Shown: piece by piece, positions 1 through 64,000 of the stretch
How the letters are laid out: each line of letters begins with the position of its first letter
Numbering within the stretch: the stretch's first letter is position 1
NCBI GenBank assembly: GCA_903922605.1
Contig: CAIXUG010000016.1
Location: 62,001 to 126,000 of the forward strand
Reading direction: 5' to 3'
From: an uncultured Verrucomicrobiota bacterium
GTDB lineage: Bacteria; Verrucomicrobiota; Verrucomicrobiia; Limisphaerales; UBA9464
Length of the DNA stretch: 64,000 nucleotides
Notes under the pieces: model-generated
Databases searched by the model: none
What the model saw: the letters and a program-made list of their open reading frames with translations, nothing else
Told to the model about the DNA's origin: nothing
Made by a program: the position numbers and the translations under genes

Positions 1-569
1 AACTTCGCGCCCGGGAACAGCCGGGTCAGCACGGGCTGGCAGTGGCAATAGAAGAGGATCTGTCCGACCACGCTCATGCCACAAAGACGCGTCGTCTCCG
101 CATCGGCGCGGCCCTTCAGCAGGTCCGTGATAATGCCCCGCAGCAGTTCGGCCTGCGGCCGGATGGCCTCGGCCACCAGCCGGTCCAGCGCGGCGGTGGG
201 TTCGACCATTTCGCGGGCCATGATGCGGCCGTGTCGCGCGTGCAGCTCGGCGGACAGAACCCGTTGGAGAAAGGAGCGCACAAACGCCTGGAACCGCTGC
301 TCCGGCGTCAGACCCGGAACCGGCACAGGGTTCGGATATTTCGCATAGGCGAGCCGGCTCTGCTCCGTGAGCACTTCGGTGTAAAGCGCGGCCTTGTCAC
401 CGAAATGGTAGCTGACTGCCGCGACGTTCGCGCCGGCCCGCCGGCAGATGTCGCGCACCGTGGCATTGCGGAAGCCGACCTCGGCAAAGACATCCGCCGC
501 GGCGTCCAGCAGGGCGCGCCGGGTGGCGGCCTGGTGGGCGGGATCGGTCTGGGTGACAGCGTGTCGCAC
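1..569 (-). CDS. TetR/AcrR-family transcriptional regulator (partial, CecR-like)
   Basis: Only the first ~189 codons are present; the 3' end lies beyond base 1. Residues ~15-60 form a TetR helix-turn-helix: an 'AAADVFAEVGF' helix, then 'TVRDICRRAGAN' and the diagnostic 'VSYHFGDKAALY'. The following helical region resembles the DUF1956 ligand-binding domain of CecR/YbiH regulators. I chose the GTG at 569 because the family domain begins a few residues later; in-frame TTG/GTG codons slightly upstream cannot be excluded. The gene is preceded by two tandem palindromes (584-619), most simply its own operators, so autoregulation is inferred. CecR-type regulators usually control adjacent efflux or hydrolase genes, which here would lie off the left edge. 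The family is clear; the ligand is unknown. Confidence 0.85.
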   Translation of the reverse strand, partial: MRHAVTQTDPAHQAATRRALLDAAADVFAEVGFRNATVRDICRRAGANVAAVSYHFGDKAALYTEVLTEQSRLAYAKYPNPVPVPGLTPEQRFQAFVRSFLQRVLSAELHARHGRIMAREMVEPTAALDRLVAEAIRPQAELLRGIITDLLKGRADAETTRLCGMSVVGQILFYCHCQPVLTRLFPGAK

Positions 570-583
570 GGCAGCACGGATAT

Positions 584-619
584 TCAAACACGCGTTTGAA
601 ATGTCAAACACGCGTTTGA
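584..619. promoter_or_regulatory. Tandem palindromic operators of the TetR-type gene
   Basis: Two 16-bp imperfect palindromes, TCAAACACGCGTTTGA (584-599 and 604-619), are identical copies spaced exactly 20 bp apart and lie 15-50 bp upstream of the regulator's start. The half-sites TCAAAC/GTTTGA are perfectly inverted; only two central positions break symmetry. The size, symmetry and position fit TetR dimer operators overlapping the regulator's own promoter. Binding is inferred. Confidence 0.75.
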
Positions 620-634
620 AATATTTGCAGACTG

Positions 635-720
635 AACCGCTAATCTAACACTGATAGGGACTGATAAAAAGCGGGAACAAAACCACGTCCATCAGTGCAA
701 ATCAGTGCAGATCAGCGGTT
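635..720. repeat. Imperfect inverted repeat (REPIN-like)
   Basis: The left arm (635-665) reads AACCGCTAATCTAACACTGA and onward; the right arm (691-720), reverse-complemented, reads AACCGCTGATCTGCACTGAT and onward. Both contain two ACTGAT words, so each arm is a degenerate direct repeat and the two arms are inverted around a 25-nt spacer. It lies in the 620-925 gap, which has no gene. It looks like one of the dispersed non-coding repeat families in this window. Confidence 0.6.
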
Positions 721-817
721 AAAAGATTCTGGCCGATGGCTGCCATGCCTCCCCGCTGCACCCATCTTTTCCAAACGCAGGCTTGCAACCGGCTGGGATT
801 CCGGTATTTCAACCGAC

Positions 818-844
818 CCGGCCTTGGTGACAAGGCCGGTTTTT
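818..844 (+). terminator. Intrinsic terminator or attenuator upstream of rpsU
   Basis: A 9-bp perfect stem CCGGCCTTG / CAAGGCCGG with a GTGA tetraloop is followed by five T residues at 840-844. It points toward rpsU, whose start is ~80 nt downstream, and no gene ends just upstream. It therefore probably acts inside the rpsU leader as an attenuator, or terminates a short non-coding transcript. Structure seen directly; role inferred. Confidence 0.6.
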
Positions 845-925
845 CATCCGGCCCGTCCTCAAGGATGGCGTCGGACGCGGAGTCCGCCGTGCGGAACCGT
901 GCCTGAGGAAGGACGTGAACGTGAT

Positions 926-1123
926 TTGAGCGAAGTCAAACTGAAGAAGGGCGAACCTATCGATCGTGCCCTGCGCCGCCTTAAAAAGAAGGTGGACCGC
1001 GAGAACATCATCAAGGATGTCCGTGCCAAGCGGCATTTCGAGAAACCCAGCGAACGGCGGCGCCGCAAGCTGAAGGTGGCGAAGTTTTCCGCCATGCTGT
1101 CAGCCCGCTATGCGGACGTCTGA
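926..1123 (+). CDS. rpsU: 30S ribosomal protein S21
   Basis: Small-subunit ribosomal protein that in other bacteria helps base-pairing between mRNA and 16S rRNA at initiation. The 65-residue product shows the family's 'KKGEPIDRALRRLKKKVDRE' core and the basic 'FEKPSERRRRKLK' tail; bS21 proteins are usually 60-70 residues. The chosen start is TTG at 926, which gives the familiar SEVKLKKGEP beginning; a purine-rich GAGGAAGGA (905-913) lies upstream at a somewhat long 12-nt spacing. An in-frame GTG at 899 would add nine residues with no family match. The gene stands alone, followed 40 nt later by a strong terminator. Confidence 0.93.
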   Translation: MSEVKLKKGEPIDRALRRLKKKVDRENIIKDVRAKRHFEKPSERRRRKLKVAKFSAMLSARYADV

Positions 1124-1162
1124 TTCTCACAATTCCGCGCTGCGGGATTGAACCCGATTGTG

Positions 1163-1198
1163 CCGGATGCTGTCCTTACGGACGCATCCGGTTTTTTT
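1163..1198 (+). terminator. Intrinsic terminator of rpsU
   Basis: Perfect 8-bp stem CCGGATGC (1163-1170) / GCATCCGG (1184-1191) followed by seven T residues (1192-1198). The T tract ends one base before the ATG of the next gene (1200), so this hairpin also occupies that gene's ribosome-binding region. Confidence 0.85.
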
Positions 1199-1199
1199 C

Positions 1200-2120
1200 A
1201 TGTATTCGCTATCATCCTGTTGGAATTCGGGCCGCCACACCGATGGCCGGCAAATGCTCCGCGAGATTCGCAGCCTGGGCTTCGAGTATGCCGAGCTGAG
1301 CCACGGCATCCGCATCAGCCTGGTGCCCGGCATCATCGAGGCGGTGGAGGCGGGCGAGATCAGGATCTCGACGCTGCACAACTTCTGCCCGTTGCCGATC
1401 GGCATCAACTACCCCGCGCCGAACATCTTCAAGTTTACCGCCACCGACCGGCGCGAGCGCGAATATGCCTGGAAGCACTCCCTCAAGACCCTTGAGACCG
1501 CCCAGCGCCTGGGCGCGAAGCTGGTTGTGCTGCATTCCGGCCAGGTGGACATCAAGGACTACCAGGGCAAGCTGGAGGAGATGGTGATTGGCGGCCAGAA
1601 GGACACGCCCAAGTACCGCAAGCTGGTCGAGGAGGTCGAAACCAAGCGGGAGAAGAAAAAGGACGAGGCGCTGCGGCTCTCGCTGGAGATGATCGGCGGC
1701 CTGGCCCAGCACGCGGCCGAACGCGGCCTATTGCTGGGCGTCGAAAACCGCGAGTCCGTCGCCGAAATCCCCTTTGACCACGACCTGCCCTTCTTCATCG
1801 CCTCCCTGCCGGACAACGTCCGCTACTGGCATGACTGCGGGCACGCCCAGATCAAGCAGAACCTCGGTTTCCTCAACCACCGGGACCATCTGGAAAGCCT
1901 CGCGCCACGGCTGGCCGGCTTCCACATCCACGACGTGGTTTCCAATGCCGAGGGCATTCATGACCATTGTCCGCCGGGCTCTGGCGAGATCGATTACGCC
2001 GCCCTGCAGCCGCTGGTGAAGCCCGAGCACATCAAGGTCATCGAACTCAGTCCCGGCGTGCCGCCCGAGGACGTGCAGCGCGGTTTTGCCCATATCAAGT
2101 CGGTCTGGGGCGAGGAATAA
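1200..2120 (+). CDS. Sugar phosphate isomerase/epimerase family protein (TIM barrel)
   Basis: The 306-residue product belongs to the xylose-isomerase-like TIM-barrel (AP endonuclease 2) superfamily. The start 'SSCWNSGRHTDGRQML' is a recurrent beginning of this subfamily. Expected metal-site residues follow strand by strand: 'LVVLHSG' (His), 'LLLGVENRE' (Glu), 'YWHDCGHAQ' (Asp/His), 'GFHIHDV' (His) and 'IELSP' (Glu). Substrate cannot be told from sequence; relatives act on sugars, inositols or hydroxypyruvate. The ATG at 1200 directly abuts the rpsU terminator, leaving no Shine-Dalgarno site. A membrane flippase-like gene follows 8 nt downstream, suggesting co-transcription. Confidence 0.85.
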   Translation: MYSLSSCWNSGRHTDGRQMLREIRSLGFEYAELSHGIRISLVPGIIEAVEAGEIRISTLHNFCPLPIGINYPAPNIFKFTATDRREREYAWKHSLKTLETAQRLGAKLVVLHSGQVDIKDYQGKLEEMVIGGQKDTPKYRKLVEEVETKREKKKDEALRLSLEMIGGLAQHAAERGLLLGVENRESVAEIPFDHDLPFFIASLPDNVRYWHDCGHAQIKQNLGFLNHRDHLESLAPRLAGFHIHDVVSNAEGIHDHCPPGSGEIDYAALQPLVKPEHIKVIELSPGVPPEDVQRGFAHIKSVWGEE

Positions 2121-2128
2121 ATCCCACC

Positions 2129-3217
2129 GTGAACCGCGCCCGACTTGTCAGCCTAGCGCGCTTCGCCGTCTGTGGCCTGCTGCTGGCGATCATCTTTCAC
2201 GTCATCTTCTGCAACGAGGTGCAACTGCAGCTTGCCGCCGAGGGGCATGACTGGAACAGCTTCACCAAATGGGAAAAGCGCCACCTGGCATGGACGCGTG
2301 GACCGGCGGCGCTCTGGGAAACGGTGCATCGGCTCGACGCCTCCAGCCTGGGCATCGCCTTTGTCGCAGTGGGTTCGCTAATCGTGCTGGGCGGGCTGCG
2401 CTGGCGGCAAGTGCTGCGCGCCCAGGGTTTTGAACTGCCGGCCACCCAGCTCCTCCGAATTTCGCTCGTCGCGCATTTCTTCAACGCCTTCCTGCTCGGC
2501 ACCGCTGGCGGTGATGTCGTGAAGGCCTGGTACGCCGCCCGCACGACCCCCGACAAAAAGGCCGAGGCGGCCCTCACCGTTTTCGCTGATCGGCTGCTGG
2601 GAACGTTGGCCCTGCTTCTCTTCACAGCGGTGCTGATGCTGTTCTGCCTCCCGCTGCTGACCGATTATCGCCGGCACCTCGCCCTGGCACTCGCCGTGCT
2701 GGCCATGCTCATCGTGGCGGGCGGCCTGGTCTTCGTCGGTTTTTACACCAACGCGCTGCAGCATGAGGGCTGGCTGGCGCATTGGGTCCGTCGCCTGCCC
2801 CGGGGCGAATCCTTCGCGCGCGGTCTCGCGGTCTGCCGCAAGTTCGGCCACGAGCCGGGCTTCATGGTGCGGGTCGGCTTCTGGTCGCTCTTGCAGAATC
2901 TCGCCATGGCACTGGCCTACTGTGTCCTTGCCCGGGGCATTGGCATCAATCTCCCCTACGTGACGCTGGCCTATGTGACCTCGGCCGTCGTGTGCGTGGC
3001 CGCCCTGCCGGTGACGCCCAGCGGTCTGGGGGTACGTGAGAACCTCTTTGTGTGGCTGCTGACCGTGTCCTCTCTGGGAGTAAAGCCGGGCGCGGCACTT
3101 TCACTGTCCCTCCTCGGCTACACGCTCAACCTCGTCTGGAGCGCGGTGGGCGGGCTGGTTTACCTCTTCATGCCCGACCGGGCCGACGCCAATGCGGTGC
3201 GCAACGCGGCCGATTGA
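2129..3217 (+). CDS. Lysylphosphatidylglycerol synthase/flippase-like membrane protein (UPF0104)
   Basis: A 362-residue integral inner-membrane protein with several hydrophobic segments, including an N-terminal anchor (~8-27) and a long series from ~75 to the end. Motifs 'HFFNAFLLGTAGGDVVKAWY', 'ADRLLGTLALLLFT' and 'PVTPSGLGVRENLFVWLL' are typical of the LPG_synthase_TM / UPF0104 family, which includes MprF-type lipid flippases and putative glycolipid transporters. No C-terminal aminoacyl-transferase domain is present, so this is the membrane half only. The start is the GTG at 2129, 8 nt after the TIM-barrel gene. A role in lipid or isoprenoid-linked substrate transport is family knowledge; the substrate is unknown. 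Confidence 0.85.
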   Translation: MNRARLVSLARFAVCGLLLAIIFHVIFCNEVQLQLAAEGHDWNSFTKWEKRHLAWTRGPAALWETVHRLDASSLGIAFVAVGSLIVLGGLRWRQVLRAQGFELPATQLLRISLVAHFFNAFLLGTAGGDVVKAWYAARTTPDKKAEAALTVFADRLLGTLALLLFTAVLMLFCLPLLTDYRRHLALALAVLAMLIVAGGLVFVGFYTNALQHEGWLAHWVRRLPRGESFARGLAVCRKFGHEPGFMVRVGFWSLLQNLAMALAYCVLARGIGINLPYVTLAYVTSAVVCVAALPVTPSGLGVRENLFVWLLTVSSLGVKPGAALSLSLLGYTLNLVWSAVGGLVYLFMPDRADANAVRNAAD

Positions 3218-3229
3218 GTCCGTCGGCAC

Positions 3230-4141
3230 TCATTTCACCTGCGCCGCCTTGGTGATCGCCGTGGCGAGCTCATCCACCGTCCACTCGTTGCCGATGAAGA
3301 TTTCCTGAACGCGGCCGGTAGCATCCACGACCACGGTCCGCAGGTTGTGGTTCTGGTCCCCCACGCCGACATCGCGGGCAAAATAGAGTCCGAAATGTCC
3401 GCTCAGCCGCTCGATCTGGTCGAAGGATCCGTTGGCCAGGTTCCAATGCGTGGCATCCTGGCCAAACCGCCGCCCGTATTGCGCGAGCCGTTCCGCCGTG
3501 TCGTATTCCGGATCAAACGAGATGGAGAGCAGCCGCCAGTTGGCCGGCGCTCCCGGCGTGTTCATCAGCCGGCGCTGCGCCGTCGCAAAATTGTCGCTGA
3601 TGCGCGGGCAGAAATTGGGCAGCGGACAGCGTGTAAAAATGAAGGTGAAGGCCAGGGCGCTGCCGCGGTAATCCCCCAGATGCACCACCCGGCCGACCTC
3701 GTTGGTGAACGCGTAATCCGGCAGCAGGTCACCCGCCTTCAGTTCGGGCACATTGGGCAGGATGCGTATCATGGAGGCGGCACTGGTCGGCGGCGGCGTG
3801 TTGGTGGCCGCCGCCACGATCTTGAGCTGGTCGATCCAGCTGTCTTTCTCCGTCACACAGAGGCGGAATTCAATCTGCTCGCCAGGCTTCAATCCCTTCA
3901 GCTCATTGGTGTCCCGAGCGACGAAGGGCATCGTCATCGCCACCATGAAATTCGTGATGTCCTCGTGCTTGATCACGATGGTGCGCCCATCCGGCCGCAA
4001 CGCCTGCACAATGCCACGCGCGGGATAGTTCGTGACCGCCTCATCAGTTTCGTGAAGGGGGCCACCCAATTGGCCGGACCGCGAACAGGCGTCGGCCATG
4101 AGGATCAGGGCCAGCAGCCCGGCCCACAGGATCAGTTTCAT
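3230..4141 (-). CDS. SCO1/SenC-family copper lipoprotein with N-terminal CusF-like domain
   Basis: 303-residue exported lipoprotein. The start at 4141 gives a signal peptide ending in a lipobox-like 'LMADAC' with lipidated Cys near residue 19. Residues ~35-105 resemble a CusF-type copper-binding domain ('IVIKHEDITNFMVAMTMPF' with conserved His and Met). The C-terminal part is an SCO1 thioredoxin fold: 'FTRCPLPNFCP' supplies the CxxxC copper site and 'VGDQNHNLRT' the distal His. SCO1 proteins deliver copper to the CuA centre of cytochrome c oxidase. It is convergent with the flippase gene and divergent from FKBP across a 138-bp region. A longer ORF extends upstream but lacks a signal sequence. 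Confidence 0.9.
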   Translation of the reverse strand: MKLILWAGLLALILMADACSRSGQLGGPLHETDEAVTNYPARGIVQALRPDGRTIVIKHEDITNFMVAMTMPFVARDTNELKGLKPGEQIEFRLCVTEKDSWIDQLKIVAAATNTPPPTSAASMIRILPNVPELKAGDLLPDYAFTNEVGRVVHLGDYRGSALAFTFIFTRCPLPNFCPRISDNFATAQRRLMNTPGAPANWRLLSISFDPEYDTAERLAQYGRRFGQDATHWNLANGSFDQIERLSGHFGLYFARDVGVGDQNHNLRTVVVDATGRVQEIFIGNEWTVDELATAITKAAQVK

Positions 4142-4279
4142 GATGCGCCGGAAGTTACCCGCCAAACCCCTGCGTGCAAATGCCATAGGGGTGAAAAGTA
4201 ATCCTCCTTTCCGGCTCCCCATTCCCCGGTCCATGCCGTCCGAATTGACCGCCGAATGTCCCCATGCTGAAACTCGCGG

Positions 4280-4612
4280 ATGGAAAGCGAAGACCTGAAG
4301 ATCGAGAAACTCGTCACCGGCACCGGCCCCGAGGCCAAGAAGGGCCGCACCGTGTCGGTTCACTACACCGGCCGGTTCACCGACGGCAAAAAGTTCGACA
4401 GCTCCGTGGACCGCAATGAGCCCTTCGACTTCGTGCTGGGCGGCGGCCAGGTGATCGCCGGTTGGGACATCGGCGTCGCCACCATGCGCGCGGGGGACAA
4501 GGTGAAGCTGACCATTGGTCCCGACCTGGCCTACGGCCGCGCCGGCTACCCGGGGGCCATCCCGCCGAACGCCACGCTCATCTTCGAAGTCGAGCTGCTG
4601 GCCGTGAGCTGA
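4280..4612 (+). CDS. FKBP-type peptidyl-prolyl cis-trans isomerase
   Basis: A 110-residue single-domain FKBP with no signal peptide, hence cytoplasmic. Family landmarks are 'VHYTGRFTDGKKFDSS', 'FDFVLGGGQVIAGWD', 'GDKVKLTIGPDLAYG' and 'IPPNATLIFEVELL', which contain most of the aromatic active-site pocket residues (Tyr, Phe, Trp, Tyr). It catalyses prolyl bond isomerisation during protein folding. It stands alone, divergent from the SCO1 gene and convergent with the methyltransferase gene whose end is 9 bp away. Confidence 0.95.
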   Translation: MESEDLKIEKLVTGTGPEAKKGRTVSVHYTGRFTDGKKFDSSVDRNEPFDFVLGGGQVIAGWDIGVATMRAGDKVKLTIGPDLAYGRAGYPGAIPPNATLIFEVELLAVS

Positions 4613-4620
4613 GCAGATCG

Positions 4621-5472
4621 TTACGGCGGAAATCCGACGGCCAGTTTCACTGCCGAGTACTCCGGGTGAATCGAGCCGTCACGCGCCCGGATGATCAGCT
4701 CCGGTTCCACCCACGTCCGGCTGCGGAACCATGCCGGCAGATCGGTCGCACGCATCAGACCGAACAGCCCGACCAACGGCCGGTCGCCCTCGCGGAATAC
4801 CACGGGACGCTGGCGTACGATCACAAGCCCGGCTTCTCGCGCCCCCGCTTGCACCCGAGCCAGTTGGGGCGGCTCGTGGGGGAACACGCAGGCAAAGAAG
4901 CCGCCCGAAGCGAGGTGCTTGGCCGCTGTGGCACAATAATCGGCCACCGTGCCGCGCAGCTCAAAGCGGCATGCGAGTTTTTGTGGATGCTCGCTCTCCA
5001 CCCCGGTGCCGGGCGGAAAATACGGCGGGCTGCCGGTCACCAAATCAAAGCGCTCTTCCTCGCGGAGCACGCCGGGATCACGGAAATCACCCTGGCGGAT
5101 CTCATAGCGGTCGGTGACACCGTTGTAGCGGGCCGATTTCCGCGCCAGCCCCACACTCACTTCCTGGGCCTCGACCGTGACCAGCCGCGCTCCCGGCAGC
5201 CGCCAAGCCACCACCATGCCGACGGTGCCGATGCCGCTGCCGAGATCAAGCGCGCTACGGGCCGAGGGACACCAGCTCGTGCCATACCACGCGGTGAGCA
5301 CGTCGTCCGTGGAAAACCGGTGGCCGTCGCGCAACTGGAACAGCCGGAAATGGCCGCCGACGGAATCCAGTGTCTCGTTCGGCTCCGCTACCACACCCGC
5401 CGCCAGACCGGGTGGCACCGGGCCGGGTTTGGCCCAGCCTTTGAAATGGGTTTCTGCCGTTGATTCACTCAT
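4621..5472 (-). CDS. tRNA1(Val) (adenine-N6)-methyltransferase-like protein (TrmN6 family)
   Basis: A 283-residue Rossmann methyltransferase. 'ALDLGSGIGTVGMVVAW' is SAM-binding motif I, 'LVTVEAQ' motif II and 'DLVTGSPPYFPPGTG' the N6-adenine type (N/S)PPY motif in the position seen in TrmN6/YfiC. The N-terminal part 'FRLFQLRDGHRFSTDDVLTAWY' also matches that family's substrate-proximal region. YfiC methylates A37 of tRNA-Val; the same target is plausible but not proven, and the leading Ser in place of Asn in the catalytic motif is a deviation. It lies downstream of the Cys-rich small gene on the same strand. Confidence 0.8.
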   Translation of the reverse strand: MSESTAETHFKGWAKPGPVPPGLAAGVVAEPNETLDSVGGHFRLFQLRDGHRFSTDDVLTAWYGTSWCPSARSALDLGSGIGTVGMVVAWRLPGARLVTVEAQEVSVGLARKSARYNGVTDRYEIRQGDFRDPGVLREEERFDLVTGSPPYFPPGTGVESEHPQKLACRFELRGTVADYCATAAKHLASGGFFACVFPHEPPQLARVQAGAREAGLVIVRQRPVVFREGDRPLVGLFGLMRATDLPAWFRSRTWVEPELIIRARDGSIHPEYSAVKLAVGFPP

Positions 5473-5484
5473 GCCGCTCGTCCT

Positions 5485-5679
5485 TCAGTCCGCATCTTCC
5501 GCGCAGTCGTCCCCCTGACAGCAGGCGCCGCAAAGCTGGTAGCACGCATCGCACAGATGGCGGTCGGCGATAGCATAGGCGCCTTCCACACCGCATTCCT
5601 CGCAAGTCAGGGCGTCATTGCGCCGGAGCGGTTCGGGCAGCGGCGTCTGGTTGGCGTCGGGCACTGAAGCGGAATTCAT
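5485..5679 (-). CDS. Cysteine-rich small protein (putative zinc-binding)
   Basis: A 64-residue protein with nine Cys in its C-terminal half: CEEC, then CDAC, then CGACC and a final C, resembling treble-clef or B-box-like zinc knuckles. I do not recognise the family. Its ATG overlaps the TGA of the large PVC cytochrome gene (5676-5679), so it is probably translated by coupling to that gene and may work with it. The acidic tail is unusual. Existence is supported by the overlap, codon use and Cys spacing; function unknown. Confidence 0.6.
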   Translation of the reverse strand: MNSASVPDANQTPLPEPLRRNDALTCEECGVEGAYAIADRHLCDACYQLCGACCQGDDCAEDAD

Positions 5680-8600
5680 TTCTTGGCGAGCGCTTCCAGA
5701 TAATCGAGCAGCGAGGCGAATTCCCTCACGGTCAGGTTCGCGACAATCCCCTCCGGCATGATGGAGCGGTCGAGTTTCTCCCGCTTGGCGATGTCGGCGA
5801 CGACGATCACGACTTCCTGCGCGGCGGCGTTGCGGATGGTGACCTTGTCGGCCGCTTCCTGCGTCACGAAGCCCTCCAGCTCGGTGCCATCCTTCAACTC
5901 GAAGTGATGCGTGACGAAGCCCTGCGCGATGGTCTTGTTTGGCAGCAGGATCGCCTCGGCGAGCGCAGGACGCGGATAGGTTGTCGCGATGTTGCCCAAG
6001 AACGGGCCCTTCAGCGGCTGATCGGATTTCACCGTGTGGCAGGTCACGCAGGCCTGACGGGTGAACAACTGCTCCCCGAGCGCAACGTCACCGTGCTGCT
6101 GCACCACGGCGGCGATCACCTGCTCGGTTTTCAGCGTACCGATCAAAGGTCCGGCGGCCACCGCCTTCTTTGTCGCCTCTGGCAGTCGCAGCGCCACCGC
6201 CGCGTCGTGCGCGGCGGCCAGTACGTTGGCGTCGTGGTCTTCGAGCGCGGCGATCACCAAGTCGCGATACGCCCGGTGGTTCGCCACCGCGACGGCGCGA
6301 AGAATCTGCGTGCGCCGGACCGGCTCGGCCCAACCGGCATTTAACGCCTTGGTCACCAGTTCCTTCGTTTCCGGCGAGGCGTTCTTGCGATCGGACAATC
6401 GGAGGAGCACCGCGTCCGCCCACAGCGAGCCATCACCGGAATGCTGGGCAGCGATCTGTTCCAACTGTGCGCGCTGCGCTTCCATTTTTGGCGAATTGAG
6501 GAAGGCCTCGCGGGCTTGACCGACTTCGCGCGCCGCATCCTTCTGCGCCTGCAAGCGCGGCAGCGCCAGCAGCAACGCCGGTAACGCCTCGGCGCTGTCG
6601 GACTTCGTCAGGGCGATCACCGCCTGCGAACGGGTAACCGCCTCGGTATCCGCGGCGGTCGCAACCGGGATCAGGATCGGCAGGGCCGCCGGGGGAATCC
6701 GTTCCGCCCGCGAAAGCTGGGCCACGGCGGCGGTGGCCAGCGTGGGATCCTTCGCCGCGAGCGCGACGACGCTGTCCAGCGCATCACCCACCGGAATCTT
6801 GTGCCGGTTGAATTCGCCCAGCAGGAAACTGGCTTCCGCCGGGGTGGCCTTGGCCAGTTCCGTCTTCAGGGCCGCATCGATGCGCGGCGTCTCGGACCAG
6901 GTGGCGGTCTGGTAGTACGGCCCGGACGTGTCAGGACGCGTGCCCCAGCTCTCGCCCTTCCATTCGCCCTCGGTGAAGTAGAGGCGGCACAGCGCGGTCA
7001 GCAGGTCGCGGCGGCGCGGGGCCAAGGTTTCGCGCCCCAAGCGGCTGATTAAGCCGTTGATCACCACCGGTTCATGCAGCAGGTAGAGTGAGTACAACGC
7101 ATGGGTGCGGGCGGTGGCACTGGCGTTGTCGCCGGTGGCATCCAGCACTGAGAAGAGCGCGTCGGACGCCTTGAGCTGCGCCAGACCATGGACGGCCATG
7201 TGGGTCAGGCGCGGGTCGGCATCATCCAGCAACGGCACCAGCGCGGCGGCATTCTCCAATTTGCCAAGGCGGGCGACGCAGTTGATCGCCTCGCGACGAA
7301 CGCGCGGATTGCCATCCTTGAGCCCCGCCAGAATCGGTTCGACCGGCACACCGGCGAGTTCCTCCAACCGGTCGGTCAGCGCCCGCAGCGCAAACTCACG
7401 GATCGAATCATCCTTCACAAACGACAGGAGCAATGGGACCGCCGCTGTGTGCAGGCCCTGCTTCAGCGCGAAGATCGCCGCCACGCGGGAGGCGATCGGA
7501 TTGACGGGATTCACCGTCACGGCGGTGAGCGCTTTCACCGAGGCGTCATTCAGGCCGTGCGCGATCAGCGTGCGCTGCGCTTCGAGCCGGCGGCGGTGGC
7601 TGGGCGACAGCAGCAGCTTCACCAGTTCGGCGTCCGAGGCCTTCGCAAAGTTCGGGATCGGCTCGGCGACGTAGCCTTTCGGCGTGACCCGCGCGAGGAA
7701 GCCGGCCTTTTCGCCGGCGTAGGTGAACACCGCGTCCTTCCAGCTGGAAATGTAGAGATGGCTCGAACCATCCACGTCGAGGTCGGTCGCCCGGGGCACA
7801 TGCACGAACTCGTTCTGATCGATCGTGAACGAGGCGCCCTTGGGCGTGAGCCGGTGGCGGTAGATCCATTCGCGGCCCCAGTCCGCCGTGTAGAGCGCGT
7901 AGCCATAGCCTTCGGGGAAGCCCGGCTCGTCGAGGAAAAGACCGCCGCAGCCGGAACCGCCGCCGTAATCCGCCAGCGGGGCCATGAGTTCGTCGCTGAA
8001 GTGCTGGTAGAGCGACGGATAGCCGTGGTTCACGAGCGCCGTGCTGTGATGCAGCCGCACGTCCCAGCCGTCGCCGTCGTTCGTGTTGTCCCGCGCGAAG
8101 ACGTCCAGCGTGGGGGTGACCTCGGCCTCCAGGATGTTGCGCGTGCCGCGCGAATAGAATTCGAGGCCGGTGCCGTCGGTGCGCACGCGGAGGATCGCGC
8201 CGCCGCGCAGCTGCATTTTCCGGCCATCCGTACCCTCGGCTTCCATGAAGCCGAAGTCGCCCATCGCACAGTAGATCCAGCCGTCCACGCCGAGTTCGAG
8301 ACCGTTGGAGGTGTGGTCTGCCGGCCGGTCCTTGAAGGTGAAGCCCATGTTCTTCACGAGGATCTTCTCCTCGTCGGCGATGCCGTCGCCGTCCTTGTCG
8401 ATGTACACGCTCAGGTGCGGCGGATGCAGCAGGTAGAGCCGGTCTCGGTCCCACACGAGGCCGCGCGGCGAGTCCACGTCCGCCACGAAGAGTTTGGATT
8501 CGTCGGCGCGCCCGTCGCCGTCGAGATCACGCAGGCGGATGATCGAGCCGCGATGCGGCGCGCGGTCGAGCGAGCCGTTCTTGTCGGACGAGACATAGAC

Positions 8601-9932
8601 CGTGCCATCCGGCGAGGCCGAGACGAACACCGGGTAATTCACGGCGGGCGGTGCGGCGAAGATGGTCTTTTCGAACCCCTCGGGAACCTTCACGTCGCCG
8701 AGCAAAGCGTCCTGTTCCGCCTGACTCGCCTTGGCCGGGTTGATCTCCTGCATCTGCTCGCCGAAGACCTTTACCTCCTTGAGGCTGCCCCATACGCCCG
8801 TCGCCGCGCCCAAGAAGTGGACGCGCACCTGCCGGACCTCGCTCGCGACCCAGCGATGCTCATTGGCGCTGGGCTGGGTGTTGTTGCTGCCATCGACCAG
8901 CACATGCCACGTCTGGCCGTCCGTGGCCCCCTCCACGCGGTAGCGATAGACCGCGCCTCCCTGCTCCCAGTCGAGCAGGATGCCCGTCGTCTTCTGCGCT
9001 GAACCGAGATCCACCTGCCACCACTGGTTCGGCGAACCGTCGGAGGCGCACCAGCGGCTGCTGCTGTCGCCATCCACCGCGTGGCCGGCGGGATGGCCTT
9101 CCTGGGTGGTCGAAGCGGTCGCCGGCTTGCCTTGCGCCAAGTTCACCGGCACGAGCTTGGGCTTAACGGGCTTGAGATACGCCGGCTCCAGATGGCCAGC
9201 CGCCCAGAGTGTGCCACGCGTGACGAAGTCGAGATACGTGGGCGAGGAAACCGTCTCGTTGTGGTGGCCCAGCGTCGTGCCAAACACCCGCGTGCCCTGG
9301 TAATCATTCACCCAGATGCACGGCTCGTCGTGACCGTTCTCCTGGTTCTTCGCCGAGCCGAGCACGTGCGCCGTAGGCCAGACCTTTTCGATCCAATAAA
9401 GTTCACCGGCCGGATTCGGCCATGCGGCGCCAAAGCCCTGCATGATCGGATTCGCCCCGTCGCGGTTGAAGACGCTGTGAGGATATTGCGCCCCGTGCTG
9501 CCGCGAGGTGACGCCGCAGAACTTGAACCACTCGTCCGAACCCGTGCGGTAGCAGTGCATCGCGCAATGCAGCACCACCGCCGGCACGCCGGCACGATGC
9601 GGCTTAAGAATGCCGTCGAGCCACGCGGGATCTTTCACGTCAGCAAAGCACTCGTCGTGGATCACCACGTCGTAGCCCTTGGCCCAGTCGGGATTCTCGT
9701 AGAGCGCGATCCGCGAATCGGTGCGGTCCCCGCCCTGCAACACGACGGTGACCTCGACGTTGGCCCGCTCGCGCAGCCCCTCGGCGAGAATGTCTTTCTG
9801 CGCCGGATAATCATGGCAACAGCCGCCGGTGATGAGCAGCACCCGGAGCGGTTTGACCGGCGCGGCCTCGGCAGCCAACGCGGTGGCCCCCCAGCAAAAC
9901 AGGGCGGCGACGAAAATGGAGACGCGGTTCAC
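5676..9932 (-). CDS. PVC-type multidomain protein: ThuA, discoidin (F5/8C), membrane-bound dehydrogenase beta-propeller, HEAT, cytochrome c
   Basis: A 1418-residue secreted protein. The GTG at 9932 was chosen because it begins a clean signal peptide ('IFVAALFCWGATALAAEA'). Domains in order: ThuA-like glutamine-amidotransferase fold (~25-250, 'LLITGGCCHDYPAQKDILAEGL'), F5/8-type C/discoidin sugar-binding domain (~260-390, 'GNLKQG'-type 'LAQGKPATAST' start), PVC-type dehydrogenase beta-propeller (~430-800, 'VPEGFEKTIFAAPP' start), HEAT-like repeats (~800-1250) and a C-terminal cytochrome c with heme site CVTCH plus distal 'SIMPEG' Met. The architecture suggests periplasmic oxidation or degradation of a carbohydrate coupled to electron transfer. 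The substrate is unknown. The Cys-rich gene overlaps its stop codon. Confidence 0.9.
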   Translation of the reverse strand: MNRVSIFVAALFCWGATALAAEAAPVKPLRVLLITGGCCHDYPAQKDILAEGLRERANVEVTVVLQGGDRTDSRIALYENPDWAKGYDVVIHDECFADVKDPAWLDGILKPHRAGVPAVVLHCAMHCYRTGSDEWFKFCGVTSRQHGAQYPHSVFNRDGANPIMQGFGAAWPNPAGELYWIEKVWPTAHVLGSAKNQENGHDEPCIWVNDYQGTRVFGTTLGHHNETVSSPTYLDFVTRGTLWAAGHLEPAYLKPVKPKLVPVNLAQGKPATASTTQEGHPAGHAVDGDSSSRWCASDGSPNQWWQVDLGSAQKTTGILLDWEQGGAVYRYRVEGATDGQTWHVLVDGSNNTQPSANEHRWVASEVRQVRVHFLGAATGVWGSLKEVKVFGEQMQEINPAKASQAEQDALLGDVKVPEGFEKTIFAAPPAVNYPVFVSASPDGTVYVSSDKNGSLDRAPHRGSIIRLRDLDGDGRADESKLFVADVDSPRGLVWDRDRLYLLHPPHLSVYIDKDGDGIADEEKILVKNMGFTFKDRPADHTSNGLELGVDGWIYCAMGDFGFMEAEGTDGRKMQLRGGAILRVRTDGTGLEFYSRGTRNILEAEVTPTLDVFARDNTNDGDGWDVRLHHSTALVNHGYPSLYQHFSDELMAPLADYGGGSGCGGLFLDEPGFPEGYGYALYTADWGREWIYRHRLTPKGASFTIDQNEFVHVPRATDLDVDGSSHLYISSWKDAVFTYAGEKAGFLARVTPKGYVAEPIPNFAKASDAELVKLLLSPSHRRRLEAQRTLIAHGLNDASVKALTAVTVNPVNPIASRVAAIFALKQGLHTAAVPLLLSFVKDDSIREFALRALTDRLEELAGVPVEPILAGLKDGNPRVRREAINCVARLGKLENAAALVPLLDDADPRLTHMAVHGLAQLKASDALFSVLDATGDNASATARTHALYSLYLLHEPVVINGLISRLGRETLAPRRRDLLTALCRLYFTEGEWKGESWGTRPDTSGPYYQTATWSETPRIDAALKTELAKATPAEASFLLGEFNRHKIPVGDALDSVVALAAKDPTLATAAVAQLSRAERIPPAALPILIPVATAADTEAVTRSQAVIALTKSDSAEALPALLLALPRLQAQKDAAREVGQAREAFLNSPKMEAQRAQLEQIAAQHSGDGSLWADAVLLRLSDRKNASPETKELVTKALNAGWAEPVRRTQILRAVAVANHRAYRDLVIAALEDHDANVLAAAHDAAVALRLPEATKKAVAAGPLIGTLKTEQVIAAVVQQHGDVALGEQLFTRQACVTCHTVKSDQPLKGPFLGNIATTYPRPALAEAILLPNKTIAQGFVTHHFELKDGTELEGFVTQEAADKVTIRNAAAQEVVIVVADIAKREKLDRSIMPEGIVANLTVREFASLLDYLEALAKK

Positions 9933-10111
9933 GGAAAGGAGTCTGCCGTGGGTCCGCGCCGGGAGCGAGCGGGTTTCGAGGCCGCTTGCTGAGTGGCTGT
10001 CGGTCACCCCAAAACTCAGTTTGAACGTCGCCGGACGGCAACGGTCAGTGGCAAAGGTTAGGAATGCGGCGCTTTTCCCCGACCTTACCAATGATTCCTC
10101 GTCTGTTGAAC

Positions 10112-10639
10112 ATGAAGAGATGCCCCCGCTGTATCCGAGAATACCCCGAGGGGCGGACTCATTGTGAATCGGACTCAACGCCGTTGGTTCAGGTTGAAAC
10201 GTCGGCAAAGGTTCTTCGCCTGGGCCTCTTCAAAGGGCTGAATGATCTGGTGTTCATCTGGAAGTGGTTACGGAACCAGAGCGTGACGACACGATGCGTC
10301 CTGATTTTCTTTTTCGTTCCTTTTCTGTGGAGCCTCCTCTGGGGATTTGCCGGCGTAATTGAGGCCACCAACAAGGTCAATTCCCCCGGAATGTCCTTTA
10401 TCGATCTCGCGCTGATCATTCATTTTCCGGCTATTTTTGCCGTTGTCGCACTGTTCCCGGCCTTACCCATGCCTGCAGGTGATGACGGTGCCTTTGAAGT
10501 CTCGATCCTAACGATCATCACGCTGCCTTCGTGCCTGTTTTACGGCATGATCGGTTGGCTCATGGGCAAAGCGATGAGGTCCAAACCTATCCATCTGCCA
10601 GATGCGGACAGAATGGTCGGTTCTGAAGACAAGCCGTGA
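10112..10639 (+). CDS. Zinc-ribbon membrane protein of unknown function
   Basis: A 175-residue protein. The start at ATG 10112 places a zinc-ribbon-like segment ('MKRCPRCIREYPEGRTHCES') at the extreme N-terminus, a common form of 'CPxC...C' adaptor. Three or more hydrophobic segments follow (~65-85, ~100-130, ~145-170), so it is a probable inner-membrane protein. An in-frame ATG at 10064 would put extra unrelated residues in front. It is divergent from the large PVC cytochrome gene (180-bp shared upstream region) and convergent with the aldo/keto reductase. I do not recognise a functional family. Confidence 0.7.
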   Translation: MKRCPRCIREYPEGRTHCESDSTPLVQVETSAKVLRLGLFKGLNDLVFIWKWLRNQSVTTRCVLIFFFVPFLWSLLWGFAGVIEATNKVNSPGMSFIDLALIIHFPAIFAVVALFPALPMPAGDDGAFEVSILTIITLPSCLFYGMIGWLMGKAMRSKPIHLPDADRMVGSEDKP

Positions 10640-10645
10640 TTGTTC

Positions 10646-11833
10646 TCAGCTCTGGCTGAGCCGCTTCACTGGCGCGTCATGGTACAGCTCATGTGCCTCC
10701 TCCAGGATGGCCGGGATGCGGTCCGCAAAGGGGCTCTTGGCCACGGCAGCACGAACGCGGCTCCAGTCGAGCTTCGCGACGTGCTCACCGGGGAACCAGT
10801 GGTCGGCGTTGCCCAGCATGTTGTAGCGGAATTTCGCCCATTCCGTCAGCTCCAGCGGCTTGGCGTAAGTGTAGAGACGGAGAATCTCCAGGATGTTGAC
10901 CTCGCCCGGCACGTCGTAGAACTCAGGGAGATTCGTGAACCAGCGGCGCATCCATTCGCCACCGTGCGTGCTCTCGAGCTCATCACGCAGCAGCCGCTCG
11001 ATGGGCGCGACCACCTCCGCCGCGCGGTCGTAGTGCGCCAGCCCGACGATGTGTTCATCAAAGTCGGAAGGCTTCGCCGCGCCGAGGGAGAGCGTGTGGA
11101 TTTCAGGCCGCGCGAGGCAGTAGAGATCGTTGAACTGCATGGGCGTCAGTGGCGCGGTGAGCGCGCGCAGCTTCGGCAGGCCGAGGTAGAGCTTACCGCC
11201 CTTGTCGTTCGGGCTGATGATGAACATGCCCATGTCGCGTTGGGCGGCCTCGGCGATGCACGCGCGGTTGAGGTCGTTCACGAAGTACCAGTGCAGGTTC
11301 ACGTAATCGAACTCGTCGCTGCGGATGGCCGCCGAAATCACATCCGGCGTGGCGTGCGTGCTGAAGCCGATGAAGCGGGCACGTCCCTCGCGCTGAATCT
11401 TGCGGGCCTCGTCCAGGCAGCCCCCTTTCCGCAGCGTCTGGTCGAGATGCTCACGGTTGTTGATGCCGTGGATGGAGAGCAGATCGACGTGCCCGAGCTT
11501 CAGATAGGCCATCGAGGTCTCGAAGGTCTCCCGGAACTCCTTCGCGGTCGGCTTCGGCATCACCTTGGTCTGCACGATCAGTTTTTCGCGCGGGAACTGC
11601 GCCAGTACCGGTCCGAGCTGCATCTCCGACGAGCCGTAGCCGCGCGCGGTCTCGATGTGGTTGATGCCCACCTCGACGCTGCGATGGATGGTCGCCTCCA
11701 GATTCGCCTGCCCGGCCTTGTCCACCTGGTCCCAGGTCACATCTGACCAAGCCTGCTGATAACGCATCCCGCCGCAGGAGAAGACGGGCATCTGGAGGTT
11801 GGTGCGACCGAAGCGGCGATAACGCATGGCCAT
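10646..11833 (-). CDS. Aldo/keto reductase family oxidoreductase
   Basis: A 395-residue cytoplasmic NAD(P)H-dependent oxidoreductase. The start '[22 protein letters not shown]' matches the usual AKR beginning (the second Met, 11827, is equally possible). The AKR tetrad is recognisable: '[13 protein letters not shown]' supplies Asp-equivalent/Tyr, 'IVQTKV' the Lys and 'DLLSIHGIN' the His. In place of the canonical Asp of 'D(T/S)A..YG' there is Glu (IETARGYG), a variant seen in the long, ferredoxin-like AKR subgroup. The C-terminal extension beyond ~300 residues has no CxxC-rich iron-sulfur motif. Substrate unknown. A palindromic repeat separates it from ada. Confidence 0.85.
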
Positions 11834-11880
11834 AGGATTTGCACGGAGAGCCGCCGAGGGCAAACGGGATCAGCCGGAAT

Positions 11881-11950
11881 GGAGTGCCGGACTCCGACCC
11901 GGCGCGGTTCACCAGACGACCCACCACGCCGGGTCGGAGACCGGCGCTCC
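11881..11950. repeat. Dispersed palindromic repeat, copy 1 (24-bp arms)
   Basis: Arms 11881-11904 and 11927-11950 are inverted with 22 of 24 positions matching, around a 22-nt spacer. The right arm (core GGGTCGGAGACCGGCGCTCC) is identical to the right arm of the copy at 29499-29569. Both copies lie in intergenic gaps and neither contains an ORF. This is a REP/REPIN-like non-autonomous element family. Confidence 0.75.
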
Positions 11951-11955
11951 AGCCC

Positions 11956-13014
11956 TCAGCAAGCCATCGGCTTTCCCGTGCGCTCCAGCTCCAGCAGCAA
12001 TTGTTTGCGCCAGAGCCCGCCGCCATAGCCACCCAGCTCGCCACTCTTGTTCACGACGCGGTGGCAGGGGATGACGATGGCGATGCGGTTCATCCCATTG
12101 GCCGTGCCCACGGCACGTTGCGCTCCCGGCCGTCCCACCCGGTTGGCCAGTTCCTCGTAGGATATCGCGGTCCCATACGGGATGCGGCCCAGCTCCGCCC
12201 AGACGCGCTCCTGAAATTCCGTGCCCGGTGCCACCAGCGGCAGCGTGAACTCACGCCGTTTGCCCTCAAAATACTCCGCCAACTCCCGGCGCAGCGTGTC
12301 GAGCAACGGGTGGTCTCCCGGCACCAGGGCCAGACCTAGCCGTCGCGTGACCGCCTCCATCTGCTTCTCGATGCGCCGGCGGTCGGTGAATTCCAGCAGG
12401 CAGATCCCCTTCCCAACCGCGCCGCACAGGAGTGGCCCGACCGGCGACTCGATGAGCGCCGTGGTCACACAGTCCCCCTCGCGCGCCTGGCCGGGCGGCG
12501 CGCCAAATTGCTTGGCGAAGGCTTCGCGAAAGCCGCTATGCGAATCAAAGCCGTGCCCCAGCGCCGCATCGTCGAGACTGCCGCCGGCCCGCAATTCTCC
12601 CAGCGCGCGTCCCAGCCGTCGGGCCCGGCAAAAGGCGGCGAACGTCATCCCATGATGCTGCTGAAACCACCGCCGCGCCCGGGCCGGCTCGACTCCCAGC
12701 GCCAGCAGGTCGGCCGCCTGCAGGCGGGCCTCGGGATTTGCGTCCAGCTGGGCGATCAGCTTTGCCACCCATTCCGGCGGACGGCCATTGGCCCCCAGCG
12801 GATCGCATCGCCTGCACGCCCGGTAGCCGGCGAACATCGCCTCCTTCACCGTCCCGAAGTATTCGCAGTTCTCCGGCTTGGGTTTCCGCGCCGGGCAGCT
12901 CGGGCGGCAGAAAATTCCGGTGGTACGCACACCCGTGAAGAACAGCCCGTCAAAACTCACATCGCCCTCAAGAAAGGCGCGTTCCATGGCCGGGCGTGAT
13001 GGCAGCAAATTCAT
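11956..13014 (-). CDS. ada: Bifunctional transcriptional activator / O6-methylguanine-DNA methyltransferase Ada
   Basis: 352 residues, full-length Ada. The N-terminal zinc domain has Cys36, Cys40, Cys67 and Cys70, the same spacing as E. coli Ada, where the first Cys accepts methyl groups from phosphotriesters and switches the protein to an activator. An AraC-like helix-turn-helix segment follows (~75-170), then the O6-methylguanine transferase domain with 'VIPCHRV' (acceptor Cys317). The protein repairs alkylated DNA and induces its own regulon. It stands alone; no alkB or alkA neighbour is present. It ends just beyond a dispersed palindrome (11881-11950). Confidence 0.95.
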   Translation of the reverse strand: MNLLPSRPAMERAFLEGDVSFDGLFFTGVRTTGIFCRPSCPARKPKPENCEYFGTVKEAMFAGYRACRRCDPLGANGRPPEWVAKLIAQLDANPEARLQAADLLALGVEPARARRWFQQHHGMTFAAFCRARRLGRALGELRAGGSLDDAALGHGFDSHSGFREAFAKQFGAPPGQAREGDCVTTALIESPVGPLLCGAVGKGICLLEFTDRRRIEKQMEAVTRRLGLALVPGDHPLLDTLRRELAEYFEGKRREFTLPLVAPGTEFQERVWAELGRIPYGTAISYEELANRVGRPGAQRAVGTANGMNRIAIVIPCHRVVNKSGELGGYGGGLWRKQLLLELERTGKPMAC

Positions 13015-13340
13015 GTTCGCAGCTTAGGGAGCGATTCCAGGCCTTCTCCACCGAAAATGCGACACGGAATCCGGAAGTTTCGGATTTCGAATTCCCAGTT
13101 TCGAATTTCGAGTGCCAAGCAACGGATTTGGGTCCCGGGTCATGCTCATGCTCCTGCTCATGCTCTCGTTCCCCCCACTACCACTTTAGACTCCATCGTT
13201 GACGTCGCCGGTGCCCGCCCGCAACGTGCACCCGTCTTGTTTGGAAACCGTCATGCCGTCCTTCCTGTAGCCGCCCCGAAATGCGCGGCCATGGTCGTGG
13301 CCGCATGGCCGGTCATGAAATCGAAGTGGGCTAATCACGC
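13015..13340. other. Non-coding gap with short-period repeats
   Basis: This part of the ada-EamA gap has no credible gene. 13072-13112 is a run of TTTCGAATTTCGA-like words and 13141-13165 a run of CATGCTC words (4 tandem variants), the short-period sequences also seen in other gaps. 13166-13340 shows nothing I can name. Confidence 0.5.
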
Positions 13341-13430
13341 CCCGATCGGCGGCAGTTTCCGAGGATGACCCATTAACGAACCCAACCTCGTCACGGAACC
13401 CGCCGCAAATCGCACCGGCGGGTTTTCTGT
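13341..13430 (+). promoter_or_regulatory. Candidate attenuator/riboswitch-like leader of the EamA transporter
   Basis: A terminator hairpin AACCCGCCG (13397-13405) / CGGCGGGTT (13416-13424), followed by TTTTCTGTTT, lies 67 nt before the transporter start. The left terminator arm can pair instead with upstream sequence: CGGCGG (13347-13352) with CCGCCG (13400-13405) and TTCCG (13357-13361) with CGGAA (13394-13398), enclosing a further AGG/CCT pairing (13362-13364 / 13386-13388). The two folds exclude each other. That is the layout of a transcriptional riboswitch or attenuator. I do not recognise a known aptamer class. Pairings seen directly; function inferred. Confidence 0.55.
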
Positions 13431-13496
13431 TTCCCGACCGGTTCGTAGCAGCGGGTTCCCGCGCGAATGAAATGAAACGCGGAAGAACCAAGCGCA

Positions 13497-14429
13497 ATGA
13501 AGCCTGAGACAAGTCCCGACCATCCCCCATCCCGCACGCTGGTGCTGGTCGCCTTTGCGATCGTGTATGTCGTGTGGGGCTCGACCTACCTGGCCATCCG
13601 GGTCGGCGTCGAAACGCTGCCGCCCTTCCTCATGGCCGGCGTGCGTTTCCTGATCGCCGGCGGGTTGCTGTATGCCGGGCTGCGGTTTCGCGGGGTCGCC
13701 GCGCCCAAACCCATCCACTGGCGCAACTCGGCCATCGTGGGAACACTGCTGCTGCTCGGCGGCAACGGCCTGGTCGTCTGGGCGGAGCAGACGGTCGCTT
13801 CCGGCATAGCCGCCCTTGTCATCTGCCTCTCGCCCGTGTGGTTCGCGCTGTTTGACTGGTGGCGGCCCGGCGGCCGGCGGCCGGTCGCGGCCACCTGGCT
13901 GGGCATCTTCATCGGATTCTGCGGCGTCGCCCTGCTCGTCGGCGGACGCCGGGGCAACTTCGCCGGTTCCAGCGTCACCGTTTCGGGACTGGTCGCCCTC
14001 ATCATCGCCTGCGCCTCGTGGGCGGCCGGCTCGGTCTTCAGCAAGTACAACGCGAAGCCCGAATCGCCGTTCATTGGCGCGGCGATGCAGATGCTCTGCG
14101 GCGGGGTTTCGCTCTGCCTGGTCGCGGGCACGCAGGGGGAATTCGCCCGCTTTCACTGGTCGCAGGTCTCGACGGCGTCGCTGTTCGCGTTCTGCTACCT
14201 CATCGTTTTCGGCTCGTGGATCGGCTTCAGCGCCTACATTTACCTGCTCAAGGTCAGCAGCCCCGCCAAGGTCTCGACGTATGCCTACGTCAACCCCGTG
14301 ATCGCGGTGCTGCTGGGATGGCTGATGCTGGGTGAGCCGGTCACCAGCCGTGTGCTGTGGGCCTCCCTCATCATCATCGCGGGCGTGGCCATCATCACGC
14401 TCCCGAAACCCGCGCCAGCGAAGGCTTGA
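13497..14429 (+). CDS. EamA/DMT-family transporter (YedA-like exporter)
   Basis: A 310-residue inner-membrane transporter with ten predicted hydrophobic segments and two EamA halves. The N-terminus 'AFAIVYVVWGSTYLAIRVGVETLPPFLMAG' and the C-terminal 'SPAKVSTYAYVNPVIAVLLGWLMLGEP' are typical of the YedA-type drug/metabolite exporter subgroup. Substrates of relatives are amino acids or other small metabolites. The gene is preceded by a structured leader with a terminator, so expression is likely regulated by attenuation. The ppk2-family gene starts 40 nt downstream. Confidence 0.9.
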   Translation: MKPETSPDHPPSRTLVLVAFAIVYVVWGSTYLAIRVGVETLPPFLMAGVRFLIAGGLLYAGLRFRGVAAPKPIHWRNSAIVGTLLLLGGNGLVVWAEQTVASGIAALVICLSPVWFALFDWWRPGGRRPVAATWLGIFIGFCGVALLVGGRRGNFAGSSVTVSGLVALIIACASWAAGSVFSKYNAKPESPFIGAAMQMLCGGVSLCLVAGTQGEFARFHWSQVSTASLFAFCYLIVFGSWIGFSAYIYLLKVSSPAKVSTYAYVNPVIAVLLGWLMLGEPVTSRVLWASLIIIAGVAIITLPKPAPAKA

Positions 14430-14469
14430 ATGGCGGCGGGCGCGGCCCCATAGCTGCGTCCGCCTCGCC

Positions 14470-15351
14470 ATGAACTTCGTCAAAAAGCTGCGCGCGCAGG
14501 GGAAACATTTCCGCCTCGAAGACCACGACCCGAAATACCACGGCGACCTGAGCCGCGAGACCGCCGAAGAACTGCGCCCCCGGCAGCTGCTCGACCTGCA
14601 GGAGCTGCAGGACCGCCTGTATGCCGCCAACAGCGAGTCGGTGCTCATGATCCTGCAGGGCATGGATGCCTCCGGCAAAGATGGCGTCATCAAGCACGTC
14701 ATGAGCGGGGTCAATCCCGCCGGCTGCGATATCCATTCTTTCAAGGCCCCGAGCACCCTGGAGCTGGGCCATGACTACCTGTGGCGCTGCCACCAGCAGG
14801 CGCCGGAACGCGGGCGCATCGGCATTTTCAACCGTTCCCATTACGAGGAGGTGCTGGTCGTGCGTGTGCATCCGGAAATCCTCCAGAAGCAGCACCTGCC
14901 GCCCAAATCGCTGAAGCAGCCTGAAATCTGGAAACGCCGCTACCACGAGATCCGCGACTTCGAGCGCCAGCTCCACGACAACGGCACCCGCATCGTGAAA
15001 TGCTTCCTCCACATGTCTCCGGAGGAGCAGCTGGACCGTTTCCTGCAGCGCATTGACGACCCGGCGAAGAACTGGAAGTTCGAGACCGGTGATGTGGTGG
15101 AGCGCGAGTTCTGGCACCGGTATCAGGAAGCCTTTGAGGAGATGATCCGCCACACGAGCACCGACGAGGCCCCGTGGTACATCATCCCGGCGGACCGGAA
15201 GTGGTTCACCCGCGTGGCGGTTGGCGCCGTCCTGCTGGAGACGCTGAAGGAAATTGATCCGCAATATCCCAAGGGCACGGACGAGCACCGGCAGGAACTG
15301 AAGAAGATCCGCAAACGCCTGTTGGCCGGTGGCAAACATCCGAAAGGATGA
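14470..15351 (+). CDS. Polyphosphate kinase 2 family protein
   Basis: A 293-residue PPK2-type enzyme, which transfers phosphate between inorganic polyphosphate and nucleotides. The P-loop is 'GMDASGKDG' (residues ~64-72), followed by the family's 'FNRSHYEEVLVVRVHPE' (Walker B/lid region with Asp/Glu-Arg) and the lid-like 'FEEMIRHTSTDEAPWYIIPADRKWF'. The length and the 'KYHGDLSRETAEEL' N-terminus match the PPK2 subgroup annotated as polyphosphate:nucleotide (AMP/ADP) phosphotransferase. The ATG at 14470 was chosen by family N-terminus; the frame stays open upstream inside the EamA gene. No signal peptide, so cytoplasmic. Confidence 0.93.
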   Translation: MNFVKKLRAQGKHFRLEDHDPKYHGDLSRETAEELRPRQLLDLQELQDRLYAANSESVLMILQGMDASGKDGVIKHVMSGVNPAGCDIHSFKAPSTLELGHDYLWRCHQQAPERGRIGIFNRSHYEEVLVVRVHPEILQKQHLPPKSLKQPEIWKRRYHEIRDFERQLHDNGTRIVKCFLHMSPEEQLDRFLQRIDDPAKNWKFETGDVVEREFWHRYQEAFEEMIRHTSTDEAPWYIIPADRKWFTRVAVGAVLLETLKEIDPQYPKGTDEHRQELKKIRKRLLAGGKHPKG

Positions 15352-15452
15352 GGCTCATCCATTGAAGCAGAATGAGGGAATGAGCTGAGCTGCCCTTGGC
15401 CATTGTGGGTTGGCCGGCAAGTCCACTGGCGACCTGCTTTCAAAAAGTGGCA

Positions 15453-15863
15453 ATGAAACCAGTGTGGGAAAACCGAATAATCGCCGTATCCCTCGCCCTT
15501 GTGGGTGTTGCGATCGCTTTGTTTGTTTTCCGCCAGCGGAGACCGGTTTCCGTTGCCACTGGTACTGTCACCCTCACGAGGTGCAATCTCATCGTGATGG
15601 ACCTGTGCGATTTTCACCGCCGGTATCTGGCCTGGCCGGTTTCACTGGGCCAACTGACCGCGGCCGGGTTCACGCATTTTCAGGAGGGAACCAATGACGA
15701 GTGGGGACGGCCGATTCACTATGAGCCACCCCGAACGGTTGCTGGCGCAGGGATTACCTATTCTACGGATGGCGTTGTCCATTCCTTTGGTGCCGATGGA
15801 ATCATTGGAGGCCAAGGGACCAATGCCGACATCACAGTAATGTTTAGCGCGAACATAAAATAA
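15453..15863 (+). CDS. Membrane-anchored protein with GspG-like C-terminal domain
   Basis: A 136-residue protein. The start at ATG 15453 gives an N-terminal membrane segment (~9-27, 'IIAVSLALVGVAIALFVF'). The periplasmic part ends with 'NDEWGRPIHYEPP' and 'YSTDGVVHSFGADGIIGGQGTNADIT', which closely follows the calcium-binding C-terminal pattern of type II secretion major pseudopilin GspG (DPWG..Y, YSxGaDG..GG...DI). The usual prepilin peptidase site (GFTLIE) is absent and no other secretion genes are near, so it is an orphan pseudopilin-like protein rather than a working GspG. Neighbours give no clue to function. Confidence 0.65.
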   Translation: MKPVWENRIIAVSLALVGVAIALFVFRQRRPVSVATGTVTLTRCNLIVMDLCDFHRRYLAWPVSLGQLTAAGFTHFQEGTNDEWGRPIHYEPPRTVAGAGITYSTDGVVHSFGADGIIGGQGTNADITVMFSANIK

Positions 15864-15883
15864 GCGCTTCTACGGTCCGCGCC

Positions 15884-16738
15884 TCAGCTCACGAACTCCA
15901 GCGGTGGCGCGTGCGGGATCACCCCCATAGCCTGCCCGCGCGCGAGGAAGCGGCGGATGCTTTCGCGGCCGCGTTCGCCGTAGTCGAGCGTCCAGTGGTT
16001 CACGTACATCCCCACGAAACGGTCCGCCAAGTCGTGGCCCATGTCGCGGGCCCATTGCAACGCGTGCGCCACCGCTTCGGGCCGGTGGTCGAGGCTGAAC
16101 TGGATGCTCGCCGTCAGGATGTCGCTCACCTGCTTGCGGAGCGCGGGGGCATGGCGCTTGTGGATGACATTGCCACCGAGCGGCAGCGGCAGGCCGTCAT
16201 TTTCCTGCCCCCACCACACGCCGAGGTCTTCGCAGACGACGAGGCCCTCGTTGGCATAGGTGAGCTGTCCTTCGTGAATGATCAGGCCCACGTCGGCCTG
16301 GCCCGACTTCACCGCCGCAAAAATCTCGTCAAAGGGCACCACCACATAGTCGAACTCCGCCGCCCGCCTGCCCAGCCAGAGCTGGAGCGCGAGGAAGGCG
16401 CTCGTCATCTTGCCCGGTACGGCGATGCGTTTTTGGGCCACCTGCTCACGCGTGAACTTTTCTTTCGCCACCAGCATCGGTCCGTAGCCGTCGCCCATGC
16501 TTGCACCGCTCGGCAGCAGCGCGTAAGTCTCGCTGACGTGCGCGTAGGCATGGATGCTGATGGCCGAGATGTCGAGCTCGCCCCGCGTCGCCCGTTCGTT
16601 GAGCGTCTGGATATCCTGTAGGATATGCTCAAAGCGGAACCCGGGCGTGGGGATCAGCTCCTTGGCCAGCCCGTAGAACATGAAGGCATCATCCGGATCG
16701 GGCGAATGCCCCAGCGTCAGCGTCAATGGTTGCGACAT
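15884..16738 (-). CDS. mqnD: 1,4-dihydroxy-6-naphthoate synthase
   Basis: A 284-residue enzyme of the futalosine menaquinone pathway, converting cyclic dehypoxanthinyl futalosine to 1,4-dihydroxy-6-naphthoate. The beginning 'LTLGHSPDPDDAFMFYGLAKELIPTPGF' is diagnostic for MqnD. Further typical blocks are 'DISAISIHAYAHVSETYALLPSGASMGDGYGP', 'GLIIHEGQLTY' (catalytic His) and 'LPLPLGGNVIHK'. Cytoplasmic two-lobe periplasmic-binding fold. It is not clustered with mqnA, mqnB or mqnC here. It implies menaquinone made by the futalosine route, as in other verrucomicrobia. Confidence 0.95.
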   Translation of the reverse strand: MSQPLTLTLGHSPDPDDAFMFYGLAKELIPTPGFRFEHILQDIQTLNERATRGELDISAISIHAYAHVSETYALLPSGASMGDGYGPMLVAKEKFTREQVAQKRIAVPGKMTSAFLALQLWLGRRAAEFDYVVVPFDEIFAAVKSGQADVGLIIHEGQLTYANEGLVVCEDLGVWWGQENDGLPLPLGGNVIHKRHAPALRKQVSDILTASIQFSLDHRPEAVAHALQWARDMGHDLADRFVGMYVNHWTLDYGERGRESIRRFLARGQAMGVIPHAPPLEFVS

Positions 16739-16762
16739 GCGCCGACGGTAACGGGCAGGGTT

Positions 16763-16799
16763 GGAATTTCGAATTACGATTTTCGAATTACGAGCTACG
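16763..16799. repeat. Short-period A+T-rich repeat (GAATTACGA words)
   Basis: A run of GGAATTTCGAATTACGATTT-type words, about twice over, lies between mqnD and the DUF11 gene. It has the same character as the runs at 13072-13112, 25021-25057 and 63745-63775. Non-coding; role unknown. Confidence 0.5.
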
Positions 16800-16934
16800 G
16801 GTGGTTAGGGAAGAGAAAGGGTAGCATGAACTTCGAGCGTCCAAATCCCAGCGCAACCAGACGGGAGCCCCGGTGTTTGACTGGCATTAAGGGATTGCCA
16901 GTACGGCCCCGAAACGCTGCCATCGCCGCCCATC

Positions 16935-18383
16935 GTGACCGGGAGAATTCTCAATGCCTTTGCCCGCCGGTGCCGGTTGTGCACCGGCCTCTGGGTGCTG
17001 TGGCTCGCCCTGCTCGGGGGCGGCCCCCTCGCCCTCGCCCAATCCACCAACATCGTCGTCACGAACACCATGACCCTGGGCGTCACGGCGGCTCCCAGCC
17101 CGGTGACGCTCTTGCAAACGCTCACCTACACCCTGAGCGTCACCAATTTCTACCCAAACCTGCTCACCGGGACGACGGTCACCAACACCCTGCCCACGAA
17201 CGTCACGTTGGTCTCTGCCACCAACAGCCTCGGCAATGTCGAAACCAACGGCAATGACGTGATTTTTCTGCTCGCCTCGCTGACCAACCAGCAGGTCGTG
17301 ACCCTGTCGCTGACCGTCCAGCCCACGGCGATCGGGCAGCTCACGAACATCACCGCCATCGGTCAGACCCTCATCTTTTTCGGCACGAACCCGCCGCCGA
17401 TCACGAACATCACCGCCGCCTACGCCGGGCATATCGACCTCCAGACCTCGATCTCGGGTCCGACCGGTGGCCTGCTGCCCAACGACCGGGTGCAGTACCA
17501 GTTCGCCGTTACCAATGCCGGTCCCGACCCCGTCGGTGGCGCGGTGCTGACCATCACCCTGCCCACCGGCACAATCCTGCAAGACATCACACCCGCCACC
17601 ACCCAGGCGACCACGAACGGGCAGACCGTCTCGGTGCAGCTCAGCCCGCTGGTCGCCGGGGCTTTCCAGCAGCTGGCACTCGATCTCCAGCCCACCAATT
17701 CCGGAGCGCTGTCGCTGACCGCCGTGGCGGATGCCGACGGCTACATTGAGGATCTTTTCAACGACAACACGTTCACGCTCGTGATTGTGGTGGGCACTTC
17801 CCTGCCCACCCAACTGACGGCCACCATCCTCACCCCGCAGCAGTTCAATCCTCAGACCGGCCTGATGGAACAGGTCGTGCGGGTGACGAACACCGGCACC
17901 AACGACGCCCCGGACGCCCGCCTGGTGATAAGCGGCCTGACCAACCGGCTCGTCAACGCGGTCGGCACCAATGACAACAGCCCTTTTGTCACGCTCGGCA
18001 CGGCCCTCGACGCTGGGGACAGCGTCGATCTGGTGCTCGAACTGTACGTGCCCCAGCGGCAGGCGGTGGCCGATCCCGGCCTGAACGCCCTGGCCACCAC
18101 CGCCAACGTCCTGTCCCTGCCGACCGGCACGCCACTCGGCACGAACCGCATCACCCAGCTGCTTGCCTCCGGACGCATGCTGGTGGAATTCCCTTCGGTC
18201 GCCGGTCACACCTATGCGGTGATTTACAGCGACAACGCCGGCTTCACCAACGCCTTGGCCGTCCGTCCCAGCTTCGTCGCGCCGGCCGACGTCACACAAT
18301 GGCTCGACTACGGCCCGCCCAAGACCGTCGCCGCTCCCAGCAACGCCCCGGTTCGCTTTTATCGGGTGCTGGAGCTCCCCTGA
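16935..18383 (+). CDS. Secreted DUF11 domain protein
   Basis: A 482-residue exported protein. The GTG at 16935 begins a signal peptide ('LWVLWLALLGGGPLALAQS', cleavage near residue 36). The mature part is rich in Thr, Asn, Val and Leu, with repeated Ig-like DUF11 units, e.g. 'VTAAPSPVTLLQTLTYTLSVTN' (~55-80) and 'SGPTGGLLPNDRVQYQFAVTN' (~175-195), each followed by 'TNTLPTNVTLVSA'-like strands. The C-terminus 'YAVIYSDNAGFTNALAV...RFYRVLELP' resembles the short terminal domain common on verrucomicrobial secreted proteins. DUF11 proteins are typically surface or adhesion proteins. It ends 12 nt before an outer-membrane barrel gene, so the two may form a surface pair. Confidence 0.8.
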   Translation: MTGRILNAFARRCRLCTGLWVLWLALLGGGPLALAQSTNIVVTNTMTLGVTAAPSPVTLLQTLTYTLSVTNFYPNLLTGTTVTNTLPTNVTLVSATNSLGNVETNGNDVIFLLASLTNQQVVTLSLTVQPTAIGQLTNITAIGQTLIFFGTNPPPITNITAAYAGHIDLQTSISGPTGGLLPNDRVQYQFAVTNAGPDPVGGAVLTITLPTGTILQDITPATTQATTNGQTVSVQLSPLVAGAFQQLALDLQPTNSGALSLTAVADADGYIEDLFNDNTFTLVIVVGTSLPTQLTATILTPQQFNPQTGLMEQVVRVTNTGTNDAPDARLVISGLTNRLVNAVGTNDNSPFVTLGTALDAGDSVDLVLELYVPQRQAVADPGLNALATTANVLSLPTGTPLGTNRITQLLASGRMLVEFPSVAGHTYAVIYSDNAGFTNALAVRPSFVAPADVTQWLDYGPPKTVAAPSNAPVRFYRVLELP

Positions 18384-18395
18384 TTGACGCCCGCC

Positions 18396-19433
18396 ATGAA
18401 CCGCCGCTCTTCCCCGATCCCCTTCGCGCTCGCGAGCCTGGCCCTGGCAATCGCGCCGAAAGCCGCGTTCGGCGACAGCGATTGGACGCGGAATTTCCGC
18501 CTCGGTGCCCTCATGGCCTATGGCATTGACGCCCGTTTCTCGCAGAGCGGGACCTTTGGGGTTTCCGGCTCTCCGACAGGAGCCGCGGGAGTCCACGGCG
18601 TCGATCACATCTATGACGATGGGTATGTGCGCGTGGATGACACGCAGAATGCCCAGGGCCTCACCTCGTACTGGGGCTACCAGAACAGCAGCCAGTACGA
18701 CCCGACCACTCACAAACTGACCTTTCACAGCGCCCAGAGCTACTCGCTGGAAGACCAGACGACCCAGTCCGACACGTTCTATGCCGGGCTCGACCTGGCC
18801 TACGGCGGGCACATCACGGACTGGCTGAGCACCCGCATCGGCTGGGAACTCGGCTTCGGCTGGCTGCCCATCAGCATCCGGGATCAGCGGCCGTTGACGG
18901 CGTCATTTGTCCGCCAGGCAAACCAGTTCGACACCGGTTCCATCGCCCTGCCGCAGGCTCCTTACAACGGCACCTCCGGAGGAATCGGGCCGGTCATCCC
19001 CGACATCGCCACGGCGCTGCCCGACACCCTCACCTCCGGCACCATCACCGGCGACCGTCGCCTCGAGGTGACGCTCTATAACATCCGGCTCGGCCCAACA
19101 TTTTACTGGCCGATCGCCGAACGTTGGGCCTGGAGTGCCAGCGGCGGGTTTTCCCTGGGCATCCTTGATGGCGAGTACCGTTTCGACGAGGCGATCCATT
19201 TCGCCGACGGCAGCACCGCCTACACCTCGGGACGCGTCGGCCATTCCGACCTGCTCTACGGCGGTTATGTGAACGCGATGCTCTACTTCCACACCGACGA
19301 AAACGCCGACGTTTACTTGGGGGTGCAGTATTCCCCGTTGGGCAACAGCCGCTTTGGCACCGGCGGCCGCGAGGCCGAGCTGCGGCTGGATGGCACGCTC
19401 TACTTCATGGCCGGCTTCAACTGGCCATTTTGA
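18396..19433 (+). CDS. Outer-membrane beta-barrel protein
   Basis: A 345-residue protein with a signal peptide ('FALASLALAIAPKAAFGD'), then alternating amphipathic strands rich in Tyr/Trp/Gly ('TFYAGLDLAYGGHITDWLSTRIGWELGFGWLP', 'YVNAMLYFHTDENADVYLGVQYS') and a C-terminal aromatic residue ('GTLYFMAGFNWPF'), the hallmark of barrels inserted by BamA. No specific porin family is recognised. It lies 12 nt downstream of the DUF11 surface-protein gene on the same strand and is followed by a short-period GCGGAG repeat (19434-19466). Confidence 0.75.
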   Translation: MNRRSSPIPFALASLALAIAPKAAFGDSDWTRNFRLGALMAYGIDARFSQSGTFGVSGSPTGAAGVHGVDHIYDDGYVRVDDTQNAQGLTSYWGYQNSSQYDPTTHKLTFHSAQSYSLEDQTTQSDTFYAGLDLAYGGHITDWLSTRIGWELGFGWLPISIRDQRPLTASFVRQANQFDTGSIALPQAPYNGTSGGIGPVIPDIATALPDTLTSGTITGDRRLEVTLYNIRLGPTFYWPIAERWAWSASGGFSLGILDGEYRFDEAIHFADGSTAYTSGRVGHSDLLYGGYVNAMLYFHTDENADVYLGVQYSPLGNSRFGTGGREAELRLDGTLYFMAGFNWPF

Positions 19434-19466
19434 ACGCGGAGCGGCGAGTGCGGAGCGCGGAGCGGG
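19434..19466. repeat. Short-period GCGGAG repeat
   Basis: Imperfect tandem words GCGGAGCGGCGAGTGCGGAG and GCGCGGAGCG follow directly after the barrel gene's stop codon. Another member of the short-period intergenic sequences in this window. Confidence 0.45.
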
Positions 19467-19565
19467 TTTGACTACGTCACCTTCTAGGTCAGGAGCGGCA
19501 GCCCGGCCCTATCAGTGCACCGTGCCCATTTTCCCACCCCAAACGGTGATTGGTCGGCGCGCTTC

Positions 19566-20216
19566 TCACTTCCCGCCCGCCTTCAGCGCCTCCTCACGTC
19601 CCTTCGGCAGCTTCTGGCAGTGCCAGATGATGAAACGGTGCAGGAAGTGCCGCAGCGCGCGCACGTCCTCCGGCGCGGGTTTCAGCAAGGTCAGTTCCGA
19701 CCAGGGCGCGCTGAGCAGTTCGTTCAGCAGCGCCTGCAAGTCGGGCTTCAGCGTTGAATCCTCCGCCTCGGGTTCGAGCCCAAGTGTCGAAAGCAGTTTC
19801 AACTCGAAGGCAAACACGCTGCGGGCCTGTGCGGGCTGCTGTGGCAGATGGTCGAGGAAGCCGGCCATGAGTTCGTGAACTTCCGGCAGCGGGGTTTCGG
19901 TCTCCGTCGCCTGCTCGATGAACGCCACCGCGTAGGCGGCCTGCGCCAGATAGCCGTAGTCCGTCCGCAGCCCGCTGCGGGGATTGCTGACACTGACCTC
20001 GCGCAGGGTGTGCAGCTCGGACCGGCGGCTGCGCTGGAAGCTGAAGCCCGCCTCGTATCCGAAGTCCAGCTTGCCCGCGAAGGCCGACTTGGGCTGCCGC
20101 GCACCGCGTGCCACTGTGGCCAGCCGCCCCAGGTCGGCAGTCAGCCAGTGGACGATCAGGCTCGTGTCGGTCAGCGGACGCGTGCGGAGGATCAGGCCGG
20201 ACGTCGTCTCGGTCAT
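19566..20216 (-). CDS. recO: DNA repair protein RecO
   Basis: A 216-residue RecO, which anneals single strands and, with RecR/RecF, loads RecA on SSB-coated DNA. The N-terminal OB fold shows the typical 'TSGLILRTRPLTDTSLIVHWLTADLGRLATVARGARQPKSAFAG' pattern and the helical C-terminal domain 'FELKLLSTLGLEP'. Relatives often carry four zinc-binding Cys in the C-terminal domain; none are present here, so this is a zinc-free RecO, as in some other phyla. Its start lies 1 nt past the stop of the tlpA-like gene, indicating translational coupling. Confidence 0.9.
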   Translation of the reverse strand: MTETTSGLILRTRPLTDTSLIVHWLTADLGRLATVARGARQPKSAFAGKLDFGYEAGFSFQRSRRSELHTLREVSVSNPRSGLRTDYGYLAQAAYAVAFIEQATETETPLPEVHELMAGFLDHLPQQPAQARSVFAFELKLLSTLGLEPEAEDSTLKPDLQALLNELLSAPWSELTLLKPAPEDVRALRHFLHRFIIWHCQKLPKGREEALKAGGK

Positions 20217-20217
20217 G

Positions 20218-20769
20218 TCAGTGGGTCGTGAGCAATGGCAGCACGACCTTGTCGAGTTCCGCCGGTGTCAGCGCGCCGATGTAGTGCGCGACAAACTGGC
20301 CGTCGCGCCCGATGACGTAGGTCGTCGGCAGCGGCATGCTCGCCGTGGGATCAAGCACCGCGCCGCCGTACTGCAGCAGCACTTCGGGTGAGACGAGCAG
20401 CACGGGATAGTTGAGCTTGTGGGCCTGCGCGAACGGTTTCACCGCCTCCACCCCGTTCTCATCCATCGCCACACCCACCACCGTGAAGCCGTTGGTTGCG
20501 TGCGCGGCCTGAAAGGCGACCAGGTCGGGAATCTCCTCACGGCAGGGCGGGCACCAGGTCGCCCAGAAATTCAGCAGCACGACCTTCCCGGTGAAGTTCG
20601 TCGAGGACACCGTGCGGCCTTCCAGATCTTTCATGGACCAGGCGGGAGCCGGCCCGGTGGCGCCGGGCAACCGCATGAACGGCGGACCACCCCTTCCACG
20701 CGATCCCAGAGCCACCAGCACGACGGCAAGCAGCAGGGGGATGAGCCACCGGGCCCGGGATTTTTTCAT
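20218..20769 (-). CDS. TlpA/ResA-family thiol-disulfide oxidoreductase
   Basis: A 183-residue membrane-anchored thioredoxin-fold protein. The ATG at 20769 precedes an N-terminal hydrophobic anchor (~9-22). The active site is 'NFWATWCPPCREEIP' (Cys73, Cys76), and 'MPLPTTYVIGRDGQ' contains the cis-Pro. The CPPC dipeptide suggests a reductant such as ResA/CcmG, which keeps apocytochrome c thiols or copper proteins reduced in the periplasm. That fits the SCO1 and cytochrome c proteins encoded in the window. It is coupled to recO downstream with 1-nt spacing and preceded by an SGNH hydrolase gene on the same strand. Confidence 0.9.
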   Translation of the reverse strand: MKKSRARWLIPLLLAVVLVALGSRGRGGPPFMRLPGATGPAPAWSMKDLEGRTVSSTNFTGKVVLLNFWATWCPPCREEIPDLVAFQAAHATNGFTVVGVAMDENGVEAVKPFAQAHKLNYPVLLVSPEVLLQYGGAVLDPTASMPLPTTYVIGRDGQFVAHYIGALTPAELDKVVLPLLTTH

Positions 20770-20787
20770 TTCCACCACGGCCTGAAC

Positions 20788-21468
20788 CTACTTCATCGGA
20801 TGCACCACGAAAAACTTTTCCACGACCCCGCGCCAGACCGCATAGCCGCTCGCATTCAGATGGAGGCCATCCTCGCGCAGCAGGTCGGCGCGCGGCTGTC
20901 CCGTCGCGTCGAGAATCGGGGTGAAGGTGTCCACAAACGAAAGCCGGGGATGCCCCTTCACGTAGGCCTTCAGGCTGGCATTGAACTGGCGCTGCACGGG
21001 CATCAGGGCCAGGCGCGCCCGGCTGGGTTTCACCGCGAGAAAGACGATCGGCGTGCCGGGCAGCTGCGTTTCCACGAGCCGCACGAATTCCTCGTAATCC
21101 TTCAGCACGGCCTCCGGGGTCTTGCCGGCCGCGAGATCGTTGTCGCCCTCATACACCACGATGCGCTGGGGATGGTAGGGCACCACGACCCGGTCGAAGT
21201 AGTGCAGCAGATCGCTCATGTGCGAACCGCCAAAGCCCCGGTTCAGCACCACCCGCCGGGGAAAATCGGCGGTCAGGTTGGTCCAAAAGCGGATGCTGGA
21301 GCTGCCGGTGAACAGGATCGCATTGGTCGGCGGCGGCGTGCGCTGGTCCACCACCTCGAACTTGCGGATTTCCGGCTCAAACACCGTCGGTTCGTGCGGC
21401 TGATCGGCATAGGCATCGGACATCCAGACGAGCATGGTGAGGAAAAGGACGGGCCAACGGAACGACAT
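20788..21468 (-). CDS. Secreted SGNH/GDSL-type hydrolase
   Basis: A 226-residue exported esterase-like protein. The ATG at 21468 gives a signal peptide ('MSFRWPVLFLTMLVWMSDAYA'); the reading frame stays open much further upstream, but only this start makes biological sense. The SGNH blocks are present: 'ILFTGSSSIRFW' (block I Ser), 'NRGFGGSHMSDLLHYF' (block II Gly), 'YEGDNDLA' (block III GxND) and 'DGLHLNASGYAVW' (block V Asp/His). Such proteins remove acetyl groups from polysaccharides or lipids. It probably heads an operon with tlpA and recO (19-nt gap to the former). Confidence 0.9.
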   Translation of the reverse strand: MSFRWPVLFLTMLVWMSDAYADQPHEPTVFEPEIRKFEVVDQRTPPPTNAILFTGSSSIRFWTNLTADFPRRVVLNRGFGGSHMSDLLHYFDRVVVPYHPQRIVVYEGDNDLAAGKTPEAVLKDYEEFVRLVETQLPGTPIVFLAVKPSRARLALMPVQRQFNASLKAYVKGHPRLSFVDTFTPILDATGQPRADLLREDGLHLNASGYAVWRGVVEKFFVVHPMK

Positions 21469-21546
21469 GGGCGCATTGTGGGGGAGCTGGGCGGCAGCGC
21501 AAGCCGCACGGCGTTCCGACCAGGATTCCAATCTCAATCTGCCATC

Positions 21547-22098
21547 ATGAACACGCCTCCCAAAAACCACGGCTCCGCCGAAAAGCCGACCGCTGGACAC
21601 CACTTTCGCTTTCACCACCCACACCAGCATCTGGCGTCGGCATTCGGGCAGGACTGGTTCGCGCTGAAGGCCGAGGCGTTCGCGCGTTTCTTCGGCACGC
21701 CCGTGTTTCTGGTCGGCCAATCGGCCATCGTCGCAATCTGGATCGGACTGAACGTGACCGGGGTCACGAAGTTCGACCTGTACCCCTTCATCCTGCTGAA
21801 TCTTGCGTTCAGCCTCCAGGCCGCCTACGCCGCACCGCTCATCCTGCTGGCGCAGACGCGGCAGGCCGACCGCGACAAGGCGCACGCCGAGGCCGACGCG
21901 CTGCATCGCGAGGATCTCGCCAAGGCCAACGAGCAGCGCCAGGCCCTAGCCGCGCAACAGACCGCGCTGCTGGTCGAACTGATGCAGCAAAACACCCAGC
22001 TAACCACCATCACCAAGGAACTCACCGAGCGGGTGGAATCCCTTACGGCCGAGATGCACGCCCGGTTCCTGAAAGGCGGGGCTCCAGCCGCACCTTGA
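21547..22098 (+). CDS. DUF1003 domain-containing membrane protein
   Basis: A 183-residue protein. Residues ~45-120 contain the DUF1003 pattern: 'FARFFGTPVFLVGQSAIVAIWIGLN', then 'DLYPFILLNLAFSLQAAYAAPLILLAQTRQADRDK', two membrane segments followed by a basic/acidic helix. The C-terminal part (~115-175) is a predicted coiled coil ('EQRQALAAQQTALLVELMQQNTQL'). The N-terminus is His-rich ('HHFRFHHPHQH'), possibly metal-binding. DUF1003 has no established function. It is divergent from the SGNH hydrolase across a 78-bp region. Confidence 0.85.
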   Translation: MNTPPKNHGSAEKPTAGHHFRFHHPHQHLASAFGQDWFALKAEAFARFFGTPVFLVGQSAIVAIWIGLNVTGVTKFDLYPFILLNLAFSLQAAYAAPLILLAQTRQADRDKAHAEADALHREDLAKANEQRQALAAQQTALLVELMQQNTQLTTITKELTERVESLTAEMHARFLKGGAPAAP

Positions 22099-22170
22099 CG
22101 CCGAACGGCCCTCCGGCCAGCAGGCTGAAACCGTTCGCCTCCGAACCACGTCGCGTTATTGTCAGCCGGC

Positions 22171-23448
22171 ATGACCGCTGTTGCGTCACCGATCCCGAAG
22201 CCACCCGCGTTCGCCACCCGGCTGCCGTTCTACTACGGCTGGGTGAATCTCGTGGTGGCCGCACTGGCCATGGTCGGCACCCTGCCAGGCCGTACTCAGG
22301 GTCTCGGTCTCATCACTGAATCGCTTCTGGGTGACCTGAAGCTCGACCGCGTCGCCTTCGCCCAGATCAATCTCGTCGCCACCTTGCTGGGCGCGATCGC
22401 CTGTCTGGGTTTTGGCCGGCTGATCGACCGTTTTGGCTCGCGCGCGGTGCTCACGGCCCTGGCCTTGGGTTTGGGTGGCGTGGTCCTCGGCATGGGCCGC
22501 GTCTCCACGGTCGCGTGGCTTGTCGTGGCAATCACCCTGACCCGGGCCCTGGGGCAGAGCGCCCTGTCAGTCGCCAGCCTGAGCGTGGTGCCGCAGTGGT
22601 TTGCGCGCCGCCTGCCGCTGGCCATGGCGCTCTACACCGTGGTGCTCAGCATTGGCTTCATGGCGGCCTTTCCGTGGGTGGGCCATGTCGTGCAGCAGCA
22701 GGGCTGGCGAGTGGCCTGGAATGGCATCGGCTGGGCGCTCCTGCTGGGTCTGGCGCCGCTGGCCTGGATCTTCGTCCGGCGCAGCCCTGAATCCTGCGGC
22801 ATGGAGGTGGATGGACCCGCGTCGTCCACGGCAACGGAAGCCACAACCGTCTCGTTCACGCTGGGTGAAACTTTGCGTACTCCGGCATTTTGGGCTTTTG
22901 GCCTCGGTTCGGCGCTCTACGGCCTGGTGGCCTCGGGCGTCGGCTTGTTCAACGAATCCATCCTCGCCGAACGTGGCTTCGCCGCCTCCGCCTATCATAC
23001 CACGCTGGCTGTCACCGCCCTGACCGGGCTTCTGGGAAACTTCCTCGGTGGCTGGCTGTCTGACCGCTGGCCGCTCAACCGGCTCATGGCGCTCGCGCTT
23101 GCGCTGCTGGCCGGCTGCCTCATCGCCCTGCCCCACCTGAGTTCAATGGCCGGTCTCATGGCGCAGGCCGTCGTGATGGGCCTTGCCGGCGGATTTGTGA
23201 TGGTCCTTTTTTTCGCCGTCTGGGTCCGGCTGTACGGGCGTGACCATCTCGGCCTGATCCAGGGTGCCGCCCAGACACTCACTGTGGTCGCCTCCGCCGT
23301 CGGCCCCCTGCTCCTCGCGGAAGTGGTCAAGGCCACCGGCTCCTACGCCATGGCCTTCCGCACGCTGGCTCTGGTCGTAGCCGCCGTCGCCGTCTGGACC
23401 ACCCTGGTAAAGAAACCAGTAATCGCCCAACCGACACTGACCCACTGA
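22171..23448 (+). CDS. MFS transporter (monocarboxylate/oxalate-like)
   Basis: A 425-residue inner-membrane protein with twelve predicted transmembrane segments. The N-terminal 'FYYGWVNLVVAALAMVGTLPGRTQGLG' and 'GFGRLIDRFGSRAVLTAL' (MFS motif A-like) resemble the monocarboxylate/oxalate-formate porter group; a second motif-A-like 'GNFLGGWLSDRWPLNRLMALAL' occurs at the start of the C-terminal half. I chose the ATG at 22171; an in-frame TTG at 22159 would add four residues. It ends at a short ACTGATTACTG repeat and is convergent with a VOC-family gene. The substrate is not determined. Confidence 0.88.
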   Translation: MTAVASPIPKPPAFATRLPFYYGWVNLVVAALAMVGTLPGRTQGLGLITESLLGDLKLDRVAFAQINLVATLLGAIACLGFGRLIDRFGSRAVLTALALGLGGVVLGMGRVSTVAWLVVAITLTRALGQSALSVASLSVVPQWFARRLPLAMALYTVVLSIGFMAAFPWVGHVVQQQGWRVAWNGIGWALLLGLAPLAWIFVRRSPESCGMEVDGPASSTATEATTVSFTLGETLRTPAFWAFGLGSALYGLVASGVGLFNESILAERGFAASAYHTTLAVTALTGLLGNFLGGWLSDRWPLNRLMALALALLAGCLIALPHLSSMAGLMAQAVVMGLAGGFVMVLFFAVWVRLYGRDHLGLIQGAAQTLTVVASAVGPLLLAEVVKATGSYAMAFRTLALVVAAVAVWTTLVKKPVIAQPTLTH

Positions 23449-23475
23449 TTACTGATCACTGGTTCACTGATTACT
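23443..23475. repeat. Short-period ACTGATTACTGATCACTG repeat
   Basis: Imperfect repeats of CACTGATTACT / GATCACTGGTTCACTGATTA fill the 25-bp gap between two convergent genes and touch both gene ends. One of several short-period gap sequences in this window, each built on a different word. Confidence 0.45.
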
Positions 23476-23902
23476 ACACCATTCCTGGTTTCCAATTCCC
23501 ATCTGCCGTGCCATCCGGGCTGGAGAGCACCACCTTGTAACCCTCCGGATCACGCAGCCAGATTTCCCAGTGGTTCGGGCCGCCGTTGCGATCCGGCGGG
23601 TTGGAGTGGCGCGGCATGATGACCTCGGCCTCCAGTTCCTGACTTCTCGTGACCGCCGCGTCGAAGTCTTCAATCTGGAACCACAGGAGCACGCCATTGC
23701 CGTAAGGGCGAAGCGCGGGATCGCCAATCGGCCCGTGGTCATGGGAGACATCCCAGCGGTGGAGTTGCAGGACCAGCCGGCCGGCCAGTTCCAGCCGCTC
23801 ATAATCGCCACCGCCATGCGCGCTTTTCAGCCCCAGCAACCGCTGATACCAACGGCTGCAGGCCTCGACATCGTGAACACAGATCAGGGGTTGGGAGCGC
23901 AT
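23474..23902 (-). CDS. VOC-family (glyoxalase/bleomycin resistance-like) protein
   Basis: A 142-residue VOC-superfamily protein of the single-module type. It begins 'MRSQPLICVHDVEACSRWYQRLLGLKS' and ends 'WEIWLRDPEGYKVVLSSPDG', the two ends of the paired beta-alpha-beta-beta-beta fold. Potential metal ligands are His and Glu in 'LQLHRW' and 'HWEIWLRDPEG'. The start at 23902 was chosen by the family N-terminus; an upstream Met (23926) is in frame. Function could be lyase, dioxygenase or drug binding; sequence alone does not decide. Confidence 0.85.
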   Translation of the reverse strand: MRSQPLICVHDVEACSRWYQRLLGLKSAHGGGDYERLELAGRLVLQLHRWDVSHDHGPIGDPALRPYGNGVLLWFQIEDFDAAVTRSQELEAEVIMPRHSNPPDRNGGPNHWEIWLRDPEGYKVVLSSPDGTADGNWKPGMV

Positions 23903-23954
23903 ACGGAGTTCGTGCCTCGGCCACACAGAAAGCGCAACCAGTTTGCTGCCCCTC

Positions 23955-24470
23955 TCATTCGTCGATCCAGCCGGTCGAGGCGCCGAATTGAACAGGCATT
24001 TCCGTGAAATATGACGGGATCAACCGGCTGATCAACGACCCCGGCAAAACCGAGTCCCGCTGCCATTCGTATATCCGGGTCCGCAGCCCATCGCGGGCAT
24101 AATAGCAGGTAATCCAACAATGGGCAGACATCGCCGACGATGGCACCACCAGTTGAATCACGTCACCCTGCCCGGGCAAAAGGCGGTGCGCCCCTGCGCG
24201 AACTCCCGCGTTGAGCGTAAACCATTGGTTCGTCTTGTTCAGACTGCAGTAGGGAAGACGAACGGCAGTTACATCGCCCACATTTGTCACCCCGATCCGG
24301 ACGACCAACTGCCCTGAGCCATTGGTGCGCGAAAGATAATTGGCCGCCAGCTTTGGATCGTGCGGTCGGCCCAAAAACAGTGGAGCCCACAGTAGCAGCA
24401 GCGGTAGCAGCAACAGCAGCGCCAGAACCACGCCACCACCCCGCCATAGCTGACGCTTACTTTTGAACAT
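23955..24470 (-). CDS. Membrane-anchored hypothetical protein
   Basis: A 171-residue protein with an N-terminal transmembrane anchor ('GGGVVLALLLLLPLLLLWAPLFLG', ~12-35) and an extracytoplasmic domain. I do not recognise the family. The mature part has Cys at three positions and resembles an Ig-like beta domain ('GQLVVRIGVTNVGDVTAVRLPYC'). The gene follows mutY on the same strand with a 21-nt gap, so it is probably co-transcribed with it, but it has no evident link to repair. Confidence 0.6.
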   Translation of the reverse strand: MFKSKRQLWRGGGVVLALLLLLPLLLLWAPLFLGRPHDPKLAANYLSRTNGSGQLVVRIGVTNVGDVTAVRLPYCSLNKTNQWFTLNAGVRAGAHRLLPGQGDVIQLVVPSSAMSAHCWITCYYARDGLRTRIYEWQRDSVLPGSLISRLIPSYFTEMPVQFGASTGWIDE

Positions 24471-24491
24471 CTGGCTTATAGTTGCCCGGAC

Positions 24492-25622
24492 TTATGCAAG
24501 TTGTCTGACAATCCGCCGGTGGGCGCTGGTAAACGCCAGGTGTTCCAAGTTGGCAAGATCGCTCCAGATCGCGCCGGATTCCACCGGCAAGGATTTCTTT
24601 CCCGCGCCGATGCGAAAAATATCCAGCGTGATCCGGTAGCGGGTGATGGTGTGCTTCACCGGCTTGAGCGGCTTCAGCGTGGCGGCGGATAGGCCGAGCC
24701 ATTTTGCAGCAGACACAGCCGCATCGGCTTCCAGGTCAGTCAGCTCCTCGTTGGGGAATTCCCACAGGCCGGCGTTGACGACCTTCGCCGGGCGCTGGCG
24801 GACGAGCACCTTGCCGCCGCGTTCCAGCACGGCGACCACGAAACGACGCTCTGTCGCCGCGGCGCGCGCGGCCAACTGTGGGAACTCCTCGGCGCGACCG
24901 GTGCGGCAGGCGACGCAATGGACCGTCAGAGGGCAGACGAGGCAGGTCGGCGCGCGCGGCGTGCAGACGGTGGCCCCGAGTTCCATGAGCGACTGGTTCA
25001 GCATCGAGCAAGGACCGGAGTAATTTACGATTTGCGATTTACGATTTACGAGTTTCGTGGCAGCTGCAGCTGCCACCAATTCTTCAGCCAATTGCCAGAG
25101 GCGAGCGTTTAGCTGCTTTTCTTTCGGGTCGCCGGGCAGCGCGAAAACGCGCGTGAGCACGCGGATGACGTTGCCGTCGAGAATCGGCGCGGGCTGGTTG
25201 AAGGCGATGCTCGCGATGGCACCGGCGGTGTAGCGGCCGATGCCGGGCAGCGCGAGCAATGCGGGGTGATCGTCAGGGAACGTCCCGCCGTGTTCCGCGA
25301 GCACGACGCGGGCAGCACGCTGGAGATTGCGGGCGCGGGTGTAGTAGCCGAGGCCTTCCCAGAGCTTGAGCACGCGGTCCTCGGGAGCCTCCGCGAGAGA
25401 GCGCACATCGGGCAGTGCGCGGAGCCAGCGCTCCCAGTACGGGATGACGGTCTTCACCTGCGTCTGCTGCAGCATGATCTCCGAAATCCAGATCGCGTAG
25501 GGGTCGCGCGTGCGCCGCCACGGCAGGTTCCGCGCGTGCGCCACAAACCACGCGAGCAGCAACGGCACCACCTCCCCGAAAACAGGGTCCGGAATGGTAG
25601 GCGCAGATTTGGTACGAGACAC
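24492..25622 (-). CDS. mutY: A/G-specific adenine glycosylase MutY (with in-frame repeat-derived insertion)
   Basis: A 376-residue MutY, which removes adenine opposite 8-oxoguanine. 'ISEIMLQQTQV' carries catalytic Glu48, 'ALPGIGRYTAGAI' is the helix-hairpin-helix, 'ILDGNVIRVLTR' has Asp150, and Cys220/227/230/236 bind the 4Fe-4S cluster. A NUDIX-like 8-oxoG recognition domain follows (~255-376). The GTG at 25622 was chosen; an upstream ATG (25721) lies beyond a low-complexity repeat. Residues ~184-202, between the conserved 'LAEELV' and 'LNQSLMELGAT', are an extra segment ('AAAAATKLVNRKSQIVNYSG') largely encoded by a TTACGATTTGCGATTTACGA-type repeat at 25021-25057 of the kind otherwise found in gaps. 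Confidence 0.93.
   Translation of the reverse strand: MSRTKSAPTIPDPVFGEVVPLLLAWFVAHARNLPWRRTRDPYAIWISEIMLQQTQVKTVIPYWERWLRALPDVRSLAEAPEDRVLKLWEGLGYYTRARNLQRAARVVLAEHGGTFPDDHPALLALPGIGRYTAGAIASIAFNQPAPILDGNVIRVLTRVFALPGDPKEKQLNARLWQLAEELVAAAAATKLVNRKSQIVNYSGPCSMLNQSLMELGATVCTPRAPTCLVCPLTVHCVACRTGRAEEFPQLAARAAATERRFVVAVLERGGKVLVRQRPAKVVNAGLWEFPNEELTDLEADAAVSAAKWLGLSAATLKPLKPVKHTITRYRITLDIFRIGAGKKSLPVESGAIWSDLANLEHLAFTSAHRRIVRQLA
25021..25057. repeat. Short-period TTACGATTT repeat inside mutY
   Basis: Three imperfect copies of TTACGATTTGCGATTTACGA-type words occur within the mutY coding region and add about a dozen residues in frame. All comparable runs in this window (13072, 16763, 63745) are intergenic. 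Confidence 0.6.
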
Positions 25623-25644
25623 GCGGTTAAGCGTAGAGGATGAA

Positions 25645-25670
25645 CAAAAAAGACGCGAAGACGCAAAGGG
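25645..25670. repeat. Dispersed GACGCGAAGACGCAAAG repeat
   Basis: The run AAAAAAGACGCGAAGACGCA lies upstream of mutY; related words (GCGAAGACGCATAGACGCGA at 63611-63630 and their inverse at 63662-63686) recur at the window's right end. Intergenic repeat family; no coding function seen. Confidence 0.5.
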
Positions 25671-25735
25671 GGAAGCACTGATGAATTTGGACAACAGGAA
25701 AACAGGAACGGACCAAACCACGCTGCCGCCAAGTT

Positions 25736-25767
25736 TTTGAGCTTTGAACTTTGAGCTTTGAACTTCG
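25736..25767. repeat. Short-period GAGCTTTGAACTTT repeat
   Basis: Two and a half copies of TTTGAGCTTTGAACTTTGAG lie immediately upstream of and possibly into the 5' end of the RNase HIII gene, which is why the downstream TTG (25781) is preferred as its start. Confidence 0.45.
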
Positions 25768-25780
25768 ATTCTCCGGCGTC

Positions 25781-26749
25781 TTGACCAGTTACACCGCGAA
25801 ACTTACGCCGGAACAGGCCGTCACGCTCGAAGCCATCGTGCGTGACCGTGGCTACGCCTTACGGGAGGTGCCGTATGCCCGCTTCAGCGGCGTGAAACCG
25901 GACCACAACGTGACGTTTTACGAGTCGGGCAAGCTCGTGGTGCAGGGCAAGGGTACGAAGGAGTTCGTCGAGTTCACGCTGGAGCCGGAGGTGGTCGGAG
26001 TCGCGAAGCTGGGCTATGAGGCGGTGCTGAATCCCGAACTGCTGCATCCCCGCCTTGGCGTGGACGAATCGGGCAAGGGCGACTTCTTCGGACCTCTTTG
26101 CATCGCCGGCGTCTATGTGAATGCGGCCGTCATCCGCGCCTGGCAGGACAGCGGCATCCGCGATTCCAAGAGCATCGGCAGCGATGCGCAGATCGCGAAG
26201 TTTGCCGAGCTGATCCGCGACACTCCGGGCTGCGTGACCTCAGTCGTGCCCATCGGCTGCGAGGCCTACAACCGGATGCACAAGACCACCGGTTCGGTCA
26301 ACCGCGTGCTCGCCTGGGGCCACGCCCGCGTGATCGAGAACCTGATGCTGCACCGCGACCAGATGAACCCGCCGCCGATCCGCGCGATCAGCGACCAGTT
26401 CGCACAGGACAAGGCGACGGTCGCCAAGGCGCTGATGAGCCTCGGACGCGAGATTGAGCTGGTGCAGCGCCACAAGGCCGAAGAGGACATCGCGGTCGCC
26501 GCAGCCTCGATCCTCGCGAGGCACGAATTTGTCACCCGGCTGAAGGCACTCGAGAAGCAGTTCGGCCTGAAGCTGCCGAAGGGCGCCTCAGCAGCAGTAG
26601 AAACGGCGGCCAAGGAATTCGTGGCCAAGCACGGGGCGGAAGCGCTGCCCAAGGTCGCCAAAATGCACTTTCGCACCAGCTACCGCGTACTGGGCTTGGA
26701 GGAACCGCCCAAGACCGAGTGGAGGAAGGGCAAGCCCACCGGAGGGTGA
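25781..26749 (+). CDS. rnhC: Ribonuclease HIII
   Basis: A 322-residue RNase HIII, which removes RNA from RNA:DNA hybrids. The N-terminal TBP-like substrate-binding domain begins 'TSYTAKLTPEQA' and contains 'FYESGKLVVQGKGTKEF' (~40-60). The catalytic domain has 'GVDESGKGDFFGPLCIAG' (Asp-Glu), 'IRDSKSI', 'DQFAQDKATV' (Asp) and 'EEDIAVAAASILAR' (Asp), the DEDD set of the RNase HII/HIII fold. I chose the TTG at 25781 by the family N-terminus; the frame opens at 25751 within a short-period repeat. Stands alone, convergent with the SET-domain gene. Confidence 0.92.
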   Translation: MTSYTAKLTPEQAVTLEAIVRDRGYALREVPYARFSGVKPDHNVTFYESGKLVVQGKGTKEFVEFTLEPEVVGVAKLGYEAVLNPELLHPRLGVDESGKGDFFGPLCIAGVYVNAAVIRAWQDSGIRDSKSIGSDAQIAKFAELIRDTPGCVTSVVPIGCEAYNRMHKTTGSVNRVLAWGHARVIENLMLHRDQMNPPPIRAISDQFAQDKATVAKALMSLGREIELVQRHKAEEDIAVAAASILARHEFVTRLKALEKQFGLKLPKGASAAVETAAKEFVAKHGAEALPKVAKMHFRTSYRVLGLEEPPKTEWRKGKPTGG

Positions 26750-26753
26750 GGCA

Positions 26754-26790
26754 TTTCCGATTGGAAATTGCCAATCGCCAATTGGAAATC
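26754..26790. repeat. Short-period TTGGAAATTGCCAATCGCC repeat
   Basis: Palindromic words based on GATTGGAAATTGCCAATC and CCAATTGGAAATC lie between the convergent rnhC and SET-domain genes. They could form a small hairpin, but no T tract follows. Same character as other gap repeats. Confidence 0.45.
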
Positions 26791-26801
26791 AGGGCAGCAC
26801 T

Positions 26802-27311
26802 TCACGCCTGCCGCACCATGCGGTCCGAGCTGAAACCAGCCTCCTGTAGCGCCACGGCCTCGCGAAACTGTTCCGCCACAATATAGCCGCAGCAGCCCGG
26901 AGCACCGCATCGGCAGGGATGCCCCCGGTATTCCTCCAGACTGTAGCCGTAATCGAAACTCAGTTCCTCGCCCGGACGGATGTCACGCAGGGCGACGATC
27001 CAGATCTCGCCATCTTCCAACTGCGCCTCGCAGTTGGGCTGGCAGGAGTGGTTGAAAAAACGGGCCGGATTGTCGGGGCGGTTGCCATCGAGGTCCCAAC
27101 GGTCGTCGAGGGCAAAAATGTAGGGGTTGCCAGCCTCACAACGCCGGAGGGATTCCGCCTTGGAGATACGTTCGCCGCCGTAGTTGACGATTCGTTCGCC
27201 CGCTTCAAAGGGTTGCATGGCGAAAGCTCCATGGCCCTGGATGGAAGAATCCAGAACGGCGAAACGTGCGACATGCGACGTCGGCTCGGCTGACGGACTG
27301 AGGTCCGGCAT
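26802..27311 (-). CDS. SET domain-containing protein-lysine N-methyltransferase
   Basis: A 169-residue protein consisting of a SET domain. 'SIQGHGAFAMQPFEAGERIVNYGGERIS' is the N-terminal SET strand set, 'PARFFNHSCQPNCEAQ' the catalytic/SAM-binding core (NHSCxPNC) and 'GEELSFDYGYSLEEYRGHPCRCGAPGCCGYI' contains the catalytic Tyr plus a Cys cluster of post-SET type that would bind zinc. No N-terminal targeting domain is present. Bacterial SET proteins of this size occur in several phyla and are usually thought to derive from eukaryotes; the substrate is unknown. Alone on its strand, between rnhC and cdsA. Confidence 0.9.
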   Translation of the reverse strand: MPDLSPSAEPTSHVARFAVLDSSIQGHGAFAMQPFEAGERIVNYGGERISKAESLRRCEAGNPYIFALDDRWDLDGNRPDNPARFFNHSCQPNCEAQLEDGEIWIVALRDIRPGEELSFDYGYSLEEYRGHPCRCGAPGCCGYIVAEQFREAVALQEAGFSSDRMVRQA

Positions 27312-27392
27312 GGGCTTGGTGTAACACGAAAGCCATATTCCGCCAAGAGCTCAGGCAGGGTACGCTCCGGCCCCGTCGGAACCGGTTGCCAC

Positions 27393-28334
27393 TCAGCGGG
27401 TCAGCACGTGGCGGAGGTAGAGGTACATCAGCGGCGCGTTGAACAGCAGGCTGTCGAGCAGGTCCAGAATGCCGCCGATGCCGGGAAAGAATTTGCCGGA
27501 ATCTTTCACGCCCGCCTCCCGCTTGAAGAGCGATTCGATCAGGTCGCCAATCACCGCTGAGACGCTCAGCACGACCCCGAGGATCACCGCATCCACCACA
27601 GAGACTTCCTTGAGATGCCCGTGAACAAAGTGCGCAAAGGCCACGCTTGCGGCCGTCGAGACTGCGATCGCCCCGCCGAAACCTTCCCAAGTTTTGCCGG
27701 GACTGATGCGGGGGATCATCTTGTGCCTCCCGATGAGCGAGCCCACGCAGTATGCGCCCACGTCGCTGAATTTGGTGACGACGATGAAATAGAGCACGTA
27801 GTAGCGGCCATCCACCCCGGGGAAGAAATTGATCTTCTGGATGAAATTCAGCAGCCACGGGACATACATCAGGCCGAAGAGCGTCGTCGAAATCGCGAGG
27901 ATGCCGGCCGTGTTGGTCTTCGACACGAACTGCCGCACGCACAACCCCAGCACAAACAGGATCAGCACGACCGACTCGAAATCACCGGTCTTGGAGGGCA
28001 GCGCGGACTTGCCCACGGTGGGCAGATAGGAGGTGATGTAAAAGAAGGTGCTCGTCATCAGCAGCAGCCCGCCAAAGACACCCCACGCCTTGAAACATAC
28101 CAGGCCGCGCTTCTCGACCAGTCCGTAAAACTCCAGCAGCCCCGTGCCGGCCAGCAACAGCATGAGCAGCAGGAAGACGTAGTTCGCGACCAGCACATTG
28201 GTCGAGAAGATGGCCGTCAGCACGATGGTCCACAGCACGACCGTGCTGCCGAGGCGGCGCAGGAAAGTCTGCCCCTTGGTCAGCGCCGGAGTGACGGGCG
28301 CGGGTGCGGCTGGAGTGGTCGGACTGGCTGACAT
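27393..28334 (-). CDS. cdsA: Phosphatidate cytidylyltransferase
   Basis: A 313-residue inner-membrane enzyme making CDP-diacylglycerol from phosphatidate and CTP. Eight or so hydrophobic segments span ~35-230. The C-terminal signature region is 'SLFKREAGVKDSGKFFPGIGGILDLLDSLLF', matching the CdsA pattern SLxKRxxxxKDxxxxxPGHGGxxDRxDS except that His is Ile and Arg is Leu. The ATG at 28334 ('MSASPTTPAAPAP') was chosen; the frame continues upstream with no better start. The glucokinase gene lies 62 nt upstream on the same strand. No isoprenyl transferase or frr neighbour is present. Confidence 0.9.
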   Translation of the reverse strand: MSASPTTPAAPAPVTPALTKGQTFLRRLGSTVVLWTIVLTAIFSTNVLVANYVFLLLMLLLAGTGLLEFYGLVEKRGLVCFKAWGVFGGLLLMTSTFFYITSYLPTVGKSALPSKTGDFESVVLILFVLGLCVRQFVSKTNTAGILAISTTLFGLMYVPWLLNFIQKINFFPGVDGRYYVLYFIVVTKFSDVGAYCVGSLIGRHKMIPRISPGKTWEGFGGAIAVSTAASVAFAHFVHGHLKEVSVVDAVILGVVLSVSAVIGDLIESLFKREAGVKDSGKFFPGIGGILDLLDSLLFNAPLMYLYLRHVLTR

Positions 28335-28396
28335 TGTCTCGGAGAGTGCGAAAGAAGCATCGGGAAGGACTAATGAAAAGTGGGGGGATTCCCTAC

Positions 28397-29401
28397 TCAG
28401 GCCACAGCCGCGTGCTTCACCTCGCCGCTTTCCAGACCGGCATAGAGCGCCGCCCCGAGCAGCGCGCACTGGTCGTTCAGGATCACGCGCACAGGAATTT
28501 TCTCGAGCAGCGGCCGCATCCGGCCCTTGTCGAGGAAGGCCTCCAGAAAACGTGGTTCACGCAGCTTGGCGATGATCTTGGGGGCGATGCCGCCGCCGAT
28601 GAGCACGTCGCGCGTGGCCTTCATTTTCAGGGCGAGGTTGCCCGCCTCCGCCCCGTAGAGGCTGGTGAAAATGTCCAGCGCCTGTGCCGCCCGCGACGAC
28701 GTGCCGGCCAGCGCCGCCTGGGAAATGACCGAGGCGGAGGCGCCCGTCACCACTTCGGCGGCAAAGGCCGCCGGCTCCTCGCCCCGCCCCGTGGCCCGCA
28801 GAAAATCAAAGATGTTCACGAGGCCCGGTCCCGAAAGCACGCGCTCATAGCTGACGTGCCCGAACCTCCCCCGCAGGAACACGAGCAGCTCGATCTCCAG
28901 ATCGCTCTGCGGTGCAAAATCCACGTGCCCGCCCTCGCTCGCAAAGGGACGCAGCCGGGCGCCGTCGTAGTAGAAGCCGGCCTGCCCCAGCCCCGTTCCG
29001 GCGGAAATGATGCCCGCATTTCCCTTGTCATCGGACACGCCTTTTTGCAGCGCCTCGAAATCCGATTCCGGCAGCGCGGCCGCGCCGTAGGCATTGGCCT
29101 CCAAGTCATTGATCAGTGAGACGTGGGGAAGACCGAGCAGCTGCGCCAGCGAGGTTGCGCGAATATGCCACGGCAAGTTCGGCGTGATGACCTCACCGCC
29201 GAGAACCGGGCCCGCAATCCCAAAGCACGCGGCGGTCACCTGCCCCGGATGCTCCTGCAGAAATTGGGCGACGATATCCTCCAGCTGCGGATGCGACCGG
29301 CTGGAATACTTCGCGATGGCCACCGCAAATGGCCGATCGTCCCGGATGTCGAACAGTCCGAAACGGGAACCGGTGCCACCAATGTCGCCAGCAAGAATCA
29401 T
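28397..29401 (-). CDS. glk: Glucokinase (Glk family)
   Basis: A 334-residue enzyme phosphorylating glucose with ATP. 'LAGDIGGTGSRFGLF' is the N-terminal phosphate-binding loop, 'FGIAGPVLGGEV' and 'LINDLEANAYG' contain the catalytic Asp region, 'ISAGTGLGQAGF' the second phosphate loop and 'SEGGHVDFAPQS' the glucose-binding His/Glu block. This is the hexokinase-like Glk subgroup (E. coli type), not the ROK type. Cytoplasmic. With the sugar dehydrogenase nearby it provides the direct phosphorylative route for glucose. It lies upstream of cdsA on the same strand. Confidence 0.92.
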   Translation of the reverse strand: MILAGDIGGTGSRFGLFDIRDDRPFAVAIAKYSSRSHPQLEDIVAQFLQEHPGQVTAACFGIAGPVLGGEVITPNLPWHIRATSLAQLLGLPHVSLINDLEANAYGAAALPESDFEALQKGVSDDKGNAGIISAGTGLGQAGFYYDGARLRPFASEGGHVDFAPQSDLEIELLVFLRGRFGHVSYERVLSGPGLVNIFDFLRATGRGEEPAAFAAEVVTGASASVISQAALAGTSSRAAQALDIFTSLYGAEAGNLALKMKATRDVLIGGGIAPKIIAKLREPRFLEAFLDKGRMRPLLEKIPVRVILNDQCALLGAALYAGLESGEVKHAAVA

Positions 29402-29498
29402 GCGGCGGGAGTGAAACAGAGCCGCGAGAGCCGGTCAAAGCTCCGGCCCGAAATGCGAATGGCTGGGTCGGATCGCGTGGCCGTGCCATCTACGGCAC

Positions 29499-29569
29499 GG
29501 AGCGCCGATCTCCGATCCGGCGCGGCCGAGTGAGAGAAGCCTTCACGCCGGGTCGGAGACCGGCGCTCC
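29499..29569. repeat. Dispersed palindromic repeat, copy 2 (24-bp arms)
   Basis: Arms 29499-29522 and 29546-29569 are inverted with a 23-nt spacer. The right arm is identical to that of copy 1 at 11927-11950; the left differs by a few bases. It fills the gap between glk and the second PVC cytochrome gene. Confidence 0.75.
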
Positions 29570-29596
29570 GCGAAGGCAACCGCCAGCCGCCCTGCC

Positions 29597-32500
29597 CTAC
29601 TTTCCTGCCGGCAACGCCACCTGGCCCTGGTGCATGAGATATCCCACCAGATCCCGCGCCTCGTTGGGCTTGAGCGATTCCAGCAGGCCTTCCGGCATCA
29701 TGGACTGCTCGGATGTTTCCAGCGTCGTAATCTCGCTGCGCTCCACCACTGCGCGCTCCGTCTGGGTCTGGACCGTGATCGTGCGCGCATTCGGTTCGCG
29801 CAGGACGCCGTTGAGCACCCGGCCATCCTTCAGGGTCACGATTGCCATGCGGAAATCCGCCGGAACGACCGCGCTGGGATCGATCACGTTGTCGAGCAGG
29901 TAGTCCAGATTCGCCCGGCCCGAGCCGGTCAGATCGGGTCCCACCTGACCGCCCTCGCCATAGAGCCGATGGCACGGGGCACAGAGCTGGGTGAAGGTCT
30001 GACGACCGCGCGAAAGATCGGCGGCCGAGAGATTGGCCGGCGTCAGTTGCCCACGAAAACGCTCGATAGCCATCCGCTTGTCCGCCGCCGTCGGTCGGAC
30101 AACGCCCCAGACCTCGACGAGCTGTTTGCTCAGGGCCGCGTCGTTCAGGCTGGAAATCTGCCGGCCCAGGAACGGGGTAACCTCGACGCGCGGAATTTTC
30201 CCTTCGGCCACCGCGTCCAGCAGGACGCGGGCGGAAGCCGGTCGCGCCACCAGCGCCGCCAGCAACGCCGGCCGGCTTTCCGCCGGAACCGAGGCATAAC
30301 GGCCGGTGGCCAGGGCCGGCCCCTCCGGATCGCCCAGCTGCACGAGCCCGATGAGCGCAGCGTGACGCAGCACCGTATCATTGATGAGCTGCTTCAGCAG
30401 CGGCACAAGATTGTCGGCGCGGCTGTCGAGCAGGCTCTTCAAAGCCGTCAGGCGCACGGTCGCGACAGCGTTGGCATTGGTGACCACGCCACGCAGTTCA
30501 TCGAGCGCCCGCCCGTCGCCGAAGAGGATGCCGAGATCGCGTACCTTTTCCTTGGTGCCCGGATCGGGGTTCGCCGATGCTTTGGCGGCAAAGGTTGCCC
30601 ACATTTTGGGTGACTTCGCCTGATGCCAGCCGCGCACCGCATCGCTCATCCCGCGCACGAGATCCGCCTTAAACCCAGTGTCCCCGCCGAGCGACAGCGC
30701 GAGCAGGCCGTCCAGCGGTGCAGGATTCTTTTCCAAGTCTTCGGCATAACGACGCGCGATGTACTCCCGTAGCACCGGATACCGACTGGCCAGCGCGAGG
30801 GCCACGCCCGCATCCGGTTTGGCGGCCACGAGTGGCTCAATGCCGTACCAGATCATCAGGCCGAGATTGTGGTCGTCCACGTCCTCGGCATGGCGGACCA
30901 GCGCATCGGCCAGTCCACGGCGCGAATCCAGCGGCAGGCGCTGCAACGCGGAAGCAAGGTAAAGCCGGACCAGGGCTGAAGCATCACTCCGCCCCAGTTC
31001 GATCAGGCGGGACACCGTCAACGGCGCGATGTTGTCGGGGTATTCCACCAGCAGGCGTATCGCCCAGCTGCGGATGTGCTCGTCGGGATTTTCCGTGAGG
31101 TCAATCAGCCGGTCCACATTCAGGGCACCCAACACGTGCAAGGCCCACAAAGCGTGTAACTGGCCACCCACCGTTTTCTCGCTGCTGAAACGCTCGCGGA
31201 GTGCCTTCACCAGCTCGGTGACCTGCGACGCAGCCAGGCCGGCCACGCGTCGGTCAGCGAGCGCCTGCCGCGCGTGCCGGGCCAGCCATTCGTTGCGGTC
31301 GAACAGCAGCGGCACCAGTTGCTCGAGCGGAAGTTTCTGCAGATCGCCAAACACCGGCTTCTGGGTGTCGCCGTACGTCACCTTGTAAATGCGTCCCGAG
31401 GTGCGGTGGATGCCGTCCTGGTCATGGCATTCGCCCGTGTCGGACCAGTCGGAAATGAAGACGCCGCCATCCGGCCCCTGGATCAGGTCGATGCCCCGGA
31501 ACCACGTATCGCCCACGCTGAGGAAATCCGGCTCATGCCGGCCGACATAGCCCGAGCCGCTGCGCTCCAGCCGCTCCTCGTTGATGCGCCGTCCGTGCAG
31601 GTTCAGTGTGAAAAGGCGGCCGCGATATTGCGCCGGCCAGTTGTCCGCCTGGTAGATCATCAGGCCCGCGTGCGCATGACCGCCGCCCAGGCTGTCGCTG
31701 CCCGCCGCAAACGAGCTGCCGTCGAAGGCGGCGCGCGATTTGGTCCAGCCGGCACCGGTGTCGAAGTGGAAATGATCGGCGTGCTGCTCGATCAGGCCGT
31801 AGGTGTGCGGGTCCGGATCATCACCATACATGCGTCGGAAGTGCGCCCCGGGAATCGCGTGCCAGAGATGCCCGATGACGGTGTTGATGAAGAACGGTTC
31901 GCCGACCTCGTTCCAGTCCATCCCCCAAGGGTTGGTCGTGCCCTGGGCCACCACCTCCACCACTTTCCGTTCCGGATGATACCGCCAGATGCCGCCCGCC
32001 ATCAGCAGACGCTGGTTCGCCGGGGTGCCGGGCAGGCCAATGTGCGCGGTGCTCGAAATGCCCACGCGGCCCCAGAGCCAGCCATCCGGTCCCCAGCGCA
32101 GGCCGTTGGCGAAGGTGTGACGGCTGCCCGTGGTCGTGTCGAAGCCGTCGAGCAGCACCTGCGGTTCCCCATCGGGCACGCCATCGCCATCGCGGTCGGG
32201 GATGAAGAGCAGCTTCGGTGCGCACAGCGCAAACACACCGCCGCGACCGATCTCGATGCTGGTGAGGATTTTGCCCTGATCCCAGAAGACCGTGCGCTTG
32301 TCGAAGTGACCGTCATTGTCCGCATCCTCGAACATCACGATGCGGTCGTTCAGGTTCGTGGCGAAGCCCTCCTTGGCGTCGGCGTAGGTGTAATCTTCCG
32401 CGACCCAGAGCCGGCCCTTCGCATCAAAGGTCATTGCGATCGGCTGCTGCACATCGGGCTCGGCCGCAAACAGGGACACCTTGAACCCCGGCGGCATCTT

Positions 32501-32647
32501 GAAGGTCTTCGCCGCTTCCGCCGCCGGCATGGGGACGTGGTCCGGCGGGTCGGTGTTGTAAATCTCCGGAAACGTGCCGGCGAGGCTTTGGCCGACCAGT
32601 CCTAGCGTCAGACAGACCAGCACGAACGGCATCCGCAGGTGAATCAT
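29597..32647 (-). CDS. PVC-type membrane-bound dehydrogenase with HEAT repeats and cytochrome c domain
   Basis: A 1016-residue secreted protein. Residues 1-23 form a signal peptide ('LVCLTLGLVGQSLAG'). A beta-propeller of the PVC dehydrogenase type spans ~45-430 ('FKMPPGFKVSLFAAEPDVQQPIAMTFD' start; 'CHDQDGIHRTSGRIYKVTY' near its end), followed by HEAT-like helical repeats (~440-830) and a C-terminal cytochrome c with heme site CAPCH ('FTQLCAPCHRLYGEGG') and distal Met in 'SMMPEGLL'. It resembles the C-terminal two thirds of the 5676-9932 protein without the ThuA/discoidin part. Presumed periplasmic oxidation passing electrons to its own heme; the substrate is not known. No apparent operon. 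Confidence 0.92.
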   Translation of the reverse strand: MIHLRMPFVLVCLTLGLVGQSLAGTFPEIYNTDPPDHVPMPAAEAAKTFKMPPGFKVSLFAAEPDVQQPIAMTFDAKGRLWVAEDYTYADAKEGFATNLNDRIVMFEDADNDGHFDKRTVFWDQGKILTSIEIGRGGVFALCAPKLLFIPDRDGDGVPDGEPQVLLDGFDTTTGSRHTFANGLRWGPDGWLWGRVGISSTAHIGLPGTPANQRLLMAGGIWRYHPERKVVEVVAQGTTNPWGMDWNEVGEPFFINTVIGHLWHAIPGAHFRRMYGDDPDPHTYGLIEQHADHFHFDTGAGWTKSRAAFDGSSFAAGSDSLGGGHAHAGLMIYQADNWPAQYRGRLFTLNLHGRRINEERLERSGSGYVGRHEPDFLSVGDTWFRGIDLIQGPDGGVFISDWSDTGECHDQDGIHRTSGRIYKVTYGDTQKPVFGDLQKLPLEQLVPLLFDRNEWLARHARQALADRRVAGLAASQVTELVKALRERFSSEKTVGGQLHALWALHVLGALNVDRLIDLTENPDEHIRSWAIRLLVEYPDNIAPLTVSRLIELGRSDASALVRLYLASALQRLPLDSRRGLADALVRHAEDVDDHNLGLMIWYGIEPLVAAKPDAGVALALASRYPVLREYIARRYAEDLEKNPAPLDGLLALSLGGDTGFKADLVRGMSDAVRGWHQAKSPKMWATFAAKASANPDPGTKEKVRDLGILFGDGRALDELRGVVTNANAVATVRLTALKSLLDSRADNLVPLLKQLINDTVLRHAALIGLVQLGDPEGPALATGRYASVPAESRPALLAALVARPASARVLLDAVAEGKIPRVEVTPFLGRQISSLNDAALSKQLVEVWGVVRPTAADKRMAIERFRGQLTPANLSAADLSRGRQTFTQLCAPCHRLYGEGGQVGPDLTGSGRANLDYLLDNVIDPSAVVPADFRMAIVTLKDGRVLNGVLREPNARTITVQTQTERAVVERSEITTLETSEQSMMPEGLLESLKPNEARDLVGYLMHQGQVALPAGK

Positions 32648-33130
32648 GCGCCGATTTCAGCGGCCGGAGCCGGCAAAGGCCAGTCTGGATTCCCATGCAT
32701 TTTATTGTTCAAGGACACTTCAGCCGAAACGTCCGGCTCTCCTACAACTCGATCTACCGACGATGCATTCACCGTTTGCGACAGACGCGCTAACCCGAAG
32801 CGCTGGTGGGGCGTCGCTGCGGCGACGCCCATGATTTCGTCCCGACCAGCGCCAGCGTCGTTGGGGCGCTTCCGCACAGGCGTACCCGACCGAAAGCAGC
32901 ATACCCTCTGGCAAAGCCGTATGATGCCCTCGGACCGCCGTGCACTTTGGGCTTGAAGCAGCCGCGCCGCCTGCGGCGCTACGCTCGCGGGGCGGCAAAT
33001 AATGGGCGTCGCCGCAGCGACGCCCCACCAGCGCATCAGGATAATGCGGCCTTCATAAACGGCGATCAGCTTGACTACGGATCGGATCGCTCCCGTATTT
33101 CGCCACCTCCGGTCTGGAACCGCTCCAAAT
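32648..33130. other. Non-coding gap bearing a 233-bp inverted-repeat element
   Basis: This 540-bp gap has no credible gene; short ORFs read through the repeats and match nothing. It contains the element at 32801-33033 (listed separately). The flanks (32648-32800, 33034-33130) show nothing recognisable. Confidence 0.5.
32801..33033. mobile_element. Putative MITE/REPIN-like element with perfect 32-bp inverted ends
   Basis: Bases 32801-32832 and 33002-33033 are perfect inverse complements over 32 bp. The similarity continues inward imperfectly (ATTT plus C-rich words on both sides). Each end is itself palindromic (GGGCGTCGCTGCGGCGACGCCC-type core). The 169-bp interior has no ORF, so any mobilisation would be by a transposase elsewhere. 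No target-site duplication is evident. Whether it is a MITE or a pair of REP units (REPIN) cannot be decided from one copy. Confidence 0.65.
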
Positions 33131-33167
33131 AAAAAGCCGCCCTTCACCCATGCGGGCAAAGGACGGC
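33131..33167 (-). terminator. Intrinsic terminator of the PQQ sugar dehydrogenase gene
   Basis: On the minus strand, GCCGTCCTT pairs with AAGGGCGGC (one G·U-type mismatch) around an inner CCCGCATGGG stem, followed by TTTTT. It lies 20 nt past the dehydrogenase stop codon. Confidence 0.75.
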
Positions 33168-33187
33168 CTGAAAAATCTCGCGTCGGC

Positions 33188-34843
33188 TCAGTTGACTGCG
33201 GCGGGGGTGTGCTCGAGGCGGAGGATCTTGGTGTCCTTGTTGTTGCCCCACTCCTTTCCATACTCGATCACGTAGAGGCAGCCGTCGGGGCCGAGTTCCA
33301 TGTCCATGGGGCGCTGGATGCGCGTATTGGGCATGAAGCGCGCCATCATCAGCTTGCCGTTGGCGTCCTTGGCGATGTTGTCCTTCTCGTCAAGTTTCAC
33401 GGCGATGATCCAGTTGCGGCTCCACTCGTAGATGAAGAGCGTGTGGTCGAACTCCTTGGGCAGCTTGCGGTCGGACTTCAGGTTCGGGTCGAAGTAATAG
33501 ACCGGGCCGGCCATCGCGGTGCGGCCACCGCTGCCGAGCACCGGGAATTTCGCGGAGGGCGACGGCGGATACCAGATGAACGCGGGCATGGCCGGCGGCA
33601 GGTCGCGGATGCCGGTGTTGTTCGGCGAGTCGTTCACCGGATGGGCGGGATCATAGAACTCGGGCGTGAAATCAGCCGCGGGCCACGGCGCGGGCGCGGG
33701 GGGCAGCTCCGCCTCGGGCTTTCCTTCCTTCTTCGCCTGCGCGTTTTCCTTCTTCACTTTCTCGCGGGCGGCCACGGCATCCTGATGCACCTGGCGCGCG
33801 ACGAAGTCGGTCTTCGCGTAGGGCTTGTTGTCACCGACGAAATAGGGCCAGCCGAAGTAGCCGGCGACCCGGGCCTGGTTGATTTCGTCGTGTCCGGCCG
33901 GTCCGCGCTTGGGATCATTGTTCCCAGCATCGGGGCCGACCTCGCCCCAGTAGAGGTAGCCAGTCTTCTGATCCACGGCGATGCGGAAGCAGTTCCGGTT
34001 TCCCATCACGTAAATCTCGGGACGTGTTTTTGGGGTGCCGGGCTTGAAGAGGTTGCCCGCCGGGATGTCGTAGCCGCCCTCAGCCCTGGGCTTGACGCGG
34101 AGGATTTTTCCGGCCAGCGCATCGGAATTGGCGGCGGAACGCTGCGCGTCCCACGGGTAATGGCCCGGGCGCGGATCGCTGGGCGAATAGCCGTCGGAAT
34201 CGAAGGGGTTGGAGTTGTCGCCGATGGACATGTACAGATTGCCCTTGGCGTCAAACGTCAGCGAACCACCGACGTGGCAGCACTGTTCGCGCTGCACCGG
34301 AACCTCGATGATGGTCTTCTCGCTGGCGATATCGAGCGCGTCGCCCGTGAGCGTGTAGCGGGAAACGCGGATCTTGCCGGTCTTGCCCTTGCTCCCCTGC
34401 CGGTAGTGCGGCTCGGGCCCTTCGTTGGTGGTCTCCACCAGCGAATGGTTGAGGTAGATCCAGCCGTTCTTGAGGAAGTTCGGGTCCAGCGTGATGCCGA
34501 GCATGCCCTCTTCGAGGCCGTCGAAGACGGGGATGTTGGCGATCACGGACGTGGTCTTGGTGGCGGGCAGCCACATCTTCACGACGCCCTTGCGCTCGGC
34601 CCAGAAGACGCGGCCATCCTTGGCGACGGCGATTTCCATCGGGTCGATGATGGTGTCGGTGGGCTGGCCGTTCACGACCTGGTCCTCATCGAGGACCACT
34701 TCGCGGAAATCGGATTCGGGAGGCATCCAGGAAGGGGCGCCGGAACCTGGCGCGCCCGTGCCGGTGGTGGGGGTCTGGGTGGCCTGCCCATGGGCGGCCA
34801 GCGACAACAGTCCCAAGGAGACTAGGATTGCGGGAAACTTCAT
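33188..34843 (-). CDS. PQQ-dependent sugar dehydrogenase-like protein
   Basis: A 551-residue exported protein with a signal peptide ('FPAILVSLGLLSLAAHGQA', cleavage near 20). The rest is a six-bladed beta-propeller of the soluble glucose/sorbosone dehydrogenase type: 'MEIAVAKDGRVFWAERKG', 'GMLGITLDPNFLKNGWIYLNHS', 'CCHVGGSLTFDAKGNLYMSIGDNSNP' (PQQ-site His) and 'GNRNCFRIAVDQKTGYLYWGEVGPDAG'. A charged Glu/Lys-rich insertion (~330-380) interrupts one blade. It probably oxidises a sugar in the periplasm with PQQ; relatives often have additional ThuA or cytochrome c domains, absent here. Transcribed alone with its own terminator. Confidence 0.88.
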   Translation of the reverse strand: MKFPAILVSLGLLSLAAHGQATQTPTTGTGAPGSGAPSWMPPESDFREVVLDEDQVVNGQPTDTIIDPMEIAVAKDGRVFWAERKGVVKMWLPATKTTSVIANIPVFDGLEEGMLGITLDPNFLKNGWIYLNHSLVETTNEGPEPHYRQGSKGKTGKIRVSRYTLTGDALDIASEKTIIEVPVQREQCCHVGGSLTFDAKGNLYMSIGDNSNPFDSDGYSPSDPRPGHYPWDAQRSAANSDALAGKILRVKPRAEGGYDIPAGNLFKPGTPKTRPEIYVMGNRNCFRIAVDQKTGYLYWGEVGPDAGNNDPKRGPAGHDEINQARVAGYFGWPYFVGDNKPYAKTDFVARQVHQDAVAAREKVKKENAQAKKEGKPEAELPPAPAPWPAADFTPEFYDPAHPVNDSPNNTGIRDLPPAMPAFIWYPPSPSAKFPVLGSGGRTAMAGPVYYFDPNLKSDRKLPKEFDHTLFIYEWSRNWIIAVKLDEKDNIAKDANGKLMMARFMPNTRIQRPMDMELGPDGCLYVIEYGKEWGNNKDTKILRLEHTPAAVN

Positions 34844-34904
34844 GCGGGCACATGGACTACGCGACGGCCCAGTTTAATCAACCCAAGTTTCCGGCAAAGT
34901 TACG

Positions 34905-34933
34905 TTGACACCAATCCTGCCGTTTGATTACTT
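34905..34933 (+). promoter_or_regulatory. Possible sigma-70 promoter of rplU-rpmA
   Basis: TTGACA (34905-34910) is a perfect -35 box, 17 nt upstream of TTACTT (34928-34933), a weak -10 match. It lies 28 bp before rplU's ATG. Position is right for the ribosomal gene block, but the -10 is poor. Confidence 0.4.
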
Positions 34934-34960
34934 CGCAGCTCTTTTTACGAGGCGACAACT

Positions 34961-35272
34961 ATGTATGCAGTGATTCAAACAGGCGGTAAGCAGTATCGCG
35001 TAGCCGCTGGCGACACTTTGGAAATCGAAAAGCTGGAGCTGGCTCCCGGCGTGACCCACACCTTTGAACAGGTGCTGCTGGTCAACAAGGACGGAGTCAT
35101 CACCGTGGGCAACCCCACGGTCCCCGGCGCGAAGGTCATGGCCGACATCGTCGCCCAGACGAAGGCCGACAAGGTGATCATCTTCAAGATGAAGCGCCGC
35201 AAGGGCTACCACAAGAAGCAGGGCCACCGCCAGAAGCTCACCAAGATCACGATCAAGGAGATCGCCGCCTAA
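34961..35272 (+). CDS. rplU: 50S ribosomal protein L21
   Basis: A 103-residue large-subunit protein that binds 23S rRNA. Starts 'MYAVIQTGGKQYRVAAGDTLEIEKLE' and ends with the conserved 'FKMKRRKGYHKKQGHRQKLTKITIKEI', the standard bL21 pattern and length. First gene of the common bacterial order rplU-rpmA-obgE, separated by 25 nt from rpmA; an upstream TTGACA may be its promoter. Confidence 0.98.
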   Translation: MYAVIQTGGKQYRVAAGDTLEIEKLELAPGVTHTFEQVLLVNKDGVITVGNPTVPGAKVMADIVAQTKADKVIIFKMKRRKGYHKKQGHRQKLTKITIKEIAA

Positions 35273-35297
35273 CAATTTCAACTGAACGGAGGAAGCT

Positions 35298-35579
35298 ATG
35301 GCACATAAGAAAGGTCAAGGAAGTGTCCGCAACGGACGTGACAGTCACGGAAAACGCCTCGGTGTGAAGCGCTTTGGCGGTGAGCTGATCAACGCCGGCA
35401 CCATCATCATCCGCCAGCGTGGCTCCAAGTTCCACGCCGGCGAGAACGTCGGCATCGGCCGCGACTGGACCCTGTTCGCCCTCGCGAGCGGCCACGTGAA
35501 GTTCGACAAGCACCGCCGCCGCGTGCACATCGTGCCCGTGCCGGAAACGGTCGCCGCTGCGGAAGTGGCCACGAACTGA
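35298..35579 (+). CDS. rpmA: 50S ribosomal protein L27
   Basis: A 93-residue bL27; the N-terminus '[24 protein letters not shown]' reaches into the peptidyl-transferase centre in other bacteria. There is no N-terminal leader that would need Prp-type cleavage. A strong GGAGG Shine-Dalgarno site lies 8 nt before the ATG. It is followed by a terminator (35602-35629) that separates it from obgE. Confidence 0.98.
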
Positions 35580-35601
35580 CGCCAGCCGCATTTATTTTTC
35601 A

Positions 35602-35629
35602 GGGCGGGGCCGCAAGCCTCGCCCTTTTT
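35602..35629 (+). terminator. Intrinsic terminator after rpmA
   Basis: Stem GGGCGGGGC / GCCTCGCCC (one G·T pair) with loop CGCAA, then TTTTT at 35625-35629. It separates the ribosomal genes from obgE, implying partial read-through or a separate obgE promoter. Confidence 0.85.
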
Positions 35630-35652
35630 GTTTCAACGGTTACCTTCCCGCC

Positions 35653-36819
35653 ATGTTCATCGACGAGATCAAGATCCTGGCCCGCGCCGGCCACGGCGGC
35701 AAAGGCTGCGTGGCGTTCCATCGCGAGGCCTATGTCACCAAGGGCGGCCCCAGCGGCGGCAATGGCGGCCGGGGTGGCGACGTCATCCTGATCGCCGATC
35801 ACGACCTCAACAACCTGATCAACCAGTTCTATGTCCCCCGCCTGATCGCCGATGACGGCCATCCCGGCATGGGCAAGGGCATGGATGGTCCCGCCGGCAA
35901 GGATCTCATCATCCGGGTTCCCTGCGGCACCCTGGTCTGGCGTATTGGCCAGGCCATCGACCGGAACGCCGAGGTCGAAGAGACCGAGGAAACGGGCGAC
36001 GGAAAAAAAATCACCGTCAGCTCCGCGAAACGGCCGGTCATCCGTACCGCCAACCGGGCGAAGGCGCTGGAGATCAATCTGGAAACCGAGCCCGTCGAAG
36101 ACCCGGTCGCCCGCATCCGTGAAAAGGGCGAACTCGTCTGCGATCTCACCGAAAACGGCCAGCAATTCATCCTATGCAAGGGTGGGCGGGGCGGACTCGG
36201 CAACCGGAACTTCGCGACCAGCGTCAGGCAGGCGCCGCGCTTCGCGCAGCCGGGCGAGTACGGCACCGAAGGCGAATTCCTGTTCGAGCTGCGGATGGTC
36301 GCCGAGGTAGGCCTGGTGGGCTATCCCAACGCGGGCAAGTCCACGCTGCTGGCCGCGATTTCGCACGCCCGGCCAAAGATTGCGGCCTATCCCTTCACCA
36401 CGCTGACGCCACAGGTCGGCATCCTGGAGTATCCCGATTTCTTCCGCCTGACCGTCTGCGACGTCCCCGGGCTGATCGCCGGGGCGCACAACAACGTGGG
36501 TTTAGGGCATGCGTTCCTGCGTCATATCGCCCGCTGCAAGTACCTGGTCATCCTGCTCGACATGGCCGGTACGGACAACCGCGCCCCGTGGGATGATTAC
36601 CGCAGCCTGCTGCAGGAGCTGGAGCTCTATGATCCCGCGCTGCTGGAGAAACCGCGGCTGGTCGTGGCGAACAAGATCGACGAACCCGCCGCCGAGGCGA
36701 ACCTGAAACAGTTCAAGCGCAAGGTGCGCAAAATCCCGGTGCTGCCGATCTCCGCCGCCTTTGGCGAGGGCATCGCCGAATTCAGGCGGCAGATCCGGGA
36801 AGCGGTGGAGGCACCTTAG
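35653..36819 (+). CDS. obgE: Obg-family GTPase with an internal insertion
   Basis: A 388-residue GTPase involved in 50S assembly and stress control. The Obg fold is clear ('[31 protein letters not shown]', 'KGGRGGLGN'). The G domain has G1 'GYPNAGKST', G3 'DVPGLI', G4 'NKID' and G5 'SA'. Obg proteins usually have about eight residues between the 'PGTVV' and 'DLTE.GQ' strands; here 'PCGTLVWR' and '[10 protein letters not shown]' are separated by ~65 (residues ~97-160, bases ~35941-36132), a Glu/Lys-rich insertion that includes an eight-adenine run (36003-36010). The C-terminal OCT domain is absent. Its last 38 bp overlap the convergent kinase gene. Confidence 0.95.
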
Positions 36820-39800
36820 CCTCCCTGGCCTGCAGCTTGGCATCGCGGACGGCAATCCGCAGCACCGTGCGTTCCAGCACGGCCTTCAGCTGCGGCGTGC
36901 GCACCGGCTTGGCGATGTAATCATCCATGCCCGCCTGCATGCACCGGTCCCGGTCGCCCTGCATGGCATTGGCCGTCATCGCGATAATGAACGGGCAGAT
37001 GAACCCGCTGTCCGATTTCGCCGCCAGTTCCCGCAACCGGCGGGTCGCGCCGAAACCGTCCAGTTCCGGCATCTGGCAGTCCATCAGGATGAGATCATAA
37101 TTGCCGGCAATGGCGGCATCCACCGCCACCAGCCCGTTGGCCACAATGCGCGCCTCACAGCCCATCCGTTCCAGCTGGTGCTCGATGACCTTCTGGTTCA
37201 CGGCATTGTCCTCGGCCACCAGGATGCTCAGGGGGCGGCCGCCCGGATGCCGCACCGTCTCATCGGGCGTCGGCGTCGTGGAAGCCGCCTCACCGTCCGC
37301 CGGCTGGGAGGAGGTGGCGGCCAGCTCCAACTGGCGCAGCAGATCCTGTCGGCGAACCGGCTGGACCAGCAGATCATCGCATTCCAATGACCGATCCTCG
37401 GACATCAGGTTGGCCGCCAGCACCACGATCCGGGGCTTGGGGGCGGGCACCAGCGAACGCCAGACGACGAGGCGGCGGAAGGTGTCGGCGGAAAGGCGCC
37501 GCGCGGCGATGAGCACCAGGCCAGGAGCCGGCTGTTGGGTCACCAGGTCGAATTCTTCAGGGTTTTCCGGGGCGACACAGGGCACTTCCCAGCCGGCCAG
37601 CAATGCCTTCAGGGATTCGCGCGCCGTTTCGTGGGACTCCAACACCAGTACCGGGCCGGGCAAGGACAGACGGGACAGACGCCGGTTAATGTCGGTGCTC
37701 GCGGGGCTGGCGCTGCGTCCCAGCCAGGCGGTGAACCAGAAGACCGCGCCGTGACCCGGTTCGCTCTCAAAACCGATCTCGCCGTTCATCAGCGTGACGA
37801 GCTGCCGGCTGATCACCAGCCCGAGGCCGGTGCCGCCGAACTTCCGCGTGAAGGAGTCGTCGGCCTGGCTGAAAGGCTGGAACAGGCGGGGCTGGTCCTC
37901 CGGGCTGACGCCCACGCCGGTATCCCGCACGATAAAGCGAAGCAGCGCCTCGCGCTCGTTCTCCTCCAGCAGCTCCACCCGCATGGACACCTCGCCGCGC
38001 TCGGTGAACTTGATCGCGTTGCCCAGCAGGTTCACCAACACCTGCCGCAACCGGCCGGCATCACCCCGCAAGGCGGCGGGCACAATGGGCTCCACGACCG
38101 CGTTGAAGTCGATGCCCTTGTCCTGCGCCCTCCGGGCCAGCAGGCTGAAGGCCTCGTCCACCGTGTCGGCGAGGTCGAAATCGGCCATCTCGAACACCAG
38201 TTTGCCGGCCTCGATCTTGGAGAAGTCGAGCACGTCGTTGACGATGCCCAGCAGGGACTCGGCGCTGGCCCGGGCAATTTCGGCAAAGTCGCGCTGCTCC
38301 CGCGTAAGCCCGGTGTCGAGCAGCAGATTTGTCATGCCGATGACGCCATTCATCGGGGTACGAATCTCGTTGCTCATGTTGGCCAGAAAGGCGCCCTTGG
38401 CCTTGTTGGCCGATTCCGCCGCCACCACCAGCCGCTGGGTGCGCTCGTTGGCGGCCCGCAGCTCGGCGTTGGCCAGTTCCAGGCTCCGGTTGGCGGCGGC
38501 CACCACGGTGCTGGCCTGCCGATGCTTGTCCTCCGCCTCGCGCCGGTGCTGGATTTCGTCCTCCAGCGCCCGGTTGACCGCGACGATCTCCGCCGTCTTG
38601 GCCTCCACCCGACGGCGCAGGACAGACACCCACAGACTCGCCGCACAGCCCAATATGGCCAGGATAGCCAGCACACTCAGCATCCTTTGGATCGTCCAGG
38701 TCGCCGGCTTTTCCGTGACGGTAAGATCGGTGCCGGAAGCCAGATAGAGGGCCAGCGTTTCCACTCCGCTCCACTCGTCCTGCCGGTAGCCCAGCGTGCC
38801 GATGACCTTGACCAGACTGTCGTGGGGGATGTCGGTCAGCAGATTGGTGTCACCCCAGAGAATGACGTTTAACGGCTGCTGCTGAACCTCCAGCGCGTAG
38901 CCGATTTCGCCACCCCGCGGGCTGCGCGTGAAGTTCAAGACCCTTCCCTCCAGAATGATCCGTTCGCCGTCATGATTGCTGAGCGCGACATTGTGGGAAT
39001 TCGGCATCACCGGGTAAGGCAGGGGAGCGGCGCCATTCGTCCGGATATAATCCGCCTCCAACAGGCGGGTGCCATCCGCCAGCGTGCCGTAGCCGACCAC
39101 ATCCACCTGGGTTCCCGGATGGATGTCCTCCGCCAGTGGCGCATGCACGAGCACGCCTTCGGTGGCGTCGTGGATGAAAAAGGTGTTCCGTCCGACCCGG
39201 GCGGTGACCACACCAGAAACATGAACCGGCTCTTCGGCATCACGGTTCGGATCAAACCGGAACAAATCGCGGATCGTCCGCCCCGGCAGACCGAAAGGAT
39301 CGGGCAACGGTGGGCGGATGATCTCCACCAGCCCGGGCCCGGGTACGAGCATACGCAGGGCGATCAGCTGCCGCCGGGAATTGTAGCGCCCCGTGATCAC
39401 GCCCCGTACTCTGACTTCCGCCTGCAACCAAGGCTCCAGGCGGGCAAAGTTGGTGATACCGGGGATATCCACCGTCAGGTTGTTGTTGCCCGAACGAAGA
39501 CTCAGCGAGCCAAAGCCATTGCGGATGGCAAAGGCTCGTACCCGCCCGGTGAGCTGGATCCATTGGCTGTCTTCCGCCCCGGTACGAAGCTGGTCAAAGG
39601 TCGGAAGCAGTGGCGGCGGCAGCACCCCGGTTCCCTGCCGGACCACATTGCGACCGAACACCATCGGTGAGAAGTCGCCGGCCGAGGTCATCCCCTCCAT
39701 CATGACCAAATCTCCGAGCGCCAGGCCCGGAACCGGTTTCGCCAGCTCGGCATAAAGGCCGCCCGCATCATCCTGTAGGAAAATGTCCGGAACAGCGGGA

Positions 39801-40021
39801 TTGTAGTAGGTGATGACGCCTTTTAGCCTTACCGGCAGGTTGCGAGCCGCCTCGGCGGGGGAAAGCGCACGGATTTGCCCGGTCTGAGTGAGCGTGACCG
39901 CAGGAGACTGGGCCGCCGGCTGAGCCAGCAAGTGTTCCCGGGTGCCGCACCAGACCAGCAACACCACCAGAATCGCCTGCACGATCCGTCCCCCATTTCG
40001 GAATTTTGGCGAATTTCGCAT
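36782..40021 (-). CDS. Hybrid sensor histidine kinase/response regulator with His-to-Asn substitution in the H-box
   Basis: 1079 residues. Signal/anchor at the N-terminus, then ~45-430 of OB-fold-like repeats typical of verrucomicrobial sensors ('[25 protein letters not shown]' start), a transmembrane segment (~445-465), a coiled coil and HisKA. The H-box reads '[19 protein letters not shown]': the phospho-accepting His is Asn551 (codon AAC, minus strand 38371-38369). The HATPase domain is intact ('[13 protein letters not shown]', '[10 protein letters not shown]', 'GGTGLGL'). A first receiver-like domain (~765-880) lacks the Asp; the second is canonical (Asp981, Lys1038). It could act as a phosphatase, a heterodimer partner or be degenerate. 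Overlaps obgE's 3' end. Confidence 0.92.
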
Positions 40022-40358
40022 CAGCTCGAAAAGACTATTACCCGATCCAAATGCGGCCAGCGGGCTTCAACTCCATTTGCGACCGCAAAATAGCCAGGGC
40101 GTCGCCGGACCAGCCGCCACCACCACACAAAAAAAAGGGCAGAAAACACCTTAACGAAGCGATAACTGGAACAGTGGGATTCTGAAACTCCATGAGTTGG
40201 ACGTGCCGCCAAACGAAACGCGCGAACCGGCGAACGCCCCGAAGCCGAAACGCCTGCCATTGAATCGACAGAATCCGGCCAAAATTAAGGCTGAAATCGC
40301 TCTGCCTCCCCCATTTCATGACTCCGTGATGAACCATCCTGATCGGCTTCTCAAAACT
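40022..40358. other. Non-coding gap, nothing recognised
   Basis: Between the kinase start and tRNA-Arg. The short ORFs here match no family and run antisense to one another. An A-rich run (40130-40137, eight A) and moderate G+C are the only notable points. It may hold the kinase promoter on the minus strand. Confidence 0.4.
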
Positions 40359-40434
40359 TGGTGCCCCCGTCAGGAATTGAACCTGAATCTGGCGTTTAGG
40401 AAACGCTCGCTCTATCCATTTGAGCTACGGGGGC
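40359..40434 (-). tRNA. tRNA-Arg (anticodon CCT)
   Basis: 76 nt including an encoded CCA end (40359-40361 on the minus strand). Acceptor stem GCCCCCG/CGGGGGC, D arm GCTC..GAGC, anticodon loop TTCCTAA with anticodon CCT (reads AGG), T arm TCAGG-TTCAATT-CCTGA, discriminator A. The first anticodon-stem pair (A·C) is a mismatch. Confidence 0.95.
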
Positions 40435-40711
40435 GGACGATGGCTGGCCAGCCGCCAGCCCAACCAAAGGGCAAGGCGGAAGAACTTTACGGAGTTAGGG
40501 AGTCCGGCCGCAAACAATTCCCGTCTCCCTCCCTAAATTGCCTGAGTCGAGGGATTTTCCCCTTCCCCGCCAGGTTTGTGGGCCCCATTCCCCGCTTAAG
40601 GGAGCGCCTTAAGCTGCCGATGATTTGCCGGAGCCTCAGCGGAGCCACGGAAGGCGAAGGAGGATGCCGTGTCGCATCCGCCTGCCGTCCCGGTTTCTTC
40701 AAGGCCCGAAT

Positions 40712-43579
<2,868 letters not shown>

Positions 43580-43656
43580 CGCCCCGTCGCCCGCGAACTC
43601 GCAACGGCCTGAGGGTGGCGAAGAAATCCAGCCTTCAGCCAGAAAGTGGTTAAGGC

Positions 43657-44205
43657 TCAGGAATTGGAACGCCGTCGGCACTGCCACCAGAGGGCCACCG
43701 CGCCCAGGCCAAACAAAGCATACGTGGACGGTTCCGGAACGAGTGGCGACAGGCTGAAGGATTTCAGGCCGTCCGGTGGGCCGGGCGAGAACCCATCACC
43801 GCCAGCGACTTCTTGCACAACAGATGATTCACCCACACCACCGCGCCCCATTGCCTCGGCAACGGAATAAGTTGACCCGAGAGATGCATCCCACGCCCTT
43901 ATCTGATATAGGTAAGTTACGCCCGTAGTGTAGTCAGCACTTGTTATTATTGCCGGCTGTAAATAGCCGGCACCGGTACCGCCGAGAAACGGAACAACCT
44001 TGTCTAGCGGCTGCAACGAATTCTGAGTCAGGCCCACATAGAGCTGCGCCAGATAACCAAAGCCTGACAAAAGATTGCCCGAGTAATCATATACTGGCGC
44101 ATCTATTTGCACCGGAGGTACGCGGTTGATTAACTCAAATATGGCATCGCAATAGCCGTTCGTTTGAACGCTTATTGCAATAAGATAGATCGTTTTCAGG
44201 TTCAT
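43657..44205 (-). CDS. PEP-CTERM sorting-signal protein (paralog A)
   Basis: A 182-residue exported protein whose C-terminus is a PEP-CTERM tripartite signal: 'VPEPSTYALFGLGAVALWWQCRRRSNS'. The signal peptide is weak ('KTIYLIAISVQTNGYC'). The mature region has 'PVYDYSGNLLSGFGYLAQLYVGLTQNSLQPL', shared with the next gene. Such proteins are processed by an exosortase for surface anchoring; no exosortase is in this window. The last ~105 bp are nearly identical to those of the neighbouring paralog, suggesting gene conversion. Its ATG is 1 nt from the paralog's stop codon. Confidence 0.85.
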   Translation of the reverse strand: MNLKTIYLIAISVQTNGYCDAIFELINRVPPVQIDAPVYDYSGNLLSGFGYLAQLYVGLTQNSLQPLDKVVPFLGGTGAGYLQPAIITSADYTTGVTYLYQIRAWDASLGSTYSVAEAMGRGGVGESSVVQEVAGGDGFSPGPPDGLKSFSLSPLVPEPSTYALFGLGAVALWWQCRRRSNS

Positions 44206-44206
44206 T

Positions 44207-44782
44207 TTAATTGGAACGCCGTCGGCACTGCCACCAGAGGGCCACCGCGCCCAGGCCAAACAAAGCATACGTGGACGGTTCCGGAACGAGCGGCGAAAGG
44301 CTGAAGGATTGCAGGCCGATCACAGGGCCAGGTAGAAGTGGCGGACCACCTCGAAAAATGCCGGCCGCTTCCATGGCGATGTTAGACTCCCCGACGCCCC
44401 CGCGCCCTTGTGCCAGCGCCTCGGCATACGTGGATCCTAGAGTGGCATCCCACGCCCGAATCTGAAATGCAAATAAATCAGGACTGCCCCCTAGCCCTTC
44501 GGCTTCAATCGACGAAGGCAACAAATAGCCCGCCAAAGCACCGGTCAAGAACGACTTGACCGGCAGCAGTGGCTCCAAGGAATCTTGGTCCGGCCCTACA
44601 TAGAGCTGGGCCAGATATCCAGTACCGGCCAGCAGATTTCCTTCAGAATCATAGATCGGTGCTTTGGTGGTCAGGCCATCCCCACGGTTTGTGAAGTCAA
44701 ACGTCCTGGTTATTTGCGCTTGGGCTGTCGTTGTGACTATTGCAATCAGCGCCAAGCCAATCAGGGGAGCCGCTACCTTCAT
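44207..44782 (-). CDS. PEP-CTERM sorting-signal protein (paralog B)
   Basis: A 191-residue paralog of the downstream gene with a better signal peptide ('LIGLALIAIVTTTAQAQ') and the same C-terminal 'PEPSTYALFGLGAVALWWQCRRRSN' signal. Shared central blocks include 'APIYDSEGNLLAGTGYLAQLYVGPDQDSLEPL' and 'RAWDATLGSTYAEALAQGRGGVGES'. I chose the ATG at 44782 by its signal peptide; the frame runs further upstream into a degraded third copy. Paralogs A and B are almost certainly an operon produced by tandem duplication. Function beyond surface export is unknown. Confidence 0.87.
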   Translation of the reverse strand: MKVAAPLIGLALIAIVTTTAQAQITRTFDFTNRGDGLTTKAPIYDSEGNLLAGTGYLAQLYVGPDQDSLEPLLPVKSFLTGALAGYLLPSSIEAEGLGGSPDLFAFQIRAWDATLGSTYAEALAQGRGGVGESNIAMEAAGIFRGGPPLLPGPVIGLQSFSLSPLVPEPSTYALFGLGAVALWWQCRRRSN

Positions 44783-44826
44783 GGCCGTAGCGTGTCTGTG
44801 GGAGGGTTGTAAGCCACGCCGGGAGC

Positions 44827-45070
44827 TTACCAGCCGGCCGCGCCGGCACAAGTCCGCCCGCTCCGCCGGCATTGCCACCAGAGGGCCGTCGCCCCCATGG
44901 CAAACAGGGCGTAGGTGGATGGCTCGGGCACAATGAGCGGTGACAGGCTGAACGATTGCAGGCCGACGCCCGGACCGGGAACCGCTGGGATACCCTTGAC
45001 TGAAAAGCCATCCCCTTCCTTGGCAATGTTGGACTCGCCTATGCCGCCCCGCTGCTGCGCGCCAGACCGA
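44827..45070 (-). pseudogene. Remnant of a third PEP-CTERM paralog
   Basis: The C-terminal ~80 residues of the family remain ('RGGIGESNIAKEGDGF', 'GLQSFSLSPLIVPEPSTYAL', 'FAMGATALWWQCRR'). Upstream of ~45070 similarity stops and an unrelated repeat-rich sequence begins (45075-45255), so the N-terminal half including the signal peptide is lost. The frame is still open, but no plausible start with an export signal remains. Three copies in tandem indicate duplication followed by decay. Confidence 0.7.
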
Positions 45071-45074
45071 ACGA

Positions 45075-45408
45075 GGCGCCCCCAGTTTCCGGAGGCCCTG
45101 CCGACTGCAAGTCGGCGATACAGCAGAGTACAACTCTGCGCTACCCACGCCGCGCCGCATTTCGCCCGGCCTGCCCCGACGTCCGCGAGGTTTTGGAGTG
45201 CGGGTCGCGGCGCGCTGGCGACGTCACAAAGCGCCGCCGGGGCGGCCTTTAGCACACACGTCCCACAACTGACGAGCGTGGCACTTTGAACGTTGGACGT
45301 TCAGCGTTGGACGTTGGACGTTCACCGGTGCCGAACCCGACTTCGCCATAGCCGCCGACCGCTCGTTGGGGCACTTTCGCCCGACGAATTTTTCACGGCC
45401 CGGAAGCC
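45075..45408. repeat. Intergenic repeat cluster
   Basis: No gene. Small hairpins: GCCGACTGCAAGTCGGC (45100-45116) and CAGAGTACAACTCTG (45124-45138). A GCGCGCTGGCGACGTCACAA-type segment follows (45208-45240). A short-period run of GTTGGACGTTCAGCGTTGGA words (45286-45326) precedes the THUMP gene. The truncated PEP-CTERM copy ends where this cluster begins. Confidence 0.55.
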
Positions 45409-46995
45409 GTGACCGAAACCGCGCCTGTGTCCCCTATGACGAGTAAGGAAAAGAAGCCCGGCAAAGAGCTGTACAAGCAGTTGCGTGCCCTGTCCTGCGA
45501 CCAGCTTTGGACGGTGGAAGTGCCGCGCTTCAACCGCGCCGCGCCGCCCGAGCGGATGGAGCGGGTCGCGGTGATCCGGGCGGTCAGCGTGGTTTTCTCC
45601 GAATCGGGCACCGTGCAACAAAAGGCCGCCGCCCGCCTCTGGGTTCGTCCGCTGTTGCAGGACCCGAACGAAAAGGTCCGCCGCTATGCCACGGCCGCGA
45701 TGACCAAGCTGGGCGTCGGCCCCGGCGAGGAGGCCGAACTGCTCGCCCTCCTGCAAAATGCATCCGGTGATCGGGAGAAAAAGTCCGTCGGTCAGGCGCT
45801 CGCCAAGATCGGCGGGGCCGCCACGCTGCAAGCCATGGGCGACCACGCCGACGGCCTGTTGCTCGCCACGGAGCAGAAGGTCAAAGCCCGGATCGCCCGC
45901 AGTGAAAGCCCCAGCACGGTGCGGCTGGATCGCATGCTCACCGGCTTCACCGGATTGCGGATTCACCTGCGGGGCCGCCGCGGACTGGAACAGATCGTCC
46001 TGCGCGAGGTGGAAGATTACATCCGGGCCCACGGAAAGTTCCGGGTCTTCGGTGTGCGCACCGGGTTGGTGGCGCTCACGCCAGTCGCGCCTTTTTCCCT
46101 CGCTGATATCTATTCCCTGCGCTGCTTCGGTACGGTGGGTTTCGTGCTCGGCACCGTGGATCAGGCGAACGAAACGGACCCGGTCGGAACCCTGGCTTCC
46201 ATCATCACCTCCCCTCCGTCGCGACAGCTGTTCCAGGCGCTTACGGACGGCGCGATCCGCTACCGGCTGGAATTCGTGGACAAGGGCCACCAACGCGGCG
46301 CCGTCCGGCTGGTCACCCAGCGGGTCTACGAATTTTGCCCGGAAATCCTCAACGACCCGAGCAGCGCCCCGTGGAGCGTCTCCGTATTTCCCGCCGGACG
46401 GGAGGATTCGGTGGAGCTGATGCCGAATCTGACGCCCGACCCGCGCCTGTATTTCCGGTTGGAGGACGTGCCCGCCGCCTCCCATCCCCCATTGGCTGCG
46501 GCCATGGCCCGGCTGGCCGGCCCGATGGCGAACGAAATCGTCTGGGACCCTTTTTGCGGTTCCGGTCTGGAACTGATCGAACGCGCCCTGCTCGGTGGCG
46601 TGAGGAACGTTTTCGGGACCGACCTCAGCGCCGAGGCGATTGGCATCAGCCAGCGCAACTTTGCCGCCGCCAAGGTGAAATCCACCGTGGCCCAGTTCGC
46701 CCAGGCAGATTTTCACGATTTCGCCAATGTGCGCGGCCTGGGTCCCAACACGGCCACGCTCATACTCACCAATCCACCCATGGGCCGGCGGATTCAGCTC
46801 AACGACTTGCGTGGTCTGATCACGGATCTGTTTTCAATTGCCGCCACAGTGCTGCGGCCCGGTGGCCGGCTGGCTTTTGCCAACCCGCTGCGGATCGAGA
46901 ACATCCCGTGTTCGCTGCACCTAGAGTATTCGCAGGTGGTGGACATGAACGGCTTCGACTGCCGGCTGGAGCTGTATCGTAAGGCAGCCGTGTGA
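45409..46995 (+). CDS. HEAT-THUMP-methyltransferase fusion (RlmL/Trm14-like RNA methyltransferase)
   Basis: 528 residues. The N-terminal ~140 residues are HEAT-like helical repeats ('NEKVRRYATAAMTKLGVGPGEEAELLALL', 'SVGQALAKIGGAATLQAM'). A ferredoxin-like/THUMP RNA-binding part follows (~165-270, 'GLEQIVLREVEDYIRAHGKFRVFGVRTG'). The C-terminal SAM methyltransferase has motif I 'VWDPFCGSGLELIERAL', 'GTDLSAEAI' and the catalytic 'ILTNPPMGRR' (NPPY-like with Met). This resembles THUMP RNA guanine-N2 methyltransferases, with an unusual HEAT extension. The start is GTG 45409; an ATG at 45436 is also possible. Substrate RNA unknown. Cytoplasmic. Confidence 0.85.
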   Translation: MTETAPVSPMTSKEKKPGKELYKQLRALSCDQLWTVEVPRFNRAAPPERMERVAVIRAVSVVFSESGTVQQKAAARLWVRPLLQDPNEKVRRYATAAMTKLGVGPGEEAELLALLQNASGDREKKSVGQALAKIGGAATLQAMGDHADGLLLATEQKVKARIARSESPSTVRLDRMLTGFTGLRIHLRGRRGLEQIVLREVEDYIRAHGKFRVFGVRTGLVALTPVAPFSLADIYSLRCFGTVGFVLGTVDQANETDPVGTLASIITSPPSRQLFQALTDGAIRYRLEFVDKGHQRGAVRLVTQRVYEFCPEILNDPSSAPWSVSVFPAGREDSVELMPNLTPDPRLYFRLEDVPAASHPPLAAAMARLAGPMANEIVWDPFCGSGLELIERALLGGVRNVFGTDLSAEAIGISQRNFAAAKVKSTVAQFAQADFHDFANVRGLGPNTATLILTNPPMGRRIQLNDLRGLITDLFSIAATVLRPGGRLAFANPLRIENIPCSLHLEYSQVVDMNGFDCRLELYRKAAV

Positions 46996-47063
46996 TACCA
47001 GTTCCCTGAAAGAAACGGTACGTTGGCAGAGGATCGCGCGCGGGGCGGCGGCTCCGCCAGTAG

Positions 47064-47172
47064 GTCGGGCCGCTGGCCCGACACGGTACGACGGGCTGCT
47101 AGCCCGTCGGGTGTTGCCCTGGCTTTTCGGCGGGCTGGCAGCCCGCCGTACGTGCTGGGCTGGCAGCCCGGC
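47064..47172. repeat. REP-like array of four 19-bp palindromes
   Basis: Four hairpins with GGGC/GCCC cores: GTCGGGCCGCTGGCCCGAC (47064-47082), GACGGGCTGCTAGCCCGTC (47090-47108), GGCGGGCTGGCAGCCCGCC (47129-47147) and GCTGGGCTGGCAGCCCGGC (47154-47172). Centre-to-centre spacings are about 26, 39 and 25 bp. Between convergent genes, non-coding. Confidence 0.65.
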
Positions 47173-47261
47173 CTACTATGGAACCCCACGGCATTCCAAC
47201 CCACCGGTTGTCATCGGGAAATGGTATGACTCTCAGCCCGACTGTGGGGCCGGGCCAGAGT

Positions 47262-48050
47262 TCAATCGGCCGGCAAAGCCTCGTTCACGCGCACGATGCT
47301 GCGGGCCCGGCCTGTTTCCTCGTCGATGTCCACCACGCAGCCGCACAGTTTGACATCAGTCTCGCACACGCCAAAGCGCTGCGGAGTCTGTTTGCGATAG
47401 CGTTCCACGACGGGCACCCATTCGCGGCCCAGCACTCCGCCGTGGCCACCGGTAAAGCCCGCATCGGTCAGGCACGCCGTGCCTCCCGGCAGGATGCGTT
47501 CGTCCGCCGTCTGCACGTGCGTGTGCGTGCCCACGATCGCGCTCACCTTGCCATCCAGAAACCAACCCAGCGCAATCTTCTCGGAGGTCGCTTCCGCGTG
47601 GATGTCCACAAAAACGATCGGCGTCTGGGCGCGGAGCTTTTCCACCTCAGCCTCGGCGACGGTGAAGGGGTTTTCCAGGGGCGCCATGAAGGTCCGGCCC
47701 TGCAGGTCCAAAACCCCCACCGGCGGCAGGCCGGGCTTGCGGATCACCACGCTGCCCTGCCCCACCACACCGGCGGGATAATTCGCCGGCCGCAGCAGGC
47801 GCGGTTCCTGTTCCAGCAGCTGGGTGATTTCCCGCTGGTCCCAAACGTGATCGCCCGAGGTGATGACATCCACGCCCGCCTCAAAAATATCCCTGGCGGT
47901 CCCGATCGTAATCCCGGCCCCGCCGGCAGAATTTTCGCCGTTGGCGATTATGAACTGGAGGCCGTGACGTTCCCGGAGCACCGGCAGGAGCCGCTTGACC
48001 GCCCTTCGCCCCGGTTCGCCCACAATATCACCGATAAACAGCAGCTTCAT
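47262..48050 (-). CDS. ymdB: YmdB-family metallophosphoesterase (2',3'-cyclic nucleotide phosphodiesterase)
   Basis: A 262-residue calcineurin-like phosphoesterase. Metal-ligand motifs: 'LFIGDIVGEPGR', 'IANGENSAGGAG', 'GDHVWDQRE', 'VFVDIHAEATSEK' and 'GTHTHVQTAD', all typical of YmdB/TIGR00282. In Bacillus it cleaves 2',3'-cNMP and affects biofilm and sporulation choices. Cytoplasmic. It is divergent from a kinase gene across a 436-bp gap, and often sits next to rny in firmicutes, which is not the case here. Confidence 0.93.
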   Translation of the reverse strand: MKLLFIGDIVGEPGRRAVKRLLPVLRERHGLQFIIANGENSAGGAGITIGTARDIFEAGVDVITSGDHVWDQREITQLLEQEPRLLRPANYPAGVVGQGSVVIRKPGLPPVGVLDLQGRTFMAPLENPFTVAEAEVEKLRAQTPIVFVDIHAEATSEKIALGWFLDGKVSAIVGTHTHVQTADERILPGGTACLTDAGFTGGHGGVLGREWVPVVERYRKQTPQRFGVCETDVKLCGCVVDIDEETGRARSIVRVNEALPAD

Positions 48051-48486
48051 TCACGGCAGCCTGCGGAGTTGCCGTCCCCGAGGCAAGCGGACGGAAAATC
48101 GGAAACTGGAGGTTCGTCAGTCCAGTTTTTCCCCAAAAGAAAGGCGCCACGGTTGACGGTCCATATCTTCCCCGGCATTTTATCAGCGCCTGAGAGCCGT
48201 CCCAAACGAGCCATCAACCACCTTGCTTTGCCGTCCCTGCCTCGCCCTGAAACACCGACAAACCATTCATTCTGCAACATTTCAAAAAATTCCTTAAGCC
48301 ATGAACCAACCCGCCGATACACCGGCGGCCTGATGCAACTGCTGGATGACGCATCCGGATAACGTTCTCTGATTACCTGACCCGCAAGCCTCGTCCGACC
48401 GAAAAACCAGATGGCATCTCAGAGCGCTGCCTGGCTAGCGGTGAATGAGGCACAACCCTTGCCCCCTTGAACCGGGGCGCTGAACC
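48051..48486. other. Divergent upstream region of ymdB and the sensor kinase
   Basis: 436 bp without a credible gene. Contains a hairpin CCGCCGATACACCGGCGG (~48313-48330). It must carry the promoters of both divergent genes, but no clear -35/-10 pair stands out. Confidence 0.4.
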
Positions 48487-50889
48487 ATGTTTGGATTTTT
48501 CCACCGTCTCAAGGTGTCCCAGAAGCTGGCGCTGATCAGCGTCCTCTTCATGATTCCCGACACGGTGCTGCTCTGCCTGTTTCTCCTCAGCATCAATGAG
48601 AACATCCACTTCGCCCGCTGGGAGCGATACGGAAACGAATACCAGCGTCCGCTGGAGGAACTTCTGCAGTACCTGCCGGACCACCTCCTGATCGCCCGCC
48701 GCCCGGCGGCCGAACGCACCCGTCGGAACGCCGAACTGACCCGGATCAGCGTCCGCATTGACGCGGCGCTGTCGGCGCTGGAACGGACCGACACCGAGAT
48801 CGGCGACAAGCTGCAGTTCACCGACGAGGGCCTCGCCAAGCGCAAACGCGAACACTACCGCGTCCGCAATCTCAAGGCCGAGTGGCAGGACCTGAAACAG
48901 CATCAGGCGGAACTGCGCCCCGAGGAGACGGAGCGCCGGCACCTGCACCTGATCGCCGATGTGCGCATGATGATCACCCACGCCGGTGACTCATCCAACC
49001 TGATCCTCGACCCCGACCTCGACAGCTACTACCTGATGGATGCCACCCTGCTGGCGCTGCCGCAAATGCAGGACCGCCTGGCGACCGTGATGGCCTACGG
49101 CGAGACCATCCTGGAAAACCGTTCCCTGACGCGCGCCCAGCAGAGCCAGCTCGCCGTGTTTGCCGCCCTGCTCAAGGAATCCGACCTTGATCGCGCCGTG
49201 AGCAGCACCAAGACAGCCCTGACGGAGGACGTCAATTTTTACGGGGTCAGCCCGAGCCTCCAACGCCGTGTGCCGCCGGTGTTGCAGGAGTTTTCCGCCG
49301 CCTCGGAGAATTTCATCGGCCTGGTTTCCCAGCTGAGCGAGACCGGCCGCCCCACCATCAGCGCCGCCGATTTCGTAAGCGCCGGCGCCCGCGCCCGGCA
49401 GGCCAGCTTCGTGCTGTGGAAGGTCGCGACCCAGGAAAGCGACGTGTTGCTGGAAAACCGGATCGACTATTACCGCAGCCGCCGGGCCCGGAGCCTGTTC
49501 CTCACCGCCCTGGCGCTCACCGCCGCCGTCTCCTTCGTCACCTTCATCACCCGCAGCATCAGCCGGCCGCTGCAACGGCAGGCCGCCGAATTGCGCGACT
49601 CGAACGGGGCCCTGCTGGCCGAGGTCCGGGAACGGCAACGGGCTGAAACCGCCCTCCGCACCGCCGAGGAGAAGTACCGGAGCATCTTTGAGAACGCGAG
49701 TGAAGGCATCTACCAGACGACGGTGACCGGCAGCTACCTGGTGGCCAACCAGACGCTGGCCCGCATCTACCGCTACGACTCGGTCGCGGAAATGCAGACG
49801 GCCCTGACGGACATTTCCGGCCACCTTTATGTCGAACCCCGGCGCCGGATCGAATTCCAGCGGCTGATCGACCAGCAGGGCCAGGTACACGAGTTCGAGT
49901 CGCAGGTCTATTGCAAGGACGGGAGCATCATCTGGATTTCCGAACATGCGCGGGCCGTGCGGGATGACAACGGGGCGGTGCTCTACTATGAGGGCACCGT
50001 GGCCGACATCTCGGAGCGCAAGAACCGGGAGGCGGAGCTGGCCAAGCTCCAGCAGGAACTGATCGACACCTCCCGCCTCGCGGGCATGGCCGAGGTCGCC
50101 ACCGGCGTCCTGCACAACGTCGGCAACGTGCTGAACAGCGTGAATGTCGCCACCAGCGAGGTGCGCAGCCGCATCGAGCAGTCCCGGCTCAGCCACCTGC
50201 GCAAGATCGTGGATCTGCTGGCCGAGCACCGGGACGACCTGCCCCGGTTCCTGTCCACGGACCCCAAGGGCATGGCAGTGCCGAGTTTTCTCGAACGGCT
50301 AACGGCGGTACTGGAGGAGGAACACCGGTCGATGGGCATCGAGATGGAGTCGGTGGCCAAGCATGTCGACCACATCAAGCAGATCGTCACCATGCAGCAG
50401 CATAACGCGCGAGTCTTCGGCTCCCTGGAGCAGTTGCAGCCCCGCACGCTCGTGGAGGAGGCGTTGCAGCTGACCGGCGAAAGTTTCGAACGGCACGCGA
50501 TCGTCGTGGAGCGGGATTTCTCCTCGCCCCGCAGCATCCTGGCGGACCGGCACAAGGTCCTGCAGATCATGGTGAACCTTCTCGGCAACGCCAAACAGTC
50601 CATCAAGGAGGCCAACCCCGCCGACCGGCGCATCCGCATCGCCCTGCATGAGCAGCAGCCCGGACGCCTCTGCATCAGCGTGAAGGACACGGGCGTCGGC
50701 ATCAGCCCCGAGAACATGGGCCGCCTCTTCCAGCACGGCTTCACCACCCGCGAAAACGGCCACGGCTTTGGCCTGCACAGCAGCATTCTCGCCGCCCGGG
50801 AAATGAAGGGCGATCTCACCGTGAAGAGTGATGGGATCGGCCTGGGCGCCACCTTCACCCTGGAACTTCCCTCCGTTCTCACCGCATGA
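48487..50889 (+). CDS. PAS-domain sensor histidine kinase (no receiver)
   Basis: 800 residues. Two transmembrane helices (~12-32 and ~338-355) bracket an extracytoplasmic four-helix-like sensor of ~300 residues. A PAS domain follows (~395-515, 'YRSIFENASEGIYQTTVTGSYLVANQTLA', ending 'GTVADISERK'). The kinase H-box is the HWE/HisKA_2-like variant 'MAEVATGVLHNVGNVLNSV' with His543; the HATPase domain 'NLLGNAKQSIKEANP', 'DTGVGISPEN', 'HGFGLHSS' is complete. There is no receiver. Its stop overlaps the start of a receiver-kinase gene (ATGA, 50886-50889), so the two probably form a phosphorelay. Confidence 0.93.
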   Translation: MFGFFHRLKVSQKLALISVLFMIPDTVLLCLFLLSINENIHFARWERYGNEYQRPLEELLQYLPDHLLIARRPAAERTRRNAELTRISVRIDAALSALERTDTEIGDKLQFTDEGLAKRKREHYRVRNLKAEWQDLKQHQAELRPEETERRHLHLIADVRMMITHAGDSSNLILDPDLDSYYLMDATLLALPQMQDRLATVMAYGETILENRSLTRAQQSQLAVFAALLKESDLDRAVSSTKTALTEDVNFYGVSPSLQRRVPPVLQEFSAASENFIGLVSQLSETGRPTISAADFVSAGARARQASFVLWKVATQESDVLLENRIDYYRSRRARSLFLTALALTAAVSFVTFITRSISRPLQRQAAELRDSNGALLAEVRERQRAETALRTAEEKYRSIFENASEGIYQTTVTGSYLVANQTLARIYRYDSVAEMQTALTDISGHLYVEPRRRIEFQRLIDQQGQVHEFESQVYCKDGSIIWISEHARAVRDDNGAVLYYEGTVADISERKNREAELAKLQQELIDTSRLAGMAEVATGVLHNVGNVLNSVNVATSEVRSRIEQSRLSHLRKIVDLLAEHRDDLPRFLSTDPKGMAVPSFLERLTAVLEEEHRSMGIEMESVAKHVDHIKQIVTMQQHNARVFGSLEQLQPRTLVEEALQLTGESFERHAIVVERDFSSPRSILADRHKVLQIMVNLLGNAKQSIKEANPADRRIRIALHEQQPGRLCISVKDTGVGISPENMGRLFQHGFTTRENGHGFGLHSSILAAREMKGDLTVKSDGIGLGATFTLELPSVLTA

Positions 50890-52208
50890 CACCTCCGCTC
50901 TCCCCCGACACGCCGGTGAACCGGCGCGTGCTGGTCGTCGATGATAATCCGTCCATCCACGAGGATTTCCGCAAGATCCTGGTCCGGTCCAAGCCGGCCA
51001 GCCAGGACCTGGACGCGGAAGCCGCCGCCCTGTTCGGCAACCTCGCGCCGTCCAAACAGGACAACGGCTTCACGGTGGATGTGGCCCATCAGGGGCAGGA
51101 AGCCCTCGAAATGATCCGCCGCGCCCGCGCCGAACAGCGTCCCTATGCGCTGGCCTTTGTGGACATGCGGATGCCCCCGGGCTGGGATGGGCTGACCACC
51201 ATCACGCACGTCTGGGAGGCGGACCCCGAGATTCAGACGGTCATCTGCACCGCTTATTCCGACCGCAGCTGGGATGAGATTCAGACCACACTCAGCACCC
51301 GCGACCGGTGGCTGGTGGTGAAGAAGCCTTTCGACACGATCGAAGTGCTCCAGCTCGCCCATGCCCTCACGGAGAAATGGACCCTCGCCCGGCTGGCCTC
51401 CCTGAAACTCGAATCGCTCGAACAGCTCGTGCAGGCCCGGACCCAGGAGCTCCAAAAGGCCCATCGCGTCCAAAGCGAGTTTCTCGCCAACGCCAGCCAT
51501 GAGCTGCTGACCCCCTTGAACGCCGTCTCCGGCTTTCTGGACCTGCTGAGCACCACCCCGCTGGATGACGAGCAACATGACTATCTGCGGGAGGCGAAGG
51601 CAGGCGGCAAACGGCTGCACAGCCTCTTGCTTAAGATCCTCGACTTCAACCGGGCCAACGCCGGCACGCTGGCCGTGACGCAGGGAGAATTCATACCCCG
51701 TGACCTGCTCCTGGCCACGGCCAGTGACAGCGAATCCGCCGCTGCAAAAAAAGGGCTGGAGCTCCGGACGGCCGCATCGCCCATCGCCAGCCAGCCCTGG
51801 CATGGCCCCAAGGAAATCGTCCGCAGTGTCCTGGGCCTGCTGCTCGACAACGCCATCAAGTTCACCTCGCAAGGCAGCGTTACCCTGCGGGCCGACACCT
51901 GCCCCCTCGGGCTCCAGTTTTCGGTGCAGGACACCGGTGTGGGCCTCACACCCCAGCAGTTGGAGTGGATTCAGATTCCGTTTGCCCAGGTGGATGGCAG
52001 CACGAGCCGCCGCTCCACCGGCCTGGGTCTCGGTCTTCCTCTGGCGCAACGGCTAGTGCGGGCCATTGGCGGCGAGCTGCGGCTGGAGGCGGCACCGGAT
52101 CACGGCGTGCTGGCCACGTTTACGGTGAAGGCTTCGGCCTCGAAATCCCCGTCCATGGCCAGTTCCACTCCCGGGCGCGCTCCTTCCGCTGCCCTGTCAT
52201 GGGGGTAA
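50886..52208 (+). CDS. Receiver-histidine kinase hybrid (REC-HisKA-HATPase)
   Basis: 440 residues, cytoplasmic. An N-terminal receiver (~13-150) begins 'RVLVVDDNPSIHEDFRKIL', has phospho-acceptor Asp93 ('FVDMRMPPGWDG') and Lys ('VVKKPFD'). The ~35-residue insertion before the Asp ('SKPASQDLDAEAAALFGNLAPSK') is characteristic of a subgroup of such receivers. A coiled coil leads to HisKA 'FLANASHELLTPLNAVSG' (His205) and HATPase 'LLLDNAIKFTSQG', 'DTGVGL', 'STGLGLGL'. Translationally coupled to the upstream PAS kinase, which lacks a receiver, so it is the likely first acceptor. No DNA-binding domain. Confidence 0.92.
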   Translation: MTPPLSPDTPVNRRVLVVDDNPSIHEDFRKILVRSKPASQDLDAEAAALFGNLAPSKQDNGFTVDVAHQGQEALEMIRRARAEQRPYALAFVDMRMPPGWDGLTTITHVWEADPEIQTVICTAYSDRSWDEIQTTLSTRDRWLVVKKPFDTIEVLQLAHALTEKWTLARLASLKLESLEQLVQARTQELQKAHRVQSEFLANASHELLTPLNAVSGFLDLLSTTPLDDEQHDYLREAKAGGKRLHSLLLKILDFNRANAGTLAVTQGEFIPRDLLLATASDSESAAAKKGLELRTAASPIASQPWHGPKEIVRSVLGLLLDNAIKFTSQGSVTLRADTCPLGLQFSVQDTGVGLTPQQLEWIQIPFAQVDGSTSRRSTGLGLGLPLAQRLVRAIGGELRLEAAPDHGVLATFTVKASASKSPSMASSTPGRAPSAALSWG

Positions 52209-52243
52209 GCGGGATCACCGTAAAATGACCGGTCCGACCGGGT

Positions 52244-52852
52244 TCAGGTTTCTGAACTTTCCTCGGCTAGGGCGCGTTCAATCACCGCTAGCAATTCCGT
52301 CCGGCCCGTGCGTTCCACCGCCGAGGTGGTGTACACTTCGGGCAGGGTCACAAAACTGCCGGAAAGACTGTCCAGGAAGGCCTTGATGTTGGCCTGCACG
52401 CGGGTTTCCGACGCCTTGTCGGTCTTGGTGAAAACCAGCGCAAAGGGGGCCGGACAGCTGCCGAGCCAGTGGATAAATTCGAGGTCCAGCTTCTGCGGCG
52501 GATGCCGGGAGTCGATCAGCAGGAAAATGCCGCCCAGATTCGGCCGCTGCGCCAGATATTCGGCCACGGATTCGCTGAATTTTTCCCGGTTCGCCCGCGC
52601 CACTTCCGCGAAGCCGTAGCCCGGCAGATCCACCAGCCGCCAGTTCCGGTTCACCGTGTAGAAATTGATCATCTTGGTGTGCCCCGGCGTGGCAGACACC
52701 TTGGCCAGCTCCCGGCGACCCAGCAGCAGGTTGATCAGGGACGACTTGCCGACGTTGGACCGGCCAATGAAGGCAAACTCCGGCAGCGACTCATCCGGGC
52801 ACGAGTCCAGATCCGGGGCGCTGCGGTCAAATTCGGCGGAAGAAATTTGCAT
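52244..52852 (-). CDS. engB: Ribosome biogenesis GTP-binding protein EngB/YsxC
   Basis: A 202-residue single-domain GTPase needed for 50S assembly. G1 'FAFIGRSNVGKSSLINLLLGR', G2 Thr in 'SATPGHTKMINFY', G3 'LVDLPGYGFAEV', G4 'VFTKTDKA' and G5 'TSAVERTG' are all present. Length matches the family (~195-210). Convergent with the REC-kinase gene (36-bp gap). Divergent from the spermidine-synthase-like gene. Confidence 0.96.
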   Translation of the reverse strand: MQISSAEFDRSAPDLDSCPDESLPEFAFIGRSNVGKSSLINLLLGRRELAKVSATPGHTKMINFYTVNRNWRLVDLPGYGFAEVARANREKFSESVAEYLAQRPNLGGIFLLIDSRHPPQKLDLEFIHWLGSCPAPFALVFTKTDKASETRVQANIKAFLDSLSGSFVTLPEVYTTSAVERTGRTELLAVIERALAEESSET

Positions 52853-52986
52853 CGGTCACCGGCATCATGCCGGGAAAGGCCGTGGGGGAGCACGCCTAAC
52901 TTTGGCGAATCCCGCCGGTTCAAATCGCCACGGGCAGCCGGTCAGGCAATGCTCCGCCCCGCCGCCGGCAACCACCCGGCCCCGCG

Positions 52987-53685
52987 ATGGATATTCACGT
53001 CACCAAACACGGACTGCGACTCAGCCAGCACGGCGTCGTCATCAGCGAACTGCGCACCACTCCGGGGCCGACCCACAGCGTGTTCGATGTGCTTGCCGTG
53101 CTGATCGCCGTGCTGGTTCCGGACGGCCGCCTGGGCGTCCTGGGATTCGCCGGGGGCGGCATGATGGCGCCGCTGCGCCAGTTGGGCGTGGCCACCACCA
53201 TCCATACGGTGGATCTGGACCGCCCGGCCTACGAACTCTTCTGCCGGCACTGCCCGGAATGGCGTGGTCAGGTGTCGTGGCAGCAGGCCGACGCCGTGGA
53301 ATGGCTGCGCGCGCAGCCGCCGAAGTTCGACCTGCTGATGGATGATCTGTCGGTGCCCCACGCCGGCGATGTCATCAAGCCCGCCATCTGCTGGAGTGTC
53401 CTGCCCGGATTGATTCGCCGCCGGCTAAGACCACGGGGGATCGCCGTCTTCAACCTGCTACAACCGGACAGCGGCCAATGGAATTTGGAAGTGGCGCGCA
53501 TCGCGGGCGGACTGGGCACGGCCATTGTCATCCATCTGGAGGAATTCGAAAACCGCATCCTGGTCGCCGGTCGGACACTGCCTTCCGCCCGGGAACTGGG
53601 CACCGAAGTGCGCCGTGGGCTCCGCCGCCTGCGCTCCCGGCAGGCCGGCCGGATTCGCCTGCGGCAACTCGGCCCTACCGGTTAG
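52987..53685 (+). CDS. Spermidine synthase-like SAM-binding protein
   Basis: A 232-residue Rossmann protein of the spermidine synthase-like group. 'LGVLGFAGGGMMAPLRQLG' is a glycine-rich cofactor loop, 'IHTVDLDRPAYEL' carries the acidic residue, 'QQADAVEWLRAQPPKFDLLMDDLSVP' the family's 'DG..FL' and 'YD.I..D' positions, with the Asp-Asp near the usual catalytic site. It is shorter than true spermidine synthases (~280) and lacks the N-terminal beta domain, so it may be a related methyltransferase. It stands alone next to engB. Confidence 0.7.
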   Translation: MDIHVTKHGLRLSQHGVVISELRTTPGPTHSVFDVLAVLIAVLVPDGRLGVLGFAGGGMMAPLRQLGVATTIHTVDLDRPAYELFCRHCPEWRGQVSWQQADAVEWLRAQPPKFDLLMDDLSVPHAGDVIKPAICWSVLPGLIRRRLRPRGIAVFNLLQPDSGQWNLEVARIAGGLGTAIVIHLEEFENRILVAGRTLPSARELGTEVRRGLRRLRSRQAGRIRLRQLGPTG

Positions 53686-53759
53686 CAAAGGAAGGTGATG
53701 GTGATAGCCGCGCTGGGAGTCTCCATTTCCTCTGCAAAACAGCCTCCCGCAGCCGTTTC

Positions 53760-54779
53760 CTACGGCTGGCTTTGGGCGCGATAAAAACGCGTCTGATTGG
53801 ACTTTGCCGTCGTGTCTTGGAGGTCCACGTAGCCGCCGGGACTCTGCGCCAGACCGGTCGCAACCTGGTCCCAATGCGTGAAGTCGCTCGTGGCCTCCAA
53901 CGTGTAGTTCACGCCCGGCTCCCCCAACACACGCACCACAAACGCTCCCGTGGTCGCCAGCGGCCCAATGGCGACCAGTTCCGGCGGGATGTCCACCAAG
54001 TCCGTGGCCACGATCTTGTAGTCGTCGAAGACCATGTAGTTGTCACCGGCCTTGCCCGGCGTCCGGATGGCCCACACGGCATCAATGTCCCCCAGCGTCA
54101 GTTTGGCACCGGTGGCCGTAATGGACTGGGCGTTGACCACGACCACGTCGTTGATCTTGGCCGACCAGAGATTGCGCGCGAAATCCATCGTCAGCGCCAG
54201 GTCGTAGGGCTCGCCCGCATGGAAGGCGAAGCCGGTGGGCCGGATCGGCGGCGGCGTGTTCCCGCTGGCGTCGTCGAGGATGAAGTTGACCGTCTGCGAC
54301 TCGTTGTCGAAATCGAGGGTGAAGAACCGGTGGTCCTCGGAATTGTAGGCGCTCCAGCGGAAGTCATCGAAGTACGGCGCCGCCGTGGTCGAATCATTGA
54401 TCTGCAAGGAGACGGTGAACTGGATCACTGGCAAGGCGGCTCCCACCGGCTTCAGGTTGACCGGTCGCCAGACGTTGAAGGGATCGGTCTGACCGGCCGG
54501 CGGTGCCTGAAAGCCGACGTAGGCAATCTGTCCCTGAAAGCCGGCAACCCCGGCGGCCAGGATGCCGTTGCCACCTTGCCCGAAGCTGATCCAGCCGTTC
54601 TGGCCGACCAGATCCGCATCGGGCTGATAGCCCTCAAACTGCTCGAATCCTGTCTCGAAGATCACCCGGGGAGCCGCCAACAACGTAGCCCCCAGGCTGA
54701 TCTGGACCGCCAAACGTAGCCCCCAAGGCACCCATCGCCACCCGCAAGGCCAGGCCCCGCCAAAACAGTGAGTCTTCAT
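53760..54779 (-). CDS. Secreted protein with verrucomicrobial C-terminal domain
   Basis: 339 residues. The signal peptide follows a long N-region ('LAVQISLGATLLAAPRV'). The body is a beta-rich, jelly-roll/concanavalin-like domain ('FETGFEQFEGYQPDADLVGQNGW', 'FTLDFDNESQTVNFIL'). The last ~70 residues ('YTLEATSDFTHWDQVATG...FYRAQSQP') match a domain common at the end of secreted proteins in this phylum ('TNLTDW..RFYRA' type). No catalytic motif is recognised; carbohydrate binding is possible. The start at 54779 was chosen over 54794 by the signal peptide context. Same strand as the DUF6600-like lipoprotein 29 nt upstream. Confidence 0.7.
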   Translation of the reverse strand: MKTHCFGGAWPCGWRWVPWGLRLAVQISLGATLLAAPRVIFETGFEQFEGYQPDADLVGQNGWISFGQGGNGILAAGVAGFQGQIAYVGFQAPPAGQTDPFNVWRPVNLKPVGAALPVIQFTVSLQINDSTTAAPYFDDFRWSAYNSEDHRFFTLDFDNESQTVNFILDDASGNTPPPIRPTGFAFHAGEPYDLALTMDFARNLWSAKINDVVVVNAQSITATGAKLTLGDIDAVWAIRTPGKAGDNYMVFDDYKIVATDLVDIPPELVAIGPLATTGAFVVRVLGEPGVNYTLEATSDFTHWDQVATGLAQSPGGYVDLQDTTAKSNQTRFYRAQSQP

Positions 54780-54808
54780 GGGATTTCCTATCACCGTTCC
54801 CGCTCAGA

Positions 54809-56689
54809 TCAGGGGCGCTTGTTGTTGTTCTGCTGCTGCTGCTGATGGCCGTTGTTCCCCCCATTTCCAGTATTGCCATTGTAGGCGGGGCCTTGGATGG
54901 ACGAGGGCCGGGAGGGAACGGTGTAGGTCGGCATCGGGGCCGACGGTTGCATGCGAGCCGGCTCGCTGCGATAGACCGGCGTCGGCTGGGTAATTGCGGA
55001 GCGGTAAACCGGCGCGGGAGGCACGTTGTAGGTCGGATTGGGCCGGTAAGCCGCAGCCGCTCCCGGGCTGACTTGCGTTCGGGCGCCGACATAGGCGGGC
55101 GCAGGCTGCACGTTCTGTACCGGAGCGCGCGTCGCGAAGCTCGCGCCCGGTGCCGTGGTGGGTGCCTCGGACCGTGTGATCGGCAGGGGCCTCGGCACCG
55201 TGGAGGCAGTGGTCGGGAACCCTTCTACCAGCGGCGGCCGGGACTGTCCCGGCGTCGAGCCGACTACGGTGGCCCGAACGGACGGCAGCGGGCTCACACT
55301 GGGCGCGGTCGGACGAAAGACCGTCGCATTGCCGGCGCCCGGTTCCTCGCGGCGAGGCACCGGAGCGGAGGGCACCGGGCGCGTGCTGCGGGCCGCGGTG
55401 GCGGCGGCGGCAGTGAGATTCGGGCGATATACCGGCAAAACCGTGGGCGTGCCGCCGCCCGGCTGACCCGGCGAGCGGACCGGCAGCGTGTGCACGACAT
55501 CGGGCGAATCCACGATCCGCACCTTGGGAATCTCCGCGCGGGCGTGCGCCTGGACCGGCTTCAGGCCGGGACCGTTGTTGATGATAACGGTGTTATGGTT
55601 GCCCACGATGTTGATGTTGCCGCCGCCATGGATGTCATTGATCGGACGGGATCCATGATAGATGGCCGCCACTTCGGAACGGGGCGCGCAATAGCGCCAC
55701 GGGCGCGGGTCAGTGAAGCGGTTCCAGCCGAGGTACACGAAATGGTTGAAGCCGAGCCCGAAGTCGCAGTCCGCACCGGCCCGCCGACCGCCCCAGGTCA
55801 GGCCCACGCCCACCGACCAGCCGCTGCCCGGCGGCAACGGAGCCCAGCCGCAATGCTCCCCCCCGGAACGCCAGGTCACCCAGGCCGGTCCCCAGCGATG
55901 GTCTGGCACCCAGCACCAGCCACGGCCCGAGGCAAGCTGCCAGCGACCATAATGGAACGGGGCCCAGCCCCAGGAATAATGCGAGCGCCAGTACCAGCCG
56001 CAATCGCTCCAAACCCAGTAGCCATCATCGCAATAGGGCCGCCAGCCGGGATTGATGAGCGCCACCGTGGGCTGCCAGCACCGGCCAAAGCCCGCCACTT
56101 CCACCCAGACGCCGTAAGGCGTCAGCGAATCATAAAACATGGCGTCGTTCACCTCGATGATGGGCTGCTCGACGATCACCTGGGCGACACCGTCGCCCGG
56201 AGGCGGCGCGGCAAGGTCAATCGGCATCGCTGCCGCCGCGGTGTCCTGCGTGGGCGGAGGTGCGACGAACGGGGTGATCGGCGCACGGTTGACGGGCTGC
56301 GTCGTGAGCATCGGTCCTTGCGCCGTTTCCGGGAAAGTCTGCTCCTGCTTGATCAGCGCCTGGATGGCTGATTCCGGAATGCCCAAGTCATGCAGATAGA
56401 TGATCTGTTCGGCGGTGAGCTTGAACGGCTGCCGAATCGTGGCGATGTAATCCACCAGCACGGTTTCCCCCAGGGAAGTCTGGGCCAGCCGCACGACCTC
56501 CTGCGCGGGCGCCGGGAGCTCCGGCGGCGGCGTCGGAGCAATGACCGGCGCCGCGACGGCGACGGCATTGGTATCGGTGTTTGGGTCGGCACTGGCCTTG
56601 TCCACGGCCACGGCCACGAGCGAGCGGTCCGCCGGATCACAACCGGCCAGCAACACCGCGCACAATGAGAGCAGGAGGGAACGTTTCAT
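54809..56689 (-). CDS. DUF6600/YXWGXW-repeat lipoprotein with low-complexity tail
   Basis: 626 residues. Lipoprotein signal with lipobox-like 'LCAVLLAGC' (Cys17). A helical segment (~65-125) precedes a Trp-rich region (~185-340) with repeated 'YGVWVEVAGFGRCWQPTV', 'GYWVWSDCGWYWRSHYSWGWAPFHYGRW', 'GRGWCWVPDHRWGPAWVTWR' units of the YXWGXW/DUF6600 type, compatible with an outer-membrane or peptidoglycan-associated role. The remaining ~230 residues are Pro/Thr/Ala-rich with a final 'GNTGNGGNNGHQQQQQNNN' tail. Function unknown. It is probably co-transcribed with the secreted protein downstream. Confidence 0.8.
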   Translation of the reverse strand: MKRSLLLSLCAVLLAGCDPADRSLVAVAVDKASADPNTDTNAVAVAAPVIAPTPPPELPAPAQEVVRLAQTSLGETVLVDYIATIRQPFKLTAEQIIYLHDLGIPESAIQALIKQEQTFPETAQGPMLTTQPVNRAPITPFVAPPPTQDTAAAAMPIDLAAPPPGDGVAQVIVEQPIIEVNDAMFYDSLTPYGVWVEVAGFGRCWQPTVALINPGWRPYCDDGYWVWSDCGWYWRSHYSWGWAPFHYGRWQLASGRGWCWVPDHRWGPAWVTWRSGGEHCGWAPLPPGSGWSVGVGLTWGGRRAGADCDFGLGFNHFVYLGWNRFTDPRPWRYCAPRSEVAAIYHGSRPINDIHGGGNINIVGNHNTVIINNGPGLKPVQAHARAEIPKVRIVDSPDVVHTLPVRSPGQPGGGTPTVLPVYRPNLTAAAATAARSTRPVPSAPVPRREEPGAGNATVFRPTAPSVSPLPSVRATVVGSTPGQSRPPLVEGFPTTASTVPRPLPITRSEAPTTAPGASFATRAPVQNVQPAPAYVGARTQVSPGAAAAYRPNPTYNVPPAPVYRSAITQPTPVYRSEPARMQPSAPMPTYTVPSRPSSIQGPAYNGNTGNGGNNGHQQQQQNNNKRP

Positions 56690-56945
56690 GGGAAACGATG
56701 GGAGGGATGGGGTAATTGATCGTTTAAACCGAACCGGCGCCCCTTTCAGGATTCTGAGAACATCTTATCCTGGATCATCCGGGACACAAGTCCGGCTCAT
56801 TTTCACAACGGGAACATTGACGGCTGTAAATGTATTCTATTCATCCGCCGCTGCAAGCCCTTTAGGGCAGCGCGGTTCCCCACGATAAAAAAACCTTGTC
56901 TCAACGGCGACTGCCCCTAGTCTCCGCCTCCGCTTTCTTCTCAGT

Positions 56946-57020
56946 GCGCGGTTAGCTCAGTGGTAGAGCATTACCTTGACACGGTAGGGGTCGCAGGTTC
57001 GAACCCTGCATCGCGCACCA
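56946..57020 (+). tRNA. tRNA-Val (anticodon GAC)
   Basis: 75 nt with encoded CCA (57018-57020). Acceptor GCGCGGT/ATCGCGC, D arm GCTC..GAGC, anticodon loop TTGACAC with anticodon GAC, T arm GCAGG-TTCGAAC-CCTGC, discriminator A. Confidence 0.96.
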
Positions 57021-57492
57021 TTCCCCCAGGTTCGGGTTTGCCAGTTGGCCCTCGTGGGGCCTTTCCGATGTCAGCGGTTTGGAAACCGCTCCAAACCAGC
57101 ATTTTCCACCGGGCGATGTGGCCACGAAAGGTTGCGATCAGGAGCCTTTTCGTTGGCGGACCGCCTGAAGAAATACGCTCCAGATTGTTGGCCATAAGGC
57201 CATTACGCATCTCAGAAAAACCGCGATCAACCGAGGTGCCATCGGAAAACTGAACCGCTTTACAGTTGTGACTTTTTTTCTGAATCCAAATGCCTTCGGC
57301 GCGGTCGTTGATGGGGTAGCCGTTTGAGATTTGTTCCCTTGGCAGCTTGCAACTTCGGTCGACGGTGAATGCCCGCATCCCACACGCATTCGTCGTCATC
57401 ATTCTAAGATCTCCAGTGCCGCTGTGCGGTGTGGCACTGGATTTTTCCCTGCCTGAGCGACCGGTTACCGCCCACATTACCCGGCGACCTCG
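57021..57492. other. Non-coding gap after tRNA-Val
   Basis: 472 bp with somewhat lower G+C than its neighbours and a strong hairpin near the right end (57413-57446). A minus-strand frame from ~57399 has a GGAG 10 nt upstream of its ATG but runs antisense through the tRNA and matches no family I know. No gene is called. Confidence 0.45.
57413..57446 (+). terminator. Strong hairpin with T tract
   Basis: Perfect 8-bp stem CCAGTGCC (57413-57420) / GGCACTGG (57433-57440), then ATTTTT (57441-57446). Oriented on the + strand ~390 nt past tRNA-Val, so it could end a long tRNA-Val transcript or an unrecognised RNA. Confidence 0.65.
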
Positions 57493-58941
57493 TCAAACTG
57501 GCATCGACTCATCCGAATGCCGGGATACGACATCGCCATCCCCCTTCCTCAGCTGATGGAAAACGGCGGAGGACACGATCGTCAGCCCGCCCATCACCAG
57601 AAAGGCCTGATGGATGCCGTGGATCATCTCCGGGGCACTGGAGTGAAACCTGTCCGGGATGAAAAACGCCGTGGCCAGCGAGGCCGAAGCCACCCCGAAA
57701 CTGATCGACATCTGCTGCCCCGTGCTGGCGATGGTGCTCGCACTGCTGGTCTGGCCCGCCGTCACGTCGGCATACACCAGGCTGTTCATGCTCGTGTACT
57801 GCATCGAGGCGAAGAAGCCGAAGCTGAACACCTGCAGGACAATGAGCCAGACCGGCGTTCGTAGTCCGATGGACGCAAACAGCAGGATGAGCAGCCCCAG
57901 CATCACGGTGTTGAAAATCAGCACCTGCCGATAACCAAAGCGGGCGAGAATGCGCGGCATGAACACCTTGAGGCTCATGGCCGCAAGCGCCTGCGGCATC
58001 ATGAGCAGGCCGGATTGCACCGGCGTAAACCCCAACCCCACCTGGTACAGCAGTGGAAACAGGAACGGTATCCCGCCAATGCCAATGCGCGTGACAAAGC
58101 CGCCCACCACCGCCGCCCGGAAAGTACGGATGCGCAGCAACCCCAGGCGCAACAGCGGAAACACGGCGTTCGAGGCATGAACGCCATAGCCCGCCAGCAA
58201 GGCCAGGGATAACCCCAACAGCCCCAGCATTTCCCGGCCGCTCAGGGTGTGTTCGCCGAACACTTCCAACACGTACGACAGCAGAGCGATGCCGGCGCCA
58301 AAGAGGATGAAGCCGACCACGTCGAGCGGCCGGGTCTTGGTTTCCTGGTAATCGGGCAGATGCCGATAGACCAGATACAGCCCCCACAGGCCGATGGGAA
58401 GGTTGATGAAAAAGAGGGTCCGCCAGTGGAAGTAGGCGACGATCAGCCCGCCGACGAACGGGCCGATCATCGGTCCCACCAGGCCCGGAATCGCCACGAA
58501 GGTCATCGTGCGGATGAGTTCCGATTTGGCGAAGGTTCGCACCAGTGTCAGGCGGCCCACGGGCACCATCATGGCCCCGCCACAGCCCTGAAGGATGCGG
58601 CAGGCCACCAGCACATGGATGTTGGTGGAGATGCCACAGAGCAGTGAGCCGAGCGTGAACAGGCCTATGGCCGAGGCAAACACGCGCCGGGTGCCAAACC
58701 GGTCCGCCATCCAGCCGCTGATCGGGATGAACACCGCCAGGCTCAGCGTGTAGCTCGACAGCACCGATTTCATGCTGAGCGGCACCACCCCGAGCGCCTG
58801 CGCGATCGTGGGCACGGCGGTGTTCAGGATCGTCGTGTCCAGCGACTCCATGAAAAACGCCATCGCGACCAGCCACGGCAGGAGCCGCCGGTCAGCGGCG
58901 GATACAGCGACGGATGGGAACGGGCTGGAGGGGGCGGTCAC
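57493..58941 (-). CDS. MFS transporter, DHA2-type (EmrB/QacA-like)
   Basis: 482 residues, fourteen predicted transmembrane segments. Starts at GTG 58941 ('TAPSSPFPSVAVSAADRRLLPWLVAMAFFMESLDTTILNTAVPTIA'), the typical DHA2 N-terminus with the TM1 'DTTIVN'-like motif. Motif A-like 'GWMADRFGTRRVFASAIGLFTLGSLLCG' and motif C-like 'VAIPGLVGPMIGPFVGGLIVAYFHWRTLFFINLPIG' follow. Proton-coupled multidrug exporter family. No MFP (EmrA-like) partner lies adjacent, so substrate specificity is unknown. Divergent from the PEPCK gene with a 219-bp intergenic region. Confidence 0.9.
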   Translation of the reverse strand: MTAPSSPFPSVAVSAADRRLLPWLVAMAFFMESLDTTILNTAVPTIAQALGVVPLSMKSVLSSYTLSLAVFIPISGWMADRFGTRRVFASAIGLFTLGSLLCGISTNIHVLVACRILQGCGGAMMVPVGRLTLVRTFAKSELIRTMTFVAIPGLVGPMIGPFVGGLIVAYFHWRTLFFINLPIGLWGLYLVYRHLPDYQETKTRPLDVVGFILFGAGIALLSYVLEVFGEHTLSGREMLGLLGLSLALLAGYGVHASNAVFPLLRLGLLRIRTFRAAVVGGFVTRIGIGGIPFLFPLLYQVGLGFTPVQSGLLMMPQALAAMSLKVFMPRILARFGYRQVLIFNTVMLGLLILLFASIGLRTPVWLIVLQVFSFGFFASMQYTSMNSLVYADVTAGQTSSASTIASTGQQMSISFGVASASLATAFFIPDRFHSSAPEMIHGIHQAFLVMGGLTIVSSAVFHQLRKGDGDVVSRHSDESMPV

Positions 58942-59116
58942 GATTCGGCAAATGCAACATGACAGCGAAGCCGCCCTTCGCAACTGCTCCCCGTCCAGGC
59001 GGTGCTGAGGGCAAAAGTTCCTTCGGACGCGACGGATCTCTCTTTCCGCACTTCACCGAAAGTTCCGGTGCGTTCCCAATTGCACAGTGGCCGTCCCCCA
59101 CCCTAGCCTATCCTCC

Positions 59117-59146
59117 CGTGTTCGGGCATTCCGCCTCCCGGACACG
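59117..59146 (+). promoter_or_regulatory. Hairpin in the PPi-PEPCK leader
   Basis: CGTGTTCGGG (59117-59126) pairs over 10 bp (one G·U) with CCCGGACACG (59137-59146), 14 nt before the ATG at 59161. It occupies the Shine-Dalgarno region and has no T tract. Possible translational control or transcript stabilisation; inferred. Confidence 0.45.
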
Positions 59147-59160
59147 ACCCAGACAAACCC

Positions 59161-62100
59161 ATGTCCACCATGCTGTCCGCGAACGCAGAAATTCGGCACC
59201 TGAACCTCAAGCTCGCCGAACTCGGCCTGCCGCTCTACGCCGCCGGCGTCAACCCCGAGGCCGCCGCCCTCGTTGCCTCCCTCATCGCCCGCAGCCGCGA
59301 AAAGGATCGGCTGCTCGCCTCCCACCTCTGCGCGGTGGATGCGCGCATCCAGGCCTTCCTCTATGATTATCTGGGCGACTCCGTCGTGCCGCCGAAGCTG
59401 CCGAGCAAGACGCTCCTGCTGGACCGCCCCGGTCTCGCGCGTGTCGCCTCGCTGCCGCCGGACCGCGATGAGTTCGTGAGCGACATCATCCGCAGCTACC
59501 GCGTCGCCAACGGCGTGCTGCACAATCCGAAGTCCGACCGCCGCACGACCGAGGGCATTTTCCACGTCACCGAGGGCGGCCTGCCCATTCCGGACGACAA
59601 GAAGGCCGTGCCCAAGGAGGTGTTCTCGAACCTCTTGCGCAAGGCGCTCCAGCCGCCGCCCGAGCTGATGCGGCTGCCCTTCACGGCGTCGCAGGCCGAG
59701 CAGGCGGAGTGTTTCGTGACCCTGTACCTGCGCCCGGTAGTGTGCCCCGAGGTGCCCGGCTTCATTGCCCAGAAGGCGATGGAGACGCGTTTCTTCGTGC
59801 CCGGGAACCTGGTCAGCAACCTCGATTTCGTGGAGAGCATCTTCGGCAATGCGGGCGACCCGAACCTGCCGGAGAATGACGCCGCGCTCGATCCCGAGCA
59901 CTGGTCCGGCCACACCGGCTGCGTCGTGCTCGCCCCACACATTGTCGGCAAGCTCACCAAAAAGGAACTCGGCCTGCCCACCTGGGAAGCCGCCACCGAA
60001 CGCCAGCGCCGCGACGGCATGTGCTGGAAGTCGGAAGGCGAGATCTACAACGACGGCGGTGCGTTCAAGATCACCGCACGCGACGCCTCAGGGGTCATCG
60101 TCACGGTCATCGGCGACAACTACTACGGCTACTGCAAAAAGGAGGTGAAGACCCAGATCTCCTTCGCCACGAATCTCTTCGGCCTCGCCGAAGAAGAGCA
60201 CGCGGGCGGTGCGCTGGTCTTCCCCTGCTACGACCTGGCCGGTGACTACGACGCGAACCTGCACCGGCACGAATTTCCGCACACCTTGGCGGAAGTCATC
60301 CGTCTCAATGGCGATTCGGTCGAGGTGAAGCCCGAGGGCTATGCGACCGACAAGGCCTACCCCACCATTTTCTATGTGCCGGAGACGACGAAGTTCGAGC
60401 TGGAAAAGCAGCGCGTCTCCTGGCCCCAAGGCGGCGGCACCCAGACCCTCAAGCTCCTGCTCGGCCACACCTATGTGCTGCCCAGCGGTTTCAAGATCCA
60501 TTTGGAAAAGCCGGTCGGAAACCGGGCTTGGCGGCTCATCGGCACCAAACCCGAGGGCACGCTCTGCCACAAGCCCTGCACCGTCAGCGGCGGCGGCAAG
60601 TCGGAAATCTCGAAACCCATCACTGACGCCATCATTCACGGCCCGGTGTTCGTCGCCGATTTCCAGAAGGACTTCGACCTCGTGGACGAGCTGCTGAAGC
60701 GCGATTACTCGAACCGCTTCCGTGACGCTGCCAAGAATGGCAAGGACACACGCGAGCTTCTCGCACCCGCGCGGTCCCTGGGCAGCGTCATCAAGCTGCT
60801 CACGCCCGGGGATGAGTACACCGAGGAGTACAACCGCTCGGTGGGCGCCATCCCGCAGCACATCAAGGAGCTGGTGTTCGTGGTGAAGCGTTTCTGGAAA
60901 CCGGCCTGGGGTGCCGACTGGCGCGACCAGTTCAGCGTGGACATCATCAACGGCGAGTCGTCGAACGAGCTGCGCATCGGGCGCAAGAAGCTGGCGACGC
61001 AGTTCCTGCGGGTGGGTTACGACTCCGAAGGCCAGTGGCGCACCTTCGGACTGCGGAAGGATTTCCACCCGGCGAAGAAGATCCAGGCCGAGGACGACAT
61101 CACCGCGAGCGTCACCGTGCCACGCTCCCTGCTGTCGGGACTCGACGTGAGCGCGACGCAGCACTCGCTCAAGTTCGTCCACAACACCGAGACACGCCTC
61201 TTCCAGCGTCCCGATGACGCTTTTGTGCGCGGCTACGACCACATGGCCGAGCACGACTTCGCGCAGACGGGGAACTTCTTCTCCAACTACGAGCCCATGC
61301 CGCGCTCCTTTGCGTACGAGCTGACGGATGACGCCATCGGCTTCTACCAGTTCACCGAGCCGATGCAGGGGCTCATCGAGGGCGTCGTGAAAGACCCTTC
61401 CAAGGCCTACTTTGTCTCCAGCGCCCACCCGCGCATTGTCGATGGCAAACCCTCGAAGAACCCGCGCTACCTCCAGCTCCGTCCCGATCTGCAGGACCCG
61501 CGCTCGAAACATCTCGCCGAAATGGGGACGCGCCTGGCCCGCCGGCTGGCGCCGGCCCAGCCGCTGTACCAGCCGGTCACTGCCATCCTTGCCGGCCGGC
61601 GCAACAACCCGGCCGAGCCGAAAATCCAGTCGCTAGCCTGCTATGGGCCGATCCATTATATGGAGCTGCCGGAGCTGTTCATGGAGTTCATCTCCTCCAT
61701 GACCGGCAAGTCGCCGAGCACCACCGGGGCGGGCAGCGAGGGCGCCCTGACCAAGGGCCCCTTCAACGCGCTGCCGCCCATCTACGACCTCAATGCCGCG
61801 CTCGTCGGCTACATCGTCAGCGGCTACGACGCCTTCCTCACCAGCGCCGGCTGCCTCGGCCCCAAGGTCCGCGTGGACCACGACGTTTCCCTGCTCGTCC
61901 CCGAGCTGTGGTGCCGCCTTGGGACGAAGGAGCGTGACCCGCGCTGGCTGATCGCCAATGGGATGCTGGAAAAGCTGAACGACTTCGAGACCGGCGGCCG
62001 CGAAATCCTCGCCAGCCGGCTCGGCTACCGCATCACCCGCAAGTTCGTGAACGCGTTCTTCGGCCGCATTTTCAACCACCCGCACTCCGTCCTCACCGAC

Positions 62101-62568
62101 GCGATGCTGCGGCCCGAGCTGCAGGACGCGCACGAGTTTGCGGACGCGCTGGACAACATCGTGGCCACACACCGCCGGGTCGCGAAGAACTACTTCAACG
62201 ACGGCTCCATCGCCTGGGCCTGCCCGCCGCTGCGCGCCCTGCTGCACATCATGCGCGACGGACTCTTCGAGGGGAAAACCCTCGACGACCCGGAAATTCG
62301 CGAGCTGTTCACCCGCGAGCACCTGCTCACCAGCGACTGGTACGAGGCCCGCCTCAAGGCCAAGCAGGCGCAGGACGTGGGCCGCTGGCTGAAGCACGTC
62401 TCCTACGTGGAGAAGTTCGTGAACCGCCCGAGCTACGCCGACGAAGTCGTGCGCCTCGGCCTGCGCGACCGCCTGAGCGCCGCCCGCGTGCGCCTCGACC
62501 AGGTGAAGCACCGCGACTACCTCGAAACCCTGCGCGGCACCACCGGTGCCGAGCCGGCGGTGAAGTAA
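59161..62568 (+). CDS. PPi-type phosphoenolpyruvate carboxykinase
   Basis: A 1135-residue cytoplasmic enzyme. It matches the large pyrophosphate-dependent PEPCK family (EC 4.1.1.38; oxaloacetate + PPi to PEP + Pi + CO2) known from Entamoeba and propionibacteria. Length agrees (about 1100-1150), and typical blocks occur in order: 'IFGNAGDPNLPENDAALDPE', 'ARDASGVIVTVIGDNYYGYC', 'SGGGKSEISKPITDA' (GGGKSEIS at 477-484), 'SLGSVIKLLTPGDEY', 'LFMEFISSMTGKSPSTTGAG' (from ~839) and 'SEGALTKGPFNALPPIYDLN'. The usual 500-600-residue ATP/GTP-PEPCK is unrelated in size. Monocistronic, downstream of a hairpin leader. Identification is by recalled family similarity. Confidence 0.9.
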   Translation: MSTMLSANAEIRHLNLKLAELGLPLYAAGVNPEAAALVASLIARSREKDRLLASHLCAVDARIQAFLYDYLGDSVVPPKLPSKTLLLDRPGLARVASLPPDRDEFVSDIIRSYRVANGVLHNPKSDRRTTEGIFHVTEGGLPIPDDKKAVPKEVFSNLLRKALQPPPELMRLPFTASQAEQAECFVTLYLRPVVCPEVPGFIAQKAMETRFFVPGNLVSNLDFVESIFGNAGDPNLPENDAALDPEHWSGHTGCVVLAPHIVGKLTKKELGLPTWEAATERQRRDGMCWKSEGEIYNDGGAFKITARDASGVIVTVIGDNYYGYCKKEVKTQISFATNLFGLAEEEHAGGALVFPCYDLAGDYDANLHRHEFPHTLAEVIRLNGDSVEVKPEGYATDKAYPTIFYVPETTKFELEKQRVSWPQGGGTQTLKLLLGHTYVLPSGFKIHLEKPVGNRAWRLIGTKPEGTLCHKPCTVSGGGKSEISKPITDAIIHGPVFVADFQKDFDLVDELLKRDYSNRFRDAAKNGKDTRELLAPARSLGSVIKLLTPGDEYTEEYNRSVGAIPQHIKELVFVVKRFWKPAWGADWRDQFSVDIINGESSNELRIGRKKLATQFLRVGYDSEGQWRTFGLRKDFHPAKKIQAEDDITASVTVPRSLLSGLDVSATQHSLKFVHNTETRLFQRPDDAFVRGYDHMAEHDFAQTGNFFSNYEPMPRSFAYELTDDAIGFYQFTEPMQGLIEGVVKDPSKAYFVSSAHPRIVDGKPSKNPRYLQLRPDLQDPRSKHLAEMGTRLARRLAPAQPLYQPVTAILAGRRNNPAEPKIQSLACYGPIHYMELPELFMEFISSMTGKSPSTTGAGSEGALTKGPFNALPPIYDLNAALVGYIVSGYDAFLTSAGCLGPKVRVDHDVSLLVPELWCRLGTKERDPRWLIANGMLEKLNDFETGGREILASRLGYRITRKFVNAFFGRIFNHPHSVLTDAMLRPELQDAHEFADALDNIVATHRRVAKNYFNDGSIAWACPPLRALLHIMRDGLFEGKTLDDPEIRELFTREHLLTSDWYEARLKAKQAQDVGRWLKHVSYVEKFVNRPSYADEVVRLGLRDRLSAARVRLDQVKHRDYLETLRGTTGAEPAVK

Positions 62569-62593
62569 CAAAGGATGAAGTAGGAAGGATGAA

Positions 62594-63397
62594 TTATGAA
62601 CCGGCGGCCTTCGTGAACAGGGCCGCCGTTCCGAGGGCTTGCGCCGGGATGACCCGTCCTGTGATCGAGGCGGCATCATCGCGGGCAAGCAGTCGCACCA
62701 GGTGCGCGATCGCTTCGGGCGAGGAAATCCCGTCCGGCGATTCTTGGAGCAGCCTTGACCTCAGCTCGTCAGAGATCCAACCGGTATCCGTAGGGCCGGG
62801 ATCGACTGCATTGACGGTGACGTCGCACCCGGCCAGTTCGGCGCTGAGCGTGAGCGTCAGCGCATCCAGCGCCGCCTTCGTGACCACGTAGGCGATCTGT
62901 CCCGGCATGGGATTGTGGTTCTGCCCCGACGTGATGTTGACGATACGGCCGGGCGTGTTCGGATTCCTGTGTCGGGCGAACTCGGCACAAAGCAGGACCG
63001 CGGCGCGAACGTTTACCGCGTAGTGGCGGTCCAACTGGTCGGCGTGAACCTCGTCGATTCCTCCCTTTTCCCAGTGCGCGGCGTTGTTGACGAGGATGTC
63101 GACACACCCAAAGCGCTGCCGGGCCTGACGGAACAGCTCCGCTGGTGAAGCGGGCTGACTGAGATCCATCTCGGTTGCTTCGACCTCAGGGGCGATGGAA
63201 CGAAGTTCCCTGAGCAGCGATTCCGGTTCGTCCGGTTCAACGCCCCAGACCTGCTGGCGGTCGTAATCGCGGAAGAAGGTCACGAAGAGTCTGGCGCCAG
63301 CCCGTGCAAGCTCACGCGCAATTGCCGCCCCGATCCCCGCGCCTCTGGTCACACCCGTAACGAGCGCAGTCCGGCCGGTGAGTTCTCGACGGTTCAT
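62594..63397 (-). CDS. SDR-family oxidoreductase
   Basis: 267 residues. The cofactor site is 'ALVTGVTRGAGIGAAIAREL' (TGxxxGxG), 'ILVNNAAHWEKGG' (NNAA-type) and the catalytic Ser-Tyr-Lys is 'NITSGQNHNPMPGQIAYVVTKAALDALT'. The end ('GRVIPAQALGTAALFTKAAGS') lacks a membrane segment. Reductase or dehydrogenase of unknown substrate, FabG-like in size. I prefer the ATG at 63397 ('NRRELTGRTALVTG'); an upstream ATG at 63406 is in frame. It is convergent with the PPi-PEPCK gene with a 25-bp gap. Confidence 0.9.
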   Translation of the reverse strand: MNRRELTGRTALVTGVTRGAGIGAAIARELARAGARLFVTFFRDYDRQQVWGVEPDEPESLLRELRSIAPEVEATEMDLSQPASPAELFRQARQRFGCVDILVNNAAHWEKGGIDEVHADQLDRHYAVNVRAAVLLCAEFARHRNPNTPGRIVNITSGQNHNPMPGQIAYVVTKAALDALTLTLSAELAGCDVTVNAVDPGPTDTGWISDELRSRLLQESPDGISSPEAIAHLVRLLARDDAASITGRVIPAQALGTAALFTKAAGS

Positions 63398-63819
63398 AAC
63401 CTGCATGGCTCCCGACTGGCGGACGTGTCGATATATAAACAGCGGTTCGTATGGTGAAACCGGCCATCAGACCGATCCGTCTGCATTTTCAAATTGGAGC
63501 TCGCACCCTGCGCCCGGCATGGCCGATTCGGCGACGAAAATCAGGTGGCGCGAACAGACAACGCCTCGGAAGAGAGTGGAACCGTGCCCGCCAGTGCTTT
63601 TGATCGAACAGCGAAGACGCATAGACGCGAAGATCGGGAAACAACTCTCTTTTCAGCCTCCCCTTCGTCTTCGCGCCTTTGCTGTTTCTCTCCCTGCCTC
63701 TTTATCGGCGAAACCCAGGCTCACTCGCACGCGCAGACGCCTCGTTCGAAATTCGTAATTCGAAGTTCGCAATTTACTTCCTCCTTCCCGTGCCCTTGTC
63801 CGCCCGGTAGCAACACGGC
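63398..63819. repeat. Non-coding gap with dispersed repeats
   Basis: Contains GCGAAGACGCATAGACGCGA (63611-63630) and its inverse-type copy CCTTCGTCTTCGCGCCTTTG (63662-63681), plus an A+T-rich run of TTCGAAATTCGTAATTCGAA (63745-63775). No gene. The inverted pair could form a long hairpin. The start of the SIS-domain gene follows. Confidence 0.55.
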
Positions 63820-64000
63820 GTGACATCCGCTTATTTGCAGCAGTGCCGCAGTTTGATTGACGCGGTGGAGCGACAGACCGGGACCATCCAGGCCGCCGCC
63901 GATCTCTTTGCCGGGACGATCCTGGCGGGCCGCATGGTGCATCTCTTCGGCTCCGGCCACAGCCGCATCCTCGTCGAGGAAATGTGGCCGCGCTACGGCT
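63820..64000 (+). CDS. SIS-domain sugar isomerase/phosphosugar-binding protein (partial)
   Basis: Only the first ~60 codons are present; the gene continues past the right edge. The GTG at 63820 was chosen as the start. 'YLQQCRSLIDAVERQTGTIQAAADLFAGTI' then 'GRMVHLFGSGHSRILVEEMWPRYG' matches the N-terminal part of SIS-domain proteins of the UPF0309 type, where GSGHS contacts the sugar phosphate. Whether it isomerises or only binds a phosphosugar cannot be told. Confidence 0.8.
   Translation, partial: MTSAYLQQCRSLIDAVERQTGTIQAAADLFAGTILAGRMVHLFGSGHSRILVEEMWPRYG

What the first reader, a model, noticed from the sequence alone, without database searches (positions are those of the whole stretch)
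13341..13430. Riboswitch-like leader upstream of the EamA transporter
Left terminator arm 13397-13405 can pair with 13416-13424 (terminator) or with 13347-13352 and 13357-13361 (antiterminator enclosing a hairpin). The two are mutually exclusive, and the terminator has a T-rich end 67 nt before the start codon. I know no matching aptamer class. If real, the ligand is likely to be what the transporter exports.
Basis: partly seen in the sequence, partly recalled or inferred. Interest (0 to 1): 0.62.

Follow-up and report, generated by a model that had tools for sequence, protein, structure and literature searches.

The report
Likely tryptophan-codon attenuator before exporter gene
The suspected riboswitch is better explained as a translation-sensing switch: a tiny peptide gene with tryptophan codons lies upstream of an exporter gene, and a ribosome slowing on those codons would let the exporter be transcribed, an arrangement known from amino-acid-making genes but seen here in front of export pumps.

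Summary
The same unit precedes 42 of 54 orthologous EamA (YedA-type) exporters with upstream sequence in 320 genomes of the order, and the two arms fit each other better within a leader than after exchange (0 of 20,000). It does not look like an aptamer riboswitch: no Rfam family reaches its gathering score there, and the antiterminator's 5' arm is the end of a short ORF (13237-13368, TTG start, 43 codons). All 39 distinct leaders have a Trp codon in that ORF, a median 22 nt before the arm (38 measured), and the stop lies a median 21 nt after the arm begins. That is the geometry of ribosome-mediated attenuation: slow at Trp, antiterminate; reach the stop, terminate. The own genome has similar leaders on leuA and ilvB; relatives have Trp-type leaders on MATE exporters, but none was accepted on 30 trpE loci. 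The natural trigger (uncharged tRNA-Trp, a toxin causing it, or general translation inhibition) and the exported substance are unknown; nothing was tested at the bench.

The parts
13199..13227 (+). Likely promoter: TTGACG, 17 nt, CAACGT (the -10 is weak, 2 of 6)
   Evidence: TTGAC upstream of the short ORF in 25 of 39 leaders (6.2% of shuffled windows); five of the 14 misses (L136, L139, L141, L142, L143) had been cut short and show TTGAC in the longer stretch. In the 25, the start codon lies a median 10 nt after the -10. The near relative L003 keeps TTGACG-17-CAACGT although its surroundings differ (35 of 49 identical). The general scanner found no promoter here.
13237..13368 (+). Leader-peptide ORF, TTG start, 43 codons, stop TGA 13366-13368
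   Evidence: Start codon inferred from its place in relatives (41-codon ATG form in L004) and from the point where L002/L003 become nearly identical (190 of 191, the one change synonymous). An ATG at 13291 in the same frame is a shorter alternative.
13306..13308 (+). Trp codon 1 of the leader peptide (aligned with the column that is Trp in 39 of 39)
13327..13329 (+). Trp codon 2, 20 nt before the antiterminator arm
13347..13361 (+). Antiterminator 5' arm (region 2: 13347-13352 and 13357-13361), inside the leader ORF
13394..13405 (+). Shared arm (region 3): antiterminator 3' arm and, from 13397, terminator 5' arm
13416..13424 (+). Terminator 3' arm (region 4), followed by the T-rich tail
   Evidence: hairpin alone -14.9 kcal/mol
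13497..14429 (+). EamA-family exporter, YedA type (controlled gene)
   Evidence: PF00892 E 9.6e-37; NF008432 YedA 274.2 bits against cut-off 270
14470..15351 (+). PPK2 polyphosphate kinase, 40 nt after EamA; possibly co-transcribed (not shown)

Best explanation
It is a ribosome-mediated transcription attenuator. Transcription starts a few bases before the leader ORF, and a ribosome follows the polymerase. If it moves freely to the stop codon (13366) it covers the 3' end of the ORF, so 13347-13361 cannot pair, the terminator 13397-13424 forms and the exporter is not transcribed. If it is slow or stalled at the Trp codons (13306, 13327), 13347-13361 is free when 13394-13405 is made, the antiterminator forms first and transcription runs into the EamA gene. 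Shown by comparison: the ORF with a conserved Trp codon, the two alternative structures whose arms fit within each leader, and the spacing. Inferred: promoter activity, translation, termination, response to Trp codons. Unknown: whether the natural trigger is low charged tRNA-Trp, an inhibitor of its charging, or general translation inhibition, and what the exporter carries.
For: 42 of 54 orthologous upstream regions hold the leader. In 32 of 32 leaders with only one candidate reading frame a Trp codon lies at -100..-52 from the terminator; over the 39 distinct leaders own frame 39 of 39, other two frames 22 of 78. Last Trp codon to antiterminator arm median 22 nt (range 7-51, n 38); arm start to stop median 21 nt (range 9-52, n 38). 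Own arms pair at -16.6 kcal/mol against -13.8 exchanged, 0 of 20,000. With a ribosome masked at the stop almost no upstream structure is left to compete (-0.6 against -20.4 kcal/mol with the ribosome at Trp; partly true by construction). Internal controls in the same genome: leaders of the same layout on leuA (7 Leu of 23 residues) and ilvB (5 Val, 2 Leu, 6 Ala of 24). L002/L003: leader 190 of 191, spacer 72 of 72, EamA 910 of 930.
Against: 16 of 39 leaders have a single Trp codon, while starvation sensors usually have several (recalled). At equilibrium the terminator is the more stable state in 37 of 38 leaders even with the ribosome at Trp, so the antiterminator must win by forming first. 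No region 1:2 pairing as in E. coli trp was found. In the exchange test the own window ranks first for only 3 of 39 arms, within the best ten for 27 and last for one; L005 (z +1.24) and L017 (z -0.32) do not support the helix. The leaders are related by descent, so the 20,000 exchanges are not independent trials. L008 and L121 have a terminator but no leader ORF like the others, L009's stop codon lies beyond the terminator's 5' arm, and the MATE leader L167/L202 has no Trp codon before the arm. Turning exporters on when Trp is scarce has no obvious purpose.
Confidence: 0.82

Rival explanations
1. Same machinery, other trigger (antibiotic-type leader): any slowing of translation by drugs that hit the ribosome frees the antiterminator and turns the exporter on, as reported for bmrB-bmrCD of Bacillus subtilis. 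Trp is merely a slow or convenient codon.
For: The genes behind the Trp-type leaders that could be identified are EamA and MATE exporters; the MATE piece passes the cut-off of the MATE efflux subfamily model (177.7 against 147.4), though the NorM models are far under theirs. In 30 of 38 leaders the untranslated RNA folds into the antiterminator, so loss of translation would switch it on. bmrCD is a published efflux pump under ribosome-mediated attenuation (PMC4191407, abstract and passages).
Against: A generic slow-down sensor does not need the same amino acid in 39 of 39 EamA leaders and in 5 of 6 MATE-only leaders.
Confidence: 0.35
2. Same machinery, other trigger (arrest peptide that senses free tryptophan, TnaC-like): excess Trp stalls the ribosome near the conserved Trp codon and turns on an exporter of aromatic compounds.
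For: One Trp column, an exporter behind it; the EamA protein has weak similarity to the aromatic amino acid exporter YddG model (36.9 bits, cut-off 300).
Against: The peptides are otherwise very divergent, the distance from Trp to the stop varies and all three stop codons occur; TnaC (recalled) needs fixed distances. The protein scores as YedA, not YddG.
Confidence: 0.1
3. Metabolite-binding riboswitch of a new class.
Against: No family at gathering score in the leader; at E<=10 the best match has 17.7 bits against a gathering score of 80. In the 39-leader alignment the invariant and nearly invariant columns lie in the shared arms and the T tail. The conserved element is a Trp-containing ORF.
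Confidence: 0.04
4. A free-standing small protein or small RNA gene with its own 3' terminator that happens to precede the exporter.
For: Promoter, ORF and terminator form a complete unit.
Against: The unit stays with EamA or MATE in many families of the order, the terminator arm also pairs with the ORF end, and peptide sequence is poorly conserved apart from Trp.
Confidence: 0.04

Closest known systems
Classical amino-acid attenuators (E. coli trpL, leuL, ilv leaders)
   Same: Leader ORF with codons for one amino acid, antiterminator and terminator sharing a strand, stop codon placed so that a finishing ribosome blocks the antiterminator.
   Different: Controls exporters, not biosynthesis; a single Trp codon in 16 of 39; nearly no 5' UTR before the leader ORF; no support for a 1:2 helix. 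Details of the E. coli leaders are recalled.
bmrB-bmrCD attenuator of Bacillus subtilis (PMC4191407, abstract and passages)
   Same: Ribosome-mediated attenuation in front of an efflux transporter; a leader peptide whose translation matters.
   Different: ABC transporter, induced by ribosome-targeting antibiotics, terminator inside the leader ORF, no single conserved amino acid in the passages read; preventing translation lowered expression there, whereas the folds here predict the opposite.
trpRS1 leader of Streptomyces coelicolor (recalled; the paper itself was not among the listings)
   Same: Trp-codon leader in front of a resistance gene (indolmycin-resistant Trp-tRNA synthetase).
   Different: Controls a synthetase, not an exporter; different phylum.
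leuA and ilvB leaders of this genome (L184, L183)
   Same: Short ORF rich in the relevant amino acids, same order of arms, found by the model built from Trp leaders.
   Different: Biosynthetic genes; several Leu or Val codons in place of one to three Trp.

Membership tests
Ribosome-mediated amino-acid attenuator | Short ORF holding codons of one amino acid upstream of the terminator | tested here: met
   Trp codon in own frame in 39 of 39 distinct leaders, other frames 22 of 78
Ribosome-mediated amino-acid attenuator | Antiterminator and terminator that share an arm, kept by compensating changes | tested here: met
   Exchange test 0 of 20,000 (relatedness not removed). In 10 aligned leaders of one clade 2 antiterminator pairs change on both sides (82 of 500 shuffles reach this) and 3 terminator pairs (3 of 500)
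Ribosome-mediated amino-acid attenuator | Spacing that exposes the arm at the sensing codon and covers it at the stop | tested here: met
   Medians 22 and 21 nt, n 38; exceptions L112, L015, L017 (7-9 nt from Trp to arm) and L009 (stop 52 nt after the arm begins)
Ribosome-mediated amino-acid attenuator | Run of sensing codons | tested here: inconclusive
   One Trp codon in 16, two in 17, three in 6 of 39 leaders
Ribosome-mediated amino-acid attenuator | Protector (1:2) helix | tested here: not met
   own pairing not better than exchanged (9426 of 10000 as good). Not required in all attenuators (recalled)
Ribosome-mediated amino-acid attenuator | Read-through rises when the amino acid's tRNA is uncharged | not testable with these tools
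   Needs an experiment
Riboswitch (Rfam classes) | Match to a known aptamer class | tested here: not met
T-box | Match to the T-box family | tested here: not met
   No T-box among the hits
YedA-type EamA exporter | Score over the NCBIfam equivalog cut-off | tested here: met
   274.2 against 270 bits, a narrow pass

The most novel reading that the evidence does not exclude
A Trp-codon attenuator that serves defence: in this bacterial order the supply of charged tRNA-Trp is used as the alarm for a toxin (for example an inhibitor of Trp-tRNA charging, or of translation), and the answer is a dedicated efflux operon (leader, in part of the loci a small protein, EamA and/or MATE exporter). The switch has only two states, so untranslated leader RNA is ON by default.
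Probability: 0.3. Interest if true: 0.75.

Novelty: new variant of a known kind. Interest (0 to 1): 0.58.

Why it matters
A 2010 survey knew leader-peptide attenuators from Proteobacteria and Actinobacteria and added Firmicutes (PMC2965389, passages). Here they appear as a working layout in an order that seems to belong to Verrucomicrobia, for leuA and ilvB, and also for export pumps with Trp as the sensing codon. It gives a concrete way to find out what these YedA-type and MATE pumps protect against: whatever stalls ribosomes on Trp codons should switch them on.

Tried and rejected
Riboswitch or other known RNA: Rfam at gathering score gave only two tRNAs in the window; at E<=10 ten low-scoring matches far under their gathering scores.

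Chance structure: the 90-nt stretch alone is not significant, so I turned to relatives instead of arguing from energy.

Trp biosynthesis link: trpE of this genome and 30 trpE loci including it (of 52 matches) show no leader that I accept. 6 of 30 have a terminator-like hairpin; L225 has a weak one 7 nt from the gene with a two-Trp ORF ending at -24, which I judged unrelated.

Consensus folding of the 39-leader MAFFT alignment found only the terminator (7 pairs), because MAFFT does not line up the antiterminator arm; hence the exchange test. Alignments A3 and A5 were made and not used further.

Rows dropped: of 55 EamA matches in 54 genomes, one has no upstream sequence (L144); of the other 54, eight have no terminator found (L124, L125, L126, L128, L130, L140, L146, L147), and I set four aside by hand (L129, L131 unrelated hairpins; L008 and L121 terminator without a leader ORF like the rest, although an ORF with one Trp can be read in L121). 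Terminators of L006, L120 and L145 were set by hand. L003, L113 and L114 were dropped as near duplicates, leaving 39. In 9 of 42 leaders two frames were candidates and I chose the one with Trp and the usual start position; in L142 no start codon lay within the stretch cut by my script (an ATG is visible). Antiterminator arms of seven leaders were fixed by hand, and L127 was left without one.

Energy test: I expected the antiterminator to be the more stable state with the ribosome at Trp; it was in only 1 of 38.

Pause hairpin: the RNA around the last Trp codon folds better than its base-shuffled copies (mean z -1.12 over 38), but its arms do not fit better within than between leaders (4038 of 10000 as good), so I make no claim for a 1:2-like hairpin.

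One search used another rule than (16 against 3 of 80); both are quoted.

Only 20 of the loci found by model R1 in 197 of 320 genomes were examined for their downstream gene: 6 MATE, 12 leuA, 1 EamA, 1 without an exporter (L166). Of the leuA genes only two (L172 and the own L184) were run against profiles, the others were named by their likeness to these. Of the 13 MATE loci with a leader, six share the EamA operon with sequences from which the model was built and so match by construction; L204 and the six MATE-only loci do not.

No solved structure was found with the EamA alignment at E<=0.001.

Full report
Observation. By itself the 90-nt stretch folds no better than its shuffles, and no Rfam family reaches its gathering score there. 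The case therefore rests on relatives.

Relatives. A search of 320 genomes of the order with the EamA protein gave 55 matches in 54 genomes. Upstream sequence exists for 54 of them; 42 hold the same kind of unit: a short ORF, in most a TTGAC promoter before it, and a terminator before the exporter gene. Near duplicates removed, 39 leaders remain. A terminator-like hairpin over one fixed threshold is present in 44 of 54 of these regions, but in 3 of 80 regions upstream of EamA homologues from named genomes (the 80 best of 592) and in 6 of 30 trpE regions; under a looser rule 16 of the 80 had one. One of the named records (L034, titled Verrucomicrobia) shows the same hairpin and preceding coding sequence as L129 of this order; this is my only support for the phylum.

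The short ORF. In the window it is TTG 13237 to TGA 13366-13368, 43 codons, with Trp codons at 13306 and 13327. In the 39 leaders the peptides are 28-52 residues and share little but one Trp column (39 of 39; Ala before it in 24, and a Pro column further upstream in 31). Frame choice does not make this result: in 32 of 42 leaders only one frame qualifies and all 32 have a Trp codon at -100..-52; over the 39 the other two frames have one in 22 of 78. Comparing the window with its nearest relative (L003), the promoter region is 35 of 49 identical, but from just before the start codon to the terminator 190 of 191 positions agree, the one change being synonymous; the spacer is 72 of 72 and the EamA gene 910 of 930. 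In the 25 of 39 leaders where my script saw TTGAC, the start codon lies a median 10 nt after the -10 box, so the leader ORF would have almost no 5' untranslated region.

The two structures. The antiterminator's 5' arm is the end of the leader ORF. For each leader I computed the pairing of its own arm window with its own terminator arm: mean -16.6 kcal/mol, against -13.8 when windows are exchanged among leaders; none of 20,000 exchanges was as good. The own window is the best of 39 for 3 arms, within the best ten for 27 and the worst for one; L005 and L017 do not beat shuffles of their own window. Leaders of one clade share ancestry, so this is fewer than 39 independent cases. In an alignment of ten leaders from one clade the antiterminator keeps 92.2% and the terminator 97.3% of cells paired, with changes on both sides at 2 and 3 pairs (reached in 82 and 3 of 500 shuffles).

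Geometry. From the last Trp codon to the arm is a median 22 nt (range 7-51, n 38), and from the start of the arm to the stop codon 21 nt (range 9-52). A ribosome on the Trp codon leaves the arm free; one at the stop covers it. With the RNA behind such a ribosome masked, the upstream RNA can form -20.4 kcal/mol of structure in the first case and -0.6 in the second (means). The finished terminator is the more stable form in 37 of 38 leaders even in the first case, so the antiterminator must act by forming earlier. In 30 of 38 untranslated leaders the arm pairs with the terminator arm, and there is no sign of a protector helix. The switch thus predicts ON without translation.

Other uses of the same layout. 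A model built from ten of the leaders finds, in this very genome, leaders on leuA (peptide VIRILSLRLIALALLLSRATVGA, 7 Leu of 23) and on ilvB (MQFGAQLVVVLVAGGDAAAGTVGA) (gene identity). Its score for these is modest (24.1 and 27.9 bits), and the pattern search for the EamA-type arms found only the EamA leader and one other place, matched twice. Over the order, 20 of the loci found were inspected: twelve leuA with Leu-rich peptides (L174 cut by the contig end), six MATE exporters with leaders of the same layout, one EamA, one without an exporter. Of 29 MATE homologues found at E<=1e-50, 13 have a leader upstream and 16 have none that the model detects; in seven of the 13 the order is leader, EamA, MATE, and in six leader, MATE (coordinates). 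Five of the six MATE-only leaders have a Trp codon before the arm; L167/L202 has none. In five EamA and three MATE loci a 59-73 residue protein sits between leader and exporter; the three that were run have no Pfam match. No leader of this layout was accepted on any of 30 trpE loci.

Mechanism and naming. This fits ribosome-mediated transcription attenuation, with the ribosome as sensor and Trp codons as the slow spot. It works like the classical trp attenuator but sits on export genes. The closest published efflux case known to me is bmrB-bmrCD (PMC4191407; abstract and passages read). A survey of premature terminators (PMC2965389, passages) states that leader-peptide systems had been shown only in Proteobacteria and Actinobacteria (the ermC leader apart), and adds Firmicutes; its main text does not hold the words EamA or Verrucomicrobi-. 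My searches for a Trp leader on EamA or MATE, or for leader-peptide attenuation in Verrucomicrobia, found no paper (open-access library only).

Open points. Which condition slows the ribosome, what the exporters carry and whether PPK2 (14470) is co-transcribed are unknown. The sense of the response, exporters on when Trp decoding is slow, suggests protection from a toxin more than amino-acid export, but this is inference.

Noticed in passing
L184 (G000:C64:18096-18173, minus): Leucine-rich leader peptide and attenuator-like layout in front of leuA in the window's own genome; the same type precedes leuA in the 12 loci of relatives inspected (one cut by the contig end).
   Followed up: partly
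L183 (G000:C25:2337-2414, minus): Val/Leu/Ala-rich leader peptide and attenuator-like layout in front of an acetolactate synthase large subunit gene (ilvB) in the own genome.
   Followed up: partly
L136, L139, L141, L142, L143 (before EamA); L165, L168, L169 (before MATE): A small 59-73 residue protein (invariant Y-R, G, A, A, D in eight aligned) lies between the leader and either exporter, suggesting a module; the three run against Pfam had no match.
   Followed up: partly
L167/L202: MATE leader with the same layout but no Trp codon before the arm and four Cys codons; possibly a change of sensing codon.
   Followed up: no
L166: Trp-type leader followed by a short ORF and a gene on the other strand, without an exporter.
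   Followed up: no
window 14470-15351: PPK2 polyphosphate kinase gene 40 nt after EamA; coding sequence of the same kind seems to follow EamA in L003, L004 and L007 (seen by eye).
   Followed up: no
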